Shown here: positions 1 to 64,000 of the stretch, in pieces
Layout: every line of letters starts with the position of its first letter
Position numbering within the stretch: the first letter of the stretch is position 1
Assembly (NCBI GenBank): GCA_028284285.1
Contig: JANQSA010000051.1
Coordinates: 124,001 to 188,000, forward strand
Origin: Croceivirga sp.
Lineage (GTDB): Bacteria > Bacteroidota > Bacteroidia > Flavobacteriales > Flavobacteriaceae
DNA: 64,000 bases
Direction: 5' to 3'
Notes under the pieces: generated by a model
What the model was told of the DNA's origin: nothing
The model's input: only the letters and a program-made list of their open reading frames with translations
The model's database searches: none
Position numbers and translations under genes: made by a program

Positions 1-959
1 CCGCCTTAACGAGTATGCACCCGGGAAAAGTACTCTTTTCCGGTTTGTATCCGAATACCGAAGTAGGGCTGGGGGATACCTTACTGATTTTGCACAGTGC
101 TCAACTGGAAGAACAACTGGCACAACAGCACTACACTTTCACACGGCTGGAGGAACAGCTTTCGGATCTACGGCATTTGGTCCAGGGAAAAGTGCATTTA
201 TTGAAGCATTTGGTGTCTAATCCTTATAAGAAAGCCTATCTGGAGTATCAGGAACAACTTCGGGAGCACTATACCCGTATTAAAAAACTAAAGCGGGATC
301 ATGAGCGTAATCAAAAATTACTGGCAGGTGGTGTTATTGCCCCGGTAGCCTTTGAAGATCAAAAATTGGAATACGATCTTGCCCGAAATGCCCTTCAACA
401 ATACAAAAAAAAACAACTAAGCCACTGGCAGACCACCCTGATTGAACTGGAAGATCAACAGAAAGGGGCGGTACATCAGATCAACGCCCTGCGAGAAACC
501 AAAAAAGAGTATGTGATCACCGCCCCGGTATGCGGGACCCTGCTTAATCTTAGGCAAGGCATAGCAAAGGGCAGTATGATTGCCGCTGGAGCGCTATTGG
601 CTGAGATCTCCCCCGATGCCGAGGTGCTGGCGGAATGCTATATCAGCCCCATGGAGATTGGCCTCATTGATCCTGCAAAGCCTGTTAAATTTCAAATAGA
701 TGCCTACAACTACAACCAGTGGGGCATGGCTACGGGTAACATCCTGGAGATGGGAAAGGATGTTGAATTCATCGATAACACTACGGTCTATAAAGTGCGG
801 TGCGCCATTGATCAGAAGTATCTACAGCTTAACAACGGAGCAAAAGGACAATTAATCAAAGGGATGAGTTTTACCGCCCGATTTGAATTGGCGGAACGCA
901 CACTTTTTCAATTGCTATATGACACCATAGACGATTGGATTCATCCCGGAACACTCTAA
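1..959 (+). CDS. HlyD-family secretion adaptor (5' end outside window)
   Basis: Periplasmic adaptor (membrane fusion protein) that would link an inner-membrane ABC exporter to an outer-membrane channel. The frame is open to the first base (codons from position 3), so the N-terminus and membrane anchor lie upstream; the Met at 15 is probably internal. A long charged helical stretch (about residues 25-150 from that Met, rich in E, Q, K, L) fits the coiled-coil hairpin. The following VITAPVCGTLLNL segment and the AECYIS strand fit the second half of the lipoyl/barrel-sandwich domain. It lies 21 bp before a small HTH gene and just upstream of the peptidase-containing ABC exporter, so it is most likely the adaptor for that exporter. 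The family call is firm; the cargo is inferred from the neighbours. Confidence 0.9.
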   Translation, partial: ALTSMHPGKVLFSGLYPNTEVGLGDTLLILHSAQLEEQLAQQHYTFTRLEEQLSDLRHLVQGKVHLLKHLVSNPYKKAYLEYQEQLREHYTRIKKLKRDHERNQKLLAGGVIAPVAFEDQKLEYDLARNALQQYKKKQLSHWQTTLIELEDQQKGAVHQINALRETKKEYVITAPVCGTLLNLRQGIAKGSMIAAGALLAEISPDAEVLAECYISPMEIGLIDPAKPVKFQIDAYNYNQWGMATGNILEMGKDVEFIDNTTVYKVRCAIDQKYLQLNNGAKGQLIKGMSFTARFELAERTLFQLLYDTIDDWIHPGTL

Positions 960-980
960 TTCGATTAAACCCTCAGTATT

Positions 981-1295
981 ATGAAGATGGTCACAAAAAT
1001 GGAGAACATGCTACAACTGCATGACCGTATTAAAACAAAAAATACAGGTGCTCCGGATGTCATTGCCAAAGCTTTGAATATCAGTGAAACAGAAGTGTAC
1101 TACCTGATTCAACAGCTTTTGGAATTGAATCCTTCGCTGCAGTATCATCATGAAAAATCCACTTACTATTACGCAGACGGTTTTCCCAACCATGTCGCGG
1201 TCTCTGTAGCCATTATTGCGGGTAACAATCCGATCCAGAAACTATTGAACGTCTCTTCGGACGAACCGGTTACGCATAATTTTCTGTTTGCCTAA
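981..1295 (+). CDS. Small HTH-domain protein of the bacteriocin locus (copy 1)
   Basis: 104 residues. Residues about 10-60 read as a DeoR-like helix-turn-helix (IAKALNISETEVYYLIQQLL), followed by a short wing-like segment with aromatic residues. It is clearly related to the protein at 3714-4025: both share the pattern TG-P-x-x-[IL]AK-x-L-x-IS-E, then ELN, then a Tyr-rich strand. It sits between the HlyD adaptor gene and the exporter gene (11 bp gap), in the same operon. A role in regulating the locus is inferred; no target is known. An alternative start is the second or third Met (993 or 1008). Confidence 0.75.
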   Translation: MKMVTKMENMLQLHDRIKTKNTGAPDVIAKALNISETEVYYLIQQLLELNPSLQYHHEKSTYYYADGFPNHVAVSVAIIAGNNPIQKLLNVSSDEPVTHNFLFA

Positions 1296-1306
1296 ATACT
1301 TAAGCC

Positions 1307-3484
1307 ATGGCAAAGATCACCATTAAACAACATGACATCACAGACTGCGGTGCTGCCTGCCTTGCTTCTGTAGCCGCCCACCATGGTTTTCAGTTACCCA
1401 TTTCACGTATACGGCAATATGCCGGCACCGATAAAAAAGGTACCAATGTTTTTGGGCTGATCAAAGCGGCGGAGAAAATGGGGTTTGAGGCCAAAGGAGT
1501 ACGCGGTGATTTTGAAAGCCTTTTTAAAATACCAAAACCTGCCATTGCTCATGTCATCGTTAAAGAGCGGTTGCAGCACTATGTGGTGATTTACCGGATT
1601 ACCAAAAAACATGTGTTCATCATGGACCCCGGTACCGGGAAATTGGAGAAGCGTTCCCCCGAACGTTTCAAAAAGGAATGGACCGGGGTTTTGGTTTTGC
1701 TTTTGCCTAACCAGGATTTTATAAAAGGGAATGCTAAAGTATCGCTGCTCCGAAGGTTTTGGTATTTATTACGACCGCACCGGACTGTACTGCTACAGGC
1801 TTTTGTCGGTGCTTTGGTCTACACATTGCTGGGCTTTTCCATGGCTATTTACCTGCAAAAGATCACCGATCATGTCCTGGTGAATGGTAATATCAAGCTG
1901 TTGAATCTAATGAGTTTGGTAATGCTATTGTTGTTGTTGACCCAGTTGGTCATTGGAGCATTAAAGGATATCTTTTTGATCAAAACCGGCCAACAAATTG
2001 ATGCCCGGCTGATACTGGGGTACTACAAACACTTACTCAAGTTACCACAGCATTTCTTTGATACCATGCGGGTAGGGGAGATCATTTCCCGGATTGGCGA
2101 TGCGGTTAAGATCCGGAATTTCATAAATGGGGTGGCCCTAACCCTTACCGTAAATGTGCTGATCGTCTTCTTTTCTTTTGTACTGATGTTCACCTATTAT
2201 TGGAAGCTGGCCCTGATTATGGCCCTGATCATCCCCATCTATCTTTTGCTATATGCCATAGTAAACCGACTAAATAAACGGGTGGAGCGGAAGGTGATGG
2301 AGGATGCTGCAGATCTGGAAAGTCAGTTGGTAGAATCCTTAACTGCCGTGGGCACTTTAAAGCGCTTTGGCCTGGAGGAGTTTGCCAATGTAAAGACCGA
2401 GACAAAATTCATAAAACTCCTAAAAACAGGGTATACCTCTGCCTTAAATACCGTATTTTCCAAGATCAGTGCTCAAAATATTACACAACTCTTTACGGTG
2501 GTGCTGCTTTGGTTGGGCTCCGGTTTTGTCATTGCCCAGGAGATCACTCCCGGGGAGCTGCTATCGTTTTATGCCATAATCGGGTACTTCACCAGTCCGT
2601 TAACCGGGTTAATAGGGGCCAACAAGGAAATTCAGAATGCACTGATAGCCGCGGACCGACTGTTTGAGATCTTTGATCTGCAACGCGAGGAGTCAGCACA
2701 AAAAGTTCCCCTGAGTCCGGATAAAATAGGGGATATCCGATTTGAAAAAGTGGGTTTTAGTTATGGTACACGGGTGGAAGTGTTTAAAGAATTCAGTTTA
2801 ACACTGAAAAAAGGGGAGATCACTGCATTTGTCGGGGAAAGTGGTTCCGGCAAATCTACCCTGGTGTCTTTATTACAAAATATTTACCCGATACATAGCG
2901 GCAATATCTTTATCGGAGGGATCAATCTGAAGTATATTGAAAATGAGAGTCTTCGGCAGCTGGTGGCGGTGGTGCCCCAACAAATTGACCTCTTTTCAGG
3001 AAATGTGGCAGAAAATATAGCTGTTGGGGAACTGGAACCCGATGTAGAACGCATCTTACAGATTTGCAGGGATATCGGCATCCTGAAGTTTATAGAGGGT
3101 CTACCCAACGGTTTTAATACCTACCTGGGGGAAAATGGAGCTACCCTTTCAGGAGGACAAAAGCAACGGATTGCCATTGCCAGGGCGTTGTATAAACAAC
3201 CGGAAATCCTGGTGCTGGACGAAGCCACCTCTTCTTTAGACAGCAGCTCTGAGAATTATGTACAACGGGCGATAGATAACCTCCGGGTTCAGCATAAAAC
3301 CATTGTGATCATCGCGCACCGACTGAGCACTGTAGTCCATGCTGATACCATTGTGGTCCTGGATCAGGGCAAGGTACTGGAGCAAGGTTCCCACGAAGTC
3401 CTATATGCACAAAAAGGAAGGTATTACCAACTTTGGCGACAGCAGTTGCCAAGGTTTACGGTAAAATTAAAATCTGCCAGTTAA
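1307..3484 (+). CDS. Peptidase-containing ABC exporter (C39 peptidase, PCAT type)
   Basis: 725-residue exporter that cuts double-glycine leaders and exports the mature peptide. The N-terminal C39 peptidase has Gln8, catalytic Cys14 (TDCGAAC), His91 (QHYVVIY) and Asp107 (MDPGTG), all in the expected order. The membrane domain covers about residues 150-440. The ABC domain has Walker A GESGSGKST, the LSGGQKQR signature, Walker B ILVLDEATSSLD and the switch His in IIAHRLS. All catalytic residues are present, so it should be active. Two double-glycine precursor peptides follow at 4153 and 4354, and an HlyD adaptor precedes it, giving a complete type I bacteriocin secretion set apart from a TolC-like channel, which is not in the window. 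Confidence 0.95.
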   Translation: MAKITIKQHDITDCGAACLASVAAHHGFQLPISRIRQYAGTDKKGTNVFGLIKAAEKMGFEAKGVRGDFESLFKIPKPAIAHVIVKERLQHYVVIYRITKKHVFIMDPGTGKLEKRSPERFKKEWTGVLVLLLPNQDFIKGNAKVSLLRRFWYLLRPHRTVLLQAFVGALVYTLLGFSMAIYLQKITDHVLVNGNIKLLNLMSLVMLLLLLTQLVIGALKDIFLIKTGQQIDARLILGYYKHLLKLPQHFFDTMRVGEIISRIGDAVKIRNFINGVALTLTVNVLIVFFSFVLMFTYYWKLALIMALIIPIYLLLYAIVNRLNKRVERKVMEDAADLESQLVESLTAVGTLKRFGLEEFANVKTETKFIKLLKTGYTSALNTVFSKISAQNITQLFTVVLLWLGSGFVIAQEITPGELLSFYAIIGYFTSPLTGLIGANKEIQNALIAADRLFEIFDLQREESAQKVPLSPDKIGDIRFEKVGFSYGTRVEVFKEFSLTLKKGEITAFVGESGSGKSTLVSLLQNIYPIHSGNIFIGGINLKYIENESLRQLVAVVPQQIDLFSGNVAENIAVGELEPDVERILQICRDIGILKFIEGLPNGFNTYLGENGATLSGGQKQRIAIARALYKQPEILVLDEATSSLDSSSENYVQRAIDNLRVQHKTIVIIAHRLSTVVHADTIVVLDQGKVLEQGSHEVLYAQKGRYYQLWRQQLPRFTVKLKSAS

Positions 3485-3575
3485 AGCATAATAAATTCCC
3501 AAAAACAAAAACTATGAAACAAACATTAATAAATTTTAGGCATTTTTTCACAAAAGGGGATGTTTAAAATTCCTC

Positions 3576-3670
3576 CCTGCCGGTTTACATGCCTTTGGCA
3601 TGCAGGCAGGTTTAATGTGAGAACGTAGTGGTTGCGCAGGTTCTCAACCTGCCCGTCCGGCAGGCAGGTT
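3576..3670. repeat. Cluster of nested palindromes with CCTGCC/GGCAGG arms
   Basis: Between the exporter and the second HTH gene. Three hairpins follow each other: CCTGCC(3576)...GGCAGG(3610) enclosing the perfect CATGCC-TTT-GGCATG (3588-3602); GAGAAC(3619)...GTTCTC(3645); and AACCTGCC(3646)...GGCAGGTT(3670). Related CCTGCCTG-type motifs occur near 27919 and 49262. They look like dispersed intergenic palindromes rather than a terminator, as no T run follows. A 17-codon frame at 3514-3567 upstream of them shows no supporting feature. Confidence 0.6.
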
Positions 3671-3713
3671 TTATAATTAACATATTTTCAAGTAATTGCT
3701 AAAATTTAAACGT

Positions 3714-4025
3714 GTGAAACAGTTGACCAAACAAATCGCCCTTTTAGAACGCGTAGACCGATTGATCCGATTAAAAGCTACCGGTCGCCCCAAACAGTTA
3801 GCCAAACGGCTCGACATCTCCGAGGCAACGGTCTTTAGAATGATAGAGACCATGAAGGAATTGAATGCCCCTGTGTATTACGATCTCGCCCGGCAAAGCT
3901 ATGCCTACGCTGAACCTACCAAATTCAAATGTGGGTTTTATCTGGAAGAATTGGATCGTAACACAGAAAAAGACCTTTCCGGAGGTTTTGCCTTTAACAA
4001 TTTAAAGTATCTGACCAGATTTTAA
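3714..4025 (+). CDS. Small HTH-domain protein of the bacteriocin locus (copy 2)
   Basis: About 103 residues. The HTH segment (QLAKRLDISEATVFRMIETM) matches the helix-turn-helix of the protein at 981-1295, and both continue into ELN plus a Tyr-rich segment, so they are paralogues. The start is uncertain: TTG at 3696 adds six residues, and GTG at 3714 gives a conventional MKQLTKQ start; there is no ATG. It lies directly upstream of the two precursor peptides (127 bp gap), so it may control their transcription; that role is inferred from position only. Confidence 0.7.
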   Translation: MKQLTKQIALLERVDRLIRLKATGRPKQLAKRLDISEATVFRMIETMKELNAPVYYDLARQSYAYAEPTKFKCGFYLEELDRNTEKDLSGGFAFNNLKYLTRF

Positions 4026-4152
4026 CAGAATTCGCTTTTAACTCGCACAATTTGAGAGTGGTACGAAGGATATTTGAGGAGTAATCAAAACAGCGCGCAA
4101 CAGAAATTTCTGGTTTTGGTTTAAAAATCAATGTTTAATCTAAAATTTAAAA

Positions 4153-4335
4153 ATGGAAAATTTACGTTTAATTGGAATTAAAGAACTCGACCATTCAGAA
4201 GTTGTTGATGTAAACGGTGGATTCATTCACTGGGGCGCATATCAAGGGGATATTGTTCAGTTTGGGATAGGTTTTTTTAGTGCTGTCGGTGCGGCATTTA
4301 ACGAAGGATATAATGATGTAAGTAACCCTAGATAA
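4153..4335 (+). CDS. Double-glycine bacteriocin precursor, peptide 1
   Basis: 60 residues. The 23-residue leader ends in NGG, with the hydrophobic positions expected for C39 processing: Leu at -12, Val at -7, Val at -4, and Glu at -8. The predicted 37-residue mature part starts FIHWGAYQGD. It holds a GxxxG motif (G28-G32) and a hydrophobic, Gly/Ala-rich middle, as in pore-forming class II bacteriocins. The gene starts after an A-rich stretch typical of Bacteroidota translation starts. A second GG peptide follows 18 bp later, then a CPBP membrane protein, all downstream of a C39 exporter. Function as a bacteriocin is inferred; the leader and exporter match is visible in the sequence. Confidence 0.8.
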   Translation: MENLRLIGIKELDHSEVVDVNGGFIHWGAYQGDIVQFGIGFFSAVGAAFNEGYNDVSNPR

Positions 4336-4353
4336 CAAATAAAATTAGAAGTT

Positions 4354-4515
4354 ATGAAACTAACAGAATTGAGCATAGAAGAATCTAAGTATATTGAAGG
4401 TGGAGGTCCAAGAGACTGGGGTGAAGATGTAGGACACGCTGTGGGCTATGGAGCAGGTGCAGTTTTTGGATTGTTCATGAACACAGTAAAGCTGGCAACT
4501 AAATTATTAGCATAG
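4354..4515 (+). CDS. Double-glycine bacteriocin precursor, peptide 2 (glycine zipper)
   Basis: 53 residues, ATG at 4354, TAG at 4513. The leader MKLTELSIEESKYIEGG (17 residues) has Leu at -12, Glu at -8, Ile at -4 and GG at -2/-1; a third Gly follows. The 36-residue core has glycines exactly every fourth residue at 23, 27, 31, 35 and 39, an uninterrupted GxxxG ladder that would form one glycine face of a membrane helix. Two adjacent GG peptides, each with GxxxG, followed by one membrane protein, is the arrangement of class IIb two-peptide bacteriocins. The CPBP gene starts three bases after the stop, so the two are probably translationally coupled. Confidence 0.8.
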   Translation: MKLTELSIEESKYIEGGGPRDWGEDVGHAVGYGAGAVFGLFMNTVKLATKLLA

Positions 4516-4517
4516 CA

Positions 4518-5204
4518 ATGTTGAAAAACATTTTCGACTTTTTAAGAGATCCAAAAGAGATGTTACCCGTTAAAAAGGAACTAACCTTTTATTCATCTTT
4601 CTGGAAGCATTTGAAATTTATTCTTTTGATTACATTCTCTTTTGGATCTCTGATATTTCTAATTAGCCTTTTTGATCCCTCGATATACACCGTGATAGCA
4701 AAAAGAGATGAAAAGACACGTATATTAATTCTTTTGAGCACCTTATTCTATCCGTTTTTTGAGGAGGTTGGTTTCAGGTTACATTTAAAAGTCACTCGTT
4801 TGAACCTGGCAATTTCATTTTCTATTCAAACTATTTATTTGTTTTTTTTGTTTGACTTTTTTGACATGACTAACTTGATTATAGCCCTGCTATCGATTTT
4901 TCCATTTGCTTTACTATTTTACTTTGTAATAAACCCAAGAATAATTACTTACCTAAAAAAAGAATTTCGATTCTTCTTTTATTACAATCTGCTTTTCTTC
5001 ACTCTTTTGCACTTGGTAAATTATCGTTTAATCGAGCCCATTCACTATTTATATGTTCTTATCGTTTTGTCATTACCCTTTCTCATGGGAACATATCTCA
5101 GTTATATCAGATTAAAAATTGGATTTCTATTTTGCGTACTGATTCATATTTGCTTTAACCTGTTTCTCAATATCCCCTATATCATAGAATATTATCCAAA
5201 TTAG
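4518..5204 (+). CDS. CPBP-family membrane protein, likely bacteriocin immunity
   Basis: 228 residues, strongly hydrophobic with about six to seven membrane segments. The three CPBP (Abi) motifs are intact: EExxxR at Glu82-Glu83-Arg87, FxxxH at Phe161-His165, and HxxxN at His210-Asn214. The family contains intramembrane proteases, including Rce1-like enzymes, and proteins giving self-immunity to bacteriocins. Its start is three bases after the stop of precursor peptide 2, which supports an immunity role; a modifying-protease role is the alternative. The stretch 4140-5204 is visibly richer in A+T than the flanking genes, a hint of horizontal transfer. Confidence 0.85.
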   Translation: MLKNIFDFLRDPKEMLPVKKELTFYSSFWKHLKFILLITFSFGSLIFLISLFDPSIYTVIAKRDEKTRILILLSTLFYPFFEEVGFRLHLKVTRLNLAISFSIQTIYLFFLFDFFDMTNLIIALLSIFPFALLFYFVINPRIITYLKKEFRFFFYYNLLFFTLLHLVNYRLIEPIHYLYVLIVLSLPFLMGTYLSYIRLKIGFLFCVLIHICFNLFLNIPYIIEYYPN

Positions 5205-5247
5205 GGGTGAGTAATATTTTCGCAAACGACTAATGAAGGAATACCTA

Positions 5248-6792
5248 TCACTTCCCCTCCAGCACTATAAAAGGCACAATCATTTCTTCCAAAGAGATCC
5301 CGCCATGCTGGTAGGTATTCCGATAATAGCTTACATAATGATTGTAGTTATTGGGGTAGGCAAAAAAGAGGTCGTTTTTCGCAAAAATATAGGAACTGCT
5401 TACGTTAATGCGGGGTAGTCGGATGTTTTCGGGTTCCTTCGCCGACAATACTTCTTTTTCACTATAGGTCAAACTTCTTCCGGTCTTATAGCGCAAATTA
5501 AGGCTGGTCTCCCGGTCACCAATTACCTTGGACGGCTGTTTTACATTAATAGTGCCGTGGTCGGTGGTGATCAGCAATTTCATTCCCAGGCCCTGGGCCT
5601 GTTGGATGATTTGCAGCAAAGGGGAGTTTTTAAACCAGCTTAAGGTCAAAGAGCGATAGGCCTTATCGTTCCCCGCCAGTTCCTTGATCACTTCCATTTC
5701 GGTTTTGGCGTGGGAAAGCATGTCCACAAAATTGTAGACCACTACCGTGAGATCGTTGTCCTTTTGCGTCTTAAAGTTTTGGGCCAATTGTTTCCCCTGC
5801 TTTAAGCTACTGATCTTATGGTATTCCCATTTGAGGTCGGCCCTTAAGCGCTGCAACTGTGCGCCCAAAAACTCAGCTTCATAGAGGTTTTTACCGCCTT
5901 CATCCGTATCGTTTTTCCACCATTCCGGATGCCGTTTTTCCATATCCAGCGGCGTGAGGCCGGAAAACAAGGCATTTCTTGCATATTGGGTGGCGGTGGG
6001 TAAAATACTGTAATACGGGATCTCTTTTTGTTTTCTGTAAAAGTTTGTTACCACGTCCTCAATGGCTAACCACTGGTCATACCGGAGGTTGTCTATCACT
6101 ACCAAAAGGGTAGGGGTAGTTCCCAATTCCGGAAGCACGGCTTTTTTGAACAGGGTATGAGAAAGCACGGGCGCTTCCTCATCCGTAAACCAATCCCGGT
6201 AATTCTTTTCAATAAACTTGCTAAACTGGGTATTGGCCTCTAATTTTTGGGACTCCAGGATCTCAAACATGCTATTGTCTTCAATAGCCTCCAGTTGCAG
6301 CTCCCAGTAGATCAGCCTTTTGTACAATTCAGCCCAGGCCTCATGAGTGTTGACCATGGAGAGGTCCATAGCGATCTTTCGAAATTCCTGCTGGTAATTC
6401 GCTGTAGTACGTTCGGATACCAGGCGGGAGTTCTCCAGGTTCTTTTTTAGGGAAAGGAGGATTTGATTAGGATTTACCGGTTTTATCAGGTAGTCTGCGA
6501 TCTTACTCCCGATAGCTTCATCCATGAGATACTCTTCCTCACTTTTGGTGATCATCACAACAGGAAGAAGGGGGGCTTTTTGTTTGAGTTCCCCCAAGGT
6601 ATCCAAACCCGACAGGCCGGGCATGTTCTCATCTAAAAAAACAACATCAAAGCTTTGCTGTTCTACTTCCTCCAGGGCTTCCTGCCCGCTTTGTGCGGTA
6701 GTCAATTGATATCCTTTACCCTCCAGGAACAGAATGTGGGGCTTAAGCAGTTCTATTTCATCATCCACCCATAGAATGGAAATCTTTTTCAT
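5248..6792 (-). CDS. porX: PorX-type response regulator with PglZ domain
   Basis: 514 residues. Residues 1-120 are a receiver domain with the acidic pair Asp10-Asp11, phospho-acceptor Asp54 (FLDENMPG) and Lys in LIKP. A helical linker leads to a PglZ (alkaline-phosphatase-fold) domain from about residue 200, with metal-site motifs VVIDNLRYDQW and ITTDHGTI. This architecture matches PorX, the regulator acting with the histidine kinase PorY in control of the type IX secretion system and gliding/secretion genes in Bacteroidota. It is a single-gene unit convergent with the bacteriocin operon (43 bp between stops) and divergent from the HD-hydrolase gene. The identification is strong from the domain pairing. 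Confidence 0.92.
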   Translation of the reverse strand: MKKISILWVDDEIELLKPHILFLEGKGYQLTTAQSGQEALEEVEQQSFDVVFLDENMPGLSGLDTLGELKQKAPLLPVVMITKSEEEYLMDEAIGSKIADYLIKPVNPNQILLSLKKNLENSRLVSERTTANYQQEFRKIAMDLSMVNTHEAWAELYKRLIYWELQLEAIEDNSMFEILESQKLEANTQFSKFIEKNYRDWFTDEEAPVLSHTLFKKAVLPELGTTPTLLVVIDNLRYDQWLAIEDVVTNFYRKQKEIPYYSILPTATQYARNALFSGLTPLDMEKRHPEWWKNDTDEGGKNLYEAEFLGAQLQRLRADLKWEYHKISSLKQGKQLAQNFKTQKDNDLTVVVYNFVDMLSHAKTEMEVIKELAGNDKAYRSLTLSWFKNSPLLQIIQQAQGLGMKLLITTDHGTINVKQPSKVIGDRETSLNLRYKTGRSLTYSEKEVLSAKEPENIRLPRINVSSSYIFAKNDLFFAYPNNYNHYVSYYRNTYQHGGISLEEMIVPFIVLEGK

Positions 6793-6827
6793 ACAGTGTT
6801 TATATTTACAGCTTTAAAAATAAGGTA

Positions 6828-8054
6828 TTGGCGAAGACCAACAAGCTTAAAATATTTAACGATCCGATTTATGGTTTTATTGGCACCCCCAATGAATTCA
6901 TTTTTAATTTAATCGCCCATCCCTATTTCCAGAGGCTTCGTCGCATATCGCAAATGGGGCTCTCATATCTTGTCTATCCCGGGGCGCATCACACTCGATT
7001 TCACCACGCCCTGGGGTGTATGCACCTGATGCAGAAAGCAATTGATATCTTACGGTACAAAGGGGTTGCTATCACTTCCGATGAAGCGAACGGCCTGTTG
7101 TGCGCTATTTTGCTTCATGATATAGGGCATGGCCCTTTCTCTCATGCCCTTGAGCATACACTGGTACCCCACTATGATCATGAACAACTTTCCCTGCTTT
7201 TTATGGAACATCTGGATCAGGAGTTCGGTGGAAAACTGGATCTGGCCTTGGCCATATTTAAAAAACAACATCCCAAACCCTTTTTAAATCAACTGGTTTC
7301 CGGACAGTTGGATATGGATAGAATGGATTATTTAAAACGGGATAGTTTTTACACGGGGGTTACGGAGGGAAATATCAGTTCCGATCGATTGATCACCATG
7401 TTGAATGTCCATAACGGTGAACTGGTAGTAGAGGAAAAGGGCTTGTATTCGGTAGAAAAGTTTTTGATGGCGCGTCGTTTTATGTACTGGCAGGTCTATT
7501 TACATAAGACCAGCCTGGTAGCGGAGCAGCTATTGATAAAACTGGTGAAGCGCGCCAGGGATTTGATGAAGCAGGGAAAAGAAGTACAGGCTTCGCCTAC
7601 CTTTTTATACTTTTTAAATGAAGATCACGGGGCGCCCTTTGATAAAGAACGATTAGAGCGGTTTTCCCTTTTGGACGATGTGGATGTACTGGCTGCGATA
7701 AAACTATGGCAAAACCATCCGGATTTCATCCTGTCTACCCTGTCCAAAATGCTGTTGAACCGAAACCTTTTAAAAATCAAGATCAAAAACAAGCCTTTTG
7801 ATCCTGTAAAGCTAGCGTCCAAAAAAGAATGGACGAAGAAGAAGTATAATGTTGCCGATGACGATTTGGATTATTTTGTCTTTACGGGTCAAATTAGCAA
7901 CCAGGCCTATAATGCCGAACAGCAAAATATCAACATCCTGAGTAAAACGAAGGAAGTGGCGGATGTTGCGGAAGCATCGGACCATTTAAATCTGATGGCG
8001 CTTTCCCATGCAGTGATCAAATATTATGCGTGCTATCCTAAGAAAAGCGTTTGA
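6828..8054 (+). CDS. HD-domain phosphohydrolase
   Basis: 408 residues; only a TTG start (6828) is available, 35 bp from the divergent porX start. It has the HD-superfamily metal-site signatures: RFHHALGCMHL (first His), LLHDIGHGPFSHALEH (His-Asp), and a later Asp within SGQLDMDRMDYLKRD. This layout is that of dNTPase-like/SAMHD1-like HD proteins. The exact substrate cannot be read from the sequence. It precedes lpxD, and its stop is 24 bp before the lpxD ATG, so it probably belongs to the same transcription unit. Confidence 0.88.
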   Translation: MAKTNKLKIFNDPIYGFIGTPNEFIFNLIAHPYFQRLRRISQMGLSYLVYPGAHHTRFHHALGCMHLMQKAIDILRYKGVAITSDEANGLLCAILLHDIGHGPFSHALEHTLVPHYDHEQLSLLFMEHLDQEFGGKLDLALAIFKKQHPKPFLNQLVSGQLDMDRMDYLKRDSFYTGVTEGNISSDRLITMLNVHNGELVVEEKGLYSVEKFLMARRFMYWQVYLHKTSLVAEQLLIKLVKRARDLMKQGKEVQASPTFLYFLNEDHGAPFDKERLERFSLLDDVDVLAAIKLWQNHPDFILSTLSKMLLNRNLLKIKIKNKPFDPVKLASKKEWTKKKYNVADDDLDYFVFTGQISNQAYNAEQQNINILSKTKEVADVAEASDHLNLMALSHAVIKYYACYPKKSV

Positions 8055-8077
8055 CAAATTTTCTTACTTTTGCCGAA

Positions 8078-9115
8078 ATGAAATTTACAGCCACCCAAAT
8101 CGCAGGAATTTTAGGGGGAGAGATTGAGGGAAATCCTCAAATTTCGGTACATAAGCTTTCTAAAATTGAGGAGGGCGAAAAAGGTTCGCTTACGTTTTTG
8201 GCAAATCCGAAGTATACGTCCTATATATATACCACAAAGGCCTCCATCACTATCGTGAACAGGGATTTTATCCCAGAGCAGGAGATCGCTACCACTTTGA
8301 TAAAAGTAGACGATGCCTATAAGTCGTTTTCAAGATTGTTGGAGTATTACAACCAGGTTAAAAACAACAAAATTGGCATAGAAAACCCTTCTTTTGTATC
8401 GTCCTCCGCGGAGTATGGCGAAGGTTTTTATTTGGGCGCCTTTTCGTATTTGGGGGAAAATGTAAAAATTGGAGATAATGTCAAGATCTACCCTAATGTG
8501 TATATAGGCGATAATGTGGTGATCGGGAACGATTGTCTTATCTTCGCCGGCGCAAAAATCTATTCCGAAAGTGTTATAGGCAGGTATTGCGTAATTCATA
8601 GTGGGGCCATCATAGGCGCCGACGGGTTCGGATTTACCCCCGATAAAAACGGGGAATACAGCAAAGTACCACAAACCGGGAACGTGATCATTGAAGATAA
8701 TGTAGATGTAGGCGCAGGAACCACCATAGACCGCGCCACTTTGGGGTCTACTATATTGCGAAAAGGAGTGAAGCTGGACAATCAAATACAGATTGCACAT
8801 AATGTGGAGATCGGGGAGCACACTGCTATAGCCGCACAAACAGGGATTGCAGGTTCCACCAAAATTGGCAAGAATTGCCTCATTGGCGGACAAGTGGGTA
8901 TTGTGGGTCATATCACCATAGGAGATCGGGTTAAGATCCAGGCGCAATCCGGAATAGGCAGGAATGTGAAAGACGATGAGATATTGCAGGGGTCTCCGGC
9001 ATTGAATTACGGGGACTATAACAAATCCTACGTGCATTTTAAGAACCTACCCAAAATCATGAATCAAATTTCAGAACTGGAAAAGAAACTGGACCATGAA
9101 ACCCAAAAGCATTAA
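8078..9115 (+). CDS. lpxD: UDP-3-O-(3-hydroxyacyl)glucosamine N-acyltransferase
   Basis: Third step of lipid A synthesis: adds the 2-N-linked hydroxyacyl chain from acyl-ACP. 345 residues. An N-terminal uridine-binding domain (MKFTATQIAGILGGEIEGNP to about residue 100) precedes a left-handed beta-helix of hexapeptide repeats (IGDNVKIYP, IGDNVVIG and so on). The catalytic His lies in IQIAHNVEIG, and a helical tail ends the protein. The ATG at 8078 was chosen because it begins the conserved N-terminus; the open frame extends to a TTG at 8051. TACTTTTG at 8065-8072, just before the ATG, resembles a Bacteroidota -7 box. The gene overlaps lpxC/fabZ by 20 bp. Confidence 0.96.
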   Translation: MKFTATQIAGILGGEIEGNPQISVHKLSKIEEGEKGSLTFLANPKYTSYIYTTKASITIVNRDFIPEQEIATTLIKVDDAYKSFSRLLEYYNQVKNNKIGIENPSFVSSSAEYGEGFYLGAFSYLGENVKIGDNVKIYPNVYIGDNVVIGNDCLIFAGAKIYSESVIGRYCVIHSGAIIGADGFGFTPDKNGEYSKVPQTGNVIIEDNVDVGAGTTIDRATLGSTILRKGVKLDNQIQIAHNVEIGEHTAIAAQTGIAGSTKIGKNCLIGGQVGIVGHITIGDRVKIQAQSGIGRNVKDDEILQGSPALNYGDYNKSYVHFKNLPKIMNQISELEKKLDHETQKH

Positions 9116-10502
9116 GCAAAATACTATTGCTAGACCAGTCACCTTAACAGGGGTAGGGCTTCATACCGGCGAAAACGTAACCATGACCTTTGTACCAGCA
9201 AAGGAAAATCATGGGTTTGCCTTTAAGCGAGTAGATTTGGAAGGTGAACCCGTCATAGAGGCGGACGCCAATTACGTGGTGAACACGCAACGTGGCACTA
9301 ACCTGGAAAAGAATGGGGTGAAAATCCAAACTTCGGAGCACGTTCTGGCAGCTTTGGTAGGGATGAATTTGGATAATGTCTTGATTGAACTGGATGCCCC
9401 GGAACCTCCAATTATGGATGGTTCCTCCAAGTTCTTTGTAGGGGCAATTGAACAGGCAGGCATTGAAGAACAAGAAGCAGATAGGGACGAATATATTGTT
9501 AAGGACGTAATTTCCTATAAAGACGAGAACTCTGGCAGTGAAATAACAATAATTCCCGCGGATGAGTATAAGGTCACCACTATGGTGGATTTTGGTACCA
9601 AGGTTTTGGGTACTCAGAATGCCACCCTGGAACATCTGAAGGACTTTAAAAATGAAATTTCCAATGCGAGGACTTTTAGTTTTCTCCATGAACTGGAAAT
9701 GCTTTTGGAGCATGGATTGATCAAAGGGGGCGACCTAAACAATGCCATCGTGTATGTGGACAATGAGATCTCCACGTCCACAATGAAAAAACTGGAAAAA
9801 GCATTTAAAAAGGAAAAGTTATCCGTAAAACCGAACGGAATTTTGGATAATCTAACCTTGCATCATCCCAATGAAGCGGCCAGGCATAAGTTATTGGATG
9901 TTGTTGGCGATCTTGCCCTGGCGGGAACCCGTATCCGGGGAAAGGTGATTGCCAATAAACCGGGACACTACGTCAACACTCAATTTGCCAAAAAGCTACA
10001 AAAGATAATTAAGCTGGAAAGAAGGCATAATGTTCCGGATATTGACCTTCATGCCAAGCCGGTTAAGGACGTCAATCAAATCATGGAAATGCTGCCCCAT
10101 AGGCCCCCATTTTTGTTGGTAGACAAAATTATGGAGCTGACCGAAGAGCGTGTTATCGGCGTTAAGAATGTGACCATGAATGAGCCATTCTTTGTCGGGC
10201 ATTTCCCCGGAGCACCGGTAATGCCGGGCGTACTGCAAATTGAGGCCATGGCGCAGACTGGCGGTATTTTGGTCTTGAGTACCGTTCCCGATCCTGAAAA
10301 CTATTTGACCTATCTTTTAAAAATAGACAATGTCAGGTACAAACATCAGGTAGTACCGGGCGACACGCTCATTTTTAAACTGGACTTACTCACCCCGATA
10401 CGACGTGGTATTTGCCAAATGCAGGCACGCGCGTATGCTAATGGTCGCCTGGTTTCTGAAGCAGAAATTATGGCTCAAATCACAAAAGTAAAAGGAATCT
10501 AA
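9096..10502 (+). CDS. lpxC/fabZ: Bifunctional LpxC deacetylase / FabZ dehydratase
   Basis: 468-residue natural fusion typical of Bacteroidota. Residues 1-300 are LpxC, the zinc deacetylase committing lipid A synthesis: GVGLHTGE, the zinc His in TSEHVLAAL, and a second zinc motif in HHPNEAARHKLLDVVGDL. Residues about 320-468 are the hot-dog dehydratase FabZ: MLPHRPPFLLVD, then active His in GHFPGAPVMPGV and the acid residue in QIEAMAQ. Fusing the two enzymes that compete for the hydroxyacyl-ACP pool couples lipid A and fatty acid synthesis. The start overlaps lpxD by 20 bp and the stop is one base before the lpxA ATG. Confidence 0.97.
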   Translation: MKPKSIKQNTIARPVTLTGVGLHTGENVTMTFVPAKENHGFAFKRVDLEGEPVIEADANYVVNTQRGTNLEKNGVKIQTSEHVLAALVGMNLDNVLIELDAPEPPIMDGSSKFFVGAIEQAGIEEQEADRDEYIVKDVISYKDENSGSEITIIPADEYKVTTMVDFGTKVLGTQNATLEHLKDFKNEISNARTFSFLHELEMLLEHGLIKGGDLNNAIVYVDNEISTSTMKKLEKAFKKEKLSVKPNGILDNLTLHHPNEAARHKLLDVVGDLALAGTRIRGKVIANKPGHYVNTQFAKKLQKIIKLERRHNVPDIDLHAKPVKDVNQIMEMLPHRPPFLLVDKIMELTEERVIGVKNVTMNEPFFVGHFPGAPVMPGVLQIEAMAQTGGILVLSTVPDPENYLTYLLKIDNVRYKHQVVPGDTLIFKLDLLTPIRRGICQMQARAYANGRLVSEAEIMAQITKVKGI

Positions 10503-10503
10503 A

Positions 10504-11289
10504 ATGAACCAACCCCTTGCCTATGTGCACCCCGGCGCTAAAATTGCGAAAAACGTAGTAATTGAGCCGTTTACCACAATTCATAACAATGTTACCATTG
10601 GCGAAGGTACCTGGATTGGCTCCAACGTAACGATCATGGAGGGAGCCAGAATAGGTAAAAATTGTAATATTTACCCGGGTTCCGTCATTTCCGCTATTCC
10701 GCAAGACCTTAAATACAAAGGAGAGGAAACTACCGTACATATAGGTAACAACACCACCATTAGGGAATGCGCCACCATAAACAAAGGGACGCTGGATAGA
10801 ATGAAGACGGTGATTGGCAATCATTGCCTGATCATGGCCTATAGTCATATTGCCCATGATTGTTTCGTAGGTGATGGATGCATTTTCAGTAATAATTCTA
10901 CTTTGGCAGGGCATGTTACAGTGGGTCAAAATGTGGTGCTGGCGGGTATGGTAGCCGTACATCAGTTTGTATCTGTAGGCCGGCACGCTTTTGTTACCGG
11001 AGGCTCCCTGGTTCGTAAGGACGTGCCCCCATTTGTAAAAGCCGCCCGGGAACCCCTTTCGTATGTAGGGATAAACTCCGTGGGCCTGAGAAGAAGAGGG
11101 TTCGAATCGGAAAAAATAAAAGAAATACAGAACATTTACAGAATTCTGTATCAGAACAATTACAATAACTCCCAGGCTGCTGAAATTATTGAAGCCGAGA
11201 TGGAGGCGACCCCCGAGCGTGATGAGATTCTCCAGTTTATCAGGGATTCGCAAAGAGGAATAATGAAAGGATATTTTAGTAACAACTAA
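10504..11289 (+). CDS. lpxA: Acyl-ACP--UDP-N-acetylglucosamine O-acyltransferase
   Basis: First step of lipid A synthesis. 261 residues: a left-handed beta-helix of hexapeptide repeats (IAKNVVIEP, IGEGTWIGSNVTI), catalytic His in MAYSHIAHDCFVGDGC, and the C-terminal helical domain (residues about 190-261) expected for LpxA. It follows lpxC/fabZ with a one-base gap and precedes efp by 4 bp, so it is in the middle of a tight operon. The substrate chain length cannot be deduced by eye. Confidence 0.97.
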   Translation: MNQPLAYVHPGAKIAKNVVIEPFTTIHNNVTIGEGTWIGSNVTIMEGARIGKNCNIYPGSVISAIPQDLKYKGEETTVHIGNNTTIRECATINKGTLDRMKTVIGNHCLIMAYSHIAHDCFVGDGCIFSNNSTLAGHVTVGQNVVLAGMVAVHQFVSVGRHAFVTGGSLVRKDVPPFVKAAREPLSYVGINSVGLRRRGFESEKIKEIQNIYRILYQNNYNNSQAAEIIEAEMEATPERDEILQFIRDSQRGIMKGYFSNN

Positions 11290-11293
11290 CCTT

Positions 11294-11860
11294 ATGGCAA
11301 ATACGTCAGATATACGAAAAGGATTGTGCATTAAGTACAACAATGACATTTATAAAATAGTGGAGTTCCTCCATGTAAAACCCGGTAAAGGCCCCGCTTT
11401 TGTTAGAACCAAGCTTAAAAGTGTGACCACGGGCAAAGTGGTGGACAATACCTTCTCCGCCGGTCATAAAATTGAAGACGTTCGAGTGGAGACGCGGTCC
11501 TATCAGTTCCTGTATGCCGAAGGGGACACCTTTCACTTCATGAACACCGATGATTACAATCAAATTGCGTTGCAGAAATCGGCATTGGATGCTCCCGATC
11601 TACTCAAAGAAGGGGTAGTGGTTACCATCATCTTTAATACGGAAGACAACATGCCCTTATCCGTAGACATGCCTGCAAGTGTTATCCTGGAAGTAACACA
11701 TACGGAGCCTGGGGTGCGAGGTAATACGGCCACTAATGCCACCAAACCTGCCACGGTTGAAACTGGAGCGAGAATTAATGTGCCTTTGTTCATAAACGAA
11801 GGGGACAAAATAAAAATAGATACCGATAAAGGTGCCTACCTGGAAAGGGCAAAGGAGTAA
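11294..11860 (+). CDS. efp: Translation elongation factor P
   Basis: 188 residues, the usual EF-P length with three beta-barrel domains. It relieves ribosome stalling at polyproline. The domain I loop is HVKPGKGPAF, with Lys32 at the tip, the residue modified in Lys-type EF-P. The C-terminal domain has the family pattern PLFINEGDKIKIDT. No EF-P-modifying enzyme (EpmA/B or EarP) is in the window. It lies within the lipid A operon, 4 bp after lpxA and directly abutting the next gene (stop then ATG at 11861). Confidence 0.97.
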   Translation: MANTSDIRKGLCIKYNNDIYKIVEFLHVKPGKGPAFVRTKLKSVTTGKVVDNTFSAGHKIEDVRVETRSYQFLYAEGDTFHFMNTDDYNQIALQKSALDAPDLLKEGVVVTIIFNTEDNMPLSVDMPASVILEVTHTEPGVRGNTATNATKPATVETGARINVPLFINEGDKIKIDTDKGAYLERAKE

Positions 11861-12796
11861 ATGAAGTTCCCAAGAACCTACAGCTTACAGGAAATTGCGG
11901 CATTGCTCAATGTTGAGTTCATTGGTGATCCCGACTTCCCCGTACTTGGTATGAATGAAATTCATGTGGTGGAGCCCGGAGATATCGTTTTTGTGGACCA
12001 TCCCAAATACTACCAGAAAGCGTTGGATTCAGCCGCAACCATCGTGCTGATCAACAAAAAGGTAGATCCTCCGGAAAATAAAGCGCTGTTAATTTCAGAT
12101 GATCCCTTCCGGGATTTCAATGCCTTAACCCGGCATTTTAAACCTTTTAAGCAGGCGGACACCTCTATTGCTACCACGGCCAGCATAGGCCAAAACACCA
12201 TTCTGCAACCGAATGTTTTCATTGGGAATAATGTCACCATTGGAGCGCATTGTACGATCCATCCCAATGTAACGATCTACGATGATTGTATCATCGGGAA
12301 CCATGTAACGATACATGCCGGGACGGTATTAGGGGCAGACGCTTTTTATTACAAAAGCAGGCCGGAAGGTTTTGATAAACTAATATCAGGAGGACGAGTC
12401 GTTATTGAGGACAACGTGGATATTGGGGCCGGCTGTACTATTGACCGGGGGGTAACCGGAGACACACGGATCAAAGAAGGGAGTAAATTGGATAACCAGA
12501 TCCAGGTGGGACATGACACCGTTATTGGCAAAAAATGCCTTATCGCTTCACAGTGCGGGATAGCCGGATGTGTAGTGGTAGAGGACGAAGTAACACTATG
12601 GGGGCAAGTGGGCGTCACCAGTGGTATAACCATAGGCAAAAAAGCGGTGGTCTTAGCACAAACCGGAATATCCAAATCCATAGAAGGCGGAAAAACCTAT
12701 TTCGGAAGTCCTGTAGAAGAAGCCCGTGAAAAATTGAAACAACTAGCTCATGTGAAACGCATTCCTGATATGCTTCAAAAACTAAAAAACATTTAG
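11861..12796 (+). CDS. Second LpxD-like N-acyltransferase
   Basis: 311 residues, related to LpxD but clearly different from the copy at 8078. It has a uridine-binding-like N-domain (SLQEIAALLNVEFIGDPDF), hexapeptide repeats (IGNNVTIGAHCTI), an IEDNVDIGAGCTIDRG segment and the LpxD-type DNQIQVGHDTVIG with His. The C-terminal tail is shorter than in LpxD. It abuts efp with no gap, so it is cotranscribed with the lipid A genes. It may acylate a different sugar nucleotide or use another acyl chain; that is not readable from sequence. The LpxD-like class is secure, the reaction is not. Confidence 0.88.
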   Translation: MKFPRTYSLQEIAALLNVEFIGDPDFPVLGMNEIHVVEPGDIVFVDHPKYYQKALDSAATIVLINKKVDPPENKALLISDDPFRDFNALTRHFKPFKQADTSIATTASIGQNTILQPNVFIGNNVTIGAHCTIHPNVTIYDDCIIGNHVTIHAGTVLGADAFYYKSRPEGFDKLISGGRVVIEDNVDIGAGCTIDRGVTGDTRIKEGSKLDNQIQVGHDTVIGKKCLIASQCGIAGCVVVEDEVTLWGQVGVTSGITIGKKAVVLAQTGISKSIEGGKTYFGSPVEEAREKLKQLAHVKRIPDMLQKLKNI

Positions 12797-12827
12797 AAAC
12801 CGTCTTTATTATTCATGAACGAAGTCC

Positions 12828-12835
12828 TATTTTTG
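12828..12835 (+). promoter_or_regulatory. Candidate -7 box upstream of sucD
   Basis: TATTTTTG matches the Bacteroidota -7 consensus TAnnTTTG exactly and lies 22 bp before the sucD ATG. No TTG at the usual -33 distance is visible, so the assignment rests on the -7 element alone. Confidence 0.4.
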
Positions 12836-12857
12836 TCCAACTTTTAAAAAAACCGAG

Positions 12858-13730
12858 ATGAGCGTACTGGTCAATAAAGACTCTAAAATAATTGTGCAGG
12901 GATTTACTGGAAGTGAGGGAACCTTTCATGCAGAGCAAATGATTGCCTACGGGACGAATGTCGTAGGTGGCGTAACCCCTGGTAAAGGAGGGCAGGAACA
13001 TTTGGAAAAACCCGTTTTCAATACGGTTGAGGAAGCGGTAGAGAAGGTGGGAGCAGACACTTCTATTATTTTCGTTCCCCCAGCTTTTGCAGCAGATGCC
13101 ATCATGGAAGCGGCCAGTGCAGGAATAAAAGTAATAATCACCATTACGGAAGGCATCCCCGTAGCCGATATGGTTAAGACCTATGACTACATCAAAAACT
13201 TAGGGTGCACTCTGATAGGGCCTAATTGTCCCGGTGTAATCACTCCGGGTGAAGCCAAAGTTGGAATTATGCCGGGATTTGTATTTGAAAAAGGGAATGT
13301 AGGAATAGTTTCCAAATCCGGGACCTTAACGTATGAGGCTGCAGATCAGGTGGTACGTCAGGGCTTGGGCATTACCACGGCTATTGGAATAGGGGGAGAC
13401 CCCATCATTGGTACTACAACCAAAGAAGCCCTTGAGCTATTGATCAACGATCCGGAAACCGAATGCGTAGTAATGATCGGGGAAATCGGAGGGCAATTGG
13501 AAGCCGAAGCAGCTAGATGGTATAAGGCCAGTGGTAGTGAAAAACCGGTCGTTGGGTTTATAGCAGGAGAAACGGCACCTGCAGGACGTACCATGGGACA
13601 TGCCGGAGCCATAGTAGGCGGAAGCGATGACACGGCCCAGGCTAAAAAACAAATAATGGAGGATTGTGGTATCCATGTGGTGAATTCGCCTGCGAAGATA
13701 GGCGCTACGGTCAAGCAGGTAATGTCCTGA
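12858..13730 (+). CDS. sucD: Succinate--CoA ligase (ADP-forming) alpha subunit
   Basis: 290 residues, normal for SucD. In the TCA cycle it forms succinate and ATP from succinyl-CoA with the beta subunit, which is not in this window. CoA-binding N-domain: [14 protein letters not shown]. The loop [20 protein letters not shown] and the phospho-His in [10 protein letters not shown] near the C-terminus are present. It is separated from the lipid A genes by 61 bp with a candidate -7 box and is followed by a hairpin at 13752-13774, so it may be transcribed alone. Confidence 0.97.
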
Positions 13731-13751
13731 AGATTCCGTTAAAACCATGCT

Positions 13752-13774
13752 AAATCCCGAGCTAATCGGGATTT
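13752..13774. terminator. Hairpin after sucD
   Basis: AAATCCCGA-GCTAA-TCGGGATTT forms a perfect 9-bp stem with a 5-base loop, 21 bp after the sucD stop. There is no strong T run after it, so it may act as a weak terminator or 3'-end stabiliser. Confidence 0.55.
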
Positions 13775-13802
13775 GTCGTATCTGTCAATGCGGTACAAAT
13801 CC

Positions 13803-13810
13803 TATCTTTG
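13803..13810 (+). promoter_or_regulatory. Candidate -7 box upstream of the fabG-type gene
   Basis: TATCTTTG fits TAnnTTTG exactly, 27 bp before the ATG at 13838. The nearest TTG upstream (13773-13775) is somewhat further away than the usual -33 spacing. Confidence 0.45.
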
Positions 13811-13837
13811 ATATTTACCAACTAAACCATTTGACAC

Positions 13838-14584
13838 ATGAAATTATTGCAGGACAAGAATGTTATTATTACCGGCGCCAGTAGGGGAATTGGTAAAGGT
13901 ATTGCTCAAGTATTTGCCCAACATGGTGCCAATGTGGCCTTTACCTACAGTTCAAGCGAAGGTCCGGCCCTAACATTGGAAAAAGAGCTTTCGGCCCTTG
14001 GGGTAAAGGCCAAGGCCTATAAGAGTAATGCGGCAAGCTTTGAAGAAGCTGAGCAGTTGGTAAAGGAAGTTCTGGAGGATTTTGGTGGGGTAGACGTTTT
14101 GATAAACAATGCAGGCATTACCAAAGACAATTTGTTAATGCGAATGGGAGAGGAAGATTTTGACAAGGTCATCGAAATAAACCTGAAATCGGTTTTCAAC
14201 ATGACAAAGGCCATTCAACGTACGTTGCTGAAACAAAGAAAAGGCGCTATCATCAATATGAGTAGTGTAGTTGGGGTAAAGGGCAATGCCGGGCAAACCA
14301 ACTATGCCGCTTCGAAAGCAGGTATGATAGGGTTCACAAAATCTGTGGCCCTGGAGTTGGGATCGCGAAATATTCGCTGCAATGCAATTGCTCCGGGATT
14401 TATAGAAACTGAAATGACTGAAAAATTGGATGAGAAGACTGTCCAGGGTTGGAGAGACGCTATTCCCTTGAAACGAGGGGGTACACCGACGGATGTTGCC
14501 AACGCCTGCTTGTTTCTTGCATCCGATCTTTCCGGTTATATCACCGGCCAGGTGCTACACGTGGATGGTGGTATGCTTACTTAA
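13838..14584 (+). CDS. fabG: 3-oxoacyl-ACP reductase (SDR family)
   Basis: 248 residues, a classical short-chain dehydrogenase. It has the NADP(H)-binding TGASRGIGKG near the N-terminus, NNAG, the catalytic Ser in INMSSVVG, and Tyr/Lys in YAASKAG. The C-terminal SDLSGYITGQVLHVDGGM is typical of FabG, which reduces 3-ketoacyl-ACP in fatty acid elongation. Many SDRs share these motifs, so a related 3-hydroxyacyl reductase role cannot be excluded. It has its own candidate promoter and is followed 12 bp later by the VWA membrane protein. Confidence 0.88.
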   Translation: MKLLQDKNVIITGASRGIGKGIAQVFAQHGANVAFTYSSSEGPALTLEKELSALGVKAKAYKSNAASFEEAEQLVKEVLEDFGGVDVLINNAGITKDNLLMRMGEEDFDKVIEINLKSVFNMTKAIQRTLLKQRKGAIINMSSVVGVKGNAGQTNYAASKAGMIGFTKSVALELGSRNIRCNAIAPGFIETEMTEKLDEKTVQGWRDAIPLKRGGTPTDVANACLFLASDLSGYITGQVLHVDGGMLT

Positions 14585-14596
14585 CGTATTTCCAAC

Positions 14597-16624
14597 ATGC
14601 AACCCCTGACCGTACTACTGTTACTATTGGCTATTCTCGTTGCCCTGGGTGTTGTAGGTTTCCAGTATTTTTATAAAAGTAAGAAGACGTCCCAATCGGT
14701 ATTCCTGGCTTCCTTGCGATTTATAGCCATATTCGCGGCGCTACTATTGCTAATAAATCCGAAGTTTCCCAAAACCGAGTATACGGTAGAGAATGCCAAT
14801 CTTATTCTTCTGGCCGATAATTCTTCCTCCATTACGAAATTGAATGGGGACCGACAGCTCAATAGTATTACCGATAGTGTTATCACTAATCAACAACTAG
14901 GAGAAAAATTCGACGTCAAACATTTCGCTTTTGGGGAAGCTTTAAAAGAACCGGACTCCCTGGGTTTTACAGCGAAGCGAACCAATATCTCAAGGAGCCT
15001 GAAAACCCTGAATGAGAGTTTTACCAACACGGAGAACCTTATTGTGTTACTTACAGATGGTAATCAAACGGTAGGAGAAGACTTTGAGTTCCTGCGTTTT
15101 GGGAACAATACTGCAATCTTTCCTATCGTAATAGGGGATACCACAAAATATCGGGATATCAGCATTGGCCAGATAAATGTAAATCGATATGCGTTTTTGG
15201 GAAACACATTTCCCGTTGAAGCAGAGGTAGTCTACTTTGGGAATGCCCCGGCGACCTTGGATTTTCAACTGCTTTTGGAGGGAAGGACCGTATATCGCGA
15301 GGCCCTGAAATTCTCAGAAAACGAAGGGGCCAAAACGGTACGTACCGCATTAGAAGCCACATCAACCGGAATAAAATCCCTTGAATTTCGGGTGACTCCT
15401 TTGGAAAATGAAAGAAATACGGAGAACAATCAAAAAAACCGTTTCATAGAGGTCATCGATGAAAAGACTACCGTTGCTATAGTTTCCGCAATGCGGCACC
15501 CGGATATCGGTACATTAAAAGAAGCCATAGAAACCAACGAACAACGGAATGTAGTACTCCTGGATACAGGTTCCCTAACGGAGCGTTTAGAGGAGATTGA
15601 CATTTTTATCCTTTATCAACCGGACCGGTCATTTTCACCGGTGTATGATTTTATCGCGCAGCGGGGAGGAGGGGTATTTACCATAACCGGCCCTGAAACG
15701 GATTGGAACTTTTTGGAGACTGAGGTGCCATCCATACAAAAAGAAGCTATAGCTCAGGAAGAAGTTATTTTCCCGGTAAAGAATGAAGCCTTCAATCTCT
15801 TTGAAAGCGCTGATTTTACCATGTTGGATTATCCACCCTTATCCGGAGAATTAGGAGAAGTGGAAATACTGGGACAGCCCAAAGTCATCGCTTACAAAAA
15901 CATTAAAGGCGTTACCCTGAATGAACCTTTATTTTTTGTCCTGGAAGAAGATAACAAGCAAGCCTTCTTGCTAGGAGCTGATATTTGGAAATGGCGCTTA
16001 CAATCGTACCGGAACTCCGGGAGTTTTGAAACGTTTGATACCCTGATAGGAAAGTTATTCTTGTTTTTGTCAGATTCCGGGAAGAAAGAACGATTGCGAC
16101 TCGACTATGAAAATCGTTATGACAATGCAAGTAGAGCACGTATTACCGCAAGTTTTTTTGATAAAACCTATGTTTTTGACCCCAATGCATCGCTATCGCT
16201 GCAAATTGTTGGGGTAAATACTGATTTTGAGAGAGAAGAACCCATGCTGTTGCAGGAAAATCAATTTGAATCGGACCTGGGGGACCTGGAGCCCGGGCAG
16301 TATGAATTTACGGTTCGTGAAACAACTTCTGGCATTACAAGGTCCGGTAGCTTTTCTATTTTGGATTTTGACCTTGAAGGACAAGCTTCTGCGGCAAATT
16401 ATGGAAAACTTGACCGACTCGCACAGACCAACAGAGGCCAGTTGTATTATCCGGATCAAACGGGTCAAATGATTTTGAATTTACTGGAGGATGCCCGCTT
16501 TGTCCCGGTGCAGAAAAGCAACAAAAATGTGGTATCTTTAATAGATTTCCGATGGCTTTTAGCGGTGATGGCCTTAGCTTTGGCCCTCGAATGGATCATA
16601 AGAAAATATAACGGATTATTATAA
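14597..16624 (+). CDS. Membrane-anchored VWA-domain protein
   Basis: 675 residues. Two hydrophobic segments near the N-terminus (about 4-25 and 37-53) precede a von Willebrand factor A-like domain with MIDAS sequence LLADNSSS (DxSxS) and LLTDGNQTVG. A long extracytoplasmic middle of beta-rich sequence follows, then one C-terminal membrane helix (WLLAVMALALALEWII). This recalls the BatA/BatB-like and DUF4159-adjacent VWA membrane proteins of Bacteroidota, but I do not recognise a named orthologue. It is probably cotranscribed with the SPFH protein 13 bp downstream. Confidence 0.8.
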   Translation: MQPLTVLLLLLAILVALGVVGFQYFYKSKKTSQSVFLASLRFIAIFAALLLLINPKFPKTEYTVENANLILLADNSSSITKLNGDRQLNSITDSVITNQQLGEKFDVKHFAFGEALKEPDSLGFTAKRTNISRSLKTLNESFTNTENLIVLLTDGNQTVGEDFEFLRFGNNTAIFPIVIGDTTKYRDISIGQINVNRYAFLGNTFPVEAEVVYFGNAPATLDFQLLLEGRTVYREALKFSENEGAKTVRTALEATSTGIKSLEFRVTPLENERNTENNQKNRFIEVIDEKTTVAIVSAMRHPDIGTLKEAIETNEQRNVVLLDTGSLTERLEEIDIFILYQPDRSFSPVYDFIAQRGGGVFTITGPETDWNFLETEVPSIQKEAIAQEEVIFPVKNEAFNLFESADFTMLDYPPLSGELGEVEILGQPKVIAYKNIKGVTLNEPLFFVLEEDNKQAFLLGADIWKWRLQSYRNSGSFETFDTLIGKLFLFLSDSGKKERLRLDYENRYDNASRARITASFFDKTYVFDPNASLSLQIVGVNTDFEREEPMLLQENQFESDLGDLEPGQYEFTVRETTSGITRSGSFSILDFDLEGQASAANYGKLDRLAQTNRGQLYYPDQTGQMILNLLEDARFVPVQKSNKNVVSLIDFRWLLAVMALALALEWIIRKYNGLL

Positions 16625-16637
16625 AAGTAGAACTATC

Positions 16638-17453
16638 ATGGATAAATTACCTAGGATTGCGTTACCCACGGTTTTTGCGATCATTCTTGTTATCATTTTA
16701 ATTTCCAAATCTGCGGTCAACATCAATGCCGGGGAAGCGGGTGTGTTATGGAAACGCTTCGCAGGCGGAGTGGTTACTGATAAGCCACCGCTTGGGGAAG
16801 GGTTCCACCTGGTAGCGCCCTGGAATAAAGTATACGTGTATGAAGTACGACGCCAGGAGGTATTTGAAAAAATGAAAGTACTTTCTTCCAATGGTTTGGA
16901 TATTCAATTGGATGCCTCAGCATGGTATATGCCCAAATATGATGAATTGGGTGACCTCCACCAACAAATAGGGGAAGGTTACCTTGATAGGATTTTGTTG
17001 CCCACCATACGTTCTGCGGCACGAAGTGTAGTAGGCCGTTACACCCCGGAACAACTGTATTCCAGCAAAAGGGATGCTATTCAGCAGGAAATCTTTGAAG
17101 AGACCCAGAAGATTGTAGGAGAACAATATATTGTCCTGGACGAAGTATTGGTTCGGGATGTTACTTTACCCCCAACGATCAAGGAAGCAATTGAGCGTAA
17201 ACTAAAGCAGGAGCAGGAATCTTTGGAGTATGAATTCCGACTGGAAAAAGCAGAGAAGGAAGCCCAACGGCAACGGATTGAAGCCCAGGGAAAAGCGGAT
17301 GCCAACCGAATTCTAAGCGCTTCATTGACAGACAAGATCCTTCAGGACAAAGGCATAGAGGCCACGTTGATGCTTTCGCAATCGCCTAATGCTAAAGTAG
17401 TTGTAGTAGGATCCGGGGACAAAGGCCTTCCCCTGATTTTGGGAAATAACTAA
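16638..17453 (+). CDS. SPFH/prohibitin-family membrane protein
   Basis: 271 residues: an N-terminal membrane helix (ALPTVFAIILVIILISKSAV), an SPFH domain beginning NINAGEAGVLWKRFAGG, and a C-terminal charged coiled coil (about 190-240, IKEAIERKLKQEQESLEYE). This is the prohibitin layout; such proteins form ring-like scaffolds on the membrane and often interact with FtsH-type proteases. It is the last gene before the his attenuator; no terminator is evident before the his promoter. Confidence 0.93.
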   Translation: MDKLPRIALPTVFAIILVIILISKSAVNINAGEAGVLWKRFAGGVVTDKPPLGEGFHLVAPWNKVYVYEVRRQEVFEKMKVLSSNGLDIQLDASAWYMPKYDELGDLHQQIGEGYLDRILLPTIRSAARSVVGRYTPEQLYSSKRDAIQQEIFEETQKIVGEQYIVLDEVLVRDVTLPPTIKEAIERKLKQEQESLEYEFRLEKAEKEAQRQRIEAQGKADANRILSASLTDKILQDKGIEATLMLSQSPNAKVVVVGSGDKGLPLILGNN

Positions 17454-17464
17454 AATTTGCTTTT

Positions 17465-17491
17465 TTGTATTAAAATTTAGTTTTACCTTCG
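17465..17491 (+). promoter_or_regulatory. Probable his operon promoter
   Basis: TTG (17465-17467), then 16 bp, then TACCTTCG (17484-17491), close to the Bacteroidota TTG / TAnnTTTG pattern with one mismatch in the -7 box. Transcription would start only a few bases before the leader-peptide ATG at 17500. Confidence 0.45.
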
Positions 17492-17499
17492 GACTCAGA

Positions 17500-17553
17500 A
17501 TGAAAGCAACAATTACACATCATCATATCGGTATCATCGCTCAAGCGAGGTAA
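17500..17553 (+). CDS. hisL: Histidine operon leader peptide
   Basis: 17-codon frame MKATITHHHIGIIAQAR ending TAA at 17551. Three His codons in a row (CAT at 17518-17526) sit upstream of alternative RNA hairpins and a T-run terminator, and the next genes are the his operon. Ribosome stalling at the His codons when charged tRNA-His is scarce would allow the antiterminator. The peptide itself needs no function. Confidence 0.85.
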   Translation: MKATITHHHIGIIAQAR

Positions 17554-17608
17554 CGATATTTTGTCTGTGTCAAAATAACCTAACCCGTTTGAGCAATCAA
17601 ACGGGTTT
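17525..17608 (+). promoter_or_regulatory. Histidine attenuator (alternative RNA hairpins)
   Basis: Three competing structures can be drawn. The pause/anti-antiterminator pairs ATATCG (17525-17530) with CGATAT (17554-17559), with an inner TCGC/GCGA stem. The antiterminator pairs GCTCAAGCG (17539-17547) with CGTTTGAGC (17586-17594), nine pairs with one G-U, and encloses a small hairpin at 17557-17577. The terminator at 17582-17607 shares the CGTTTGA strand. A ribosome stalled on the His codons would leave 17539-17547 free and favour read-through; one reaching the stop at 17551 would mask it and favour termination. Confidence 0.8.
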
Positions 17609-17615
17609 ATTTTTT
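17582..17615 (+). terminator. Attenuator terminator of the his operon
   Basis: AACCCGTTTGA-GCAA-TCAAACGGGTT is a perfect 11-bp stem with a 4-base loop, followed by TATTTTTTT. It is a strong intrinsic terminator placed before hisG and after the His leader peptide. Confidence 0.88.
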
Positions 17616-17618
17616 TAT

Positions 17619-17778
17619 GAACTCATTTAGACTTTTTGGATTGAAGCGAAAATCAGGTGTTTTTTGTCTGAGCGAAGGCTTTTTTGAGTTGCATAGCAGG
17701 GCTACGGAAGGAAAAAAAGACAAAAAGTGGGCGAAAAAGAGCGATTTTTTAGCCAATTGAAAAAGTCTAAATGAGTTC
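17619..17778. repeat. 160-bp inverted-repeat element between his attenuator and hisG
   Basis: Begins with a 19-base arm, GAACTCATTTAGACTTTTT (17619), whose exact reverse complement ends at 17778; pairing continues imperfectly inward to a GC-richer centre near 17690-17705. TAT flanks the element on both sides (17616-17618 and 17779-17781), as expected of a short target duplication. It has no coding capacity. It resembles a miniature inverted-repeat element or a large structured RNA in the his mRNA leader. Confidence 0.7.
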
Positions 17779-17856
17779 TATAGATAGTTTTCTGGCGATA
17801 TCGTATCGCTGGTTCAAAAAGGGTAGAAATAAAGAATAGCAACAGAACCTAAGGCA

Positions 17857-18714
17857 ATGACCAAAATCAGGATTGCAATCCAAAAGAGCGGGAGATTAAA
17901 CGAGGACTCCCTAAAAATTTTGAAGGACTGCGGTATTTCCATTGACAATGGCAAGGACCAACTAAAAGCCAATGCCAGGAACTTCCCCATGGAGGTATTT
18001 TACCTGCGTAATGGGGATATTCCGCAATATTTAAAAGACGGCGTGGTAGACCTTGCCATTATTGGCGAGAACATTCTTGTAGAAAAAGGAGAGGGAATAG
18101 CCATTGCGGAAAAGCTCAATTTTTCCAAATGCAAAGTGGCTATGGCGATTCCAAAGTCCAAAGAATACGCTTCTTTCAAGGATTTTGAAGGAAAGCGTAT
18201 TGCCACATCCTATCCTAATACCGTACAAAAGTTTTTGGATGCAAAAGGAATTAAAGCAGATCTGCATATTATTAACGGCTCTGTAGAGATCGCTCCAAAT
18301 ATTGGATTGGCGGATGCCATTTGTGATATCGTCTCCAGTGGCAGCACACTGTTTAAAAACAACCTTAAAGAAGTAGAAGTCCTCTTGCACAGTGAAGCGG
18401 TCCTGGCAATTTCTCCGAAAATAAATGAAGAACGGAAAGCGATTTTGGAACGACTACAATTTCGGATTCAATCGGTATTACAAGCCCGGAAAAATAGATA
18501 TGTACTTATGAATGTTCCTGATGACAAACTGGAAGAGATCATAGCCATTTTACCTGGAATGCGCAGTCCAACCGTTGTACCACTTGCGGAAAAGGGTTGG
18601 AATTCCGTCCATACGGTGATCAATAAAGATAAGTTCTGGGAAGTGATCGATGAATTGAAAAGCACTGGAGCTGAAGGAATCTTGGTATGCCCAATCGAAA
18701 AAATGGTGCTGTAA
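17857..18714 (+). CDS. hisG: ATP phosphoribosyltransferase (long form)
   Basis: First step of histidine synthesis, joining ATP and PRPP. 285 residues, so the long form with its own C-terminal ACT-like regulatory domain (about 210-285), and no HisZ needed. The N-terminus RIAIQKSGRLNEDSL and the PRPP loop ICDIVSSGSTLFKNNL are characteristic. It is the first gene after the attenuator; its stop TAA overlaps the hisD ATG (TAATG). Long-form HisG is usually feedback-inhibited by histidine through the C-terminal domain. Confidence 0.96.
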   Translation: MTKIRIAIQKSGRLNEDSLKILKDCGISIDNGKDQLKANARNFPMEVFYLRNGDIPQYLKDGVVDLAIIGENILVEKGEGIAIAEKLNFSKCKVAMAIPKSKEYASFKDFEGKRIATSYPNTVQKFLDAKGIKADLHIINGSVEIAPNIGLADAICDIVSSGSTLFKNNLKEVEVLLHSEAVLAISPKINEERKAILERLQFRIQSVLQARKNRYVLMNVPDDKLEEIIAILPGMRSPTVVPLAEKGWNSVHTVINKDKFWEVIDELKSTGAEGILVCPIEKMVL

Positions 18715-20000
18715 TGAAGAAATATGTTAATCCGAAATCCTCCGAATGGGCTAAAATTCTTTCCAGGCCTACACAATCGTTTGAGGCTATTGAACCTGTG
18801 GTACGCGAAATATTTGAAAAAGTCAAAAGCGAGGGAGATAATGCTCTAAAAACGTATACGCAAAGATTTGACGGGGTGAACCTTACCGATTTCCGGGTAT
18901 CGGAAAAAGAAATATCGGAAGCAACCGGAAAGGTTTCGGAAGAACTGAAAAGTGCTATTGAAACGGCTCGTGGCAATATTACCAAATTCCATGCAGCTCA
19001 AAGAACGGACAAAGTAAGCACGGAAACGATGCCTGGGGTCCAATGCTGGCAGGAGAAACGGCCCATACAAAAGGTGGGGCTATATATCCCCGGGGGATCT
19101 GCGCCTTTGTTTTCTACAATATTGATGTTGGCTATTCCTGCAAAACTAGCGGGCTGTGAGGAAATTGTAGTATGCAGTCCTCCGGATAAAGGCGGGAAGC
19201 TCAACCCCGTGATTTTGTACACAGCCCAATTGTGCGGGGTTACAAAGATCTTTAAGGTAGGGGGAATTCAGGCTATCGCCGGGATGACATTGGGAACGGA
19301 GACCATCCCAAAGGTGTTCAAAATATTTGGGCCTGGCAATCAATACGTTACTGTTGCTAAACAATGGGCAACAAAAATGGGTGTGGCTATTGATATGCCG
19401 GCAGGACCCAGTGAATTGCTGGTGGTGGCGGATACTACCGCAAACCCTGCTTTCGTAGCATCCGACCTATTGAGCCAGGCAGAGCACGGGATAGATAGTC
19501 AGGTGATATTGATTTCAACATCGGCAGAATTGCTGGATAAGGTTGAAAAGGAGTTAGAAAATCAGCTTGCGGCGTTACCAAGACAAGAAATCGCAAGACA
19601 AGCAATTGCCCATAGCCGAATGATATTAGTTAAGGACGATAACACGGCTTTGGCAGTTATTAATGAGTACGGTCCGGAACATTATATTGTTTGTGTTGAA
19701 AATGAAGACTTTTATATTCAAAACACGGTTAACGCGGGTTCAGTGTTCATTGGAAATTATACCCCGGAGAGTGTTGGGGACTACGCATCAGGTACCAATC
19801 ATACCTTACCTACTAACGGCTACGCCAAACAATACAGCGGAGTTAATCTCGATAGCTTTATGAAAAGTATGACCTTCCAAAAATTAAGCAAGGAAGGGAT
19901 TCAAAACATTGGTAAGAGTGTGGAACTTATGGCTGAGGCCGAAGGCTTACAAGCCCACAAAAATGCAGTGACTTTGCGATTGAAGGAGTTGGATTTTTAA
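18714..20000 (+). CDS. hisD: Histidinol dehydrogenase
   Basis: Last two oxidations to L-histidine, zinc and NAD dependent. 428 residues from the ATG at 18714, chosen because it gives the TAATG overlap with hisG; the open frame begins earlier at 18687. Family motifs: GLYIPGGSAPLFSTILM, FGPGNQYVTVAKQWA, the DMPAGPSELLV loop, and the catalytic Glu-His of YGPEHYIV; the C-terminal YASGTNHTLPTNGYAKQYSG also matches. Second gene of the his operon. Confidence 0.97.
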   Translation: MKKYVNPKSSEWAKILSRPTQSFEAIEPVVREIFEKVKSEGDNALKTYTQRFDGVNLTDFRVSEKEISEATGKVSEELKSAIETARGNITKFHAAQRTDKVSTETMPGVQCWQEKRPIQKVGLYIPGGSAPLFSTILMLAIPAKLAGCEEIVVCSPPDKGGKLNPVILYTAQLCGVTKIFKVGGIQAIAGMTLGTETIPKVFKIFGPGNQYVTVAKQWATKMGVAIDMPAGPSELLVVADTTANPAFVASDLLSQAEHGIDSQVILISTSAELLDKVEKELENQLAALPRQEIARQAIAHSRMILVKDDNTALAVINEYGPEHYIVCVENEDFYIQNTVNAGSVFIGNYTPESVGDYASGTNHTLPTNGYAKQYSGVNLDSFMKSMTFQKLSKEGIQNIGKSVELMAEAEGLQAHKNAVTLRLKELDF

Positions 20001-20019
20001 AGCAGTTGAAAATACTACA

Positions 20020-21066
20020 ATGCAACAATTTGAACTAAATAATGTAGTAAGAGAAAATGTAAAAAGCCTTACGCCCTATTCCTCCGCTCGTGATGAATTC
20101 AAAGATTTTGATTCCGATATGGTGTTTTTGGATGCCAATGAAAGCCCCTATGACAACGGAACAAATCGTTATCCTGATCCCCATCAAAATACCGTGAAAA
20201 AGAAGATTACCCAACAGAAAGGGATTAAACAGGCACAAATCCTTTTGGGAAATGGTAGTGATGAAGTTTTAGACCTCATTTTCCGGGTATTTTGCGAACC
20301 CAATCAGGACAACATCATCACACTGCCACCCACCTATGGCATGTACAAGGTGCTGGCTTCGGTAAATGCCGTTGAAAACAGGGAGGTGTGGCTGACATCA
20401 GATTTTCAACCTGATGTTTCGGCTATTTTAGAACAGGTGGATGCTGCTACCAAACTCCTTTTTATATGTTCGCCCAATAATCCCACAGGGAATACCATGA
20501 GTGAAGGCATCATTACATCATTATTACGCCAATTCCCCGGGATAGTGGTGATCGATGAAGCTTATGTGGATTTCACGGCAACCTCCTCCTGGATAAACAC
20601 ACTGGATCAATTTCCCAACCTAGTTGTGACCCAAACGCTTTCCAAAGCCTATGGTATGGCCGGTATTCGCCTGGGCATGTGTTTTGCCGCCAAAGCGATT
20701 ATTGACCTCCTGAAAAAGGTAAAACCACCCTATAATGTAAATCAGCTGACCCAGGACCAGGCGCTTCATGGTTTTGGAAATCAGGAAGCGGTTGTGGCAC
20801 ATGTACAAGAAATTCTTTTGGAAAGGGAGCAACTTTTTCAGGCGTTGGATGCGTTGCATTTTGTACAAGAGTGTTTTCCTTCCGATGCTAACTTTATCCT
20901 GGTTAGAGTAGATGATGCCAACTTACGTTACAAACAACTATTGACGAAGGGAATTGTGGTACGTAATCGTAGTAATCAACCTTTATGTGAAAACACTTTG
21001 CGCTTTACGGTCGGTACCCCTGCGGAAAACGAAAAATTAATTCAAGTACTAAAAACACTGGAGTAA
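20020..21066 (+). CDS. hisC: Histidinol-phosphate aminotransferase
   Basis: Fold-type I PLP aminotransferase, 348 residues. Substrate/PLP motifs: LDANESPYD near the N-terminus, SPNNPTGN, the VIDEAYVDF Asp, and the PLP Lys in [13 protein letters not shown]. Its TAA overlaps the hisB ATG (TAATG), consistent with translational coupling. It is 19 bp after hisD. Confidence 0.96.
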
Positions 21067-22202
21067 TGGCAGAGCGACTTCTTTTTATAGATCGGGATGG
21101 GACCTTAATCAAGGAAACTCAGGATGAGCAGATTGATGCTTATGAAAAAGTGGTATTCTATCCTGGTGTCTTTTCATACCTGGGCCGGATTGCCCGGGAA
21201 CTGGACTTCAAATTGATCATGGTGACGAATCAGGATGGGTTGGGGACCGATATCTTCCCTGAGCATACGTTTTGGCCTGTTCATGATTTTATTGTGAGAT
21301 CGTTCGAAAATGAAGGGATCGTTTTTGACGCCGTGCACATTGATACCACCTTTCCCGACGAAAATGCGCCGACACGAAAACCGGGAACGGGTATGCTTAC
21401 CGACTACTTTTCGGAAGAGTACGACCTTGAAAATTCCTTTGTGATCGGAGACCGTCTTACCGATATGGAATTGGCCAAAAACCTTGGAGCCAAAGGAATT
21501 TTTATTAACGATGAAACCCGTCTGGGTACTAGTGAAATTTCAGTCTCCGAAAAGGATCTTCAGCAGCATATTGCTTTGGAAACCAACGATTGGCAAAAGA
21601 TATATGCGTTTCTTACCCTGGAAGAACGTGTTGCGTCCATAACGCGGAAAACCAAAGAAACGGATATTCAAATTCAGTTAAATCTTGACGGAACCGGGAA
21701 GGCAGATATTCACACCGGGCTTAAATTCTTTGATCATATGTTAGATCAACTGGCTCGACACGGGCAGTTGGATTTAACGATAACGGTTAATGGGGATCTT
21801 GAAGTAGATGAGCACCATACCATAGAAGATACGGCTATCGCTTTGGGCAAGGTCTTCCACCAGGCTCTGGGCAGCAAATTAGGGATAGAACGCTATGGAT
21901 TTAGCCTCCCTATGGATGATTGCCTGGCACAAGTAGCGCTGGACTTCGGAGGAAGAAGCTGGCTGGTCTGGGAAGCCGATTTCAAAAGGGAAAAAGTAGG
22001 GGATATGCCTACGGAGATGTTCCTGCATTTTTTCAAATCCTTTTCGGATGGTGCAAGGGCCAACCTCAATATTAAAGCCGAGGGAACCAACGAGCATCAC
22101 AAAATAGAAGCCATTTTCAAGGCTTTTGCCAAGGCGATAAAAATGGCGGTAAAACGGGATGTTCAAAAGATGGTATTACCCAGCACTAAAGGAATGTTAT
22201 GA
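21066..22202 (+). CDS. hisB: Bifunctional histidinol-phosphatase / imidazoleglycerol-phosphate dehydratase
   Basis: 378 residues with two fused enzymes. Residues 1-165 are a HAD phosphatase: FIDRDGTLI with both nucleophile/acid Asp residues, MVTNQDG, and [12 protein letters not shown]. Residues about 190-378 are the dehydratase, with the repeated metal-binding HHTIED / EHHKIE motifs and [12 protein letters not shown]. The order phosphatase-dehydratase is the enterobacterial-type fusion. It overlaps hisC by one base and hisH by four (ATGA). Confidence 0.97.
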
Positions 22203-22777
22203 AAGTAATTATTATTGATTATGGAGCAGGGAACATTCAAAGCATCAAATTCGCATTTCAGCGACTGGGGGTTGAAGCGGTGCTTACTAACCATCCTGAA
22301 ACCATTCAAAAAGCAGATAGGGTAATTTTTCCCGGTGTAGGTGAAGCCAGTAGTGCGATGAACAAGCTTTGGGAGAGTGGCGTACACGATTTGATCCCGG
22401 TATTGCATCAGCCCGTTTTGGGGATTTGTCTGGGTATGCAGTTGATGTGCAATTCCTCGGAAGAAGGAAACACCACAGGACTGGGGATTTTTGATACTGC
22501 AGTGGTAAAGTTCAATTCCGGAGTGAAAGTTCCCCAGATCGGTTGGAACAAAATCGAACATCTAAGATCACCGCTGTTTAGGGGATTGAATGAAGATTTT
22601 ATCTATCTGGTGCACAGTTTTTACGCCCCTAAAGCAGCAGAAACTATCGCCACCTGTTCTTACGGATTGGACTACAGTGCTGCTTTACACAAAGACAACT
22701 TTTACGGGGTGCAGTTTCATCCCGAAAAATCAGGGGAATACGGGGCTAAAATTTTAGAGAACTTTATCAACTTATGA
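22199..22777 (+). CDS. hisH: Imidazole glycerol phosphate synthase, glutaminase subunit
   Basis: 192-residue class I glutamine amidotransferase that supplies ammonia to HisF. Catalytic Cys in [10 protein letters not shown] and the His/Glu pair in VQFHPEKSG are present; the N-terminus IIDYGAGNI is typical. It overlaps hisB by 4 bp and the GNAT gene by 4 bp. Its partner hisF is over 2 kb downstream, separated by genes that are not part of the pathway. Confidence 0.97.
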
Positions 22778-23199
22778 GTTCTGGAGAGATATATATTACT
22801 ACGGATAGGGCAAAAATTGATATTGTCTTTGTGCATCAGTATCTGTCCGAAGAAGCCTACTGGTCAAAAGGAAGAAGCCTGGAAGATGTGAAAAAGTCTA
22901 TTGAAAATTCGCTTTGCTTTGGGATTTATGAAGGTAGTTCCAAGAGCCAAATAGGCTTTGCTCGGGTGGCAACAGACTATGTTGTATTTGCGTGGATAAT
23001 GGACCTTTTTATTGACAAAAGATACCGTGGATTAGGGTATTCGAAAAAGCTTGTATCGGCAATTATCAACCACAATAAGCTAAAAAATGTAAATGGGTTC
23101 GGATTGCGGACCGAAGATGCGCAGGGCCTGTATAGTCGATTTGGATTTGGTCAAATTCCTAATCCTGACACATGGATGTTTAAAAAGAACACCGCATGA
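22774..23199 (+). CDS. GNAT N-acetyltransferase inserted in the his operon
   Basis: 141 residues. The GNAT core is visible: [19 protein letters not shown] gives the acetyl-CoA binding loop (RGLGYS, of the Q/RxxGxG/A type), and [18 protein letters not shown] gives the C-terminal strand-helix. It overlaps hisH and hisA by 4 bp each, so it is fully cotranscribed and coupled with the his genes. The substrate is unknown; the tight packing suggests long-standing membership rather than recent insertion. No motif links it to a named acetyltransferase. Confidence 0.88.
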
Positions 23200-23978
23200 G
23201 AATTATTCCGGCCATAGATATTATCGAGGGCAAATGCGTTCGCCTTACCAAAGGGGATTACGACACAAAAAAGGTATATAATGAAGATCCCTTGGAAGTC
23301 GCCAAACAATTCGAGGACCATGGGATACAGTACCTACATTTGGTGGATCTGGACGGCGCGAAATCCAAACATATCGTAAACTATAAAGTGTTGGAGCAGA
23401 TTGCCTCCAAAACAGATCTGAAAATAGACTTTGGCGGTGGGTTGAAAACAGATGAGGACTTACACATAGCCTTTGAAAGTGGCGCCCATCAAATAACAGG
23501 GGGAAGTATCGCGGTAAAAGACGCACCCACCTTTTTAAGCTGGTTAACAACCTATGGCCCAGAGAAGATCATTTTAGGCGCCGACGTTAAAGATGAGAAA
23601 ATAGCGGTTTCCGGATGGCAGGAGGAATCGGAAGTTGCCTTGATCCCTTTTGTAAAACAATTTCAAAAAAAAGGAGGCCGTTATGTGATCTGTACCGATA
23701 TTGCTAAAGATGGCATGCTGGAAGGTCCTTCGTTTGAATTGTATCAGAAGGTAGTAAAAGAAACTAAAGTGCATCGCACAGAGATCGGGCCAAGTGGCGT
23801 AGAAGATTTTGAAGAAATAGGTATTCGATTAATAGCTAGCGGCGGAATTTCTGCCTATGAAGAATTGCCCAGGCTCAAGAAAATCGGCTGCGAAGGGGTC
23901 ATCATTGGAAAAGCAATCTATGAAAATCGGATTTCCTTAAAACAATTGGAACACCATATTCTGGAAAATGGAGGATAG
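23196..23978 (+). CDS. hisA: Phosphoribosylformimino-5-aminoimidazole carboxamide ribotide isomerase
   Basis: 260-residue TIM barrel. Catalytic Asp8 in [15 protein letters not shown] and the second Asp in [10 protein letters not shown] match HisA; the two phosphate-binding GG loops ([11 protein letters not shown] and [12 protein letters not shown]) are present. It overlaps the GNAT gene by 4 bp and the DinB-like gene by 11 bp. It is slightly longer than the usual 240-250 residues because of an insertion around residues 185-205. Confidence 0.96.
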
Positions 23979-24486
23979 TAAAAAATTTCAGGACGAGTTT
24001 ATCCAAAATGCCAGTTTTCGAATGGATGAAAGTCTACGTATGATTTCTATTGCCCTGGACGGTATTTCAGAAGAGCAGCTTTGGCAAAAACCCAATTCTT
24101 CGTTGAACAGTATGGGCAATTTAATCCTACATCTTTGCGGGAATATGACCCAATACGGTATCGCTTCCTTACGGGAAACGGAAGATACCCGGGATAGGGA
24201 TTTGGAGTTTTCCGTGGAAGGGGGACTAACCAAAACGGAATTGCTAGCGCAACTCAAGGCTACCGTTAAGGCTGTAAAATCAACGTTTCAGGATATTTCG
24301 ACGCATCGTTTACTCAAGAAAAAGAAAGTTCAGGGATTTGAGTTTTCGGGAATAGGCAATATAGTACATGTGGTGGAGCATTTCTCCTATCATACCGGGC
24401 AAATTGCCTTTTGGGTAAAGCTGCTGAAGGATAAACAGCTGGGATTTTATGAGGGCCATGATTTGAATCAATTGAATGATGAATGA
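23968..24486 (+). CDS. DinB-family protein
   Basis: 172 residues, mostly helical; it starts inside the hisA tail (11-bp overlap). The pattern of metal-ligand His residues, NLILHLCGN and [17 protein letters not shown], is that of the DinB/YfiT-like four-helix bundle (DUF1572-like). Members include thiol-S-transferases such as bacillithiol transferases and proteins of unknown role. The histidine link is positional only. Immediately downstream is a CCCTGAA hairpin and then a GIY-YIG gene. Confidence 0.85.
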
Positions 24487-24491
24487 CATCA

Positions 24492-24510
24492 CCCTGAACT
24501 TGTTTCAGGG
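24492..24510. repeat. Hairpin left of GIY-YIG gene 1
   Basis: CCCTGAA-CTTGT-TTCAGGG, a 7-bp perfect stem 5 bp after the DinB-like stop. A weaker version of the same motif (CCTGA...TCAGG, 24818-24834) lies on the other side of the GIY-YIG gene. Confidence 0.6.
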
Positions 24511-24521
24511 TCGCATCAACA

Positions 24522-24800
24522 ATGCAGTTTAGTTTTGTGTACATAATGACCAATAAATATAGAACCACTTTTTATATAGGGGTAACCAACGACCTTTCTA
24601 GAAGAAGTAGGGAACATGCGTCGGGCGAAGGTTCAAAATTTGCCAAGAAATACAATTTGACTGATTTGGTTTATTTTGAAAAATTCTCCGACATTAATCA
24701 AGCAATAGCGAGAGAAAAGCAACTAAAGAATTGGCACCACGAATGGAAAGTCAATCTGATAAGAAAAATGAATCCAAAATTAGAAACACTGGATTATTAA
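24522..24800 (+). CDS. Small GIY-YIG endonuclease-like protein (copy 1)
   Basis: 92 residues, the whole being a minimal GIY-YIG domain: FVYIM and [10 protein letters not shown] supply the two Tyr motifs, then Arg in LSRRSREH, and the metal Glu in [11 protein letters not shown]. Proteins of this size (UPF0213/YhbQ-like) are common in Bacteroidota; their substrate is unclear. It lies within the his operon, between the DinB-like gene and hisF, flanked on both sides by CCTGA...TCAGG palindromes (24492-24510, 24818-24834). That flanking suggests arrival as a unit with its repeats. Confidence 0.88.
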
Positions 24801-24817
24801 TTAGAATGTTTTGTCAG

Positions 24818-24886
24818 CCTGATCCTATTTCAGGGGGCATTAAAATTAAAAATCACTCAAATGAGACTCCGAAACAAGTTCGGAGT
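24818..24886. repeat. Two hairpins between GIY-YIG gene 1 and hisF
   Basis: CCTGA-TCCTATT-TCAGG (24818-24834) and ACTCCGAA-ACAAG-TTCGGAGT (24866-24886, perfect 8-bp stem). The second ends 9 bp before the hisF ATG. They belong to the same type of dispersed palindromes as the one at 24492. Confidence 0.6.
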
Positions 24887-24895
24887 GACAAAAAT

Positions 24896-25651
24896 ATGTT
24901 AACCAAAAGAATCATCCCCTGCCTGGACATCAAAGACGGTAGAACCGTAAAAGGGGTCAATTTTGTGGATTTACGGGATGCGGGAGATCCTGTGGAATTG
25001 GCGCAACGCTATGCCGAGGAAGGAGCCGATGAGTTAGTATTTCTGGATATTTCGGCAACGGAGCAAAAGCGAAAAACCCTGGCCGATCTGGTATACCATG
25101 TCGCTGAAAAGTTAAATATCCCTTTTACCGTAGGAGGGGGAATACGTTCTGTTGAGGATGTTGATATTTTGTTGCAAAACGGAGCGGACAAGGTATCCAT
25201 TAATTCCTCTGCGGTAAAGCGCCCCCAATTGATTAACGAACTCGTAGCGAAATTTGGTTCCCAATGTATTGTTGTCGCCATTGATGCGAAGCAAATTGAG
25301 GGACAATGGAAAGTGCATTTGGTAGGAGGGAAGGTGCCAACGGATATCGATTTGTTCGAATGGGCCACAGAAGTGGAAAAACGGGGAGCAGGCGAAATTT
25401 TATTCACCAGTATGAACCATGATGGTACCAAAAACGGATTTGCGAATGCAGCACTGGCTCAACTTTCGGACTTGGTCAATATCCCGATAATCGCCTCCGG
25501 AGGGGCAGGGGAGATCCGGCATTTTTCGGATACCTTTACGCGAGGGAAAGCGGATGCCGCACTGGCGGCCAGCGTGTTTCATTTCAATGAAATACCGATC
25601 AAAGATTTGAAAAAGGAATTACAGGCGGAAGGAATTCCGGTTAGAATATGA
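24896..25651 (+). CDS. hisF: Imidazole glycerol phosphate synthase, cyclase subunit
   Basis: 251 residues from the ATG at 24896, which gives the canonical [20 protein letters not shown] start; the open frame extends upstream through repeat sequence to 24731 but that part is not protein-like. Catalytic Asp11 and the second Asp in [10 protein letters not shown] are present, with phosphate loops VGGGIRS and IASGGAGE. It forms the synthase with HisH. It is followed 81 bp later by hisIE. Confidence 0.97.
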
Positions 25652-25732
25652 TGATGTAAATCGTTGTGGGTTGATAGTTGTTTGTGAATTTGCGGAACGA
25701 ACAATGAACAACGGACAACAAACCACTAAAAG

Positions 25733-26329
25733 ATGAAAGTAAACTTCAACAAAAACCCGGACGGTCTCGTCCCTGCCATCATCCAGGATGCCATTACCAA
25801 AAATGTGCTGATGCTCGGCTATATGAATGAGGAAGCGCTGCAAAAGACCCGGGAGACTCAAAAAGTCACTTTCTATAGCCGAAGCAAACAACGCCTCTGG
25901 ACAAAAGGGGAGGAGAGTGGTAACTTTTTGAAATTGGTAGACCTAAAGGTGGATTGCGACCATGATACGCTTTTGATTTCGGTACATCCGTTAGGCCCCA
26001 CCTGCCATACCGGAACGGATACCTGTTGGGGTGAAAACAATGACCAGACGTTCGGATTCTTATCAAAACTAGAGGAAATTATCACCTCCAGACAGGAAAA
26101 CAAAGAAGACGAAAAGAGCTACGTAGCCTCCTTATTCCGAAAAGGGATCAACAAAATTGCCCAAAAAGTAGGGGAAGAAGCTGTAGAAACGGTGATAGAG
26201 GCTAAAGATGACAACGATGAGTTATTTTTAAACGAAAGCGCCGACCTTTTGTTTCATTTATTGATCTTATTAAAAGCCAAAGGTTTTGGATTACGCGATG
26301 TGGTGAGTGTTTTAGAAAAAAGGCACTAG
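25733..26329 (+). CDS. hisIE: Bifunctional phosphoribosyl-AMP cyclohydrolase / phosphoribosyl-ATP pyrophosphatase
   Basis: 198-residue fusion for steps 2 and 3 of the pathway. The HisI part (1-110) has MLGYMNEEAL, FYSRSKQRLWTKGE and the zinc-binding DCDHDTLL / GPTCHTGTDTCW Cys residues. The HisE part (about 115-198) has the all-helical SYVASLFRKGINKIAQKVGEEAVE and the acidic NESADLLFHLL metal motif. It is the last gene of the his operon; palindromic repeats start 27 bp after its stop. Confidence 0.97.
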   Translation: MKVNFNKNPDGLVPAIIQDAITKNVLMLGYMNEEALQKTRETQKVTFYSRSKQRLWTKGEESGNFLKLVDLKVDCDHDTLLISVHPLGPTCHTGTDTCWGENNDQTFGFLSKLEEIITSRQENKEDEKSYVASLFRKGINKIAQKVGEEAVETVIEAKDDNDELFLNESADLLFHLLILLKAKGFGLRDVVSVLEKRH

Positions 26330-26355
26330 AAATGGATGTTTTGTAAACAAATAGT

Positions 26356-26468
26356 GTCACTTCGAGTGGTTTTTGAGCACTCGCAGCGGTATCAAAAATT
26401 GTATCGAGAAGCTTGTATGCTATTGAATGTTCTCGATACGTCCTCCCTCGTCGGACACTCGAACTGAC
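26356..26468. repeat. Palindromic repeat family A, unit R1
   Basis: Outer arms GTCACTTCGAGT and ACTCGAACTGAC enclose inner arms GTATCGAGAA and TTCTCGATAC. This nested-hairpin plan is shared by units at 26520, 26985, 35304 (inverted) and 36554. The unit lies in the 343-bp gap between hisIE and GIY-YIG gene 2, which has no gene. Confidence 0.85.
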
Positions 26469-26519
26469 AGTTAAGGTATTTATAATGAAAATTCTATATT
26501 AACCCTTTTAAATGGTAAT

Positions 26520-26652
26520 GTCACTTCGAGTGTTTTTATTAGAACGAAGTGAAAATAAAAATGTATCGAGAAGCTTTGTAGCATAGCATGTTCTCGATAC
26601 CTGCCCTTACCTGGCCAGCAGGCATCCTCCTTCATCGGAGACTCGATCTGAC
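26520..26652. repeat. Palindromic repeat family A, unit R2
   Basis: Same plan as R1, same orientation, ending 20 bp before the GIY-YIG ATG. It shares a left half (CGAGTGTTTTTATTAGAACG and following) almost base for base with R3 at 26985. Between R1 and R2 (26469-26519) is a short ATGAAAATTCTATATTAA that resembles the beginning of the GIY-YIG gene, followed at once by a stop. Confidence 0.85.
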
Positions 26653-26672
26653 AGGATCTTGATTTAATTGGC

Positions 26673-26972
26673 ATGAAAATCTTTTATGTATATATCCTTG
26701 AATGCTCAGATGGAACGTACTACACTGGGATAACTTCGGATTTAACAAGTCGGGTAGCTTCGCATCAAGCGGGAAGATATCGGGAGAGTTATACGTATTC
26801 CAGAAGGCCTGTTCAACTTGTGTTCTTTTGCGATTTTACCGAAGCAGCAAAAGCCATAGCGGTGGAAAAACAAATTAAAAAATGGTCCAGGGCCAAGAAA
26901 GAAGCCCTGATCTTAGGTGAATTTGACCGACTGCCCAATCTGGCCAAGAAAAAGTTCAAAACTGACAGATAA
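26673..26972 (+). CDS. Small GIY-YIG endonuclease-like protein (copy 2)
   Basis: 99 residues. GIY-YIG domain: FYVYILECSDGTYYTGITSDL carries both Tyr motifs, Arg in LTSRVASH, metal Glu in AIAVEKQIKKW. Similar to but well diverged from the copy at 24522. It is bracketed by direct copies of palindromic repeat family A (R2 ends 26652, R3 begins 26985), with only 20 and 12 bp of spacing. A role in DNA processing is suggested by the fold; the link with the repeats is an inference. Confidence 0.88.
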   Translation: MKIFYVYILECSDGTYYTGITSDLTSRVASHQAGRYRESYTYSRRPVQLVFFCDFTEAAKAIAVEKQIKKWSRAKKEALILGEFDRLPNLAKKKFKTDR

Positions 26973-26984
26973 CCCAATCCATAA

Positions 26985-27149
26985 GTCACTTCGAGTGTTT
27001 TTATTAGAACGGAGTGAAAATAAAAATGTATCGAGAAGTTTTGAGAGTTTGGAAGGTTCTCGATACCTACCCAGCCGGTCACCGGCGGCCAAAGCCTTTG
27101 GCGACGGCACGCAGGCGGGCGTCCTCCTTCGTAGGATACTCGAACTAAT
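26985..27149. repeat. Palindromic repeat family A, unit R3
   Basis: Same orientation as R1 and R2. It holds GTATCGAGAA...TTCTCGATAC inner arms and an extra GC-rich loop (about 27066-27117, CAGCCGGTCACCGGCGG and CAGGCGGGCG). It ends immediately before the stop codon of the head-GIN gene on the minus strand. Confidence 0.85.
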
Positions 27150-27150
27150 A

Positions 27151-27870
27151 CTAATCTCGCCTGCGAATCTCAGACCCTCCGGACAAATTTTGCCGTAGTA
27201 TCTCAGGGTTGCCCCGGTAATTAAGGCTGCTGGAACCAGAGGCATCAATTTCAATAGATTGGTTTACCGATAGAAAAGCGTCGCTTGATCCTGATAAGTC
27301 AATATCCAATCGTTGCACCTGCAAATCAAAATCTTTCAAATCACTACTCCCGGACAAATTCGCCCTAAGTTCCTCTACCGTACCGAAAATATCGACATCT
27401 GATGCGCCACTGGTTCGTATTTCCAATTGGTCAGCTGCGACTTCTCCTGTAAAATCGGAAGCTCCGGACGTGTCTATACTTCCATTATCGATTATCCATT
27501 GATCTTCCAGGGTTAATGTTGAAGCCCCTGATATTTCAAAGTCGGAAAGGGTATTGGTAGTGATAAAAGCCCTTAGGGTAGCATTGCCTTTAATTTGCAA
27601 ATTATCTTCCGGTTGTATCCGCAATGTGGTTCCCGATACGCGTACGACAAGTCTATCGTGTAAATTATCATTTGCTTCAATACGCACAGATTCCTCCGTC
27701 TCAGAAAATTGCACAAAGACGTCAAAAGCCCCGCCAACTTTGACAGTATTGTAGCCGGAAAATCTGAATTCTCTGGAAGTAACTTCACCCGATGCATGTA
27801 TGCGATCCGTTTCGCATGAGGTAAATACCAGTACTGTGGCCAAAAGGCCAAAGATGATTTTTGATTCCAT
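27151..27870 (-). CDS. Head-GIN domain (DUF2807) lipoprotein
   Basis: 239 residues. Lipoprotein signal with lipobox VFTSC (Cys19). Then a beta-helix-like DUF2807 domain: FSGYNTVKVGGAFDVFVQ start, and repeated SGAS / SGSSD turns (ISGASTL, TSGASDF, TSGASDV, LSGSSDL, LSGSSDA, ASGSSSL). Such proteins are exported and surface or periplasmic; function is unknown but they are often near anti-sigma or stress genes. Its stop abuts repeat R3, so the repeat may have trimmed or replaced the original 3' flank. Confidence 0.9.
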   Translation of the reverse strand: MESKIIFGLLATVLVFTSCETDRIHASGEVTSREFRFSGYNTVKVGGAFDVFVQFSETEESVRIEANDNLHDRLVVRVSGTTLRIQPEDNLQIKGNATLRAFITTNTLSDFEISGASTLTLEDQWIIDNGSIDTSGASDFTGEVAADQLEIRTSGASDVDIFGTVEELRANLSGSSDLKDFDLQVQRLDIDLSGSSDAFLSVNQSIEIDASGSSSLNYRGNPEILRQNLSGGSEIRRRD

Positions 27871-27960
27871 TTTTGATTATTATTGGATTATTTAAGTATC
27901 GATCTTTCTTTCCGTACCTGCCTGCATACCAACAATATGCAAACCAACAGGCGGTTGAGT

Positions 27961-28110
27961 TCAGGGAGATGTCTGTTCCGGAATAACAACAGGGATCCAC
28001 CGTAGGGGAACGTGTAAGCGTTCGTATTTTCCCTTTTTCATGTAGACCTGATTGTTTTCGGTAAATACCCTAAATACAGTGATCGATTGTTTTTTGATTG
28101 ATGATTCCAT
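27961..28110 (-). CDS. Possible 49-residue protein
   Basis: Frame from ATG at 28110 to TGA at 27961: begins MESSIKKQSITVFRVF and ends VVIPEQTSP. It occupies the gap between the head-GIN gene and the barrel protein, same strand as both. Codon use looks ordinary and a small basic protein is plausible, but there is no recognised motif. It could equally be untranslated. A CCTGCCTG-type palindrome follows near 27919-27950. Confidence 0.35.
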   Translation of the reverse strand: MESSIKKQSITVFRVFTENNQVYMKKGKYERLHVPLRWIPVVIPEQTSP

Positions 28111-28136
28111 GATTGTGATTTTTGATTGATGGTATA

Positions 28137-28802
28137 TTAATTTAATTGTTTCTTGTATCGATTTCGCCCCATATTAAAGATCCCCAGCTTAATCCCAATC
28201 TCACTACTAAAGCCATTGATACGATCGATAGGGCTGTCTACGAGCTCAATCTCACTGGAGAAACGATATTTTACCCCGGCTTCTATCTGTACAAATCTTG
28301 AAATATTGAAAAGGGCGCTTACTCCGGGCTCCAACACAAAAACGGCGTCCAGATCGTCATCTTCAAAATCAAAATCCTCTTCATTGTCTATAATATCCCG
28401 GTCCACATAGCCTACAGCTCCTCCGCCAATAAATACCGGAAAGGACAGGCTCACCAGGGATTTCCCAAAAAAGATCGGTTCCAGGTGAAATCCCGCATAG
28501 CCGGCAAACAGATCATCGTTATCCCCGGACCTTGGATTAAAAATGTTCTGTCGAGAGTACAGGCCCCTGGCCAGAAAGCCCACTTCAAATTGTTGGTTGG
28601 CCACATAGGCTATTTTAAAGCTGCCGATATAGGTATCTTCCCCCTCAATTTCCCCATAGCCAAGCCCAAACCCTACATAGACCCCGTGAACTACATTGCG
28701 ACGGTCATTAAAGGTGATATAATCGCCATCCTCATCCTGGGCTTGAATGACAAGAGCAAAGAGCAAAAACGATAAGAAGAAAAGTGTTTTTTGATTGTTC
28801 AT
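28137..28802 (-). CDS. Putative outer-membrane beta-barrel protein
   Basis: 221 residues with a signal peptide (MNNQKTLFFLSFLLFALVIQAQ) and alternating hydrophobic strands with aromatic ends (VYVGFGLGYGE, FEVGFLARGLYS, AGYAGFHLEPIFF, VQIEAGVKYRFSSEIE). An acidic loop NEEDFDFEDDDLD is notable. This is the look of a small porin-like barrel; I do not recognise a family. It lies downstream of the ECF-sigma operon on the same strand, 58 bp from its last gene, and may belong to that unit. Confidence 0.7.
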   Translation of the reverse strand: MNNQKTLFFLSFLLFALVIQAQDEDGDYITFNDRRNVVHGVYVGFGLGYGEIEGEDTYIGSFKIAYVANQQFEVGFLARGLYSRQNIFNPRSGDNDDLFAGYAGFHLEPIFFGKSLVSLSFPVFIGGGAVGYVDRDIIDNEEDFDFEDDDLDAVFVLEPGVSALFNISRFVQIEAGVKYRFSSEIELVDSPIDRINGFSSEIGIKLGIFNMGRNRYKKQLN

Positions 28803-28860
28803 TGTGGTGGGTTTTTTCTAAAGACAATTGATTTTTTTAAAGGTTGCACTATGTAAAAAA

Positions 28861-29955
28861 TTATTCGCGGAGCGTAACAATACCCTTGATCCCATTAATC
28901 CGGATAGCTCCCTTCCGGTCCTTCCCATAGGTAGCCTGAATTTTTCTGAGCTTTCTCCCTTTATCCAACATCTCCGAATCCACATTTTCAAAGGACTTGG
29001 GCAGGCGTACTACCCCCTGTTCCAAAGTGGCCTCAAACGTATGGGCAAAGTCGGATACCCGTATGTTAATGTCCGAGGATTCCTGTTCAATGGCAATTTC
29101 GGTTTCCGGAGCGACAATCTGTTCCACCCTAAAATCCGCAATCTTCATGGTCAGATCTACATCCCGGGTCAGACGTTCCAAATTAAGCGTACCAAACTTT
29201 AAGTTGCCGTAAATTGTCCCTACCTCGTTTAACCGGATATCATCCTTATTGGAATAGAGTTCCAGGGAATTTACCGTTCCCATAGTCATCTCCGTGCCAC
29301 TACTGTTAATCCTCAGGCTTTTGGCATTCTCCATATCCAACTCCCCGTTTTTTAGGTTGAGGCTGGTATAGTTCAGGTTCCGAGCCCGTACTTTACCAAA
29401 TTTCAGGATAATATCGGCCTTGTTCAGATCTTCTCCCAGCCACAGATTGCCGTGCTCTATTAAGGTATTTAGCGAACCGCTCCAATCTTCGATAAACACA
29501 TCCCCAAAGCGATTGGTGATCTTCAATTCCGCTTTTTTGGGCAGGAACACTTCATAATCGATCTGCACATGGCTACGGTCAAAATCTATGGGATTGGTGC
29601 GATTAAAGAGATCAGCAAACCAGCCCGTATTTTTATTGGCAATTTCCGAAACAATGGAAACGTATTCGCTGCCGGAGTTGATCCGGGGCCGTATTCGACC
29701 CAGCAAATTCTCGGCGTTATCGCGTTTCCGGTGATTGACCTGAACGTCGATCCGCACGGCGACCTCATTTTGCTCCCAGCCGGTCACGGTAATTGTACCG
29801 TACTTGTTTTCCAGTTGCAGTTCTCCCGCATTGGTGAGAGGAAAACGTTCCTCTATGACTTTCGATACGCTTTTCTGGGCGGTACTCACCTGTACCGAAA
29901 ATAGCAGGAGTGCTATCCCCAGGAGGGTTTTATAAGGTGTAGCCATAATCTTCAT
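28861..29955 (-). CDS. Secreted beta-helix-like protein (DUF4097-like) of an ECF operon
   Basis: About 364 residues from the Met at 29955 (MKIMATPYKTLLGIALLLF), which gives a signal peptide ending STAQ; the open frame extends to 30030 but that part overlaps the anti-sigma gene. The rest is a series of short strands of the type LQLENKYGTITVTGW, LKITNRFGDVFIEDW, as in DUF4097/adhesin-like beta-solenoids. It follows the sigma/anti-sigma pair on the minus strand with an overlap of about 26 bp, so its expression probably depends on that sigma factor. Role unknown. Confidence 0.75.
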   Translation of the reverse strand: MKIMATPYKTLLGIALLLFSVQVSTAQKSVSKVIEERFPLTNAGELQLENKYGTITVTGWEQNEVAVRIDVQVNHRKRDNAENLLGRIRPRINSGSEYVSIVSEIANKNTGWFADLFNRTNPIDFDRSHVQIDYEVFLPKKAELKITNRFGDVFIEDWSGSLNTLIEHGNLWLGEDLNKADIILKFGKVRARNLNYTSLNLKNGELDMENAKSLRINSSGTEMTMGTVNSLELYSNKDDIRLNEVGTIYGNLKFGTLNLERLTRDVDLTMKIADFRVEQIVAPETEIAIEQESSDINIRVSDFAHTFEATLEQGVVRLPKSFENVDSEMLDKGRKLRKIQATYGKDRKGAIRINGIKGIVTLRE

Positions 29956-30469
29956 CAGGTTGTTTAGCATCGTTAATCTGTTGTAATAAATTCTCAATGA
30001 GCTCAATACGCTTTTTGTAGTTGGCCACAATGGCCTCTAACACCCGCTCATTGTCTAAATTCTTGTGCATTTCTTTGCGAAGGACTTCATATTCGGCATC
30101 CAGTTCATCCATAAAGGACAAAAACTCGGCTTTGTCATTTGCCGTGAGGTTGGGATTGTTTTGTACCAGCTGCACCTGGTAGGCCACCAGCCCCTGGTAG
30201 TGCCGGTCAATATCCAACAACTCCCTGGAGACATACTGGGGCTCTGAGGTCCCCACACCCATAACAGACAAACCGATAAAACCTGCGATCCCTAGCAACA
30301 GCACCACACTGGCGGCAATGCGTAGCATGGGTCGTTTCCAAAGGGGGATCACCTTGGGTTCCGGTTGTTCCAGTGCTGCGGAGATGTTGGCCCATAGTTT
30401 GGCGCGATCCGCCTTGTGCGTATCAAACCGGGTAGCGTTTTTCCGAATATGTTTTTCAAAATTGTCCAT
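29930..30469 (-). CDS. Anti-sigma-factor-like membrane protein
   Basis: 179 residues: cytoplasmic N-domain (1-48, KADRAKLWANISAALEQPEP), one membrane helix (about 49-70, MLRIAASVVLLLGIAGFIGL), and a periplasmic helical, charged C-domain. Gene start overlaps the ECF sigma stop by one base, the usual coupling. No zinc HxxxCxxC motif, so it is not a ZAS-type anti-sigma factor; this assignment relies on topology and adjacency. Confidence 0.78.
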   Translation of the reverse strand: MDNFEKHIRKNATRFDTHKADRAKLWANISAALEQPEPKVIPLWKRPMLRIAASVVLLLGIAGFIGLSVMGVGTSEPQYVSRELLDIDRHYQGLVAYQVQLVQNNPNLTANDKAEFLSFMDELDAEYEVLRKEMHKNLDNERVLEAIVANYKKRIELIENLLQQINDAKQPDEDYGYTL

Positions 30470-31008
30470 TACAATCCTTCTATGATGTTCAATAATTTTT
30501 TCTTTGCCCGGTGGTATTGGGATTTTGAGGTGCTGGTCGAAACGCCCAGGATCTCTCCAATCTCCACATGGTCATAGCCTTCAATCAAATACAGCTGTAT
30601 GATCTGTCGGTACCCATCCGGCAGTTGTGAAATACCCAACTGTACTTTTTTTAGGTCCACCGCCTCGGCTTCCACAGGTTCCTCTTCCGCCAAATGAAAC
30701 TCATGGACCTCTATAGGCACTACGGCCACCCGTTTTGCTTTGAGGTGGTTGATGCTTTTATTGATGACAATTCGTTTCAGCCAGGCCCCAAAGCTGCTTT
30801 TATAGGTAAAACTGTTCAGGTTTTTAAAAGCGTCCACAAAACTGTCCTGCACAATGTCCTCGGCATCTTCGGTATTCCCCAAAAGCCGAAGCCCTACGTT
30901 GAACATCGCATCGACGTACAGGCTGTACAACTCGTACTGTGAGTTGGAATTGCCGGTCTTGCATTGTTCCACCAGGGTTTGATGTGTAAATCGGATGTCG
31001 GTTTCCAA
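30469..31008 (-). CDS. ECF RNA polymerase sigma factor
   Basis: 179 residues with region 2 (LYSLYVDAMFNVGLRLLGNTEDAEDIVQDSFVDAF) and region 4 (LPDGYRQIIQLYLIEGYDHVEIGEILGVS). These recognise -10 and -35 elements. The start is a TTG (31008); no ATG exists upstream in frame before a stop. Followed by its probable anti-sigma and a secreted protein. Upstream DNA (31009-31100) starts the low-complexity repeat region, which would contain its promoter. Confidence 0.93.
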   Translation of the reverse strand: METDIRFTHQTLVEQCKTGNSNSQYELYSLYVDAMFNVGLRLLGNTEDAEDIVQDSFVDAFKNLNSFTYKSSFGAWLKRIVINKSINHLKAKRVAVVPIEVHEFHLAEEEPVEAEAVDLKKVQLGISQLPDGYRQIIQLYLIEGYDHVEIGEILGVSTSTSKSQYHRAKKKLLNIIEGL

Positions 31009-31078
31009 GTGGTCTAGGTTGATGTGCCGTATTTGTAGTTAAAGACAAGAACAAAAGTAAAAGGTTGCACGAAAAGGA

Positions 31079-31440
31079 AATACGAAGTAGGAAGTACGAA
31101 CTACGAAGTTGGAATTACGAAGTTAGAAGTAGGAAGTTGAAAGTACAAAGTGCGAAGTGCGAAGGAAGAATTTCTGATTTCTCATTTCCGATTTCTCCCT
31201 TTGAATTTTGGAATTTGTTATTTGAGATTTGGAAGTAGGAAGTACGAATTTGGAATTGCGAACAACCAACAACCAACAACAAATTACTAAGTTAGAAGTA
31301 CGAAATACGAAATGGGAAGTAAGAAGTACGTGCTACGAATTACGAAGTTGGTATTTGAATTTTGGAATTTGTTATTTGAGATTTGGAAGTAGGAAGTACG
31401 AATTACGAAATGCGAAGTGTAAATGACGAATGTGGAATTA
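31079..31440. repeat. Low-complexity AGTACGAAGT-type repeat block 1
   Basis: Degenerate tandem units of the kind GAAGTACGAAGT, GAAGTTGGAATTACGAAGT, plus TTTGAATTTTGGAATTTG. No gene is convincing; the frame at 31229-31426 is entirely made of these units. Similar blocks lie at 31618-31700, 32310-32415, 32640-32745 and 36296-36535. Confidence 0.8.
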
Positions 31441-31639
31441 CGAAGTTATAAACTTCAATTAAAGTATTTGTCATTCCGAACGAAGTATGAGGAGGAATCT
31501 AGCGAATTTTAGATTTCTCGTCGCTAATGAATTAGCTCTGTCGAAATGACATGGGGCGCCAAAAACAGTTTCCAGTTCGAGCACCCGCCTGAACGTCGGG
31601 AAGGCAGTCGAGAAGTCAAGAAGTTAGAAGTACGAAGTA
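31441..31639. repeat. Long direct repeat, left copy, upstream side of rraA region
   Basis: About 199 bp, matched by 32427-32669 in the same orientation. Shared stretches include AAAGTATTTGTCATTCCGAA, TTTTAGATTTCTCGTCGCTA, GAATTAGCTCTGTCGAAATG and GAAGTTAGAAGTACGAAGTA. Only rraA and repeats lie between the copies. A partial third copy is near 36426-36475. Confidence 0.85.
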
Positions 31640-31759
31640 GAGAGTGCGAAGCGGGAAGTACGAATTACAAATTACAAGTTTCGAACAGCGAACCATGAAC
31701 CATGAACAATGAACTACTAGGGATAGCGTCAACGTTTCACATGCTGTTGATCACAGACA

Positions 31760-32239
31760 TCATAGCAGTTTCTTTTTTGAAAGCAAAACACCATCTTCAT
31801 CGGAATATACATACTCTCCCTGAACTATCTCAGTTCCCGCAATACGCAATGTTTCTCCCTTGGATCCCTCATTCCGCTTCCTGCTTTTTACGGGACAGGT
31901 GCCAATGGCTTTTATCCCTACGTCCATGTCTTGTATTACTTTGGCATCTCGAATACAACCGTAGATAATGATCCCTTCCCATCCATTGTCATTCGCTAAT
32001 TTGGCGATATTATCGCCTACCAGGGCGCATCTTTTGGAACCGCCTCCGTCCACGATCAGTACCTTTCCCGTTCCATTTTCTTCCAGGGTTTTTCGTACAT
32101 ATGAATTATCCTCATAGACCTTAAGGGTGACGATCTCTCCGCAAAAAGCGGTTTTCCTGCCGTAATGGGTTAATTCCAAATCCAATACTTTGAGCGCTGT
32201 AGTATGTTCATCCCATAGATCTGCTGTAACGATTTCCAT
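31760..32239 (-). CDS. rraA: RraA-family protein (ribonuclease E regulator / HMG aldolase fold)
   Basis: 159 residues, usual RraA length. Family signature GDNIAKLANDNGWEGIIIYGCIRDAKVI, followed by GIKAIGTCPVKSRKRNEG. In Escherichia coli RraA inhibits RNase E; relatives without that role are 4-hydroxy-4-methyl-2-oxoglutarate aldolases. The lone gene is isolated in 1.8 kb of repeats between two ~200-bp direct repeats, so recombination between them would delete it. Start ATG at 32239, in the context ATGGAAATCG. Confidence 0.92.
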   Translation of the reverse strand: MEIVTADLWDEHTTALKVLDLELTHYGRKTAFCGEIVTLKVYEDNSYVRKTLEENGTGKVLIVDGGGSKRCALVGDNIAKLANDNGWEGIIIYGCIRDAKVIQDMDVGIKAIGTCPVKSRKRNEGSKGETLRIAGTEIVQGEYVYSDEDGVLLSKKKLL

Positions 32240-32309
32240 AAGTAGCGTTTTAAATGGTGCCTAACCTTCCCATAAAGGTAATCAATGCAATTTGTGTTTT
32301 GGGATTTGG

Positions 32310-32415
32310 AAATACGAAGTACGAATGACGAAGTTGGAATTACGAAGTGCGAAATACGAAGTGGGAAGTACGAAGTGGGAAGTACGAATTTGGAATTATG
32401 AGTTTCGAACAATGA
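32310..32415. repeat. Low-complexity repeat block 2
   Basis: Same AGTACGAAGT units as block 1, just upstream of rraA and before the right long direct repeat. No gene seen. Confidence 0.7.
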
Positions 32416-32426
32416 ATAATGAATAA

Positions 32427-32669
32427 CGAAGTTGGAAACTTCGATTAAAGTATTTGTCATTCCGAACACTACTTGAAATGAAAATATATTTTGATTGAAA
32501 GTATATAGCGTAGCTAATAAGGAGGAATCTCATGAATTTTAGATTTCTCGTCGCTAATGAATTAGCTCTGTCGAAATGACATGAGGCGCCAAAAACAGTT
32601 TTCAGTTCGAGCGCCCACCTGATCGTCGGGCAGGCAGTCGAGAAATCAAGAAGTTAGAAGTACGAAGTA
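32427..32669. repeat. Long direct repeat, right copy, after rraA region
   Basis: Matches 31441-31639 but carries about 44 extra bases (around 32468-32519, ACTACTTGAAATGAAAATAT and following) where the left copy has only GAAGTATGA. Ends in the low-complexity units that run to about 32745, close to the next gene. Confidence 0.85.
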
Positions 32670-32827
32670 CAACGTAAGAACTTCCTATTTCTGATTTCCC
32701 ATTTCAGATTTCTCATTTGAATTTTGGAATTTGAAATTGTATAACAAAAAAGTCTCTAATGCAACCCTTCCCGTTTTGACTTGTCTCTTGGTGGTGAAAA
32801 TGATTGACAACCATCAAAAATCAAGAA

Positions 32828-35233
32828 ATGAACAAAAAACGAGCGCTACGCCCGGCCATTAAAACCACGGTGTGGTGGCTGGGGCTGTATTTTATGGGCT
32901 GTGCCCTGGCCATAGGCCAGACTTCCCATACCATTAGTGGGACCATTACCGATAAAAGCAATGGGGAAACCCTTTTTGGGGCTTCCGTATTCCTAACAGG
33001 GACCTCCATCGGTGGGATCACCAACGAATATGGGTTTTATTCCATCACCGCCCCGGAAGGGGAGTATGTCCTAAACATTTCCTATATGGGGTATACGGAT
33101 GTGAATATTAGGATTAATTTAAACCAGGACATCAAACAGGACGTGGAGATCTCGGAATTCTCCACCGAACTGGACGAAGTGGTGGTCACCGCAGAAGAAC
33201 CAGAACGGGCCATTTTGCGCAAACCGGAGATGAGCGTGGTCAAAATGAGTGTGGGGACCATCAAACAAACCCCGGTGGTGTTAGGGGAGGTAGATGTGCT
33301 CAAATCCCTCCAACTCTTGCCCGGAGTAACCAACAATGGCGAAGGGACCGGAGGATTCCACGTTCGGGGTGGGGCACAGGACCAGAATCTGGTGCTATTG
33401 GATGAGGCCATCATCTATAACACCTCCCATATGTTCGGCTTCTTTTCGGTCTTTAATGCGGATGCTATCAAGGACGTAAAACTGTATAAAGGGGGCATCC
33501 CCGCGCGTTTTGGGGGTCGGGTCTCCTCGGTACTGGACATTCGCCAAAAGGACGGGAACAGCAAGAACTTTGCGTTAACCGGGGGTATTGGGGTGATCTC
33601 CAGCCGACTCACCGCCGAAGGGCCGGTCTTTGGGGAGAAAGGTTCTTTTTTAGTCGCAGGGAGGCGCTCTTATGTGGATCTGTTACTGGCTGCGGTAGGA
33701 GAGGATAACCGCGTTTCTTTTTACGATCTCAACCTAAAGACCAACTATACGATCAATCGCAATAACCGCTTGTTTTTGTCGGGCTACTTTGGTCGCGATG
33801 CTTTTAATTTTGCCGGGCTTTTTGAGAACAGTTACGGCAACGGCTCCGGGAACCTACGTTGGAACCATATTTTTAACGACCGTTTGTTTTCCAACCTTTC
33901 GGCCATTGTAAGTCGCTATGATTATGACCTCAACTTTGACCAGGACGATTTTGAATGGGTATCATCCATCACCAATTACAACCTGAAGTACGATCTGAAG
34001 TACTATCTCAGCGATGGCTTTTCCCTGGATTTTGGCGCCAACGGCATCTACTACGACTTTGATCCCGGACAGGTGCAGCCCACCTCAGACAGCTCCCCGG
34101 TAAATCCCTTGCAACTGGATCAAAAACGGGCCCTGGAGAGTGGGGTGTACATCAACGCGGAACATAAATTAACGGACAAACTCTCTGCACAGTACGGACT
34201 GCGCTACAGCGCCTTTTCCCGACTGGGTGGCCAACCGATCACTGAATATGCCAACGGGCAACCTGTGGTGTACAATTCCAGGCTGGGGATCTACGAACGG
34301 GGGGAAGCTATTGGAGAGACTGATTTTGCCCGTAGCGATGCCATCCAAACCTTTGGCAACTTTGAGCCCCGCATCTCCCTGGCCTATCTTCTGAATGAAG
34401 ATGCCTCGATAAAAGCGGGCTTTTCCCGGGCGGCACAGTACATTCATTTGTTAAGTAACACGAATTCGGTTACCCCTTTAGATGTATGGACGCCCAGCGG
34501 ACCTTTTATTGAACCCCAATTGTCCAATCAGTATGCCCTGGGGTATTTCCGGAATTTTTTAAATAAGACCTATTCCCTGGAGGTAGAAGCCTATTACAAA
34601 ACCGTGGACAATCGCATCGATTATATCGACGGCTCGGAGTTGATTGGTCAAAACACCATTGAAACCGAGATCCTGAATGGCGAAATGCGGGCTTATGGTT
34701 TGGAACTCCTGTTGCGCAAAAATGAAGGGGATCTGACCGGATGGATCGCGTATACCCTTTCCAAATCCGAACAACGCACTCCAGGAGGTAGTGCCGGCGG
34801 GCCGGGTATCAATGACGGAGACTGGTACAACACCTTTTTTGATCGCACCCACGACCTTTCGGTATCCGGGTCCTATCGTTGGAACGACCAGTGGAGTTTT
34901 GGCGCCAATCTGATCTTCCAGACGGGCCGCCCCGTAACCTATCCCAACGGGCAATACGAATACGAGGGGCTGTCCATTGCGAGCTATGCGCCCAGAAATT
35001 CAGATCGTTTACCGGCCTACCACAGAGTGGATGCCTCGGTAACCTTCAAGCCTCGAAAATATCAGAACAAACGCTTTAAGGGTGAATGGGTGCTCAGTGT
35101 GTATAATCTGTACCATAGAAAGAACGCTGCCGCCATTTCCTTTGGTCAGAACCTGGAAACCGGCGCCAATGAAGCCACCCGAACCGCCATTTTTGGCATT
35201 GTCCCTTCATTAACCTACAACTTTAGATTTTAA
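32828..35233 (+). CDS. TonB-dependent receptor with carboxypeptidase-like N-domain
   Basis: About 801 residues from the ATG at 32828 (the open frame begins at a TTG 24 bp earlier). Signal peptide, then a CarboxypepD-like domain (ISGTITDKSNGETLFGASV to YMGYTDVN), a plug (ELDEVVVTAEEPERAIL, LQLLPGVTNNGEGTGGFHVRGG) and a 22-strand-type barrel ending in an aromatic residue (LTYNFRF). No SusD partner follows; instead a DUF4249 lipoprotein begins three bases later, a usual pairing in Bacteroidota. The transported substrate is unknown. Confidence 0.93.
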   Translation: MNKKRALRPAIKTTVWWLGLYFMGCALAIGQTSHTISGTITDKSNGETLFGASVFLTGTSIGGITNEYGFYSITAPEGEYVLNISYMGYTDVNIRINLNQDIKQDVEISEFSTELDEVVVTAEEPERAILRKPEMSVVKMSVGTIKQTPVVLGEVDVLKSLQLLPGVTNNGEGTGGFHVRGGAQDQNLVLLDEAIIYNTSHMFGFFSVFNADAIKDVKLYKGGIPARFGGRVSSVLDIRQKDGNSKNFALTGGIGVISSRLTAEGPVFGEKGSFLVAGRRSYVDLLLAAVGEDNRVSFYDLNLKTNYTINRNNRLFLSGYFGRDAFNFAGLFENSYGNGSGNLRWNHIFNDRLFSNLSAIVSRYDYDLNFDQDDFEWVSSITNYNLKYDLKYYLSDGFSLDFGANGIYYDFDPGQVQPTSDSSPVNPLQLDQKRALESGVYINAEHKLTDKLSAQYGLRYSAFSRLGGQPITEYANGQPVVYNSRLGIYERGEAIGETDFARSDAIQTFGNFEPRISLAYLLNEDASIKAGFSRAAQYIHLLSNTNSVTPLDVWTPSGPFIEPQLSNQYALGYFRNFLNKTYSLEVEAYYKTVDNRIDYIDGSELIGQNTIETEILNGEMRAYGLELLLRKNEGDLTGWIAYTLSKSEQRTPGGSAGGPGINDGDWYNTFFDRTHDLSVSGSYRWNDQWSFGANLIFQTGRPVTYPNGQYEYEGLSIASYAPRNSDRLPAYHRVDASVTFKPRKYQNKRFKGEWVLSVYNLYHRKNAAAISFGQNLETGANEATRTAIFGIVPSLTYNFRF

Positions 35234-35303
35234 GTCATGAAAGCATTCAGAACATATATCTCGGAACCTTTTAGCCTTTTTACTGTTGAAAAACTAGAAA
35301 ACC

Positions 35304-35433
35304 GTCAGTTCGAGTTTTTTCTAAAAGAAAAAGTATCGAGAACCCATCCGAACGGAACCGGGCGGACAAGGTTTTCCACACAAAAATTCTTTTCTCGATA
35401 CAATCCCGAATTCTCTGGATCACTCGAAATGAC
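35304..35433. repeat. Palindromic repeat family A, unit R4 (inverted) inside a gene
   Basis: Reverse orientation relative to R1-R3 and R5. Outer arms GTCAGTTCGAGT (35304) and ACTCGAAATGAC (ends 35433), inner arms GTATCGAGAA and TTCTCGATAC. Read on the reverse strand, it shares with R5 the segment CGAGTGATCC and CGGGATTGTATCGAGAA. It interrupts the region between the ATG at 35237 and the lipoprotein signal of the DUF4249 gene, and its ATGAC end supplies the likely start codon. Confidence 0.85.
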
Positions 35434-36292
35434 GAATTTTTGTTTCAGATGGATGCCTGTGATTTTTTTGCTTGCATTGCTATCCTCCTGTACCGATGTG
35501 GTGGACGTGGAAGTACAGAACGGCCCTGAGCGATTGGTGATAGAAGCCTCTCTGGATTGGGAAAAAGGGACTTCCGGCAATGAACAGACCATTCGCCTGC
35601 GCAAATCCACCCCATTTTTTGATACAAATACGGTTACGGATGTTACAGGGGCTTCGGTAGTTGTGACGAACGACAACAGCGGGGCAAATGTTGTCTTTAC
35701 GGATCAGAACAACGGGGAATATCGCACCAGCAGTTTTCAACCCGTTTTAGGCCAGTCATACACGCTGCGCGTTGAATACAACGGCGAAGTGTATACCGCA
35801 CAGGAAACGATGACCCCGGTAACCGATATTACCAATGTTTTTCAGGACCGGGAAGACGGTTTTGATGATGAGGTCCTGGAAGTGCATGTGGTATTTACGG
35901 ATCCCCCGGAAGAAGGCGATAATTATCTTTTCCGCTTTCAGCGCGAAGGGGACCTGTTGCCCGATCTGGAGGTCGCAGAAGATGAATTCGTCAACGGCAA
36001 CGAAATTGACTGGTGGTACGAGATTGATGATGATAGTGACCTGGAACCTTTTGCCCCGGGTGATGTGATCAATATTGAAATGTACGGCATTTCCCGTCCC
36101 TATTACGATTACATCAATATCCTGATCGAACAATTGGGTGGGGTAGGACTGTTTGAGGCGATCCCTGTTGCCGTTAGAGGCAATTGTATCAATACCACAA
36201 CACCGGAGAACTATGCTTTTGGCTATTTCCGCTTAACCCAGGTGGTCAGGACCAGCTACACCTTTGTAGAAGATGAACAAAGTACCAACTAG
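35429..36292 (+). CDS. DUF4249 lipoprotein, 5' end altered by a repeat
   Basis: 287 residues from ATG 35429, giving the lipoprotein signal MTNFCFRWMPVIFLLALLSSC with the lipid Cys at 21. A DUF4249 body follows: ERLVIEASLDWEKG, VTGASVVVTND, GQSYTLRVEYNGEVYTA, and FRFQREGDL. The open frame continues upstream to an ATG at 35237, three bases past the receptor stop, but the extra 64 residues are mainly the translation of repeat R4, so the ancestral start was probably lost or replaced. DUF4249 proteins often pair with TonB receptors. Function unknown; call for start is inferred. Confidence 0.82.
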   Translation: MTNFCFRWMPVIFLLALLSSCTDVVDVEVQNGPERLVIEASLDWEKGTSGNEQTIRLRKSTPFFDTNTVTDVTGASVVVTNDNSGANVVFTDQNNGEYRTSSFQPVLGQSYTLRVEYNGEVYTAQETMTPVTDITNVFQDREDGFDDEVLEVHVVFTDPPEEGDNYLFRFQREGDLLPDLEVAEDEFVNGNEIDWWYEIDDDSDLEPFAPGDVINIEMYGISRPYYDYINILIEQLGGVGLFEAIPVAVRGNCINTTTPENYAFGYFRLTQVVRTSYTFVEDEQSTN

Positions 36293-36295
36293 GAA

Positions 36296-36535
36296 ATGGG
36301 AAGTACGAAGTTAGAAGTACGAAGTTGGAATTTCCCATTTCCGATTTCTCATTTGAATTTTGGAATTTGAGATTCGGGATTTGGAAGTGGGAAGTAGGAG
36401 GTACAAATAACGAATTTGGGATGACGAAGTCAGAAACTTTAATTGAGGAGGAATCTCATAAATTTTAGATTTCTCATTTGAATTTTGGAATTTGAGATTT
36501 GGAAGTATGAAGTAGGAAGTGGGCATGTTGGATTT
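36296..36535. repeat. Low-complexity repeat block 3
   Basis: GAAGTACGAAGTTAGAAGTACGAAGT-type units plus TTTGAATTTTGGAATTTGAG; includes a partial third copy of the long direct repeat (GGAGGAATCTCATAAATTTTAG near 36445). Lies between the DUF4249 gene and R5. No gene seen. Confidence 0.75.
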
Positions 36536-36553
36536 CAAAAAAACACTAATGAC

Positions 36554-36674
36554 GTCACTTCGAGTGATCCCGAGAATTCGGGATTGTATCGAGAAGTGCA
36601 ACACCAATACCCTGGCCGTCTCTCTGAGGGACAGGTTCTCGATACACCTTTCGTTGAAAGGCACTCGAACTGAC
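36554..36674. repeat. Palindromic repeat family A, unit R5
   Basis: GTCACTTCGAGTGATCCCGAG start, GTATCGAGAA...TTCTCGATAC inner arms, ACTCGAACTGAC end. R4 and R5 point towards each other around the DUF4249 gene. Confidence 0.85.
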
Positions 36675-36681
36675 GGTAGGA

Positions 36682-36736
36682 TTTAGGTTGGTTTGATGTG
36701 TGAAAGTGTCGGGTTGCTAGCACCCGGCACTTTTTT
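36682..36736. terminator. Hairpin with T run, copy of a duplicated 53-bp unit
   Basis: AAAGTGTCGGGT (36703-36714) pairs with ACCCGGCACTTT (36722-36733), 12 pairs with one G-U, followed by T's. Placed between the convergent DUF4249 and TonB receptor genes, so it can end either transcript. The 53 bases 36682-36734 recur at 40750-40802 with about five differences. Confidence 0.7.
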
Positions 36737-36779
36737 GTGGAACAAACGGTAAGGAAAATGACCCTCCGGAGCACAGGGA

Positions 36780-38924
36780 TCACTTATTAAAAGTAACTAC
36801 CAATCCAAAATAAAGCAATCGCAATTGATAGGGGTCAAAGCTACGTTGGGAATAATCAATATTGTATTGATCTATCCGTGGGTTAGCCCTGTTCAGGAGG
36901 TTGTTAATGGTAGCATAGAGCACCAACTCCCGGTTGTTCCAACTAAAATACTTACTGGCACTTGCATCCAGCCGGGCGTAGGTGCCATAGCGACTATTGA
37001 GGAACTCCGAACTAAAGTTAGGAGCGTAAAACCCTGTGTTTTCGTCAAATGTTCCGCTGACAATAGGGGTGAAGCGTCGCCCGGGTCTCCCCAACCAATT
37101 CAATGAAAAGGTAGGCCACTTCTTTGGAGAGCATTCCAGAGAAGATTTCAAAAAATAGTCATAATCCCGTAGTCCGGGAAAGGTGGTATCCCCAACATTG
37201 GTTTCCTGCTGAATAAAAGAATACGCAACTGAAAGTTTCAACCAATCATTGAATTGTTGTTGCACGAATACTTCTGCGCCATAAGTGGTTAAATTATCGG
37301 ACACTAAAAATTGATTCACCGTTTGTCTTCCTTTTTCCTCCTTAAAATACACCGCTGCCGATAAGCTGGTGCGTTCAGCAGTAAAGGTATAGTCCAATGC
37401 CAACTGATCACTGTTTAAGAGGTTGTATTCCTGGATAAAGAAGGATGGAGTGGTATAATTATGGTACTTGCCACCACTGAGCAGGAGCATATTTTCACTA
37501 TTCAATTTATAGCGCAAGCCGAGTTGGTAACTCAAATAACTTACTTGATCTCTGGTAGGCAGGTTAGTGCGAAACCCTCCTGAAATTAACAGTTTTTGCG
37601 ATGCGTTCCAACTGGAAAACGACCCCAGTTCTGCAATACTGTTCGCTTCATTAAAAACTGATAGAGACACCGGGGCATCCGGGGCACTAGCATAAAAAAA
37701 CTCGGGAAAGGTGTCGTTAAAATCACTGGAGTACCGATCCCAGGAAACCGTAGTTTGGTGCACAATTTCCCTACCAATTTTAGTCTTATGATTTAAAGAA
37801 AGGAATACCTGATCGGTTTGCTGAACAGAATTCGTATTGCCGAACGCAAAGTTTTGCGATTCCGTATTAAAGCCGAAATTCAAATTGAAAAACCCTGCTT
37901 TGGAGGCATAGTTCAGATTATTAATGGTAAAACCACGGGTTTTTGCAGATTCGAAATCCCCGGTAAACGTAAATTGCTCCCGTACCCCTAAAAAGTCTTC
38001 ATCTATAAAATACGAAAAACTGTTGAGGGAAAGCTTTTTAGTAAACTGCCAACGGTAGTTTACACCAATGTCAAAGGTTTGGAATTCCTTGAGCTCAGGA
38101 AGCTTTTCCTCCTGGATACCCAGAAAGGCATCCGAAAATTGATAATTACCGTAGAGCTGCAGAAAGCTTTCCTTCTCTTTTAAGCGTTTTGAAACGAAAA
38201 AGCCCGTACTGGCGAGAGAGGTCGAGAGTTTTAGTTGATCGGTATTCAAGGATCGAATCGTCTGAATTTCTACCAGGCCGGCGCTGGTATTGCCGAAAGT
38301 AAGTGGCGGGTTGCTGGCGTACACATATTGATTGTCAATTAATTCCGTATTGAAAAGGCTAAAGAATCCCTGATTGTTCAACTGACTTGCCCGCACCGGG
38401 TTATACACCGGAACATTGTTAAATACTACCCTGGAACGATCCGGATCGCTGCCCCGTAATGAGGGATTAACGGTCTCATCGTCAATCGTTGATGCCGGTA
38501 AAATGGTGATGGCCTTAAGGGGATCGCCCTGGGCAACCGGATTCAGATAAATATCCAGTTTTTCCAGTTTTTTCACCGCGAATTTATCAGAGATAGGATC
38601 GGGACCCAAAAGAATCACTTCATCCAGGGATTGTGCAGTAGGTTTCAGCGTAATAGAAATAGGCCCATCTTGCTTTAAATCGGATAAGAAAATTTCTTTG
38701 GTTTTATAGCCTAAATAGGAAACCACCAGAGTGTCTTCTTCGGTCAGTACTTCCAACACGAACAGACCATCAAAATCCGTGACGGTTCCCAGTTCCGGGT
38801 TGGAAATAAAAAACACATTCGCCGCGAAAATCGGTCCTTTGTTGTCCTTTACGATGCCTTCAATACGTCTTTGCGCTTGTAGTTGAAAAGATACAAGGAG
38901 TAGTAAAGTGAATGTGATTTTCAT
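36780..38924 (-). CDS. TonB-dependent receptor
   Basis: About 714 residues from ATG 38924; the frame continues to a TTG at 38933 but the ATG gives a clean signal peptide (MKITFTLLLLVSFQLQAQ). CarboxypepD-like domain (RRIEGIVKDNKGPIFAANV), plug (SLDEVILLGPDP, NPSLRGSDPDRSRVVFNNVPVYNP) and long barrel ending VTFNK. It is the last gene of the minus-strand operon beginning at 40668. The barrel lacks any substrate hint. Confidence 0.92.
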   Translation of the reverse strand: MKITFTLLLLVSFQLQAQRRIEGIVKDNKGPIFAANVFFISNPELGTVTDFDGLFVLEVLTEEDTLVVSYLGYKTKEIFLSDLKQDGPISITLKPTAQSLDEVILLGPDPISDKFAVKKLEKLDIYLNPVAQGDPLKAITILPASTIDDETVNPSLRGSDPDRSRVVFNNVPVYNPVRASQLNNQGFFSLFNTELIDNQYVYASNPPLTFGNTSAGLVEIQTIRSLNTDQLKLSTSLASTGFFVSKRLKEKESFLQLYGNYQFSDAFLGIQEEKLPELKEFQTFDIGVNYRWQFTKKLSLNSFSYFIDEDFLGVREQFTFTGDFESAKTRGFTINNLNYASKAGFFNLNFGFNTESQNFAFGNTNSVQQTDQVFLSLNHKTKIGREIVHQTTVSWDRYSSDFNDTFPEFFYASAPDAPVSLSVFNEANSIAELGSFSSWNASQKLLISGGFRTNLPTRDQVSYLSYQLGLRYKLNSENMLLLSGGKYHNYTTPSFFIQEYNLLNSDQLALDYTFTAERTSLSAAVYFKEEKGRQTVNQFLVSDNLTTYGAEVFVQQQFNDWLKLSVAYSFIQQETNVGDTTFPGLRDYDYFLKSSLECSPKKWPTFSLNWLGRPGRRFTPIVSGTFDENTGFYAPNFSSEFLNSRYGTYARLDASASKYFSWNNRELVLYATINNLLNRANPRIDQYNIDYSQRSFDPYQLRLLYFGLVVTFNK

Positions 38925-38929
38925 ACCCC

Positions 38930-39715
38930 TCAATCCAAAAGGGTTATGGCCAGTTTACCCAAACCATAACTGTTTGGAAATACTTCCAGGCCTTCTTTGC
39001 AATAGGTTTTGGCCTTATCTTTCTGATCGGATTTCAAATAATATTTCACCAACAGTTCATAGGATTCTTCCTTACCCCATGAAGGCAAATAAGGGTTTTT
39101 CTGTTGTTGTGCAGGGAGGGAGAGCGCTTTTAACAAAAAGTCCTCCGCTTGTTCTCCACCGCCATATTTTTCAGGCGTATAAAAATCATTGCTCGCCAAA
39201 ACATAGTAGGCTCTACAATTCTTAGGGTCCAGCGACATGGCCCGCTTCCCATTCTTCTTAATGGAACTGGAGATAAACATGGCCTTAAACCCTTTAAACT
39301 GAATACTAAAGCTTTCCACCAGAGCGAGCAATGCATAATCTTCAGAGTTTTTATCATCCAGATCATCCATTAAATCGACAGCGATATCAATTTCCTCCTC
39401 GGCCTTTTCTTTATTTTCCCGGGCGAGATAAAATATGGCCGCATAATACTGAAGATAGGACTGCCAGTAGGTGAGCAAACGGTTCGGACTATTTTTGGCC
39501 AGTCGTTTGAGTTGTTCCTGAATGACTTGTAAGGGTGCTGCGTCTTTTTGTATGTTGGATTGCACAAAAGCATTGAATATTTTTCCCTGGATCCCGTTCA
39601 GCACCTCCTTTTCCTGGGCATTAAGCGGCATTATAGTCTTATGTTGAGGGACTGTATTGGAACAGTTAAGGGTAAGAATGGCAAAACTCAGATAGAGTAA
39701 AAAGACATTTTTCAT
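38930..39715 (-). CDS. Lipoprotein with TPR-like helical repeats
   Basis: 261 residues. N-terminal lipoprotein signal with Cys18 (LTLNC, a loose lipobox), then helices with repeat-like AIFYLARENKEKAEEEIDIA, CRAYYVLASNDFYTPEKYGGGEQAEDFLLKAL and YLKSDQKDKAKTYCKEGLE, typical of TPR proteins. It lies 5 bp upstream of the TonB receptor. Its own start is 14 bp past the operator-like palindrome at 39729-39745, so it may have an internal promoter. Specific role unknown. Confidence 0.78.
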   Translation of the reverse strand: MKNVFLLYLSFAILTLNCSNTVPQHKTIMPLNAQEKEVLNGIQGKIFNAFVQSNIQKDAAPLQVIQEQLKRLAKNSPNRLLTYWQSYLQYYAAIFYLARENKEKAEEEIDIAVDLMDDLDDKNSEDYALLALVESFSIQFKGFKAMFISSSIKKNGKRAMSLDPKNCRAYYVLASNDFYTPEKYGGGEQAEDFLLKALSLPAQQQKNPYLPSWGKEESYELLVKYYLKSDQKDKAKTYCKEGLEVFPNSYGLGKLAITLLD

Positions 39716-39728
39716 ATGAGTATAAATT

Positions 39729-39745
39729 AGTTTATGTTATAAACT
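39729..39745. promoter_or_regulatory. Operator-like palindrome upstream of the TPR lipoprotein gene
   Basis: AGTTTAT-GTT-ATAAACT, 7-bp perfect arms with a 3-base spacer, between the regulator stop (39761) and the lipoprotein start (39715). It has the same arms as the site at 40700-40716, upstream of the operon's first gene. Likely binding site of the winged-helix regulator encoded at 39761-40054. Confidence 0.65.
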
Positions 39746-39760
39746 GAATTGATAAAAAAA

Positions 39761-40054
39761 TTATTCAATGTATTCTTTTAATATCTTGACGTAGTGCTCA
39801 AAAGCGGTAAGTCCTATTGGGGTTATGGACACTTTGGTATGTTGGTAATTGTTTAAAAAACCCTTTTCAATGGTAACATATTTACATTTTTCAAGCTTCT
39901 TCAATTGCACACTTATGTTACCACTGCTGGCCCCGGTAATATCTTTTATTTCATTAAAACTTGAGGGCCCATTGCTAATTAAATAGGAGATAATCGCCAG
40001 ACGAAGCTGTGAGTGTAGGATGGGATTGAGTAATTTAAATTTATTGTTTTTCAT
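39761..40054 (-). CDS. Winged-helix transcriptional regulator
   Basis: 97 residues of the small winged-helix type seen in Bacteroidota (HTH_34/ArsR-like): LHSQLRLAIISYLISNGPSSFNEIKDITGASSGNISVQLKKLEKCKYV gives the three helices, followed by a basic wing. No metal or ligand motif. Second gene of the operon, 11 bp after the membrane protein. Two identical-arm palindromes in the operon (40692-40716 and 39729-39745) make autoregulation likely. Confidence 0.88.
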   Translation of the reverse strand: MKNNKFKLLNPILHSQLRLAIISYLISNGPSSFNEIKDITGASSGNISVQLKKLEKCKYVTIEKGFLNNYQHTKVSITPIGLTAFEHYVKILKEYIE

Positions 40055-40065
40055 CTGGACATTAC

Positions 40066-40668
40066 TTATGCACTTCGCAATGGGCTTTTCGCAAGCTTAT
40101 TTTTTGATTTCATAAATAGATATAGTCCCGGAAGCATTACCGCAAAAAACGATGAAGCAGATAGGACCAAAGGTTGGTACAACCAATCTACCCTAAAGCA
40201 TGCAATTCCCGCCAGGTTAATAGCAACACTTGAAAGAATAAGTACGTTACTTTTCAGTGCTATTCCGGAAACCAGAATGCCAATGGCCAATAGAATTAGG
40301 ATAACGGGACTTAGATTTTCGCCTAGCAATGGAGCGAAGAAAAAACCTAATAGCATTTTATTGAGCGCTAAAACCACCCAGGTTTTTGAAAGTATGGAAC
40401 TGATTTGATTGGCCGGACGATTTTGCCGCTTCCGTCTGTAGTAAAGAAATGTGAACAATAGGCCAAACGGAATGGCCAGATAGGGATACCAGTTAATTGC
40501 GTAGAATTCGTTGTAAAGTAAAACGAACTGTGTCAAAGCGATCACCGCGACAAAAAGCCCCCAAAAGACATAAATAAAGCCATTCTCTTCAAAGCGGGTT
40601 TTTGCTTCTTCAATGACCGCTCCAATCAGTTGAATACTCTCTTGCGGACTCATCTTGCCTGTACTCAT
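40066..40668 (-). CDS. Membrane protein, first gene of the regulator operon
   Basis: 200 residues, about five membrane segments (VFWGLFVAVIALTQFVLLYN, YPYLAIPFGLLFTFLYY, ALNKMLLGFFFAPLLG, VILILLAIGILVSGIAL, SASSFFAVMLPGLYLFM), basic C-terminus. I do not recognise a named family. Pairing of a small winged-helix regulator with a multi-pass membrane protein is common in Bacteroidota. ATG at 40668, 32 bp after the operator-like sequence. Confidence 0.75.
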   Translation of the reverse strand: MSTGKMSPQESIQLIGAVIEEAKTRFEENGFIYVFWGLFVAVIALTQFVLLYNEFYAINWYPYLAIPFGLLFTFLYYRRKRQNRPANQISSILSKTWVVLALNKMLLGFFFAPLLGENLSPVILILLAIGILVSGIALKSNVLILSSVAINLAGIACFRVDWLYQPLVLSASSFFAVMLPGLYLFMKSKNKLAKSPLRSA

Positions 40669-40691
40669 TGTAATGAATTCTTTTCTGTAAA

Positions 40692-40716
40692 TATAAACTA
40701 GTTTATAGTATAAACC
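40692..40716. promoter_or_regulatory. Overlapping operator-like palindromes upstream of the regulator operon
   Basis: TATAAACTAGTTTATA (40692-40707) is a perfect 16-base palindrome, and its right half starts a second one, AGTTTAT-AGT-ATAAACC (40700-40716), nearly identical to the site at 39729. Three half-sites ATAAACT/AGTTTAT thus sit 24-48 bp before the first gene. Confidence 0.65.
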
Positions 40717-40749
40717 AAATTTATCTTTTTCAGCTACAGGGAAACTATC

Positions 40750-40802
40750 TTTAGGTTGGTTTGATGTGTAAAAGTGTAGGATTGCAAGCGCCCGGCACTT
40801 TT
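40750..40802. repeat. Second copy of the 53-bp hairpin unit
   Basis: Same 53 bases as 36682-36734 with about five changes; the hairpin survives in part (AAAGTG...CACTTTT). Here it lies between divergent genes, where a terminator is not required, so it looks like a dispersed element. Confidence 0.7.
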
Positions 40803-40909
40803 GGTTTTAGGCATCTGTTAAAGTATTCTCAAATATTTCCGGAAAAAGCTTCTCCATGCAACCCTGGAAAACACCAACTGTCTTTGAGGTAGAACATAAA
40901 ATCAGTTAG

Positions 40910-41350
40910 ATGAAAAGACTAGTCATGACGGTAATGGTAGGTGTAGCCATCGTATTCGCGGGAAATGCGCAGGAGTACAAAATAATCACCAGTGTAGAGT
41001 CCATAGTGCCCAGTGGTTTGGGACGTTCCCGAATTATTAACGCCCAGGAGGACAAGGACTACCAGGAATATACCAGTGTACAAACCGAAGAAGATAATAC
41101 AAGAAACAAATCCGACCGAAGTGCCATTCGGGTAAAGAATTTTGAAGAAACCAAATTGCTGAACTTCTTTAACCTGGGAGGCATCCGATTTCAAAACATC
41201 GCCGCCAACGATGCCCTCTTGACGTCCAAGATCAATGCTATGATCGCTGAGGGGTGGGAATTGGCTTTTGTGACCAGCGCCGTGGAGAGTGCGGCGGGCA
41301 AAGGCGATGCTAATGGTATTTTTATTACACGCTATATTTTTAAGCGATAG
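40910..41350 (+). CDS. Exported protein of unknown function
   Basis: 146 residues with a signal peptide (MKRLVMTVMVGVAIVFAGNAQ) and a soluble body with a C-terminal strand IFITRYIFKR. Pattern EYKIITSVESIVPSGLGRSRII and IAEGWELAFVT recalls small DUF4177-like domains, but the match is weak. Single gene between two hairpins. Confidence 0.7.
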   Translation: MKRLVMTVMVGVAIVFAGNAQEYKIITSVESIVPSGLGRSRIINAQEDKDYQEYTSVQTEEDNTRNKSDRSAIRVKNFEETKLLNFFNLGGIRFQNIAANDALLTSKINAMIAEGWELAFVTSAVESAAGKGDANGIFITRYIFKR

Positions 41351-41369
41351 ATTGATTGATAGTTGATTG

Positions 41370-41399
41370 AAAAGCCTTCCACAAACGGGAGGCTTTTTT
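41370..41399 (+). terminator. Intrinsic terminator after the 40910 gene
   Basis: AAAAGCCTTCC-ACAAAC-GGGAGGCTTTTT with a T run, 20 bp after the stop. Confidence 0.8.
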
Positions 41400-41561
41400 A
41401 GTACTATGACGTAAAAACGGGGTTTTCACTGATTTCCGATACCGCTTTTGATCAAACAAAGCAGATTGACCTAAAACATTTTGCGTTTCGCAACATTTGT
41501 TTCAGTTAGTTACAGACATTTCCTACGTTCGTACGACCAATCCTTTGAAGAAAAGGGGGTA

Positions 41562-42914
41562 ATGTCCTTACGAATGCGTTGTATAAAATATCTTTTTGTC
41601 CCCTTCTTTACTATGGCTATGGGATTTTCACAAACTGGCCCGGGAGGTGTTGGGACTACGGATGGGGTATCGGCATTAAGGATATGGTACTCGTCTTCCT
41701 CCGGGGTGGTGGCTACCGGAACCACCATTGATTCCCTTAGAAACTTAGCGGGTGTTTCTGCCTTTGATGTAGGAGAAGTGAGTGGTCAACGCCCGACACT
41801 TGTCCCCGGCGCTGTTAACGGATATGCCGAGATCAGTTTTTCAGGCTCCAATAGATTGAGGACCGGATTGACGCTAACCCCGGCCAATTTTATTGTCAAC
41901 CAGGCCTCTTCTTTTTTGGTAACACGTGCAGACAACCTCTCGCAACGTTCCTGCGTTTACACTACGGACCCGCTGGTAGGATCTACCCGGTTCACAAATC
42001 ATATTCCATGGAGTGGTACCGTTTACTTCGATATCGGTACCTGCTGTGGATCCAACGCAAGGATACAGGTAGGGGGATTAAGTGGTTTATTGAACTATTC
42101 CTACTGGTCCTATGATGCCCATCCGTCAACAGGAAAACAGCTGTACCGCAATGGATCTTTGCTGCAGAGCAGGGCGAATACGACCACCTACACCAGTTAT
42201 GCCTCCCAACGTTTCAATGTAGGAGGAAATACTTCGGGAACACAGGGTTTTAGAGGAGATGTCACTGAACTTATTGTTTTTAATCAAAGAGTAAACTCCG
42301 CCCAACGGATCATTGTTGAGAACTATCTTGCGGCCAAATACGGACTGTCCAGCGCTTCCAATGATGTATACGATGAGGACAATGCTGTAAACGGTGACTT
42401 TGACCACGATGTTGCCGGAATTGGACGTATCGATGCCTCCAATATCCATAACGATGCCCTGGGTACGGGGATCATCAGAATGTCGGGCGCAACGGACCTT
42501 GACAACAACGAATTTCTACTATGGGGACATGACAACGGTACACTTACCATGGATAATACTACCAATATTCCATCCGGCGCTTCCCGTGTGCGATTGGACC
42601 GGATCTGGCGGGTTAGCGAATCGGATCTTTCAGGAGGGGGTGTTGATGTGGGAGCGGTAACGCTGAATGTAGATATGTCGGGAATTACAGGATTTAACAC
42701 TGCTGACCGTTTACAGCTTTTGGTGGATACGGATAACGATGGGAGCTTCGCGGATGAGAGTCCAATTTCAAATGCCGTGGCTCTCGGAAGTAATGTATTT
42801 CAGTTTAATGGGGTAACGGCCCTTTCGGATAATACCCGGTTTACTTTTGCCGTTGGCGGGGTAGGCACCATAATTACCAACAGAAGAATTACCTATCGGC
42901 TTACTCCGAATTAA
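41562..42914 (+). CDS. Secreted LamG-like/DUF8202 protein
   Basis: About 450 residues from the ATG at 41562 (an ATG at 41574 also gives a signal peptide; the frame starts at a TTG at 41481). Signal peptide MRCIKYLFVPFFTMAMGFSQ. A concanavalin-like fold of about 200 residues (VSALRIWYSSSSGV...). Then a DUF8202 block (VTELIVFNQRVNSAQRIIVENYLAAKYGL, DVAGIGRIDASNIHNDALGTG, NEFLLWGHDNG). These blocks are common in Bacteroidota surface proteins that usually end in a type IX sorting domain. Here the protein stops about 40 residues after the last block, with no C-terminal sorting motif visible, so it may be truncated. Confidence 0.82.
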   Translation: MSLRMRCIKYLFVPFFTMAMGFSQTGPGGVGTTDGVSALRIWYSSSSGVVATGTTIDSLRNLAGVSAFDVGEVSGQRPTLVPGAVNGYAEISFSGSNRLRTGLTLTPANFIVNQASSFLVTRADNLSQRSCVYTTDPLVGSTRFTNHIPWSGTVYFDIGTCCGSNARIQVGGLSGLLNYSYWSYDAHPSTGKQLYRNGSLLQSRANTTTYTSYASQRFNVGGNTSGTQGFRGDVTELIVFNQRVNSAQRIIVENYLAAKYGLSSASNDVYDEDNAVNGDFDHDVAGIGRIDASNIHNDALGTGIIRMSGATDLDNNEFLLWGHDNGTLTMDNTTNIPSGASRVRLDRIWRVSESDLSGGGVDVGAVTLNVDMSGITGFNTADRLQLLVDTDNDGSFADESPISNAVALGSNVFQFNGVTALSDNTRFTFAVGGVGTIITNRRITYRLTPN

Positions 42915-42934
42915 TGGCTACTCTACCGGTCCCA

Positions 42935-43753
42935 TTACCACCAGACCACAAAAACTTTTTCAATAGTCCCATCAGGTTTTTTAACCCAAAGCATGGGTGC
43001 GTTTTCTTTGACCATCCGTAGGTTGACTTCCATCAGGGTTTCAAAATGACTTTTCCAGGGTACATCCTGGTGAGGGGCAATTACCCACTCCAATTTCCTG
43101 GGGATATAGAATTGACAGGGGTTAAATTCGGGGGAATTTAATACGTCAAAGCGGATCCAGGTTCCTGCAATGCACTTGGTATTCAAAGGTCTGATCGAAG
43201 TGGTTTTGCCATAAGGGGCAAAAAGTTGGGCTTTAAAACAGCATTGTTGTGCTATGGTGATCGGATCAATGTTCGCGGTTTCCCAGTACGGTGCGAGGCT
43301 TTTGTGAAAGAGCAAAGGGAATTGCTTATCCTTTAATTTATCGAGTTTGGTATAGAACATGTCCCTTTTATTAGGGCCCATTAAACGATAGATGGGCTCT
43401 GATATTTCCGGATGGATAATATAGAACTTGTAGGCCAGTTCCACATGCACTAGTTGCTCCGTGCGTTCCTCCCGAAGTATGAAGTCCAGTTCTCCCAGGC
43501 GGATTTTCCCTTCATCGATCAAAAGATTGGAAAAAACAATGGTATAGGCCTTAGAACTGCTGATCAGGTTTTTGAAAACAACCTCCATTTGATGCCCTAG
43601 GCGAAGATGTTCAGGAAGTGCCATAGTGTCGGAAGCGGAGAGATCAATCTCCGGAAACTGAAATTGTTGCAATCCAAATTGTTGTTTTTTCCAAAGGGGA
43701 GGGGTGTTGACGAAGCCTTCGAATACTGCTTTCATTTGGTAAATGTATTTCAT
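42935..43753 (-). CDS. DUF1853-family protein
   Basis: 272 residues. Diagnostic motif LGELDFILREERTEQLVHVELAYKFYI (Glu/Asp/Glu around a Leu-rich strand), typical of DUF1853, whose members resemble endonuclease-fold proteins. N-terminal LPEHLRLGHQMEVVFKNLI also fits. A second start at Met7 is possible. Convergent with the DUF8202 gene. Function unknown. Confidence 0.82.
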   Translation of the reverse strand: MKYIYQMKAVFEGFVNTPPLWKKQQFGLQQFQFPEIDLSASDTMALPEHLRLGHQMEVVFKNLISSSKAYTIVFSNLLIDEGKIRLGELDFILREERTEQLVHVELAYKFYIIHPEISEPIYRLMGPNKRDMFYTKLDKLKDKQFPLLFHKSLAPYWETANIDPITIAQQCCFKAQLFAPYGKTTSIRPLNTKCIAGTWIRFDVLNSPEFNPCQFYIPRKLEWVIAPHQDVPWKSHFETLMEVNLRMVKENAPMLWVKKPDGTIEKVFVVWW

Positions 43754-43897
43754 TTTACTTCATAGGGTCCGTACCAAGCGATCGGAGCCAAAATCCCGGG
43801 ATAAAAAACAGCGGATAGGGTTTAGCTACAATCCTTAGATCATGAATGTTCGGTAACGAAATCGACCTTTGTTCGTCACCAGTGAAAACCAGTCAAA

Positions 43898-44941
43898 ATG
43901 ATACCACCCAAAAAAGTACTACTACCATTTTTCTTGAAGGTACTGATAGTTACCGCACAACAGCAGGTTGACCTGCCCTCCAGGACCGAGCTGGAAAAAC
44001 GCCTTGTTGAAAACAATGTTCCTGCCCTTGGTGTAGGCACGATAGAAAATGGCGAAATAACCAACGCCTTTGTGATCGGGAAACTCAAGGAAAATACGAT
44101 CGCCCCCAATGATGCCATTTTCGATACGGCTTCTATAACGAAATCCGTAACGACCTTGCTCACGCTTAGATTGGCAGATAGTGGCGTATTTAACCTGGAC
44201 GAGCCGCTGCACCAATATTGGGTTGATCCTGATGTCGCGGATGACCCTTTCCATAAAAGATTGACGGCTCGCCATATTCTGGGGCATAGATCAGGATTCA
44301 AAAACTGGCGGTATATGAACGAGGAGAATACCTTAGCTTTTGATTTTGAGCCGGGTACTAAGGTCCAATATTCAGGGGAAGGCTTTGAATATCTTAAGGA
44401 AGCGCTTACGAGAAAATTTGACAGATCGTTTAGTGATTTGGTTCATCAGGAGGTATTTCATCCGTATCAAATGGATAACTCTCATGTGGTCTGGAACAGC
44501 GCTATTGATTTGACAAAACTCGCCATTGCGCATAATTCGGAACTGGAACCGTATGATTTTGATATCACGGAAAGAAAAACAGCAAGTGCTGCGGATAACT
44601 TTATGACCACGGTGAATGACCTTTGCCTTTTTGGCAAAGCAATATTGGAAAAGAAAGGGCTATCGGATGCGGTATACCGCGAAATGGTAACAGCGAAATC
44701 CCCGGTAAAAGATGGTGTGGCCTTCGGATTGGGCTGGATAGTATTTGAAAATCTCGGGGATGGTGACTATGCGCTTTTAAATGCAGGAAGTGATACCGGA
44801 GTTAATGCGATACTCCTTTTACTTCCCAAGTCACAAACCGGTTTGGTCTTGCTAACCAATGGGGATAACGGCAGAAAACTGGTCATGCAGTTAATAGGTG
44901 ATACTTTAACCGTTGGGCCAGAGATCTTAAGTCGATTCTAA
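43898..44941 (+). CDS. Serine hydrolase (class C beta-lactamase fold)
   Basis: 347 residues: signal peptide, SxxK in DTASITKSVTTLLTL, Tyr motif in VQYSGEGFEYL (YSG), and a possible third motif near GDYALLNAGSDTG. This is the penicillin-binding-protein/esterase type (family S12) found widely, and it need not be a resistance enzyme. Stand-alone gene, divergent from DUF1853. Confidence 0.88.
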   Translation: MIPPKKVLLPFFLKVLIVTAQQQVDLPSRTELEKRLVENNVPALGVGTIENGEITNAFVIGKLKENTIAPNDAIFDTASITKSVTTLLTLRLADSGVFNLDEPLHQYWVDPDVADDPFHKRLTARHILGHRSGFKNWRYMNEENTLAFDFEPGTKVQYSGEGFEYLKEALTRKFDRSFSDLVHQEVFHPYQMDNSHVVWNSAIDLTKLAIAHNSELEPYDFDITERKTASAADNFMTTVNDLCLFGKAILEKKGLSDAVYREMVTAKSPVKDGVAFGLGWIVFENLGDGDYALLNAGSDTGVNAILLLLPKSQTGLVLLTNGDNGRKLVMQLIGDTLTVGPEILSRF

Positions 44942-45083
44942 GTGAGATCTGTAAAGGTTTCAAAAGTGTGGCAAGTCTTTATCCATAAAGCGTTCAGAAG
45001 TATTTACAATCCCAAAACGAATACATTGCGTTAACTTTTCTTAAAAGATTTTTTCGCTTCCAAGAATAGCGTAATTTTAACAA

Positions 45084-46250
45084 ATGGCTATGGAACTGAG
45101 AAAAGGATTTCGTTTTACTACCTACGAAGCCCCGGACCAATCTCCCTTTGAGAAGTTATTTGAGATTTTCCAGGAATTGATTACGCATACTTCCGGGGAT
45201 TTTGATGAAGCGATTGATTGGTTGCGGGAGTTAGACAAGGAATATGAGCTCACGGACGATGAGTATACCATTGATGACTTCATTGAGGACCTAAAACGCA
45301 AGGGCTATATCCGGGAAGAGTTTGAAGAGGGAGCAGGGCGACCCGGAGAAGAAGGGGAAGATGGCGAAGACGGTGAAGGTCCGAGGGGAAAAATAAGCAT
45401 TACGGCCAAATTGGAACGTATGCTCCGGCAACGCGCCCTGGATCAAATCTTTGGAAAGATTAAACGCAGTGGTTCGGGAAATCACAGGACCGGAAAATTA
45501 GGGCAAGGAGATGAACACTCCGGAGAGTTCAGAGAATATCGCTATGGAGATTCCCTGGAACGCATCTCTATGACGGAAAGCCTGAAAAATGCGCAGATCA
45601 ATCACGGCATTGGAAATTTCGCATTGGACGAAGGGGATTTGGTGGTAGAAGACACCGAGTTTAAGGCGCAAATGAGTACGGTTTTGATGATAGACATCAG
45701 CCACAGTATGATCCTGTATGGCGAGGACCGCATTACACCCGCCAAGAAAGTGGCTATGGCCCTGGCGGAGTTGATCACCACCCGCTATCCGAAGGACACC
45801 CTGGATATTTTGGTATTTGGCAACGATGCCTGGCCTATACCCATCAAGGAATTGCCCTATTTAAAGGTGGGGCCCTATCATACCAATACCGTCGCCGGTC
45901 TGCAGTTGGCCATGGACATGCTCAGGAGGAAACGGAACACCAACAAACAGATCTTTATGATCACCGATGGGAAGCCCAGCTGTATCCGTTTACCCAATGG
46001 AGATTACTATAAAAACAGCGTGGGATTGGATGATTATATTGTTGAAAAATGCTACAATATGGCGGCTCAGGCCCGGAAATTACATATTCCCATCACCACA
46101 TTCATGATCGCTCAGGATCCTTATCTCATGCAATTTGTGCGCGAGTTCACGGCAACCAATCGGGGAAAGGCGTTTTATACAGGACTGAAAGGGCTGGGCG
46201 AAATGATCTTTGAGGACTACGAAAACAATAGAAAGAAAAGAATAAAGTAA
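45084..46250 (+). CDS. Cytoplasmic VWA-domain protein (MoxR/Mg-chelatase-like partner)
   Basis: 388 residues. N-terminal helical part, then an acidic, Gly-rich linker (about 92-105, EEGEDGEDGEGP), then a VWA domain with full MIDAS motif VLMIDISHSM (DxSxS) and FMITDGKPS. Second gene 66 bp downstream is an AAA ATPase, as in MoxR/VWA or Mg-chelatase-like pairs, which assemble or activate target proteins. No chelatase substrate genes are nearby. Confidence 0.88.
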   Translation: MAMELRKGFRFTTYEAPDQSPFEKLFEIFQELITHTSGDFDEAIDWLRELDKEYELTDDEYTIDDFIEDLKRKGYIREEFEEGAGRPGEEGEDGEDGEGPRGKISITAKLERMLRQRALDQIFGKIKRSGSGNHRTGKLGQGDEHSGEFREYRYGDSLERISMTESLKNAQINHGIGNFALDEGDLVVEDTEFKAQMSTVLMIDISHSMILYGEDRITPAKKVAMALAELITTRYPKDTLDILVFGNDAWPIPIKELPYLKVGPYHTNTVAGLQLAMDMLRRKRNTNKQIFMITDGKPSCIRLPNGDYYKNSVGLDDYIVEKCYNMAAQARKLHIPITTFMIAQDPYLMQFVREFTATNRGKAFYTGLKGLGEMIFEDYENNRKKRIK

Positions 46251-46316
46251 ATAAGAACAAAGGGCCTGGATAAAGGATGTCTTGATTCTTGTTTCTGACC
46301 TCTTGATTAAAAAAAT

Positions 46317-47780
46317 ATGAAAATAGAAAGCATTACCACTTTTGGGGCGCTAAAAAAAGCAGGATACCAACCCCAAAGTATCAAAGAGGAATTACGAAAA
46401 AATCTCGTCTCGAAGATCCGGGAAGGAGAAAACGTATTTAAAGGGATCTGGGGGTATGAAGACTCTGTGATCCCGGAATTAGAACGTGCGATTTTATCGC
46501 GTCACAACATTAATTTGTTGGGGTTGCGGGGCCAGGCAAAAACACGATTGGCGCGTCTTATGGTCAATTTGTTAGATGAGTATATTCCTTTTGTGGAAGG
46601 TTCTGAGATCCATGATGATCCGTTCCATCCCATTTCCCGTTATGCCAAGAACCTGTTGGAAGAAAAAAAGGACGCTACCCCTATTTCCTGGTTAGCCCGG
46701 GAAGAACGGTTTTATGAAAAATTAGCTACTCCGGACGTTACAGTGGCGGATTTGATCGGGGATGTAGATCCCATAAAAGCAGCGAATCTAAAGCTAAGCT
46801 ATGCGGACGACCGGGTCATCCATTTCGGGATGATCCCCCGGGCCAATCGCTGCATCTTTGTGATCAACGAATTACCGGACTTACAAGCCCGTATACAAGT
46901 GGCGCTCTTCAATATCTTACAGGAAGGGGATGTGCAGATCCGGGGATTTAAACTTCGTTTGCCCCTTGACGTTCAATTTGTGTTTACTGCTAATCCCGAG
47001 GATTATACCAATCGCGGGAGTATCGTAACGCCCTTAAAGGACCGTATCGGTTCACAGATTTTGACCCATTATCCCGAAGACCTGGAAACCGCTAAGAAGA
47101 TAACACACCAGGAGGCGCAACTGGATGCACGGCAGGTTGAACAGATATATGTACCCGATTTGGCTAAGGAACTTTTAGAGCAGATTAGCTTTGAAGCGCG
47201 GGATAGCGAGTATGTAGATGCTAAAAGTGGGGTTAGCGCCCGTATGAGTATAACTGCTTTTGAAAACCTGTTAAGCACCGCGGAGCGAAGAATACTAAAA
47301 ACGGGTGAAAAAAGCACTACAGTACGTTTGGGCGACTTTTTAGGAGTGATTCCTTCGATTACCGGGAAAATTGAATTGGTGTATGAAGGTGAACAGGAAG
47401 GAGCCGGATACGTTGCTGAGAATTTGCTTGAAGCGGCGGTCAAAACCCTGTTTCCGTCTTTATTTCCGGGAATCAGTAAGTTGGAGCGTAAAGATGCTAT
47501 CACGCCTTATGACGACCTGATCGCCTGGTTTTTTGAACAAGATGGTTTTGAACTACTGGATGAAGAGGGTGACGGGGAGTATCAAAACAAATTGGATGCC
47601 GTAAAACCGCTTAACGACTTAATAGCAGAACATGCCCGGGATATTCCTAAATCGGATCATTATTTTCTAAAAGAACTGCTGTTATGGGGTTTGGTAGCCC
47701 ATAAAAAGCTGAGCAAGCATCGTTTTAAAGCGGGACTTCAATTCAAAGATCTATACGGAAGCTACATCAGCGGGCTTTGA
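46317..47780 (+). CDS. AAA ATPase (magnesium chelatase subunit I-like)
   Basis: 487 residues. Walker A region INLLGLRGQAKTRLARLM, Walker B region IFVINELPD, sensor I in FVFTANPEDYTNRGSIV, and arginine-finger segment TPLKDRIG are of the MoxR/ChlI clade. Partner of the VWA protein at 45084. Its 3' end overlaps the convergent DUF418 gene by 30 bp, unusual but consistent with compact gene packing. Confidence 0.9.
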   Translation: MKIESITTFGALKKAGYQPQSIKEELRKNLVSKIREGENVFKGIWGYEDSVIPELERAILSRHNINLLGLRGQAKTRLARLMVNLLDEYIPFVEGSEIHDDPFHPISRYAKNLLEEKKDATPISWLAREERFYEKLATPDVTVADLIGDVDPIKAANLKLSYADDRVIHFGMIPRANRCIFVINELPDLQARIQVALFNILQEGDVQIRGFKLRLPLDVQFVFTANPEDYTNRGSIVTPLKDRIGSQILTHYPEDLETAKKITHQEAQLDARQVEQIYVPDLAKELLEQISFEARDSEYVDAKSGVSARMSITAFENLLSTAERRILKTGEKSTTVRLGDFLGVIPSITGKIELVYEGEQEGAGYVAENLLEAAVKTLFPSLFPGISKLERKDAITPYDDLIAWFFEQDGFELLDEEGDGEYQNKLDAVKPLNDLIAEHARDIPKSDHYFLKELLLWGLVAHKKLSKHRFKAGLQFKDLYGSYISGL

Positions 47781-49001
47781 TCTTTTTCTGAACGGAAACA
47801 ACCTGAAGAACGTAAGGCAGCGCCAGACCCATTCAAGCGGACCGTAGTGAAAGTGCTTTAGCCATATTTTGCTGAACCACATTTGAGTGACAACCACGGC
47901 AATGGCAAACACAAAGACAACACTGTTGGGTATTTTAGCTAAATAGCCCAGTCCCCATCCAAAAAAGATAAAGGTGCCAATAACCGTTTGAAAAACATAA
48001 TTGGTTAACGCCATTCTTCCGTAGGGCCTGAATTTTTGAAGGAAGCTCCCGGCATTTTTCTTTTTGTAGAGGATCACAAAAAGCGCTACAATTACCGAAG
48101 TCATCCCCAGATTCATCAGATCATAAAAGGTGAGCCCAAACATAGGAGGCCAGGTAGTGAACTCAACCTCCGGGCCTAAGGTGGCAAAAATGGCTCCCAT
48201 GGCCACAATGGAGATGAGCATCAAGAGTAATCCCCGTACCCATAATCGTTTTACAAACCGTTTTTCGGAAAGGTAATTCTTGAAGAATTCCATACGCCCA
48301 AATACAAATCCTAACAGGAAAAAGGCAAAAGTAAGATACCCTCTGTTAAAAACGCCCAGCTGAAATTCTGCCTTCCACAGGTTTCCCTGTAATCCATTGG
48401 AATAGGCTACTTCTGAAAAAGTTCCGTTTTTCAGGGTATTGATGTATTCCAGCACCAGTGGACTTTCCGGACTCATTTCATCAGCGGTGAAAAGACCATT
48501 CCCTTGTGTAAAATAAAAGACCAGAAATCGCCCGACCCCTAAAAAGATCAAAGCTGCAAAAGCTACTATCCATTTGGTGTTCATTTTGTAAAAGGGAATT
48601 AAAAAAACACCCAGCACGGCATATACTGTGAGAATATCCCCCCGGTAGAACATACTGTGTACAAACCCGATAGCAAAAAGGATGACCAATCTCCAAAGGA
48701 AACGCCAACCAAAATAGCCACCGCGCTTATGTCCGTTGTCCATTTGAATGAAAAAGCTCAACCCGAAAAGAAAAGAAAACAGGGCAAAGAACTTACCACG
48801 AAATAAAAAATCAGTAAATCCCGAAGCGATCTTATCGATAAGATTGGGATTCATGGCCTCATACAACTCGGGTGGTGTTGGAGCGGCAATAAAGTTTTCC
48901 AACATATGGGTAAACACAATGCCAGCCAGGGCAAATCCCCGTAATGCATCAATAATACCAATACGCTCTGCGGGCTTGGGTTGAAGCGTTGCTGAATTCA
49001 A
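47751..49001 (-). CDS. DUF418-family membrane protein
   Basis: 416 residues with about eight to ten membrane segments. N-terminal RIGIIDALRGFALAGIVFTHML and C-terminal ALTNYVFQTVIGTFIFFGWGLGYL, then HYGPLEWVWRCLTF are diagnostic of DUF418 membrane proteins. The start is a TTG (49001). Tail overlaps the AAA ATPase gene. Function unknown. Confidence 0.9.
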   Translation of the reverse strand: MNSATLQPKPAERIGIIDALRGFALAGIVFTHMLENFIAAPTPPELYEAMNPNLIDKIASGFTDFLFRGKFFALFSFLFGLSFFIQMDNGHKRGGYFGWRFLWRLVILFAIGFVHSMFYRGDILTVYAVLGVFLIPFYKMNTKWIVAFAALIFLGVGRFLVFYFTQGNGLFTADEMSPESPLVLEYINTLKNGTFSEVAYSNGLQGNLWKAEFQLGVFNRGYLTFAFFLLGFVFGRMEFFKNYLSEKRFVKRLWVRGLLLMLISIVAMGAIFATLGPEVEFTTWPPMFGLTFYDLMNLGMTSVIVALFVILYKKKNAGSFLQKFRPYGRMALTNYVFQTVIGTFIFFGWGLGYLAKIPNSVVFVFAIAVVVTQMWFSKIWLKHFHYGPLEWVWRCLTFFRLFPFRKRSKPADVASV

Positions 49002-49161
49002 AATAGGGGTATTAGGTTGTTATGCATAAGACCCGCCGGGAAAATAAATGTTACAGTTTTCGCCGGTTTTTTACAGATTATTTTTTCGGTTGGCCCCTAC
49101 ACTCACAGCTGGCCAGGGATACGAACTACGGACAAGCGTATCTTTTTTGTATTTTAACGTA

Positions 49162-49330
49162 AATAATGGATAAGACATTTGTGCCCGAAAATCTTGTTTC
49201 CCTAGCCCTAAAGGGCAAAGATTTTCTTGAAATTTGATGGTTTCTTGGAATTTTTACTCCCCTGTCTGCCGACAGGCAGGCTTTCAGGGCCGGGAAAAGA
49301 AAAATTCAATCTAAAAGCTTATCCATTATT
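49162..49330. repeat. 169-bp inverted-repeat element in the gap before the hydrolases
   Basis: AATAATGGATAAG (49162-49174) and CTTATCCATTATT (49318-49330) are perfect 13-bp inverted ends. Inside are further hairpins: GAAAATCTT...AAGATTTTC, GAATTTTT...AAAAATTC, and CCTGTC-TGCC-GACAGG (49262-49277). The rest of the 357-bp gap 49002-49358 shows nothing else. Same size class as the element at 17619. Confidence 0.6.
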
Positions 49331-49358
49331 CATCTTATTTTAATAAAAACTTCTGGCC

Positions 49359-50237
49359 GTGCCGTATTGGTTATCCGTCTTATTGATTGTCATTGGAGTT
49401 TACCTGGTAGTAAGCCTTACACTGTATTTTCTACAGGACTATATGTTGTTTAAACCCGAAAAACTTCCCAAAGATTTTCTATTCGTCTACGAGAATCAGG
49501 TCATTGAGGAATACAATATAACTACCCGGGACGGTGCGGTAATCAATAGCTTGCATTTTAAGGCAACGAAACCAAAAGGAATCGTCTTCTATTTAAAGGG
49601 AAATTCCAAGAGCATAAAAGGCTGGGGCAAATTTGCAGTCGACTTTACCAGACATGGGTATGATGTGATCATGGTGGACTATCGTGGTTTTGGAAAAAGT
49701 ACCGGAAGGCGAACACAGAAGAATATTAAACGCGATATGCAGGTCATCTATGATAGAATTCGGGAAAAGGTCTCCGAAAACTATATCATTCTCTATGGAA
49801 GATCATTAGGTTCCGGTTTTGCAACAAAATTGGCCTCTATGAATAACCCCAGAATGTTGATTTTGGACGCTCCCTACTATAGTCTAAGCAAAGTGGCCAA
49901 AAAATTCATTCCGTTTATGCCGCTGTCCCTGTTGATCAAATTTCCAATGCCTACTTATAAATGGTTAAAATATGTAAATTGCCCTATCCACATCATTCAC
50001 GGCACGGACGATAAGTTGATTCCCTATAAGAGTAGTGTTCGGCTATCTAAAATACAACCCGGGAATACCACGTTATATACAGTGATTGGTGGAGGACATA
50101 AAGATTTGAATACCTTTGCATCGTATCATAAGATGTTAGGTGATATTATCAACTCACAACCTGAGCCAGTAGACCTTGAAGGATCCAGTATCCATGTAAG
50201 ACATGCAGCGAAAACGAAGAATACAACAAAACCTTAA
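49359..50237 (+). CDS. Membrane-anchored alpha/beta hydrolase (copy 1)
   Basis: 292 residues from a GTG start (no ATG in frame). N-terminal membrane helix, then an alpha/beta hydrolase with nucleophile Ser in LYGRSLGSGFA, Asp in HGTDDKLIPYKS and His in IGGGHKDL. The oxyanion region VFYLKGNSKSI deviates from the usual HGNxxN (Lys for His). C-terminal tail basic, overlapping the next gene by 35 bp. Bem46-like group; substrate unknown. Confidence 0.87.
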   Translation: MPYWLSVLLIVIGVYLVVSLTLYFLQDYMLFKPEKLPKDFLFVYENQVIEEYNITTRDGAVINSLHFKATKPKGIVFYLKGNSKSIKGWGKFAVDFTRHGYDVIMVDYRGFGKSTGRRTQKNIKRDMQVIYDRIREKVSENYIILYGRSLGSGFATKLASMNNPRMLILDAPYYSLSKVAKKFIPFMPLSLLIKFPMPTYKWLKYVNCPIHIIHGTDDKLIPYKSSVRLSKIQPGNTTLYTVIGGGHKDLNTFASYHKMLGDIINSQPEPVDLEGSSIHVRHAAKTKNTTKP

Positions 50238-51033
50238 GCGGATTGGGATCATTTCCATGTCCGGTTTTTTACTGATTATGGGAGTACTCTATACTTTTCA
50301 GGAGCGGTTGATCTTTTTGCCCACGAAATTAAATAAGGACCACAACTATTCTTTTCAAGAACCTTTTAAAGAATTAACGCTATCTACCAAAGACGGCGCT
50401 TTGTTGAATGCGGTACATTTTACCCGCGAAAACCCTAAAGGAATTATCGTCTATTTCCATGGGAATGCCGGTAATTTGGAACGATGGGGGGGAGTAGTGC
50501 AGTTTTTTGTACAGAAAAACTGGGAGGTTTTGGTGATGGATTACCGCGGATATGGTAAAAGCACCGGAAAGCGAAGTGAAAATGCACTGTTTTCTGATGC
50601 CCAGATGTTTTATGATTATGCCCTCGAGCATTTTAATGAAACCAATGTGGTGGTTTACGGACGTTCCCTGGGTACTGCAATAGCCACTAAGATCGCTTCT
50701 CAAAATACGCCGGGCCAACTGATCCTGGAAACACCGTTTTACAGTTTATACGATATCGCCAAACAACGATTTCCTTTGTTACCCTTAAAACCATTACTTA
50801 AATATCAATTCGATTCATATGAGTACGCCAGGGAAGTATGCAGCCCGGTGACCATCATACACGGTACGAACGATACGGTGGTTCCCTTGTTTTCAGGGCG
50901 GAAGTTATTTGACAGTATTCCAGGGTCCCACAAAAAAATGATCGTGGTTCAGGGGGGAATGCATAACAATTTGATAGAATTTCAGAAATACCGTGAGGAA
51001 ATTGATATGCTATTGAGTCTCAAAAATATCTGA
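50203..51033 (+). CDS. Membrane-anchored alpha/beta hydrolase (copy 2)
   Basis: 276 residues, paralogue of the preceding gene. Membrane helix (IISMSGFLLIMGVLYTFQ), HGNAGN oxyanion motif intact, nucleophile Ser in VYGRSLGTAIA, Asp in HGTNDTVVPLFS, and His in QGGMHNNLI. So this copy has the normal HGN motif that the first copy lacks. It overlaps cysM (opposite strand) by 24 bp at the 3' end. Confidence 0.9.
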   Translation: MQRKRRIQQNLKRIGIISMSGFLLIMGVLYTFQERLIFLPTKLNKDHNYSFQEPFKELTLSTKDGALLNAVHFTRENPKGIIVYFHGNAGNLERWGGVVQFFVQKNWEVLVMDYRGYGKSTGKRSENALFSDAQMFYDYALEHFNETNVVVYGRSLGTAIATKIASQNTPGQLILETPFYSLYDIAKQRFPLLPLKPLLKYQFDSYEYAREVCSPVTIIHGTNDTVVPLFSGRKLFDSIPGSHKKMIVVQGGMHNNLIEFQKYREEIDMLLSLKNI

Positions 51034-51897
51034 TGATAGATAGCGATCCCCGCGATCACAAACAATGGAAACAATAAGGCCTTCGGTTATTTGATTGGCC
51101 AGTCGCAAAGCAACGGTGGCAGCACCCCCACTGCTCATCCCGGAGAAAATACCTTCCTCCTCGGCAAGACGTTTTGTCATTGCAATCGATTCACTTTCGG
51201 ATACGTAAAGAATGTCGTCCACTTTTTCCGGATTGTAAATGCTGGGGACGTAATCCGGAGACCACTTGCGTATTCCCGGAATTCGGGACCCTTCCTCCGG
51301 TTGCACCCCAATGATCTTTACGCCGGGATTCTGTTCTTTTAGGTAGGTAGAGGTGCCGGTAATGGTGCCCGTAGTGCCCATGCTGGATACAAAATGCGTC
51401 ACTTTACCCTTGGTATCCCTCCAAATCTCCGGGCCGGTGGTTTTATAGTGCGCTTTCCAGTTATCGGGATTCCCAAATTGATCTAACATCACATAGCCTT
51501 CACTTTTGACTTTCTGTTCCACATAGTCTCTTGCGCCTTCTATACCGATATCCGAAGCGGTCAGGGTTACTTTTGCCCCAAAGGCACGCATGGTTTGAAC
51601 ACGCTCCTTTGTTGAGTTTTCCGGCATTACCAGTTCTATATTCAAACCATAACACCCGGCAATCATGGCCAATGCAATGCCGGTATTGCCACTGGTAGCT
51701 TCTATCAGCTTCGTGTCAGGAGAAATAGTGCCCCGTTCCAGAGCACTTTTGATCATATTGTAGGCAGGTCGGTCTTTTACACTTCCCCCGGGATTCTGTC
51801 CTTCCAATTTAAAAAGCAGTTGTACCTTAGGATTGGTGTTCAAAACTTGGGAGGCCACTAAGGGGGTGTTCCCAATAAGTTCCAGAATATTACGCAT
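51010..51897 (-). CDS. cysM: Cysteine synthase B-type (O-acetylserine sulfhydrylase)
   Basis: 295 residues, PLP enzyme making cysteine from O-acetylserine. The PLP Lys is in GGSVKDRPAYNM, with the substrate loop EATSGNTGIALAM and the phosphate-binding SSMGTTGTITGTS. The length and C-terminal form suit CysM rather than CysK. Downstream of and overlapping cysE by 8 bp, so both are cotranscribed from 52681. Confidence 0.94.
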   Translation of the reverse strand: MRNILELIGNTPLVASQVLNTNPKVQLLFKLEGQNPGGSVKDRPAYNMIKSALERGTISPDTKLIEATSGNTGIALAMIAGCYGLNIELVMPENSTKERVQTMRAFGAKVTLTASDIGIEGARDYVEQKVKSEGYVMLDQFGNPDNWKAHYKTTGPEIWRDTKGKVTHFVSSMGTTGTITGTSTYLKEQNPGVKIIGVQPEEGSRIPGIRKWSPDYVPSIYNPEKVDDILYVSESESIAMTKRLAEEEGIFSGMSSGGAATVALRLANQITEGLIVSIVCDRGDRYLSSDIFETQ

Positions 51898-52681
51898 TGG
51901 AAACCGTTTTTATCTTGATCTCCGGGGTATGAAACACCGTAGAGTTTGCTGGTACCGAAGCGGTTACCCAGGCATTACCCCCAATTACAGAGTTTTCTCC
52001 AATAACGGTTTCTCCACCCAGAATAGTGGCATTGGCATAGATCGTCACGTTGGAGGCTATGGTAGGGTGGCGTTTCACCTGTTGTAAGGACTTATCTACG
52101 TACAAAGCGCCCAGGGTTACCCCTTGATATACCTTTACATGATCCTCAATCACCGCAGTTTCACCAATAACTACTCCCGTAGCATGGTCTATAAAAAAAG
52201 ATTTGCCAATCCGCGCACCGGGATTGATGTCCACTCCTGTTTGTCTATGGGCGTACTCTGTCATTAGTCTTGGGAGCAAAGGAAATCCCTCCTTATAGAA
52301 TTCATGGGCCAATCGGTAAATAGCAATAGCATAAAATCCCGGATAGGCCATATATACTTCTTCAATGGAAAGGGAAGCCGGATCACATTTCAAAATAGCT
52401 TCTGCATCCAAATTCAGTTTCTCAAGAATATAAGGAAGTTGGGTAAGATACCTTTCCCAAATTTTTGAACAGGGTTTTACGGTACTCCAACAAGCCAGAT
52501 CCACAAGTTCTGAAAAAAGGGTTTCCAGTTTCTCCAGATTTTCTTCCACAGGAGTATTGGTATCGAATAAGGTGTAGAACAGGATATCCGTAAATTCCTC
52601 ACTTTTGGATTTTAACCTATAGTCTAAATAGGGTTGTTTCTTGTGCTGCTTCAACTGATTGATAATCTCTTGCTTGTTCAT
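51890..52681 (-). CDS. cysE: Serine O-acetyltransferase
   Basis: 263 residues. Helical N-domain of about 120 residues, then a left-handed beta-helix with HRQTGVDINPGARIGKSFFI and DHATGVVIGETAVI (catalytic His/Asp motif DHATG). Gives O-acetylserine for CysM next door. The C-terminus (TPEIKIKTVSNA) lacks the usual Ile-terminal tail for CysK binding, which fits pairing with CysM. The upstream gene on the other strand begins about 100 bp away. Confidence 0.93.
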   Translation of the reverse strand: MNKQEIINQLKQHKKQPYLDYRLKSKSEEFTDILFYTLFDTNTPVEENLEKLETLFSELVDLACWSTVKPCSKIWERYLTQLPYILEKLNLDAEAILKCDPASLSIEEVYMAYPGFYAIAIYRLAHEFYKEGFPLLPRLMTEYAHRQTGVDINPGARIGKSFFIDHATGVVIGETAVIEDHVKVYQGVTLGALYVDKSLQQVKRHPTIASNVTIYANATILGGETVIGENSVIGGNAWVTASVPANSTVFHTPEIKIKTVSNA

Positions 52682-52786
52682 ACAAATAGGGCGTTAATGG
52701 GTACAAAAAATAAAGTTAGAAATTATAGTACCGATACCGTGGATGAAATGGTTAACTTTAGCTTAAAACTTTGGAATACTAATCGG

Positions 52787-53464
52787 ATGTCTCAGCAAGT
52801 CATTACAAAAGAAGTCTTTGAATTTTTAAAAGACCTGAAAAAAAACAATAACAAGGAATGGTTTTCCCAAAACAAATCCCGATTCAAAGCAATTGAAACC
52901 GAGGTGAAGCAGTTGTATCAATCCATAAAGGAATTGATGGAAAAGCATGATACCATAGAACGGTTAAAAATGTTTAGGATATATCGTGATATCCGGTTCT
53001 CCAAGGACAAAACCCCTTACAAAACACATTTTGCAGGATCATTCTCCCGTGCGGGAGCAGAATTGAGAGGAGGATACTACCTCCATATAACACCTGGCGA
53101 AACCTTTGTAGCCGCAGGGTTTTGGGAACCTAACAAGGAAGACTTATTCCGAATTCGGAAGGAACTGGAAGTAGATGCTTCTGACTTCAAAGTGGTCATA
53201 GGGGAAAAATCCTTTAAAGCCATATGGGGTAATCTAATAGGAGAGGGGGTGAAAACCGCCCCAAAAGGCTTTGATAAAGAGCATCCGGATATTGAATTGA
53301 TCCGAAAGAAACAATTCATTTTTGTACGTAACTTTACGGACAAAGAAGTACTATCCAAAGCATTTGCCGCAGAGGTGGACGCATCTTTCAAAGCCATTAG
53401 ACCCTATTTTGATCTCATGAGCGATATCCTGATCACGAATTTAAACGGAGAGCGGATAGTTTAA
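52787..53464 (+). CDS. DUF2461-family protein
   Basis: 225 residues from ATG 52787 (the frame begins upstream at 52634 but overlaps cysE and is not conserved-looking). DUF2461 signature: FLKDLKKNNNKEWFSQNKSRF, IYRDIRFSKDKTPYKTHFAGSF, and GGYYLHITPGETFVAAGFW. Function unknown. Tail overlaps the convergent 53461 gene by 4 bp. Confidence 0.9.
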   Translation: MSQQVITKEVFEFLKDLKKNNNKEWFSQNKSRFKAIETEVKQLYQSIKELMEKHDTIERLKMFRIYRDIRFSKDKTPYKTHFAGSFSRAGAELRGGYYLHITPGETFVAAGFWEPNKEDLFRIRKELEVDASDFKVVIGEKSFKAIWGNLIGEGVKTAPKGFDKEHPDIELIRKKQFIFVRNFTDKEVLSKAFAAEVDASFKAIRPYFDLMSDILITNLNGERIV

Positions 53465-53868
53465 ACCAGGACATTTCTGTCCAAAAGCTGAATCTGATCC
53501 TTAAGCCGATGGATCACCATATTCATCATGCGTTTATTAAGGGCGGAAGAATTCCTGATGTAGGTACGATATTCGTTTACCGTAAAATGCCCTATGATCA
53601 TGCCTTTCAAGGAGTTCCTGAGCTTGATATCTTTCTGAATAGCCTTTTCTATGTATGACATTTGTCCTTCCAGCGACAATTCGTAAAAGGTGTCTTTGTG
53701 CTTTCGGATGTAATTTTTGAAAACCTCAATAAACAAGGGGTTCTGCAATTTGATGATGGGTCGCAATGTAACATTCTGAAAGGATTCGTCGCTTGAAGTT
53801 TCGGGATTTACTTTAGCCGAAGCAATTTCTGGACGAATTTCAACCAGGTGGGATGACCTTTGGTCCAT
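53461..53868 (-). CDS. Conserved flavobacterial protein of unknown function
   Basis: 135 residues, helical and basic. The stretch RPIIKLQNPLFIEVFKNYI and NSSALNKRMMNMVIHRLKDQIQL is of a kind I recall as conserved across Flavobacteriaceae, where it is at times labelled glyoxalase without support. No catalytic motif seen. Divergent region with a terminator beyond. Confidence 0.75.
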   Translation of the reverse strand: MDQRSSHLVEIRPEIASAKVNPETSSDESFQNVTLRPIIKLQNPLFIEVFKNYIRKHKDTFYELSLEGQMSYIEKAIQKDIKLRNSLKGMIIGHFTVNEYRTYIRNSSALNKRMMNMVIHRLKDQIQLLDRNVLV

Positions 53869-53948
53869 AAATAAAGTTTTAATAAAGGTACAGCCTTGTC
53901 GCTTTACTGGCAGCCCTGGTTGAGCTAGTTTTCAACGATAATATGAAC

Positions 53949-53985
53949 AAAAAAAGCCGCACAGCAAAGGCGGCTTTTCTTTTTT
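53949..53985. terminator. Bidirectional intrinsic terminator
   Basis: AAAAGCCGC (53952-53960)...GCGGCTTTT (53970-53978) flanked by A and T runs. Lies after the minus-strand BNR protein (stop at 54000). Confidence 0.8.
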
Positions 53986-53999
53986 ACAATGGAGGGGCG

Positions 54000-56900
54000 C
54001 TATTTGCTCCCTAAAAATTCATCAAAAGACTTAAATTCCATCTCCTGCTTTTTGATGTATTTCTCTTTGATCTTCTTAAAGTCATTTTTAGCAGTCTCAA
54101 ATCGGCTGGATATTACTTTAAGATTATTCAGTTCGGCTTTTGTGGGCTTGTCATAACTAGAGGCCACTTTGCTATACAGGTTGGCCATATGTTCTCTGAG
54201 CTGAGGCTCAGCAGCACCTACATAGTTGTCGCCTGTAGTGATCACCAACGTTTCTTTTAAGGCGTTTAATTTAGCCACCGTTTTTTTATCTCCTTTGGAT
54301 TCTGCATGGCCCAAAATCTCATCCAATTCATAAACCAAATACGCCAATTCCTGTGTCATATCGTACAACTGCATGGTAGTGGCGTTTTTCATTTCACGAT
54401 CTGCTCCGGACAGGGGTGAGTTTTTGTCATAAATAAGGTTAAAGGAATGCTCATAGGTTTCTTTTCCTTTGGTCATTACCACCTTATAGGTTCCTTCCGG
54501 CACTTGCGGGGAAGTGAATCCTCCAAAACTAAAGGTCTTTCCTTTTGCTATTTTGGGCTGCTTCCGGGTGTAGTTCCAGGTGACAATGTTGATTCCCTTA
54601 GACTTTCCGGGACTAAGTTCGGCCACCTGGTTGCCCTCCATATCCTGCACCTCCATTGCCATTTTTCCGAAAGTATGCCGCTTTTTCAGGTAATACTTAA
54701 CTTGAACGTTTTTCGTTTTATTGGGACCTACAAATTGGGTTTCAGCACCAAAACTTCCTGAAAAAGAACTGGTTTCATCAATCACCGTATCCGGGGTATC
54801 AAAGAAATGTACGTTTTTGGCCAATATTTCATCATTAATGCTACGCAATGGAGAAATATCATCAATGATAATAACCCCACGGCCATGTGTACCCATCACG
54901 AGGTCGCTGGTTTGTTTTTGCAGATCAATAAAGTGCACGGCCACTGCAGGCATATTGTTGGTAAACTTCTTCCAGTTCTTACCGCCGTCCATGGTGATGT
55001 AAAGTCCAAACTCGGTGCCCAGGAATAACAAATCCGGATTCACATAATCCTCCTGAATGTTCCGGGTAAAGCCTACAACGTCATCCGTAATGATGTTTTC
55101 CCAGCTTTGTCCGAAATCCGTGGTTTTGTAAGCGTAAGGTTTCATATCGTTCATAGTGTGCCCGTCAAATACAGCATAGGCTGTTCCTTTGTCAAAAACA
55201 CTGGCTTCAATATGATAACACCATATATTTTTGGGCAGACCCGTGATATTCATTGAGGTATTGGTCCACGTTTTACCACCATCCTGGGTTACCTGCACAT
55301 TACCGTCATCTGTACCTACCCAAATAACGTTTTCATCCAATGACGACTCGGCAATGGTAAAAATAGTGGTGTGGTTTTCCGCACCGGAATTATCCATGGA
55401 AAGGCCACCGGAGTCCTCTTGATTTTGCTTGGCGGGGTCATTAGTGGTCAAATCCGGAGAAATGATTTCCCAGGTATCCCCCATGTCTTCGGATTTGTGC
55501 AAATACTGACTTCCCATATAGAACCTATCTGGTTGGTGGGTACTAATGGCCATTGGTGCATTCCAGTTCCAACGTAGTTTCTGATCTTCGCTGACAGGTA
55601 AGGGTTGTATGGTTTTGGATAGCATCCGGTCCACATCATAGCGCCATACATTCTCCGCGCCCTGCATCTCTGAATAGATTATATTTTTAGTAGGGTGTTT
55701 TAGTACCCGAAAACCGTCGCCATACCCTACAGCGTTCCAGTCCCGGGCTTGTACACCCCCCGGAGAAGAAGAAGGACCCCACCAGGAACCGTTGTCCTGA
55801 AGCCCTCCATATACATTGTAGGGCTCGGCATCGTCCACACTAATATGATAGAATTGGGACAAAGGAAGGTTTTCCACAATTTCCATCGTGGTTCCGCCAT
55901 CCCAGCTTCGGTAAACACCACCGTCGGTCCCTACAAACATAATGTCCGAATCCTTAATATGAAAAGCGATATCATGGATGTCCGAGTGCATATTACCCAG
56001 ATTTTTAAAGGTTTTTCCGCCATCACGGGAAATAGAGCCACTTAACCCACCTTTTACCACAACATCTTCATTTTTGGGATCTACTACGATCCGTGAAAAG
56101 TAAAAGGGACGTACCGTAATGCCAAAATCATTGTTCAACTGTTTCCAGGAGGCTCCTGCGTCATCGCTTCTATACAAGCCTTTGCGTTCATCTTTTTCAG
56201 CTTCTATAACCGTGTAAAGCACATTGGGTTTGGAGGGAGCCACGGCAATGGCTAACCGTCCCAATTTTCCTTCGGGAAAACCATTATGGATTTTATTCCA
56301 CGATTTTCCGCCATCTGTACTTTTGTACAACGCACTGTTGGGCCCACCGGATTCAAAGGACCACCCGGTCCTGCGAAATTCCCACATGGAAGCATACAAT
56401 ACGTTGGGATTGGTGGGGTCCATCGCCAAATCGGCACATCCGGTTTTAGGATTAACATACAACAGTTTTTCCCAGGTAGCACCGCCATCCTGAGATTTGT
56501 AAACGCCCCGTTCTTCGCTGTCACCCCATAGTGCACCAAGCACTCCTACATACACTTCTTGCGAATTTTCAGGGTTTACAATAATGTTGGCAATACGTTC
56601 GGAATTCTCCAATCCTATCTTGGTCCAATTCGCTCCGCCATCAGTAGATTTGTAAAGACCGTCCCCAATGGAAACACTGTTTCTTGTCCAGGTTTCCCCG
56701 GTACCTACATAAATAGTTTTATCCGGATCATTTGGGTCCAGGGTTACCGCACCGATGGATTGGCAATAATCATCAAAAATGGGGTTGAACTTAGCTCCCC
56801 CATCATTGGATTTCCATACACCACCACCGGCCGTACCGGCGTAAATTATCCTACTGTTGGTAGGATGTACCTCCATGTCATTAATACGGCCACTCATAAG

Positions 56901-57029
56901 TGCAGGGCCAATATGTCGCGCCTTCAGATCTCCGAATAACGCTTTACCATCAATATTTTCCAGCGTTTGGGAAATCCCAAACGGCATGCCGGCAAACAAG
57001 AAAACCAGCAAAAAACCAAGTTTTTTCAT
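54000..57029 (-). CDS. BNR/VPS10-type repeat secreted protein
   Basis: 1009 residues from the Met at 57029 (MKKLGFLLVFLFAGMPFGISQ gives a signal peptide; the frame extends to 57074 without conservation). Many repeats of the Asp-box type: SxDGGxxW, e.g. YKSTDGGANWTKI, YKSQDGGATWEKL, YKSTDGGKSWNKI, RSWDGGTTMEI, VTQDGGKTWTN. They predict a ten-bladed propeller as in VPS10/sialidase-like glycosyl hydrolases. C-terminal helical region after residue 850. No active-site Asp-Glu pair of sialidases was identified. Upstream partner is the lipoprotein-sorting-like gene, separated by a terminator-like hairpin. Confidence 0.88.
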   Translation of the reverse strand: MKKLGFLLVFLFAGMPFGISQTLENIDGKALFGDLKARHIGPALMSGRINDMEVHPTNSRIIYAGTAGGGVWKSNDGGAKFNPIFDDYCQSIGAVTLDPNDPDKTIYVGTGETWTRNSVSIGDGLYKSTDGGANWTKIGLENSERIANIIVNPENSQEVYVGVLGALWGDSEERGVYKSQDGGATWEKLLYVNPKTGCADLAMDPTNPNVLYASMWEFRRTGWSFESGGPNSALYKSTDGGKSWNKIHNGFPEGKLGRLAIAVAPSKPNVLYTVIEAEKDERKGLYRSDDAGASWKQLNNDFGITVRPFYFSRIVVDPKNEDVVVKGGLSGSISRDGGKTFKNLGNMHSDIHDIAFHIKDSDIMFVGTDGGVYRSWDGGTTMEIVENLPLSQFYHISVDDAEPYNVYGGLQDNGSWWGPSSSPGGVQARDWNAVGYGDGFRVLKHPTKNIIYSEMQGAENVWRYDVDRMLSKTIQPLPVSEDQKLRWNWNAPMAISTHQPDRFYMGSQYLHKSEDMGDTWEIISPDLTTNDPAKQNQEDSGGLSMDNSGAENHTTIFTIAESSLDENVIWVGTDDGNVQVTQDGGKTWTNTSMNITGLPKNIWCYHIEASVFDKGTAYAVFDGHTMNDMKPYAYKTTDFGQSWENIITDDVVGFTRNIQEDYVNPDLLFLGTEFGLYITMDGGKNWKKFTNNMPAVAVHFIDLQKQTSDLVMGTHGRGVIIIDDISPLRSINDEILAKNVHFFDTPDTVIDETSSFSGSFGAETQFVGPNKTKNVQVKYYLKKRHTFGKMAMEVQDMEGNQVAELSPGKSKGINIVTWNYTRKQPKIAKGKTFSFGGFTSPQVPEGTYKVVMTKGKETYEHSFNLIYDKNSPLSGADREMKNATTMQLYDMTQELAYLVYELDEILGHAESKGDKKTVAKLNALKETLVITTGDNYVGAAEPQLREHMANLYSKVASSYDKPTKAELNNLKVISSRFETAKNDFKKIKEKYIKKQEMEFKSFDEFLGSK

Positions 57030-57041
57030 CGTTAGCAGTTT

Positions 57042-57065
57042 AAAAAAAGGCCCGGAAAGGGCCTT
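57042..57065 (-). terminator. Intrinsic terminator between two minus-strand genes
   Basis: On the minus strand AAGGCCC-TTTCC-GGGCCTT followed by seven T's. It lies between the stop of the 57074 gene and the start of the BNR gene, so they may be separate units or the BNR gene is partly attenuated. Confidence 0.8.
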
Positions 57066-57073
57066 ATCATTCA

Positions 57074-57838
57074 TTATTTTTCTTCTGTAATCTCTTCCGG
57101 AAACGCAAACGCGCCCTCTTCCACAGCAGGATTCAGTTCAACATTATCCATGTTCATGGTCCATAGCGGATTACCATTAATGTATTGCGTAGTGGAAAAA
57201 GCAAAGTAAAGCCCGTTGGCTTCCTGGTAATCACTCATGGTAGTTTTTGACGTTTGTCCTTTTCCCTGACCGGACATTATCTCTGATTCAACGGCGAGAG
57301 GTACAAAATTCTCGGTGTCAAAGTAGTAGAAGGAAATATCATCTTTTTCTACACCGTCAACTGTAACCGGTTCTTTAATCAACTTTATCTTGAAGGTCTC
57401 CGTACCATCAATGGTTTCCTTACCGATCAACTCCACCGTGTAGCCTTTGTCTTTGTAATTTAAAAAGGCATCCGGGAAATCATTGGCATTCAATTTAAAA
57501 TTAGCGGTCTGCTCCGCATCGGCCTTCTCCGCTTTCATGGTCATAAAATTGGTGTTCCATAAAGTCTCGCCGTCATAAACCCCTTGCTTAATCTCTTTCC
57601 CCTGAAAAACAAAAGAAGACATTTGTCTTCCATCTTTTAACTGTAAAATATTAATTGGGAATTCCATACCCTGTTGACTGACCTTTCCGCTGATCTTTAA
57701 TCCCTCCAGGTTTTGCCAATTTTCCATTCCCCCGGTGTTTTCAAAATAGTTGGCTAAGATTTCATCTGCCGTTTGGGCTTGAATTGGGACTGCCATGACA
57801 AAAAGCAGAAGAGCAATACAGGTTTTTAGTGTTTTCAT
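57074..57838 (-). CDS. Outer-membrane lipoprotein-sorting-like (LolA fold) protein
   Basis: 254 residues: signal peptide MKTLKTCIALLLFVMAVPIQAQ, then a LolA/LolB-like half-barrel (TADEILANYFENTGGMENWQNLEGLKISGKVSQQGMEF, FYYFDTENFVPLAVESEI). Typical of exported proteins labelled outer membrane lipoprotein-sorting protein in Bacteroidota; role as a true LolA is doubtful. It has no Cys lipid anchor. Confidence 0.8.
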   Translation of the reverse strand: MKTLKTCIALLLFVMAVPIQAQTADEILANYFENTGGMENWQNLEGLKISGKVSQQGMEFPINILQLKDGRQMSSFVFQGKEIKQGVYDGETLWNTNFMTMKAEKADAEQTANFKLNANDFPDAFLNYKDKGYTVELIGKETIDGTETFKIKLIKEPVTVDGVEKDDISFYYFDTENFVPLAVESEIMSGQGKGQTSKTTMSDYQEANGLYFAFSTTQYINGNPLWTMNMDNVELNPAVEEGAFAFPEEITEEK

Positions 57839-57991
57839 GTTGTATAATTTTTATTTGAATTAACCGTAAGTATTAAAAGTAGGTAAAATGTTACAACCCA
57901 ATTGGATATTTGTCATTTTTTTTGGCTTCATCCGGTTCTATAGAAATACATCTTCAATTGCTTATCTTTAACCCATAATCTTGGTAAGGCT

Positions 57992-58891
57992 ATGAAATTT
58001 GGTAAGGTAGACAATCCTGCTCTGATAGACTTTTCTCTCCCTGAGGATCACCCGGAAACGACCACAGTATTGTCCGGAGTAGCGCAATCGGAGCTTTTGA
58101 ATGTTTTTGTAGGTTGTGCAAAATGGAACAGGCAGGATTTAAAGAACTTTTATCCCAGGGGAACCAAAGATGAATTGGGGTATTATGCTACCCAGTTCAA
58201 TGCCATAGAGCTCAATGCCACATTTTACAGATTGTTTCCCCCGGAGCAGTTTTCAAAATGGTATGATAAAACCCCTGCCGGATTTAAGTTTTTTCCAAAG
58301 CTTTCTCAGGACATAAGTCATCTCAGGAGATTGAATGAAAAAGTGTATCCTTTTGTGGATGCCTACCTTGATGCCGCAAGTAATTTGAAGGAAAAATTGG
58401 GAACCCTCTTTTTACAGATGCATAACAATTTTGGCCCTAAAAACTGGGATAGGGTAGTGCGATTTATAGAATATTGGCCCAAGGAGTTCAGATTAGCTGT
58501 TGAATTCCGACACACCGACTGGTTTAACGATGAAAAAGTGGCTAACGAACTGTCTCATCTTCTGGAAGAAAATGACATCGCCAACGTCCTGGTAGATACT
58601 GCCGGACGAAGGGATTTACTTCATATGCGTTTGACAAACAATGAAGCTTTTATACGGTACGTAGGGGCTAATCACGCTTCCGATTATCCTCGCCTGGACG
58701 AATGGGTAGCACGGATACATCAATGGGTGGGTTCAGGACTTTCTCATGTTCATTTTTTTGTGCATCAAAACCTGGAGGTTGAATCTCCTTTGCTTTCCGC
58801 ATATTTCATTAAAAAATTGAATGCCGCATTGAACACACAATTACCGATACCCAAAACACTGGAGCGTATCCAAAAAGACCTTTTTCAATAA
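57992..58891 (+). CDS. DUF72-family protein
   Basis: 299 residues. TIM-barrel DUF72 signature: VFVGCAKWNRQDLKNFYP, FNAIELNATFYRLFPPEQFSKWYDKTP, LAVEFRHTDWF, and VHFFVHQNLEVESPLLS. Function unknown. Convergent with the PSD-like gene, overlapping by 7 bp. Confidence 0.9.
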   Translation: MKFGKVDNPALIDFSLPEDHPETTTVLSGVAQSELLNVFVGCAKWNRQDLKNFYPRGTKDELGYYATQFNAIELNATFYRLFPPEQFSKWYDKTPAGFKFFPKLSQDISHLRRLNEKVYPFVDAYLDAASNLKEKLGTLFLQMHNNFGPKNWDRVVRFIEYWPKEFRLAVEFRHTDWFNDEKVANELSHLLEENDIANVLVDTAGRRDLLHMRLTNNEAFIRYVGANHASDYPRLDEWVARIHQWVGSGLSHVHFFVHQNLEVESPLLSAYFIKKLNAALNTQLPIPKTLERIQKDLFQ

Positions 58892-59736
58892 CTCATTCCC
58901 ACTTCAACAAAAGTATTTTTTATGTGAAATCTGGGGGGGATAGGTGCTGCCATACAGCAGGTAGATCCCAGATAAAACAACCCTAGTTGGTGCAACTTTT
59001 CAATTTTGCTGCCTACCCTAACTTTAGGATGTAATTCAATGGTACCCACCGCTGGTCCCCCAACAATAGATAAATACCATGTTTTACCCTGTTTGTCTGT
59101 GATATCTATATTATATCTCTCGTTCCTAAAGGCAGGCAAGGAAGGATTTTGTTTGTAAATCCAGGGCCGCAAGACCACTAAATCTCCCGGGATATGCTGT
59201 ATTCTGGTAATTGTCCCGTCAATAGGAGCATGGATCCTGTGATAATTTTTGTTGTGCAAAAAAACGTTGGTAAACGAATAATCAGAAGGGATTTCATCCT
59301 CTTCTAATCCAAATACCGTGTGTATCGACCGGCGGTCACTTTTGATCCGGGCGGCAACAAGTTCAGATATCTTGCCTTCCTCACAAAGCAGCCCCTCACA
59401 GGGCCAAACCCATGGACTTGAATTCTCGGGACGTTCCTTAAATTCCCGAATAAAAAAATCCTGAAAGCTTTCAAAACCATACTTACCGGCCGGAGGATTA
59501 AATTTGGTTAAATAGTACCGGTCTGAATAATTCAAAAACAAATACGGTTTTATAAGATGCTTCGAAAATCTGGTGTTGTAAAAGGAGGAATACCAGGCTG
59601 AAATTCTTTTCTGCCATGGGCTCGGAATGTTGCCCCAAACTCTAACCGACAAAAATCGATAACAATAGGCCCTCCATCTCGGAACTCTGAATACCCTGAA
59701 GGCAGGATCAAAGTTAAAAGTTGCTGACGTGTCCAT
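58885..59736 (-). CDS. Phosphatidylserine decarboxylase-like protein
   Basis: About 283 residues from ATG 59736; the frame starts at a TTG 33 bp further on. FESFQDFFIREFKERP, the VWPCEGLLCEEGKI segment, HRIHAPIDGTI and the autocleavage site LGST in LFYLGSTCCMAAP are the PSD signatures: the Ser would become the pyruvoyl prosthetic group. The last ten residues differ from typical PSD, and CC follows the cleavage site. Longer N-terminus than the short Bacteroidota PSD. Confidence 0.85.
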   Translation of the reverse strand: MDTSATFNFDPAFRVFRVPRWRAYCYRFLSVRVWGNIPSPWQKRISAWYSSFYNTRFSKHLIKPYLFLNYSDRYYLTKFNPPAGKYGFESFQDFFIREFKERPENSSPWVWPCEGLLCEEGKISELVAARIKSDRRSIHTVFGLEEDEIPSDYSFTNVFLHNKNYHRIHAPIDGTITRIQHIPGDLVVLRPWIYKQNPSLPAFRNERYNIDITDKQGKTWYLSIVGGPAVGTIELHPKVRVGSKIEKLHQLGLFYLGSTCCMAAPIPPRFHIKNTFVEVGMSY

Positions 59737-59896
59737 TTTTGATGATGTTTGATGAATTGTTCCCTTCAAGTTATTTTATTGCTAACAGCTTCACCAATTA
59801 ATTAAGAAAACTTTATTCCAGGGTTAACAAATTTTAGAGAATGTGAATTTTCCATTGCGTTGCGACCTAAAGGGACAAGGCTTTAATTATTATCTC

Positions 59897-59904
59897 TAAT
59901 TTTG
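59897..59904 (+). promoter_or_regulatory. Candidate -7 box before the thioesterase gene
   Basis: TAATTTTG fits TAnnTTTG and lies 17 bp before the ATG at 59922. No TTG at the usual -33 position was seen. Confidence 0.4.
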
Positions 59905-59921
59905 AATTGTAATACGGTTGT

Positions 59922-60329
59922 ATGAAATATCAAACTCGAAAATGGGTAAAACCGGAAGATCTCAATGCCAACGGAACCTTATTTGCCGGCAGGGTTTTAG
60001 CATGGTTGGATGAGCAAGCGGTTATTTATGGCATAATTCAGTTGGAGAACAAACGGGTGGTGACAAAATACATGTCGGAGGTTAACTTTATGAGTACTGC
60101 CGTTCAAGGTGATATTATAGAAATCGGCATAGCCGTTGCCAAATTTGGAAAAAGTTCGCTGACCCTGAATTGCGAAGTCCGTAATAAAATGACCCACGAG
60201 ACTATCCTGACTGTGGACAATATTATACTGGTAAACTTAGACGAAAAGGGAAAACCTGCCCCTCATGGCAAGACCAAAGTAGAGTATGTAAAAGACCGAC
60301 TGGAAAAACAGACGAGTCAACTCCCCTGA
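59922..60329 (+). CDS. Acyl-CoA thioesterase (hot-dog fold)
   Basis: 135 residues. YciA/BACH-type hot-dog: KWVKPEDLNANGTLFAGRVLAWLDEQAVI with the Asn/Asp pair, then VTKYMSEVNFMSTAVQGDIIEI. Hydrolyses acyl-CoAs; chain preference is unknown. Single gene. The 279 bp to the next gene hold nothing recognisable. Confidence 0.88.
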   Translation: MKYQTRKWVKPEDLNANGTLFAGRVLAWLDEQAVIYGIIQLENKRVVTKYMSEVNFMSTAVQGDIIEIGIAVAKFGKSSLTLNCEVRNKMTHETILTVDNIILVNLDEKGKPAPHGKTKVEYVKDRLEKQTSQLP

Positions 60330-60608
60330 ATTTATTTTGCAACCACCTGAACGGCATCTAAAAATCCCTAAGAGACGGCCTCCCCATGATCAAGTGAAAC
60401 AGGACGATACTCCTACAATTCTTTGAAGTTTTTTTTCAGAAGTAGTACAGGTCAGGAAAAGGGAAGAAAGTAAAAAAGACAACTTTTTACAATATGTTGT
60501 TATGGCATACCTACAAATAAAGCATTTTGACAACAAAAAACCGCTTTTAGAGAACATTTAGTTGTAAACCCCTATTGAAATAAGGAGTTTAAGGGTATCG
60601 TAACCAGA

Positions 60609-62369
60609 TTGCAAGTTCTCTTTTGCAATCTTCTGATAACACACGAATTGGATACTCGAGAATTACTACAACACCTGGAAAAGTTAGAAAGCGGACTGGA
60701 TGACTTCTCCTTTACGGAATTGAAAACCGCAGAAGCCTCCCAACTTAAAAAATCCTTCGAATCTTTTAAAAACGGACTGGAAGAAAAGGTATTTGGGATA
60801 CCTAATACGATCCCTACGGAATACCGGGGAACTTTTAAGAAAACCTCATCTTCTTCTCCGGAAAGTCAACTCATTGCTAATGCTAGTCATGAGATACAGA
60901 CCCCTTTGAATGGTATTACAGGCTTGTTGGACCTGCTAAAAGAAACCTCGTTAAATCAGGAACAGTTGGAATTGGTAAAAGCTATGGACGCCGCCTCCAA
61001 CAATCTTATAGAACGTATTCATGAGATTCTTGAATTTTCAAGACTGGCTTCCGGTCAGGAAAAGTTTGAAAAAGTAGCATTCCATCCTTCCAATTTGGTA
61101 GAGGAGATAGCATTTTTGTGCAAAACCCTAATCCATCAAAAAGCAGTAAAACTTTTTGTGGACTATGATGAAAACATCCCAAAATCACTGATAGGAGATC
61201 CTGCCAGGCTTTCCCAGGTCTTACTAAATCTTATCGGAAATGCCATAAAATTTGTGGATAAGGGAGAAATCCGATTGGAGGTAAACCTAAAAGAAGAGAA
61301 AAGCAAGCGTGTCTTTTTGGAGTTTGTTATATCCGATACCGGAAGGGGTATCACTAATGATCAACTGAAACATATTTTTGAGGGGTATAGGCGGCCCACA
61401 CCTACAACAAAACCGGAGTATGAAGGGTTTGACCTCGGCCTCAGTATTGTAAAGGAAATTGTAGAGAAACAGCAGGGGTGTATCGCCGTTTCCAGCACCC
61501 TGGGTGCAGGAACCACCTTTAAGGTGGTGCTTCCTTTTGATAAATCAACTTTTTCACAGGCCAATCAAAAACCTAAACACGACATCACCGTTACAAATGG
61601 AATTGCAGGGGCCAAAATTCTTGTTCTGGAAGATGATCCCATAACAAAGCGACTCATAAAGTCTCAATTGGCCATGTGGGGTTGTACCAGCTACATAACG
61701 GATAATGCGTTATCCGGGTTTCAATATCTTGAAAATCAAAATGTTGATTTGGTGCTACTGGATATGCGATTACCGGGATGGGATGGGATACAAATCGCGA
61801 AAAGAATTCGGGAAAATCCTGCTACCTCAGATTTACCCGTTATTGCGCTTTCCGCGGACATTAGGCTTTTTGAAACGAAAAACCCTCATTCGACGGGGAT
61901 AGACGATTTTATTTTAAAGCCTTACCGTTCAGAGGAGCTTGCAAAAAAAATAGACAAGAACCTAAACAATCAAAACAAAAACGTCATTCACCCAGGGTCT
62001 CAAAAACAAACGCCTGCTGCATTAGTCAATCTGAGACCTTTGTTTAAGGAATGCCTGGAACAAACGCCGCTTTTAGAGGAATTTTTACGTTTGTTTGAGC
62101 AAAGCATCCTGGAGTTTATCGGAAAAACAAAAATGCATCTCCAAAATGGAAACCGGGAGGGGGTAGGTTTTACTACCTACAAAATTACTTCTTCATTAAA
62201 AATGCTCCGGGCACATACGCTCTTAAACATCTGTGATCAATTGAACACCGGGAGCAGGGAAAACTCAGAAGTTACGGCGCTTAATGTACTTTATGAGGCT
62301 TTCGTGCAGGAATATGTTCGGGTTGAAAGTGCGATACAATGTGAAATGCATCGAATTAAAAACGAATAG
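60609..62369 (+). CDS. Hybrid histidine kinase with degenerate Hpt region
   Basis: 586 residues; no ATG, TTG starts at 60609 or 60648 (MDTRELLQHLEKLES). Phospho-acceptor His94 (NASHEIQTPLNG), ATPase N-box LLNLIGNAIKF, G1 DTGRGI, G2 GFDLGLSIVK. Receiver domain from about 335: acidic LVLEDDP, phospho-Asp in LVLLDMRLPG, Lys in LKP. C-terminal 90 residues read like a phosphotransfer domain, but the site FTTYKITSSLKMLRA has Tyr where His is normal. No sensor domain or membrane segment at the N-terminus, so it is cytoplasmic. A gene of unknown function follows 4 bp later. Confidence 0.92.
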   Translation: MQVLFCNLLITHELDTRELLQHLEKLESGLDDFSFTELKTAEASQLKKSFESFKNGLEEKVFGIPNTIPTEYRGTFKKTSSSSPESQLIANASHEIQTPLNGITGLLDLLKETSLNQEQLELVKAMDAASNNLIERIHEILEFSRLASGQEKFEKVAFHPSNLVEEIAFLCKTLIHQKAVKLFVDYDENIPKSLIGDPARLSQVLLNLIGNAIKFVDKGEIRLEVNLKEEKSKRVFLEFVISDTGRGITNDQLKHIFEGYRRPTPTTKPEYEGFDLGLSIVKEIVEKQQGCIAVSSTLGAGTTFKVVLPFDKSTFSQANQKPKHDITVTNGIAGAKILVLEDDPITKRLIKSQLAMWGCTSYITDNALSGFQYLENQNVDLVLLDMRLPGWDGIQIAKRIRENPATSDLPVIALSADIRLFETKNPHSTGIDDFILKPYRSEELAKKIDKNLNNQNKNVIHPGSQKQTPAALVNLRPLFKECLEQTPLLEEFLRLFEQSILEFIGKTKMHLQNGNREGVGFTTYKITSSLKMLRAHTLLNICDQLNTGSRENSEVTALNVLYEAFVQEYVRVESAIQCEMHRIKNE

Positions 62370-62373
62370 ACTT

Positions 62374-63201
62374 ATGTACCCTTCTAAATGGTTAGCTAGC
62401 TTCTACAGAGAAATTAAAAGGTATTTCCGTATTGATCCCGAAACCATTTTAGCTGCCAAGCATACCGCAGCAGGAAATGATTCCCAGGCAAATAAGACGG
62501 TTATAGTTCCTGGTTTTAAGGGCAATACACTAGGGAAAACGACGTATTGGGAAGACAGGTACTATAGCATGTCTCAAAATGAAAAGGAACAACTGCTCAA
62601 TACCTTTAAATGTCAAAAGAACGCCCTTAGCGCTGAGGAAAGCGAATTAATGGAGTGTATTGCGGAAAAGGAGAAAGACTCGGAATTACGATACCGCGCT
62701 TTTACGATATTACAGGCACAAACACAATTCAAAAAAGAAGAAACTTCGCCTACGGTTGAAGAGCATACCGGAACCACGGAACTTCCTCTTTTTACGCATA
62801 GTGTTTTTTATCCCCTATACGAGTACGCCTCTGATCTTGATTCAAGATTGATCCTGCTAACGGAAGCTGCGGAAATAGGGGACCACAAAGAACTCCCTTT
62901 CTTAGAAAAGATGGTAACCGAGAAAAACCGGCTAATCAGGGAAAAAGCGATATGGGCCAAAAAGATCGTTGAAGAACGATTACAAGAACCTAATGTTTCG
63001 AAAGATTTTTATGATACCTCCCCGGAACGCTCTGATACAGCAGCAACCGGTAAAAATGATGATCCCAGATTGCCTCTGGAATTGCTATTTCTCTACGAGG
63101 AAACCGGAATTTTACCGGCAAAAGAAGACCATCAGGATATAGCCCTGTTTGATTTTGATCTGTCGGAGGCATTTGCCCCAAAACCCAAACTTCCCCGCTA
63201 A
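62374..63201 (+). CDS. HEAT-repeat-like protein downstream of the kinase
   Basis: 275 residues from ATG 62374 (the frame overlaps the kinase from 62284). N-terminal basic helix (MYPSKWLASFYREIKRYF), disordered linker, and helical pairs such as SRLILLTEAAEIGDHKELPFLEKMV and NRLIREKAIWAKKIVEERL, like HEAT/armadillo repeats. Acidic C-terminal tail (IALFDFDLSEAFAPKP). Gap of 4 bp to the kinase points to a partner or adaptor in the same signalling unit. No named family recognised. Confidence 0.78.
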   Translation: MYPSKWLASFYREIKRYFRIDPETILAAKHTAAGNDSQANKTVIVPGFKGNTLGKTTYWEDRYYSMSQNEKEQLLNTFKCQKNALSAEESELMECIAEKEKDSELRYRAFTILQAQTQFKKEETSPTVEEHTGTTELPLFTHSVFYPLYEYASDLDSRLILLTEAAEIGDHKELPFLEKMVTEKNRLIREKAIWAKKIVEERLQEPNVSKDFYDTSPERSDTAATGKNDDPRLPLELLFLYEETGILPAKEDHQDIALFDFDLSEAFAPKPKLPR

Positions 63202-63458
63202 AAAGAATGGGCTGCGGTTTTTTCGCAATCCTACTATTCCATACCATGTAAAGCCAGCAGGAACTCCCTTTTGATCCCGGCAACTTTTTTCGCGCTATAC
63301 TAGCTGGAATAAGAGATCAGCCCGGGTTTTAAAAAATTGCATAACGGTTTTTACAACATTTTTTTAACGGTTCACCACAAAATATTGTGTTACCATAATC
63401 TTTGGAATATGTTAGCGTTGTTCAATAAAGCACCCGAATTAAAACCTAATCTACCACT

Positions 63459-63557
63459 ATGTTATACGATACTTACGGAGAGGAATATCTTGCTTTTTTG
63501 CAGGAACTAAATGAAATCTTGAGTATGAACGAATTGGCAGAATTAGATTACTTATAA
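63459..63557 (+). CDS. 32-residue peptide with LNEIL motif (copy 1)
   Basis: ATG 63459 to TAA 63555: acidic peptide beginning MLYDTYGEEYLAFLQELNEIL and ending LAELDYL. It matches the next small frame in FL/FI-x-[ED]-LNEIL, 20 bp downstream. It looks amphipathic and could bind a protein partner. No leader, no membrane helix, no GG site. Confidence 0.6.
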   Translation: MLYDTYGEEYLAFLQELNEILSMNELAELDYL

Positions 63558-63577
63558 TCTGCCCTAACCTTTGAGCT

Positions 63578-63679
63578 ATGGAAAACAAAAACCAGGAAAG
63601 CAGCGCCTACGCAAATTTCATTAATGACCTCAATGAAATTTTAACGAATTACAACATTAGTCAGTTGAATTGTTCTTAA
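63578..63679 (+). CDS. 33-residue peptide with LNEIL motif (copy 2)
   Basis: ATG 63578 to TAA 63677: MENKNQESSAYANFINDLNEIL, then TNYNISQLNCS. Shares the AxFxxxLNEIL core with copy 1, and ends in Cys-Ser. The two are tandem, on the same strand, and followed 15 bp later by an intrinsic terminator, which supports a real short transcript. Function unknown. Confidence 0.6.
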   Translation: MENKNQESSAYANFINDLNEILTNYNISQLNCS

Positions 63680-63694
63680 GTTTAAGTGTTTATT

Positions 63695-63726
63695 AAAAAA
63701 GGGCTTCAAATTGAAGCCCTTTTTTA
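63695..63726. terminator. Bidirectional intrinsic terminator
   Basis: GGGCTTC-AAATT-GAAGCCC (63701-63719) flanked by AAAAAA and TTTTTT. Serves the micro-peptide transcript (+) and rpoD (-). Confidence 0.85.
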
Positions 63727-63732
63727 TTATAG

Positions 63733-64000
63733 TTATCCCAGATAGGTTTTGAGTATTTTACACTTAGAGCTGTGCCGTAGCTTTCTGATCGCTTTTTCCC
63801 GTATTTGACGAACGCGTTCCCTGGTAAGATCAAAAGTACTCCCAATCTCTTCCAGGGTCATGGAAGGTTGCTGGCCTATACCATAATACAACCGCACTAC
63901 ATCCGCCTCCCTTGGGGATAGCGTGTCCAGGGCACGATTGATCTCGGTGTTTAAAGATTCATGCAATAATTCTTTATCGGGTCGGGGAGATTCTCCAGCC
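63733..64000 (-). CDS. rpoD: Primary RNA polymerase sigma factor, C-terminal part
   Basis: The visible 88 or so residues, open to the window edge, contain region 4: LDTLSPREADVVRLYYGIGQQPSMTLEEIGSTFDLTRERVRQIREKAIRKLRH, with the -35-binding HTH, and the ending ILKTYLG. The sequence PRPDKELLHESLNTEI just before matches the short, region-1.1-lacking RpoD of Flavobacteriaceae. Start lies beyond the window. Confidence 0.93.
   Translation of the reverse strand, partial: AGESPRPDKELLHESLNTEINRALDTLSPREADVVRLYYGIGQQPSMTLEEIGSTFDLTRERVRQIREKAIRKLRHSSKCKILKTYLG

Follow-up and report, generated by a model that had tools for sequence, protein, structure and literature searches.

Organization of the Locus

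The window, a stretch of 64,000 nucleotides (C61:124001-188000) from a Croceivirga sp. genome of 4.82 Mb in 82 contigs, carries genes for a peptide exporter, two small precursor peptides, a membrane protein and two DNA-binding proteins (Table 1). The gene order at the locus, including its left flank, starts with two genes that we take, from our own reading of the sequence, to be alanine dehydrogenase-like and tsaE-like, followed by three open reading frames of 336-348 amino acids and a small HTH-like gene, and continues with the HlyD adaptor, HTH1, the C39 exporter, an intergenic repeat, HTH2, P1, P2, the CPBP gene and a porX-like gene. The original prediction had placed a C39 exporter, an HlyD adaptor and two paralogous HTH proteins upstream of the peptides, which is borne out by domain matches and by the identity between the two HTH proteins. 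The repeat is matched in full or in part at 17 places of the genome, its own copy included, and two more C39-domain proteins are encoded in the same genome (G000:C24:16914 and G000:C36:12984).

Table 1. Features of the exporter and peptide locus, in positions of the window.
Feature	Position	Strand	Remarks
HlyD adaptor	1..959	+	PF13437 7e-10; 383 aa; start ~190 bases left of the window; full gene in L034
HTH1	981..1295	+	HTH2 paralogue, 29% identity; without GG site
C39 peptidase-containing ABC exporter	1307..3484	+	725 aa; C39 domain at about residues 1-150; TIGR01193 545.1 bits (above the cutoff of 523.85); PF03412 1.4e-38
Palindrome-rich intergenic repeat	3572..3674		Between exporter and HTH2; REP-like
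HTH2, winged-helix protein	3714..4025	+	103 aa; GTG start; C-terminal double-glycine site
P1 precursor	4153..4335	+	60 aa; leader MENLRLIGIKELDHSEVVDVNGG; core 37 aa
P2 precursor	4354..4515	+	53 aa; leader MKLTELSIEESKYIEGG; core 36 aa
CPBP (Rce1-like) membrane protein, predicted immunity protein	4518..5204	+	228 aa
porX-like gene (PF00072 response regulator + PF08665 PglZ)	5248..6792	-	Right-hand border; outside the cassette

The GC content is 29-37% across positions 4001-5500 vs 42-49% in the remainder of positions 1-8000. This AT-rich block had been interpreted as a sign of acquisition, which fits its content of peptide and putative immunity genes, but relatives with and without the exporter share both the porX border and the HTH gene: the same border is found at the cassette-bearing loci L031 and L032, as well as at L151, L154, L161, L166, L172 and L175, which have an HTH gene and no exporter.

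The Peptide Pair

P1 and P2 had been described as adjacent double-glycine precursors, and both frames are indeed open on the forward strand, with L-12, E-8, V-4 and GG at residues 22-23 in P1, and L-12, E-8, I-4 and GG at residues 16-17 in P2. Since a third glycine follows the GG of P2, its exact cut could lie one residue later. The predicted glycine ladder can be read directly in the translations: P2 has glycines at 16, 17, 18, 23, 27, 31, 33, 35 and 39, with rungs at 23, 27, 31, 35 and 39, and P1 contains G28xxxG32. Ladders of at least five rungs arise with a frequency of 0.00115 when the P2 core is shuffled 20,000 times. At pH 7, the P1 core is acidic (net charge -2.2) and the P2 core near neutral (-0.2), which is unusual among class IIb bacteriocins. 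The calculated monoisotopic masses of the predicted cores are 4049.91 Da for P1 and 3716.91 Da for P2.

Neither peptide scores as a member of a curated family: P1 reaches 20.3 bits (E 3.4e-4) against TIGR03949 (lactobin A/cerein 7B), below the curated cutoff of 21.5, and P2 reaches 16.3 bits against NF038035 (lactococcin G-alpha/enterocin 1071A), with a cutoff of 37; the P2 homologue of L031 scores 19.2 bits with TIGR03949. A PDB sequence search with P2 returned globin matches at chance level and nothing else.

Bacteroidetocins are double-glycine peptides of Bacteroidota exported by a C39 ABC transporter; they contain four cysteines and are accompanied by a gene for a thiol oxidoreductase, and an immunity protein has not been found for them (PMC6671954). 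P1 and P2 share with them the host phylum, the double glycine and the C39 ABC transporter, but differ in that they have zero cysteines, come as a pair and are accompanied by a CPBP gene.

Conservation of the Pair

Relatives of P2 were reached by whole-genome search and through the neighborhoods of related exporters. The whole-genome search with P2 alone yields one intact relative at E<1e-3, in the genome G176, where it is flanked by a P1-like frame before it and a CPBP gene behind it; G176 is assigned to Croceitalea dokdonensis through its locus L053, which is identical to L031. As had been anticipated, the two frames are conserved as a pair beside C39 exporters, namely in Croceitalea dokdonensis (L031 and, identically, L053), in a Croceivirga MAG (L048; P1 55% and P2 40% identical to the window copies) and in Hyunsoonleella pacifica (L074; P2 38% identical to that of the window, P1 related to the Croceitalea P1 at 4e-15). 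The neighboring CPBP protein belongs to the window subfamily in Croceitalea and Hyunsoonleella; none of this subfamily was found at L048. Seven core residues are invariant when the four P2 sequences are aligned (V26, G27, A29, V30, G31, G35 and G39), and the rungs at 27, 31, 35 and 39 make up four of them. Rung 23 is glycine in the window and L048, and alanine in L031 and L074.

In another genome of the same genus (G164), P2 is broken by two TAG stops, while the adjoining CPBP gene, of the window subfamily and with other neighbors, is intact, as expected of an immunity gene. A scan of contigs with the single P2 sequence covered 592 pattern-matching stretches and gave zero relatives at E<=1e-3, and the profile of the four P2 rows (A8) matches at E<1e-15 in three of 397 family genomes (one of them broken) and at E<=0.01 in 10 of 397; the P2 allele is therefore rare. 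Weak P2 matches (E roughly 0.02-1) were left unused, save for six scanned loci (L002, L003, L007, L012, L020, L023), which led to G176 and G340.

Peptides around Related Exporters

The wider survey comprised 82 loci, i.e., the best 80 of 488 exporter relatives, the window and L032; several of these loci are closely related, and the counts that follow ignore kinship. Within 5 kb of the exporters, 207 open reading frames with a GG leader lie on the exporter strand vs four on the opposite strand, all four in L110. They are concentrated near the exporters (207 in 665 kb vs 21 in 351 kb beyond 5 kb) and number zero at 11 of the 82 loci, several of them on short contigs. The leader pattern overlooks some peptides, finding one of the two in L053. 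The 121 tandem clusters consist of 54 single peptides, 56 pairs, eight triples and three larger groups. In Aquimarina, tandem clusters of seven (L101) and six (L106) GG peptides lie near the exporter.

Among the 196 unique cores, 250 glycine pairs are spaced by four residues, compared to 123.2±9.0 in shuffled cores. Spacings of 1, 2, 3, 5 and 6 fall below the shuffled means, and spacings of 7 and 8 exceed them by about 2.5 SD (141 vs 115 and 128 vs 109). Of 54 unique pairs, 23 have a GxxxG motif in each member, with 7.3 expected. An excess of glycines at spacing four is a signature of helix-pairing two-peptide bacteriocins. The cores diverge widely even among loci whose exporters and HTH proteins align well.

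The CPBP Protein and the Putative Mode of Action

A single CPBP gene lies directly 3′ of the pair, with two bases (CA) between the P2 stop and its ATG, and is predicted to provide immunity to both peptides. The three motifs attributed to it, EExxxR, FxxxH and HxxxN, are invariant or nearly so across 20 sequences including that of the window. SkkI and PlnI are bacteriocin immunity proteins of the CPBP family (PF02517, Rce1-like). The window protein resembles them in these motifs and in being encoded by one gene straight after the peptides, but differs in that it has no Pfam match at the PF02517 gathering score, a cutoff passed by six of the nine other proteins scanned. Rce1 is its top match upon re-examination, and a PDB sequence search with the CPBP profile gave no matches. 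With an iterated profile, a CPBP gene is detected within 1.5 kb downstream of at least 13 of 56 pairs and at least 26 of 121 clusters. These proportions are low and count against the interpretation favored here, but are lower bounds, because the profile misses a PF02517 subfamily of 284-289 amino acids (L042, L048, L153).

The GG peptides could alternatively be signals, or have another non-antibacterial role, with the CPBP protein processing or sensing them. The Rce1-like family has proteases among its known members and the CPBP protein retains the conserved motif residues, and the non-cationic cores likewise speak for such a role. However, the wide variation of the cores between loci with well-aligned exporters and HTH proteins, the strong GxxxG enrichment, which extends to pairs, and the intact CPBP gene beside a broken P2, which fits immunity better, make such a role improbable.

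Class IIb bacteriocins, of the plantaricin S, lactococcin G and lactobin A/cerein 7B type, offer the closest parallel. As judged from sequence, several features of this class are present: two adjacent, co-inherited precursors, GG leaders together with a dedicated C39 exporter, and GxxxG-like motifs in both peptides, to which one predicted immunity gene is added. The system differs from class IIb in its Bacteroidota host with an outer membrane, in sequences that stay under the curated cutoffs, in its non-cationic cores, and in a winged-helix protein with a GG site of its own within the cluster. Paired conservation beside C39 exporters, GxxxG enrichment and the situation in G164 all strengthen the class IIb-like reading first proposed for this locus. 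We are fairly sure that the genes specify an exported two-peptide system of class IIb-like character; the peptides are best read as a class IIb-like two-peptide bacteriocin with immunity conferred by the CPBP protein, and a swappable two-peptide bacteriocin cassette at tsaE-porX is the best explanation of the locus. This explanation appears rather probable as a whole.

The sequence itself shows the order of the genes, the leaders, the conservation of the pair, the GxxxG enrichment, the CPBP motifs and the GG register of HTH2 and its family, together with the position of this site beyond the predicted fold and its association with C39 exporters. Cleavage, export, killing, synergy, immunity and DNA binding are inferred, as is the whole regulatory step apart from the presence of the HTH2 site. 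P1 and P2 would be produced as GG-leader precursors and cut after GG by the C39 exporter, which, together with HlyD and a presumed TolC-type channel encoded elsewhere, would export cores of 37 and 36 residues. The cores might then pair via their GxxxG-lined helices and permeabilize the inner membrane of related bacteria, while the producer would be protected by the CPBP protein. The cassette would be controlled by HTH2 as a winged-helix DNA-binding protein, the flexible C-terminus of which, a leader-like segment with GG, could be recognized and cut by the same exporter. Release of the 12-residue tail would thereby couple regulation to the presence or activity of the exporter.

Two-peptide bacteriocins are known chiefly from Gram-positive bacteria, and no description of such bacteriocins from flavobacteria was found among the papers listed by searches of the open-access literature. 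The locus would extend them to marine Bacteroidota, in the form of a polymorphic system in which the CPBP protein confers immunity.

A Double-Glycine Site in HTH2

The original prediction did not mention that HTH2 itself carries a double-glycine site. With the start placed at GTG 3714 from comparison with homologues, the protein ends in L-12 D R N T-8 E K D L-4 S G G / FAFNNLKYLTRF, in which GG corresponds to residues 90-91 and is followed by a 12-residue tail with a calculated mass of 1532.81 Da. The site thus combines hydrophobic residues at -12 and -4 (Leu in both) with a polar residue at -8 (Thr; polar or acidic being expected) and GG, where GG or AG would be accepted.

The same register recurs in the family. 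Among 118 non-identical, near-complete homologues from exporter-centered and HTH-centered loci together, which include close relatives (15 of 133 rows, partial or identical, were left out), 61 tails carry it in strict and 79 in relaxed form, compared to means of 0.4 (maximum 3) and 2.2 (maximum 11) in 500 tail shuffles. The relaxed matches comprise 64 GG, 13 AG and two SG sites; even the relaxed register is missing in 39 of the 118. The family shares with 197 peptide leaders from the exporter loci its preferences for V at -15, L at -12, E at -8, a hydrophobic residue at -7 and I at -4, and departs from them at -3 and -13. Behind the site follow 12-31 residues in most members (range 3-43).

In the predicted structure of a 105-residue construct, the winged helix occupies residues 11-70 (block means 90-94), and the part beyond residue 70 is of low confidence, with a short helix at 84-90 (block mean 52) before GG at 92-93; in this model, the site falls outside the folded domain. 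A Foldseek search with the HTH2 model lists BirA, NiaR and DtxR-type proteins first and gives zero matches below E 0.001.

A more conventional possibility is that HTH2 is an ordinary DNA-binding regulator, whose L...I.GG tail is a structural or dimerization element that merely resembles a C39 leader. GSYF/GSYL-type remnants in some genomes without an adjacent exporter point in this direction, as do the deviations of the window clade from the leader consensus: -8 is mostly Thr or Ser and -7 mostly Glu. While -7 is V, L, I or M in 54 of the 79 register-bearing family members, the window copy and 11 of 15 clade members have Glu at this position, so that the site of HTH2 itself is weaker than the family consensus. 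On the other side, the register of the HTH proteins matches that of the leaders at the same loci: among the 90 [GA]G sites that the tails contain, 70 agree with it at -12, -8 and -4, and registers shifted by -2, -1, +1, +2 and +3 give 0, 0, 4, 0 and 0 fits. The position of the tail beyond the confident fold and the lack of the full motif in genomes without an exporter (see below) likewise argue against a purely structural element, which we consider possible, though on balance doubtful. The alignment A6 is no evidence in this matter, as its rows were picked by hand and nearly all have tails, which makes its invariant glycine at -1 partly a product of choice.

The tail might instead act as a pheromone, i.e., an exported 12-mer with conserved F+3, N+5, L+9 and C-terminal F that is sensed by neighboring cells. 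In a clade of 15 proteins, chosen by a pattern that fixes L-4, S/T-3, GG and the 12-residue tail and therefore informative in the other columns only, F+3 is kept in 14, N+5 in 13, L+9 in 12 and F+12 in 15, and positions +1, +2, +4, +7, +8 and +11 vary. Mean identity in this clade is 79% in the winged-helix part and 44% in the tail, and pN/pS, from three usable pairs only, is 0.445 in the tail vs 0.019 in the domain. Conservation of four positions amid variable ones would suit a pheromone, as would this ratio. However, no receptor is evident within the cluster, and longer tails occur in L039 and L153, which belong to the window clade, as well as in other clades; a pheromone role is thus unlikely. 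The paralogue HTH1, situated between HlyD and the exporter, and its counterparts in L039, L040 and L057 have no GG and end alike, in NFLF or FSF-like residues.

Association of the Site with an Exporter

Among 75 HTH proteins and the regions centered on them, 27 of the 32 that have a related exporter in the region carry the site, vs 10 of the 43 that do not (Fisher 1.4e-7, kinship ignored). Looser rules for exporter and flanks, with nine short-flank rows dropped, give 28 of 37 vs seven of 29 (Fisher 5e-5). Among 20 loci at porX, HTH-GG and C39 are both present in eight and both absent in nine, two have C39 without HTH-GG, and one has HTH-GG without C39. Kinship-aware tests on both trees point in the same direction, but with only three supported independent pairs each, for which reason the association is no more than suggestive. 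Some of the ten site-bearing rows without an exporter are special cases: a stop divides the exporter of L149, L190 and L240 are situated at or close to the ends of contigs, and the C39 gene of L252 is below threshold.

The family search, in which matches weaker than about 1e-10 were not taken as members, finds HTH proteins below 1e-15 in 25 of 375 genomes, nine of them from the family of the window. No exporter match at 1e-15 is present in 14 of 51 HTH-related genomes (12 of 25 plus two of 26), and in none of these 14 does the HTH protein retain the complete motif followed by five or more residues; a bare GG is left in three (G103, G355 and G147). The closest fetched relatives of the window by porX, both MAGs, differ in a corresponding manner: a Flavobacteriaceae bacterium (L039; porX 91.8%), whose exporter is 86% identical to that of the window, has exporter, GG tail and peptides, whereas a Croceivirga sp. 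(L040; 92.0%) has a 227-residue exporter remnant and an HTH2 that stops short of GG, and lacks GG peptides within 5 kb. As both are MAGs, an assembly error could underlie this contrast.

On the basis of pattern, position and association, cleavage of HTH2 by the C39 exporter seems a tenable proposal, though one that falls slightly short of even. Against a secretion tag count the five of 32 proteins with an exporter in the region that have no site, the ten of 43 that have the site but no such exporter, and HTH1, which has no GG in the very same cluster. Parallels for single aspects of this arrangement exist. NHLP and Nif11 precursors have globular leaders; HTH2 would resemble them in that a folded domain precedes, on the N-terminal side, a double-glycine site addressed to a C39 exporter, but its domain is predicted to be a DNA-binding winged helix and few residues follow GG. 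In flagella, the export of FlgM follows a logic comparable to that of an export-coupled regulator switch. HetC of Nostoc is likewise a C39-type exporter tied to a regulatory circuit; it has no known substrate, and a gene with a GG leader has not been found in the vicinity of hetC (PMC10986499). In the window, by contrast, the candidate regulator itself bears the GG site. Among the papers listed by searches of the open-access literature, there was no description of a winged-helix protein with a C-terminal GG site.

If HTH2 is cut by the exporter, gene expression would be tied to secretion in a new way, and the tagged HTH protein would represent export-coupled regulators of a new kind, joining bacteriocin exporter, regulator and signal through one protein. 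No pheromone/kinase set is seen in the cluster, and the proposal makes the regulation of such loci testable where this is the case.

Distribution in Other Bacteroidota and on Plasmids

Sixteen regions were fetched from five other family groups, and 12 of them contain a C39 match. Nine of these 12 show [GA]G with hydrophobic residues at -12 and -4 (tails read by eye), and the HTH gene lies within about 160 bases of the exporter in eight of the 16. A search of 72,556 plasmid records with HTH2 gave three matches, two of which were inspected. On a Persicobacter JZB09 plasmid (L260:3846-8674), an exporter, HTH-GG, two GG peptides, a CPBP gene and a transposase gene stand in a row, the latter two named by our own reading, suggesting mobility of the whole cassette; the HTH-GG protein has E-8, I-7 and I-4, but Asp at -12. 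Plasmid pAT7 of Aureibacter tunicatorum encodes an HTH-GG protein (M-12, D-8, M-7, I-4), TolC, HlyD, a C39 exporter and a GG peptide. Candidates for export-coupled regulators may thus be found on chromosomes and plasmids of several Bacteroidota families. That the winged-helix family consists of C39 substrates across Bacteroidota, with the exporter cutting and releasing the tail as an export-coupled switch and/or a short pheromone, is put forward tentatively, as an idea with somewhat less in its favor than against it. A contig labeled as a Planctomycetota MAG (L076), which is perhaps mis-binned or transferred, also encodes an exporter of flavobacterial type, together with an HTH protein whose site is AG.
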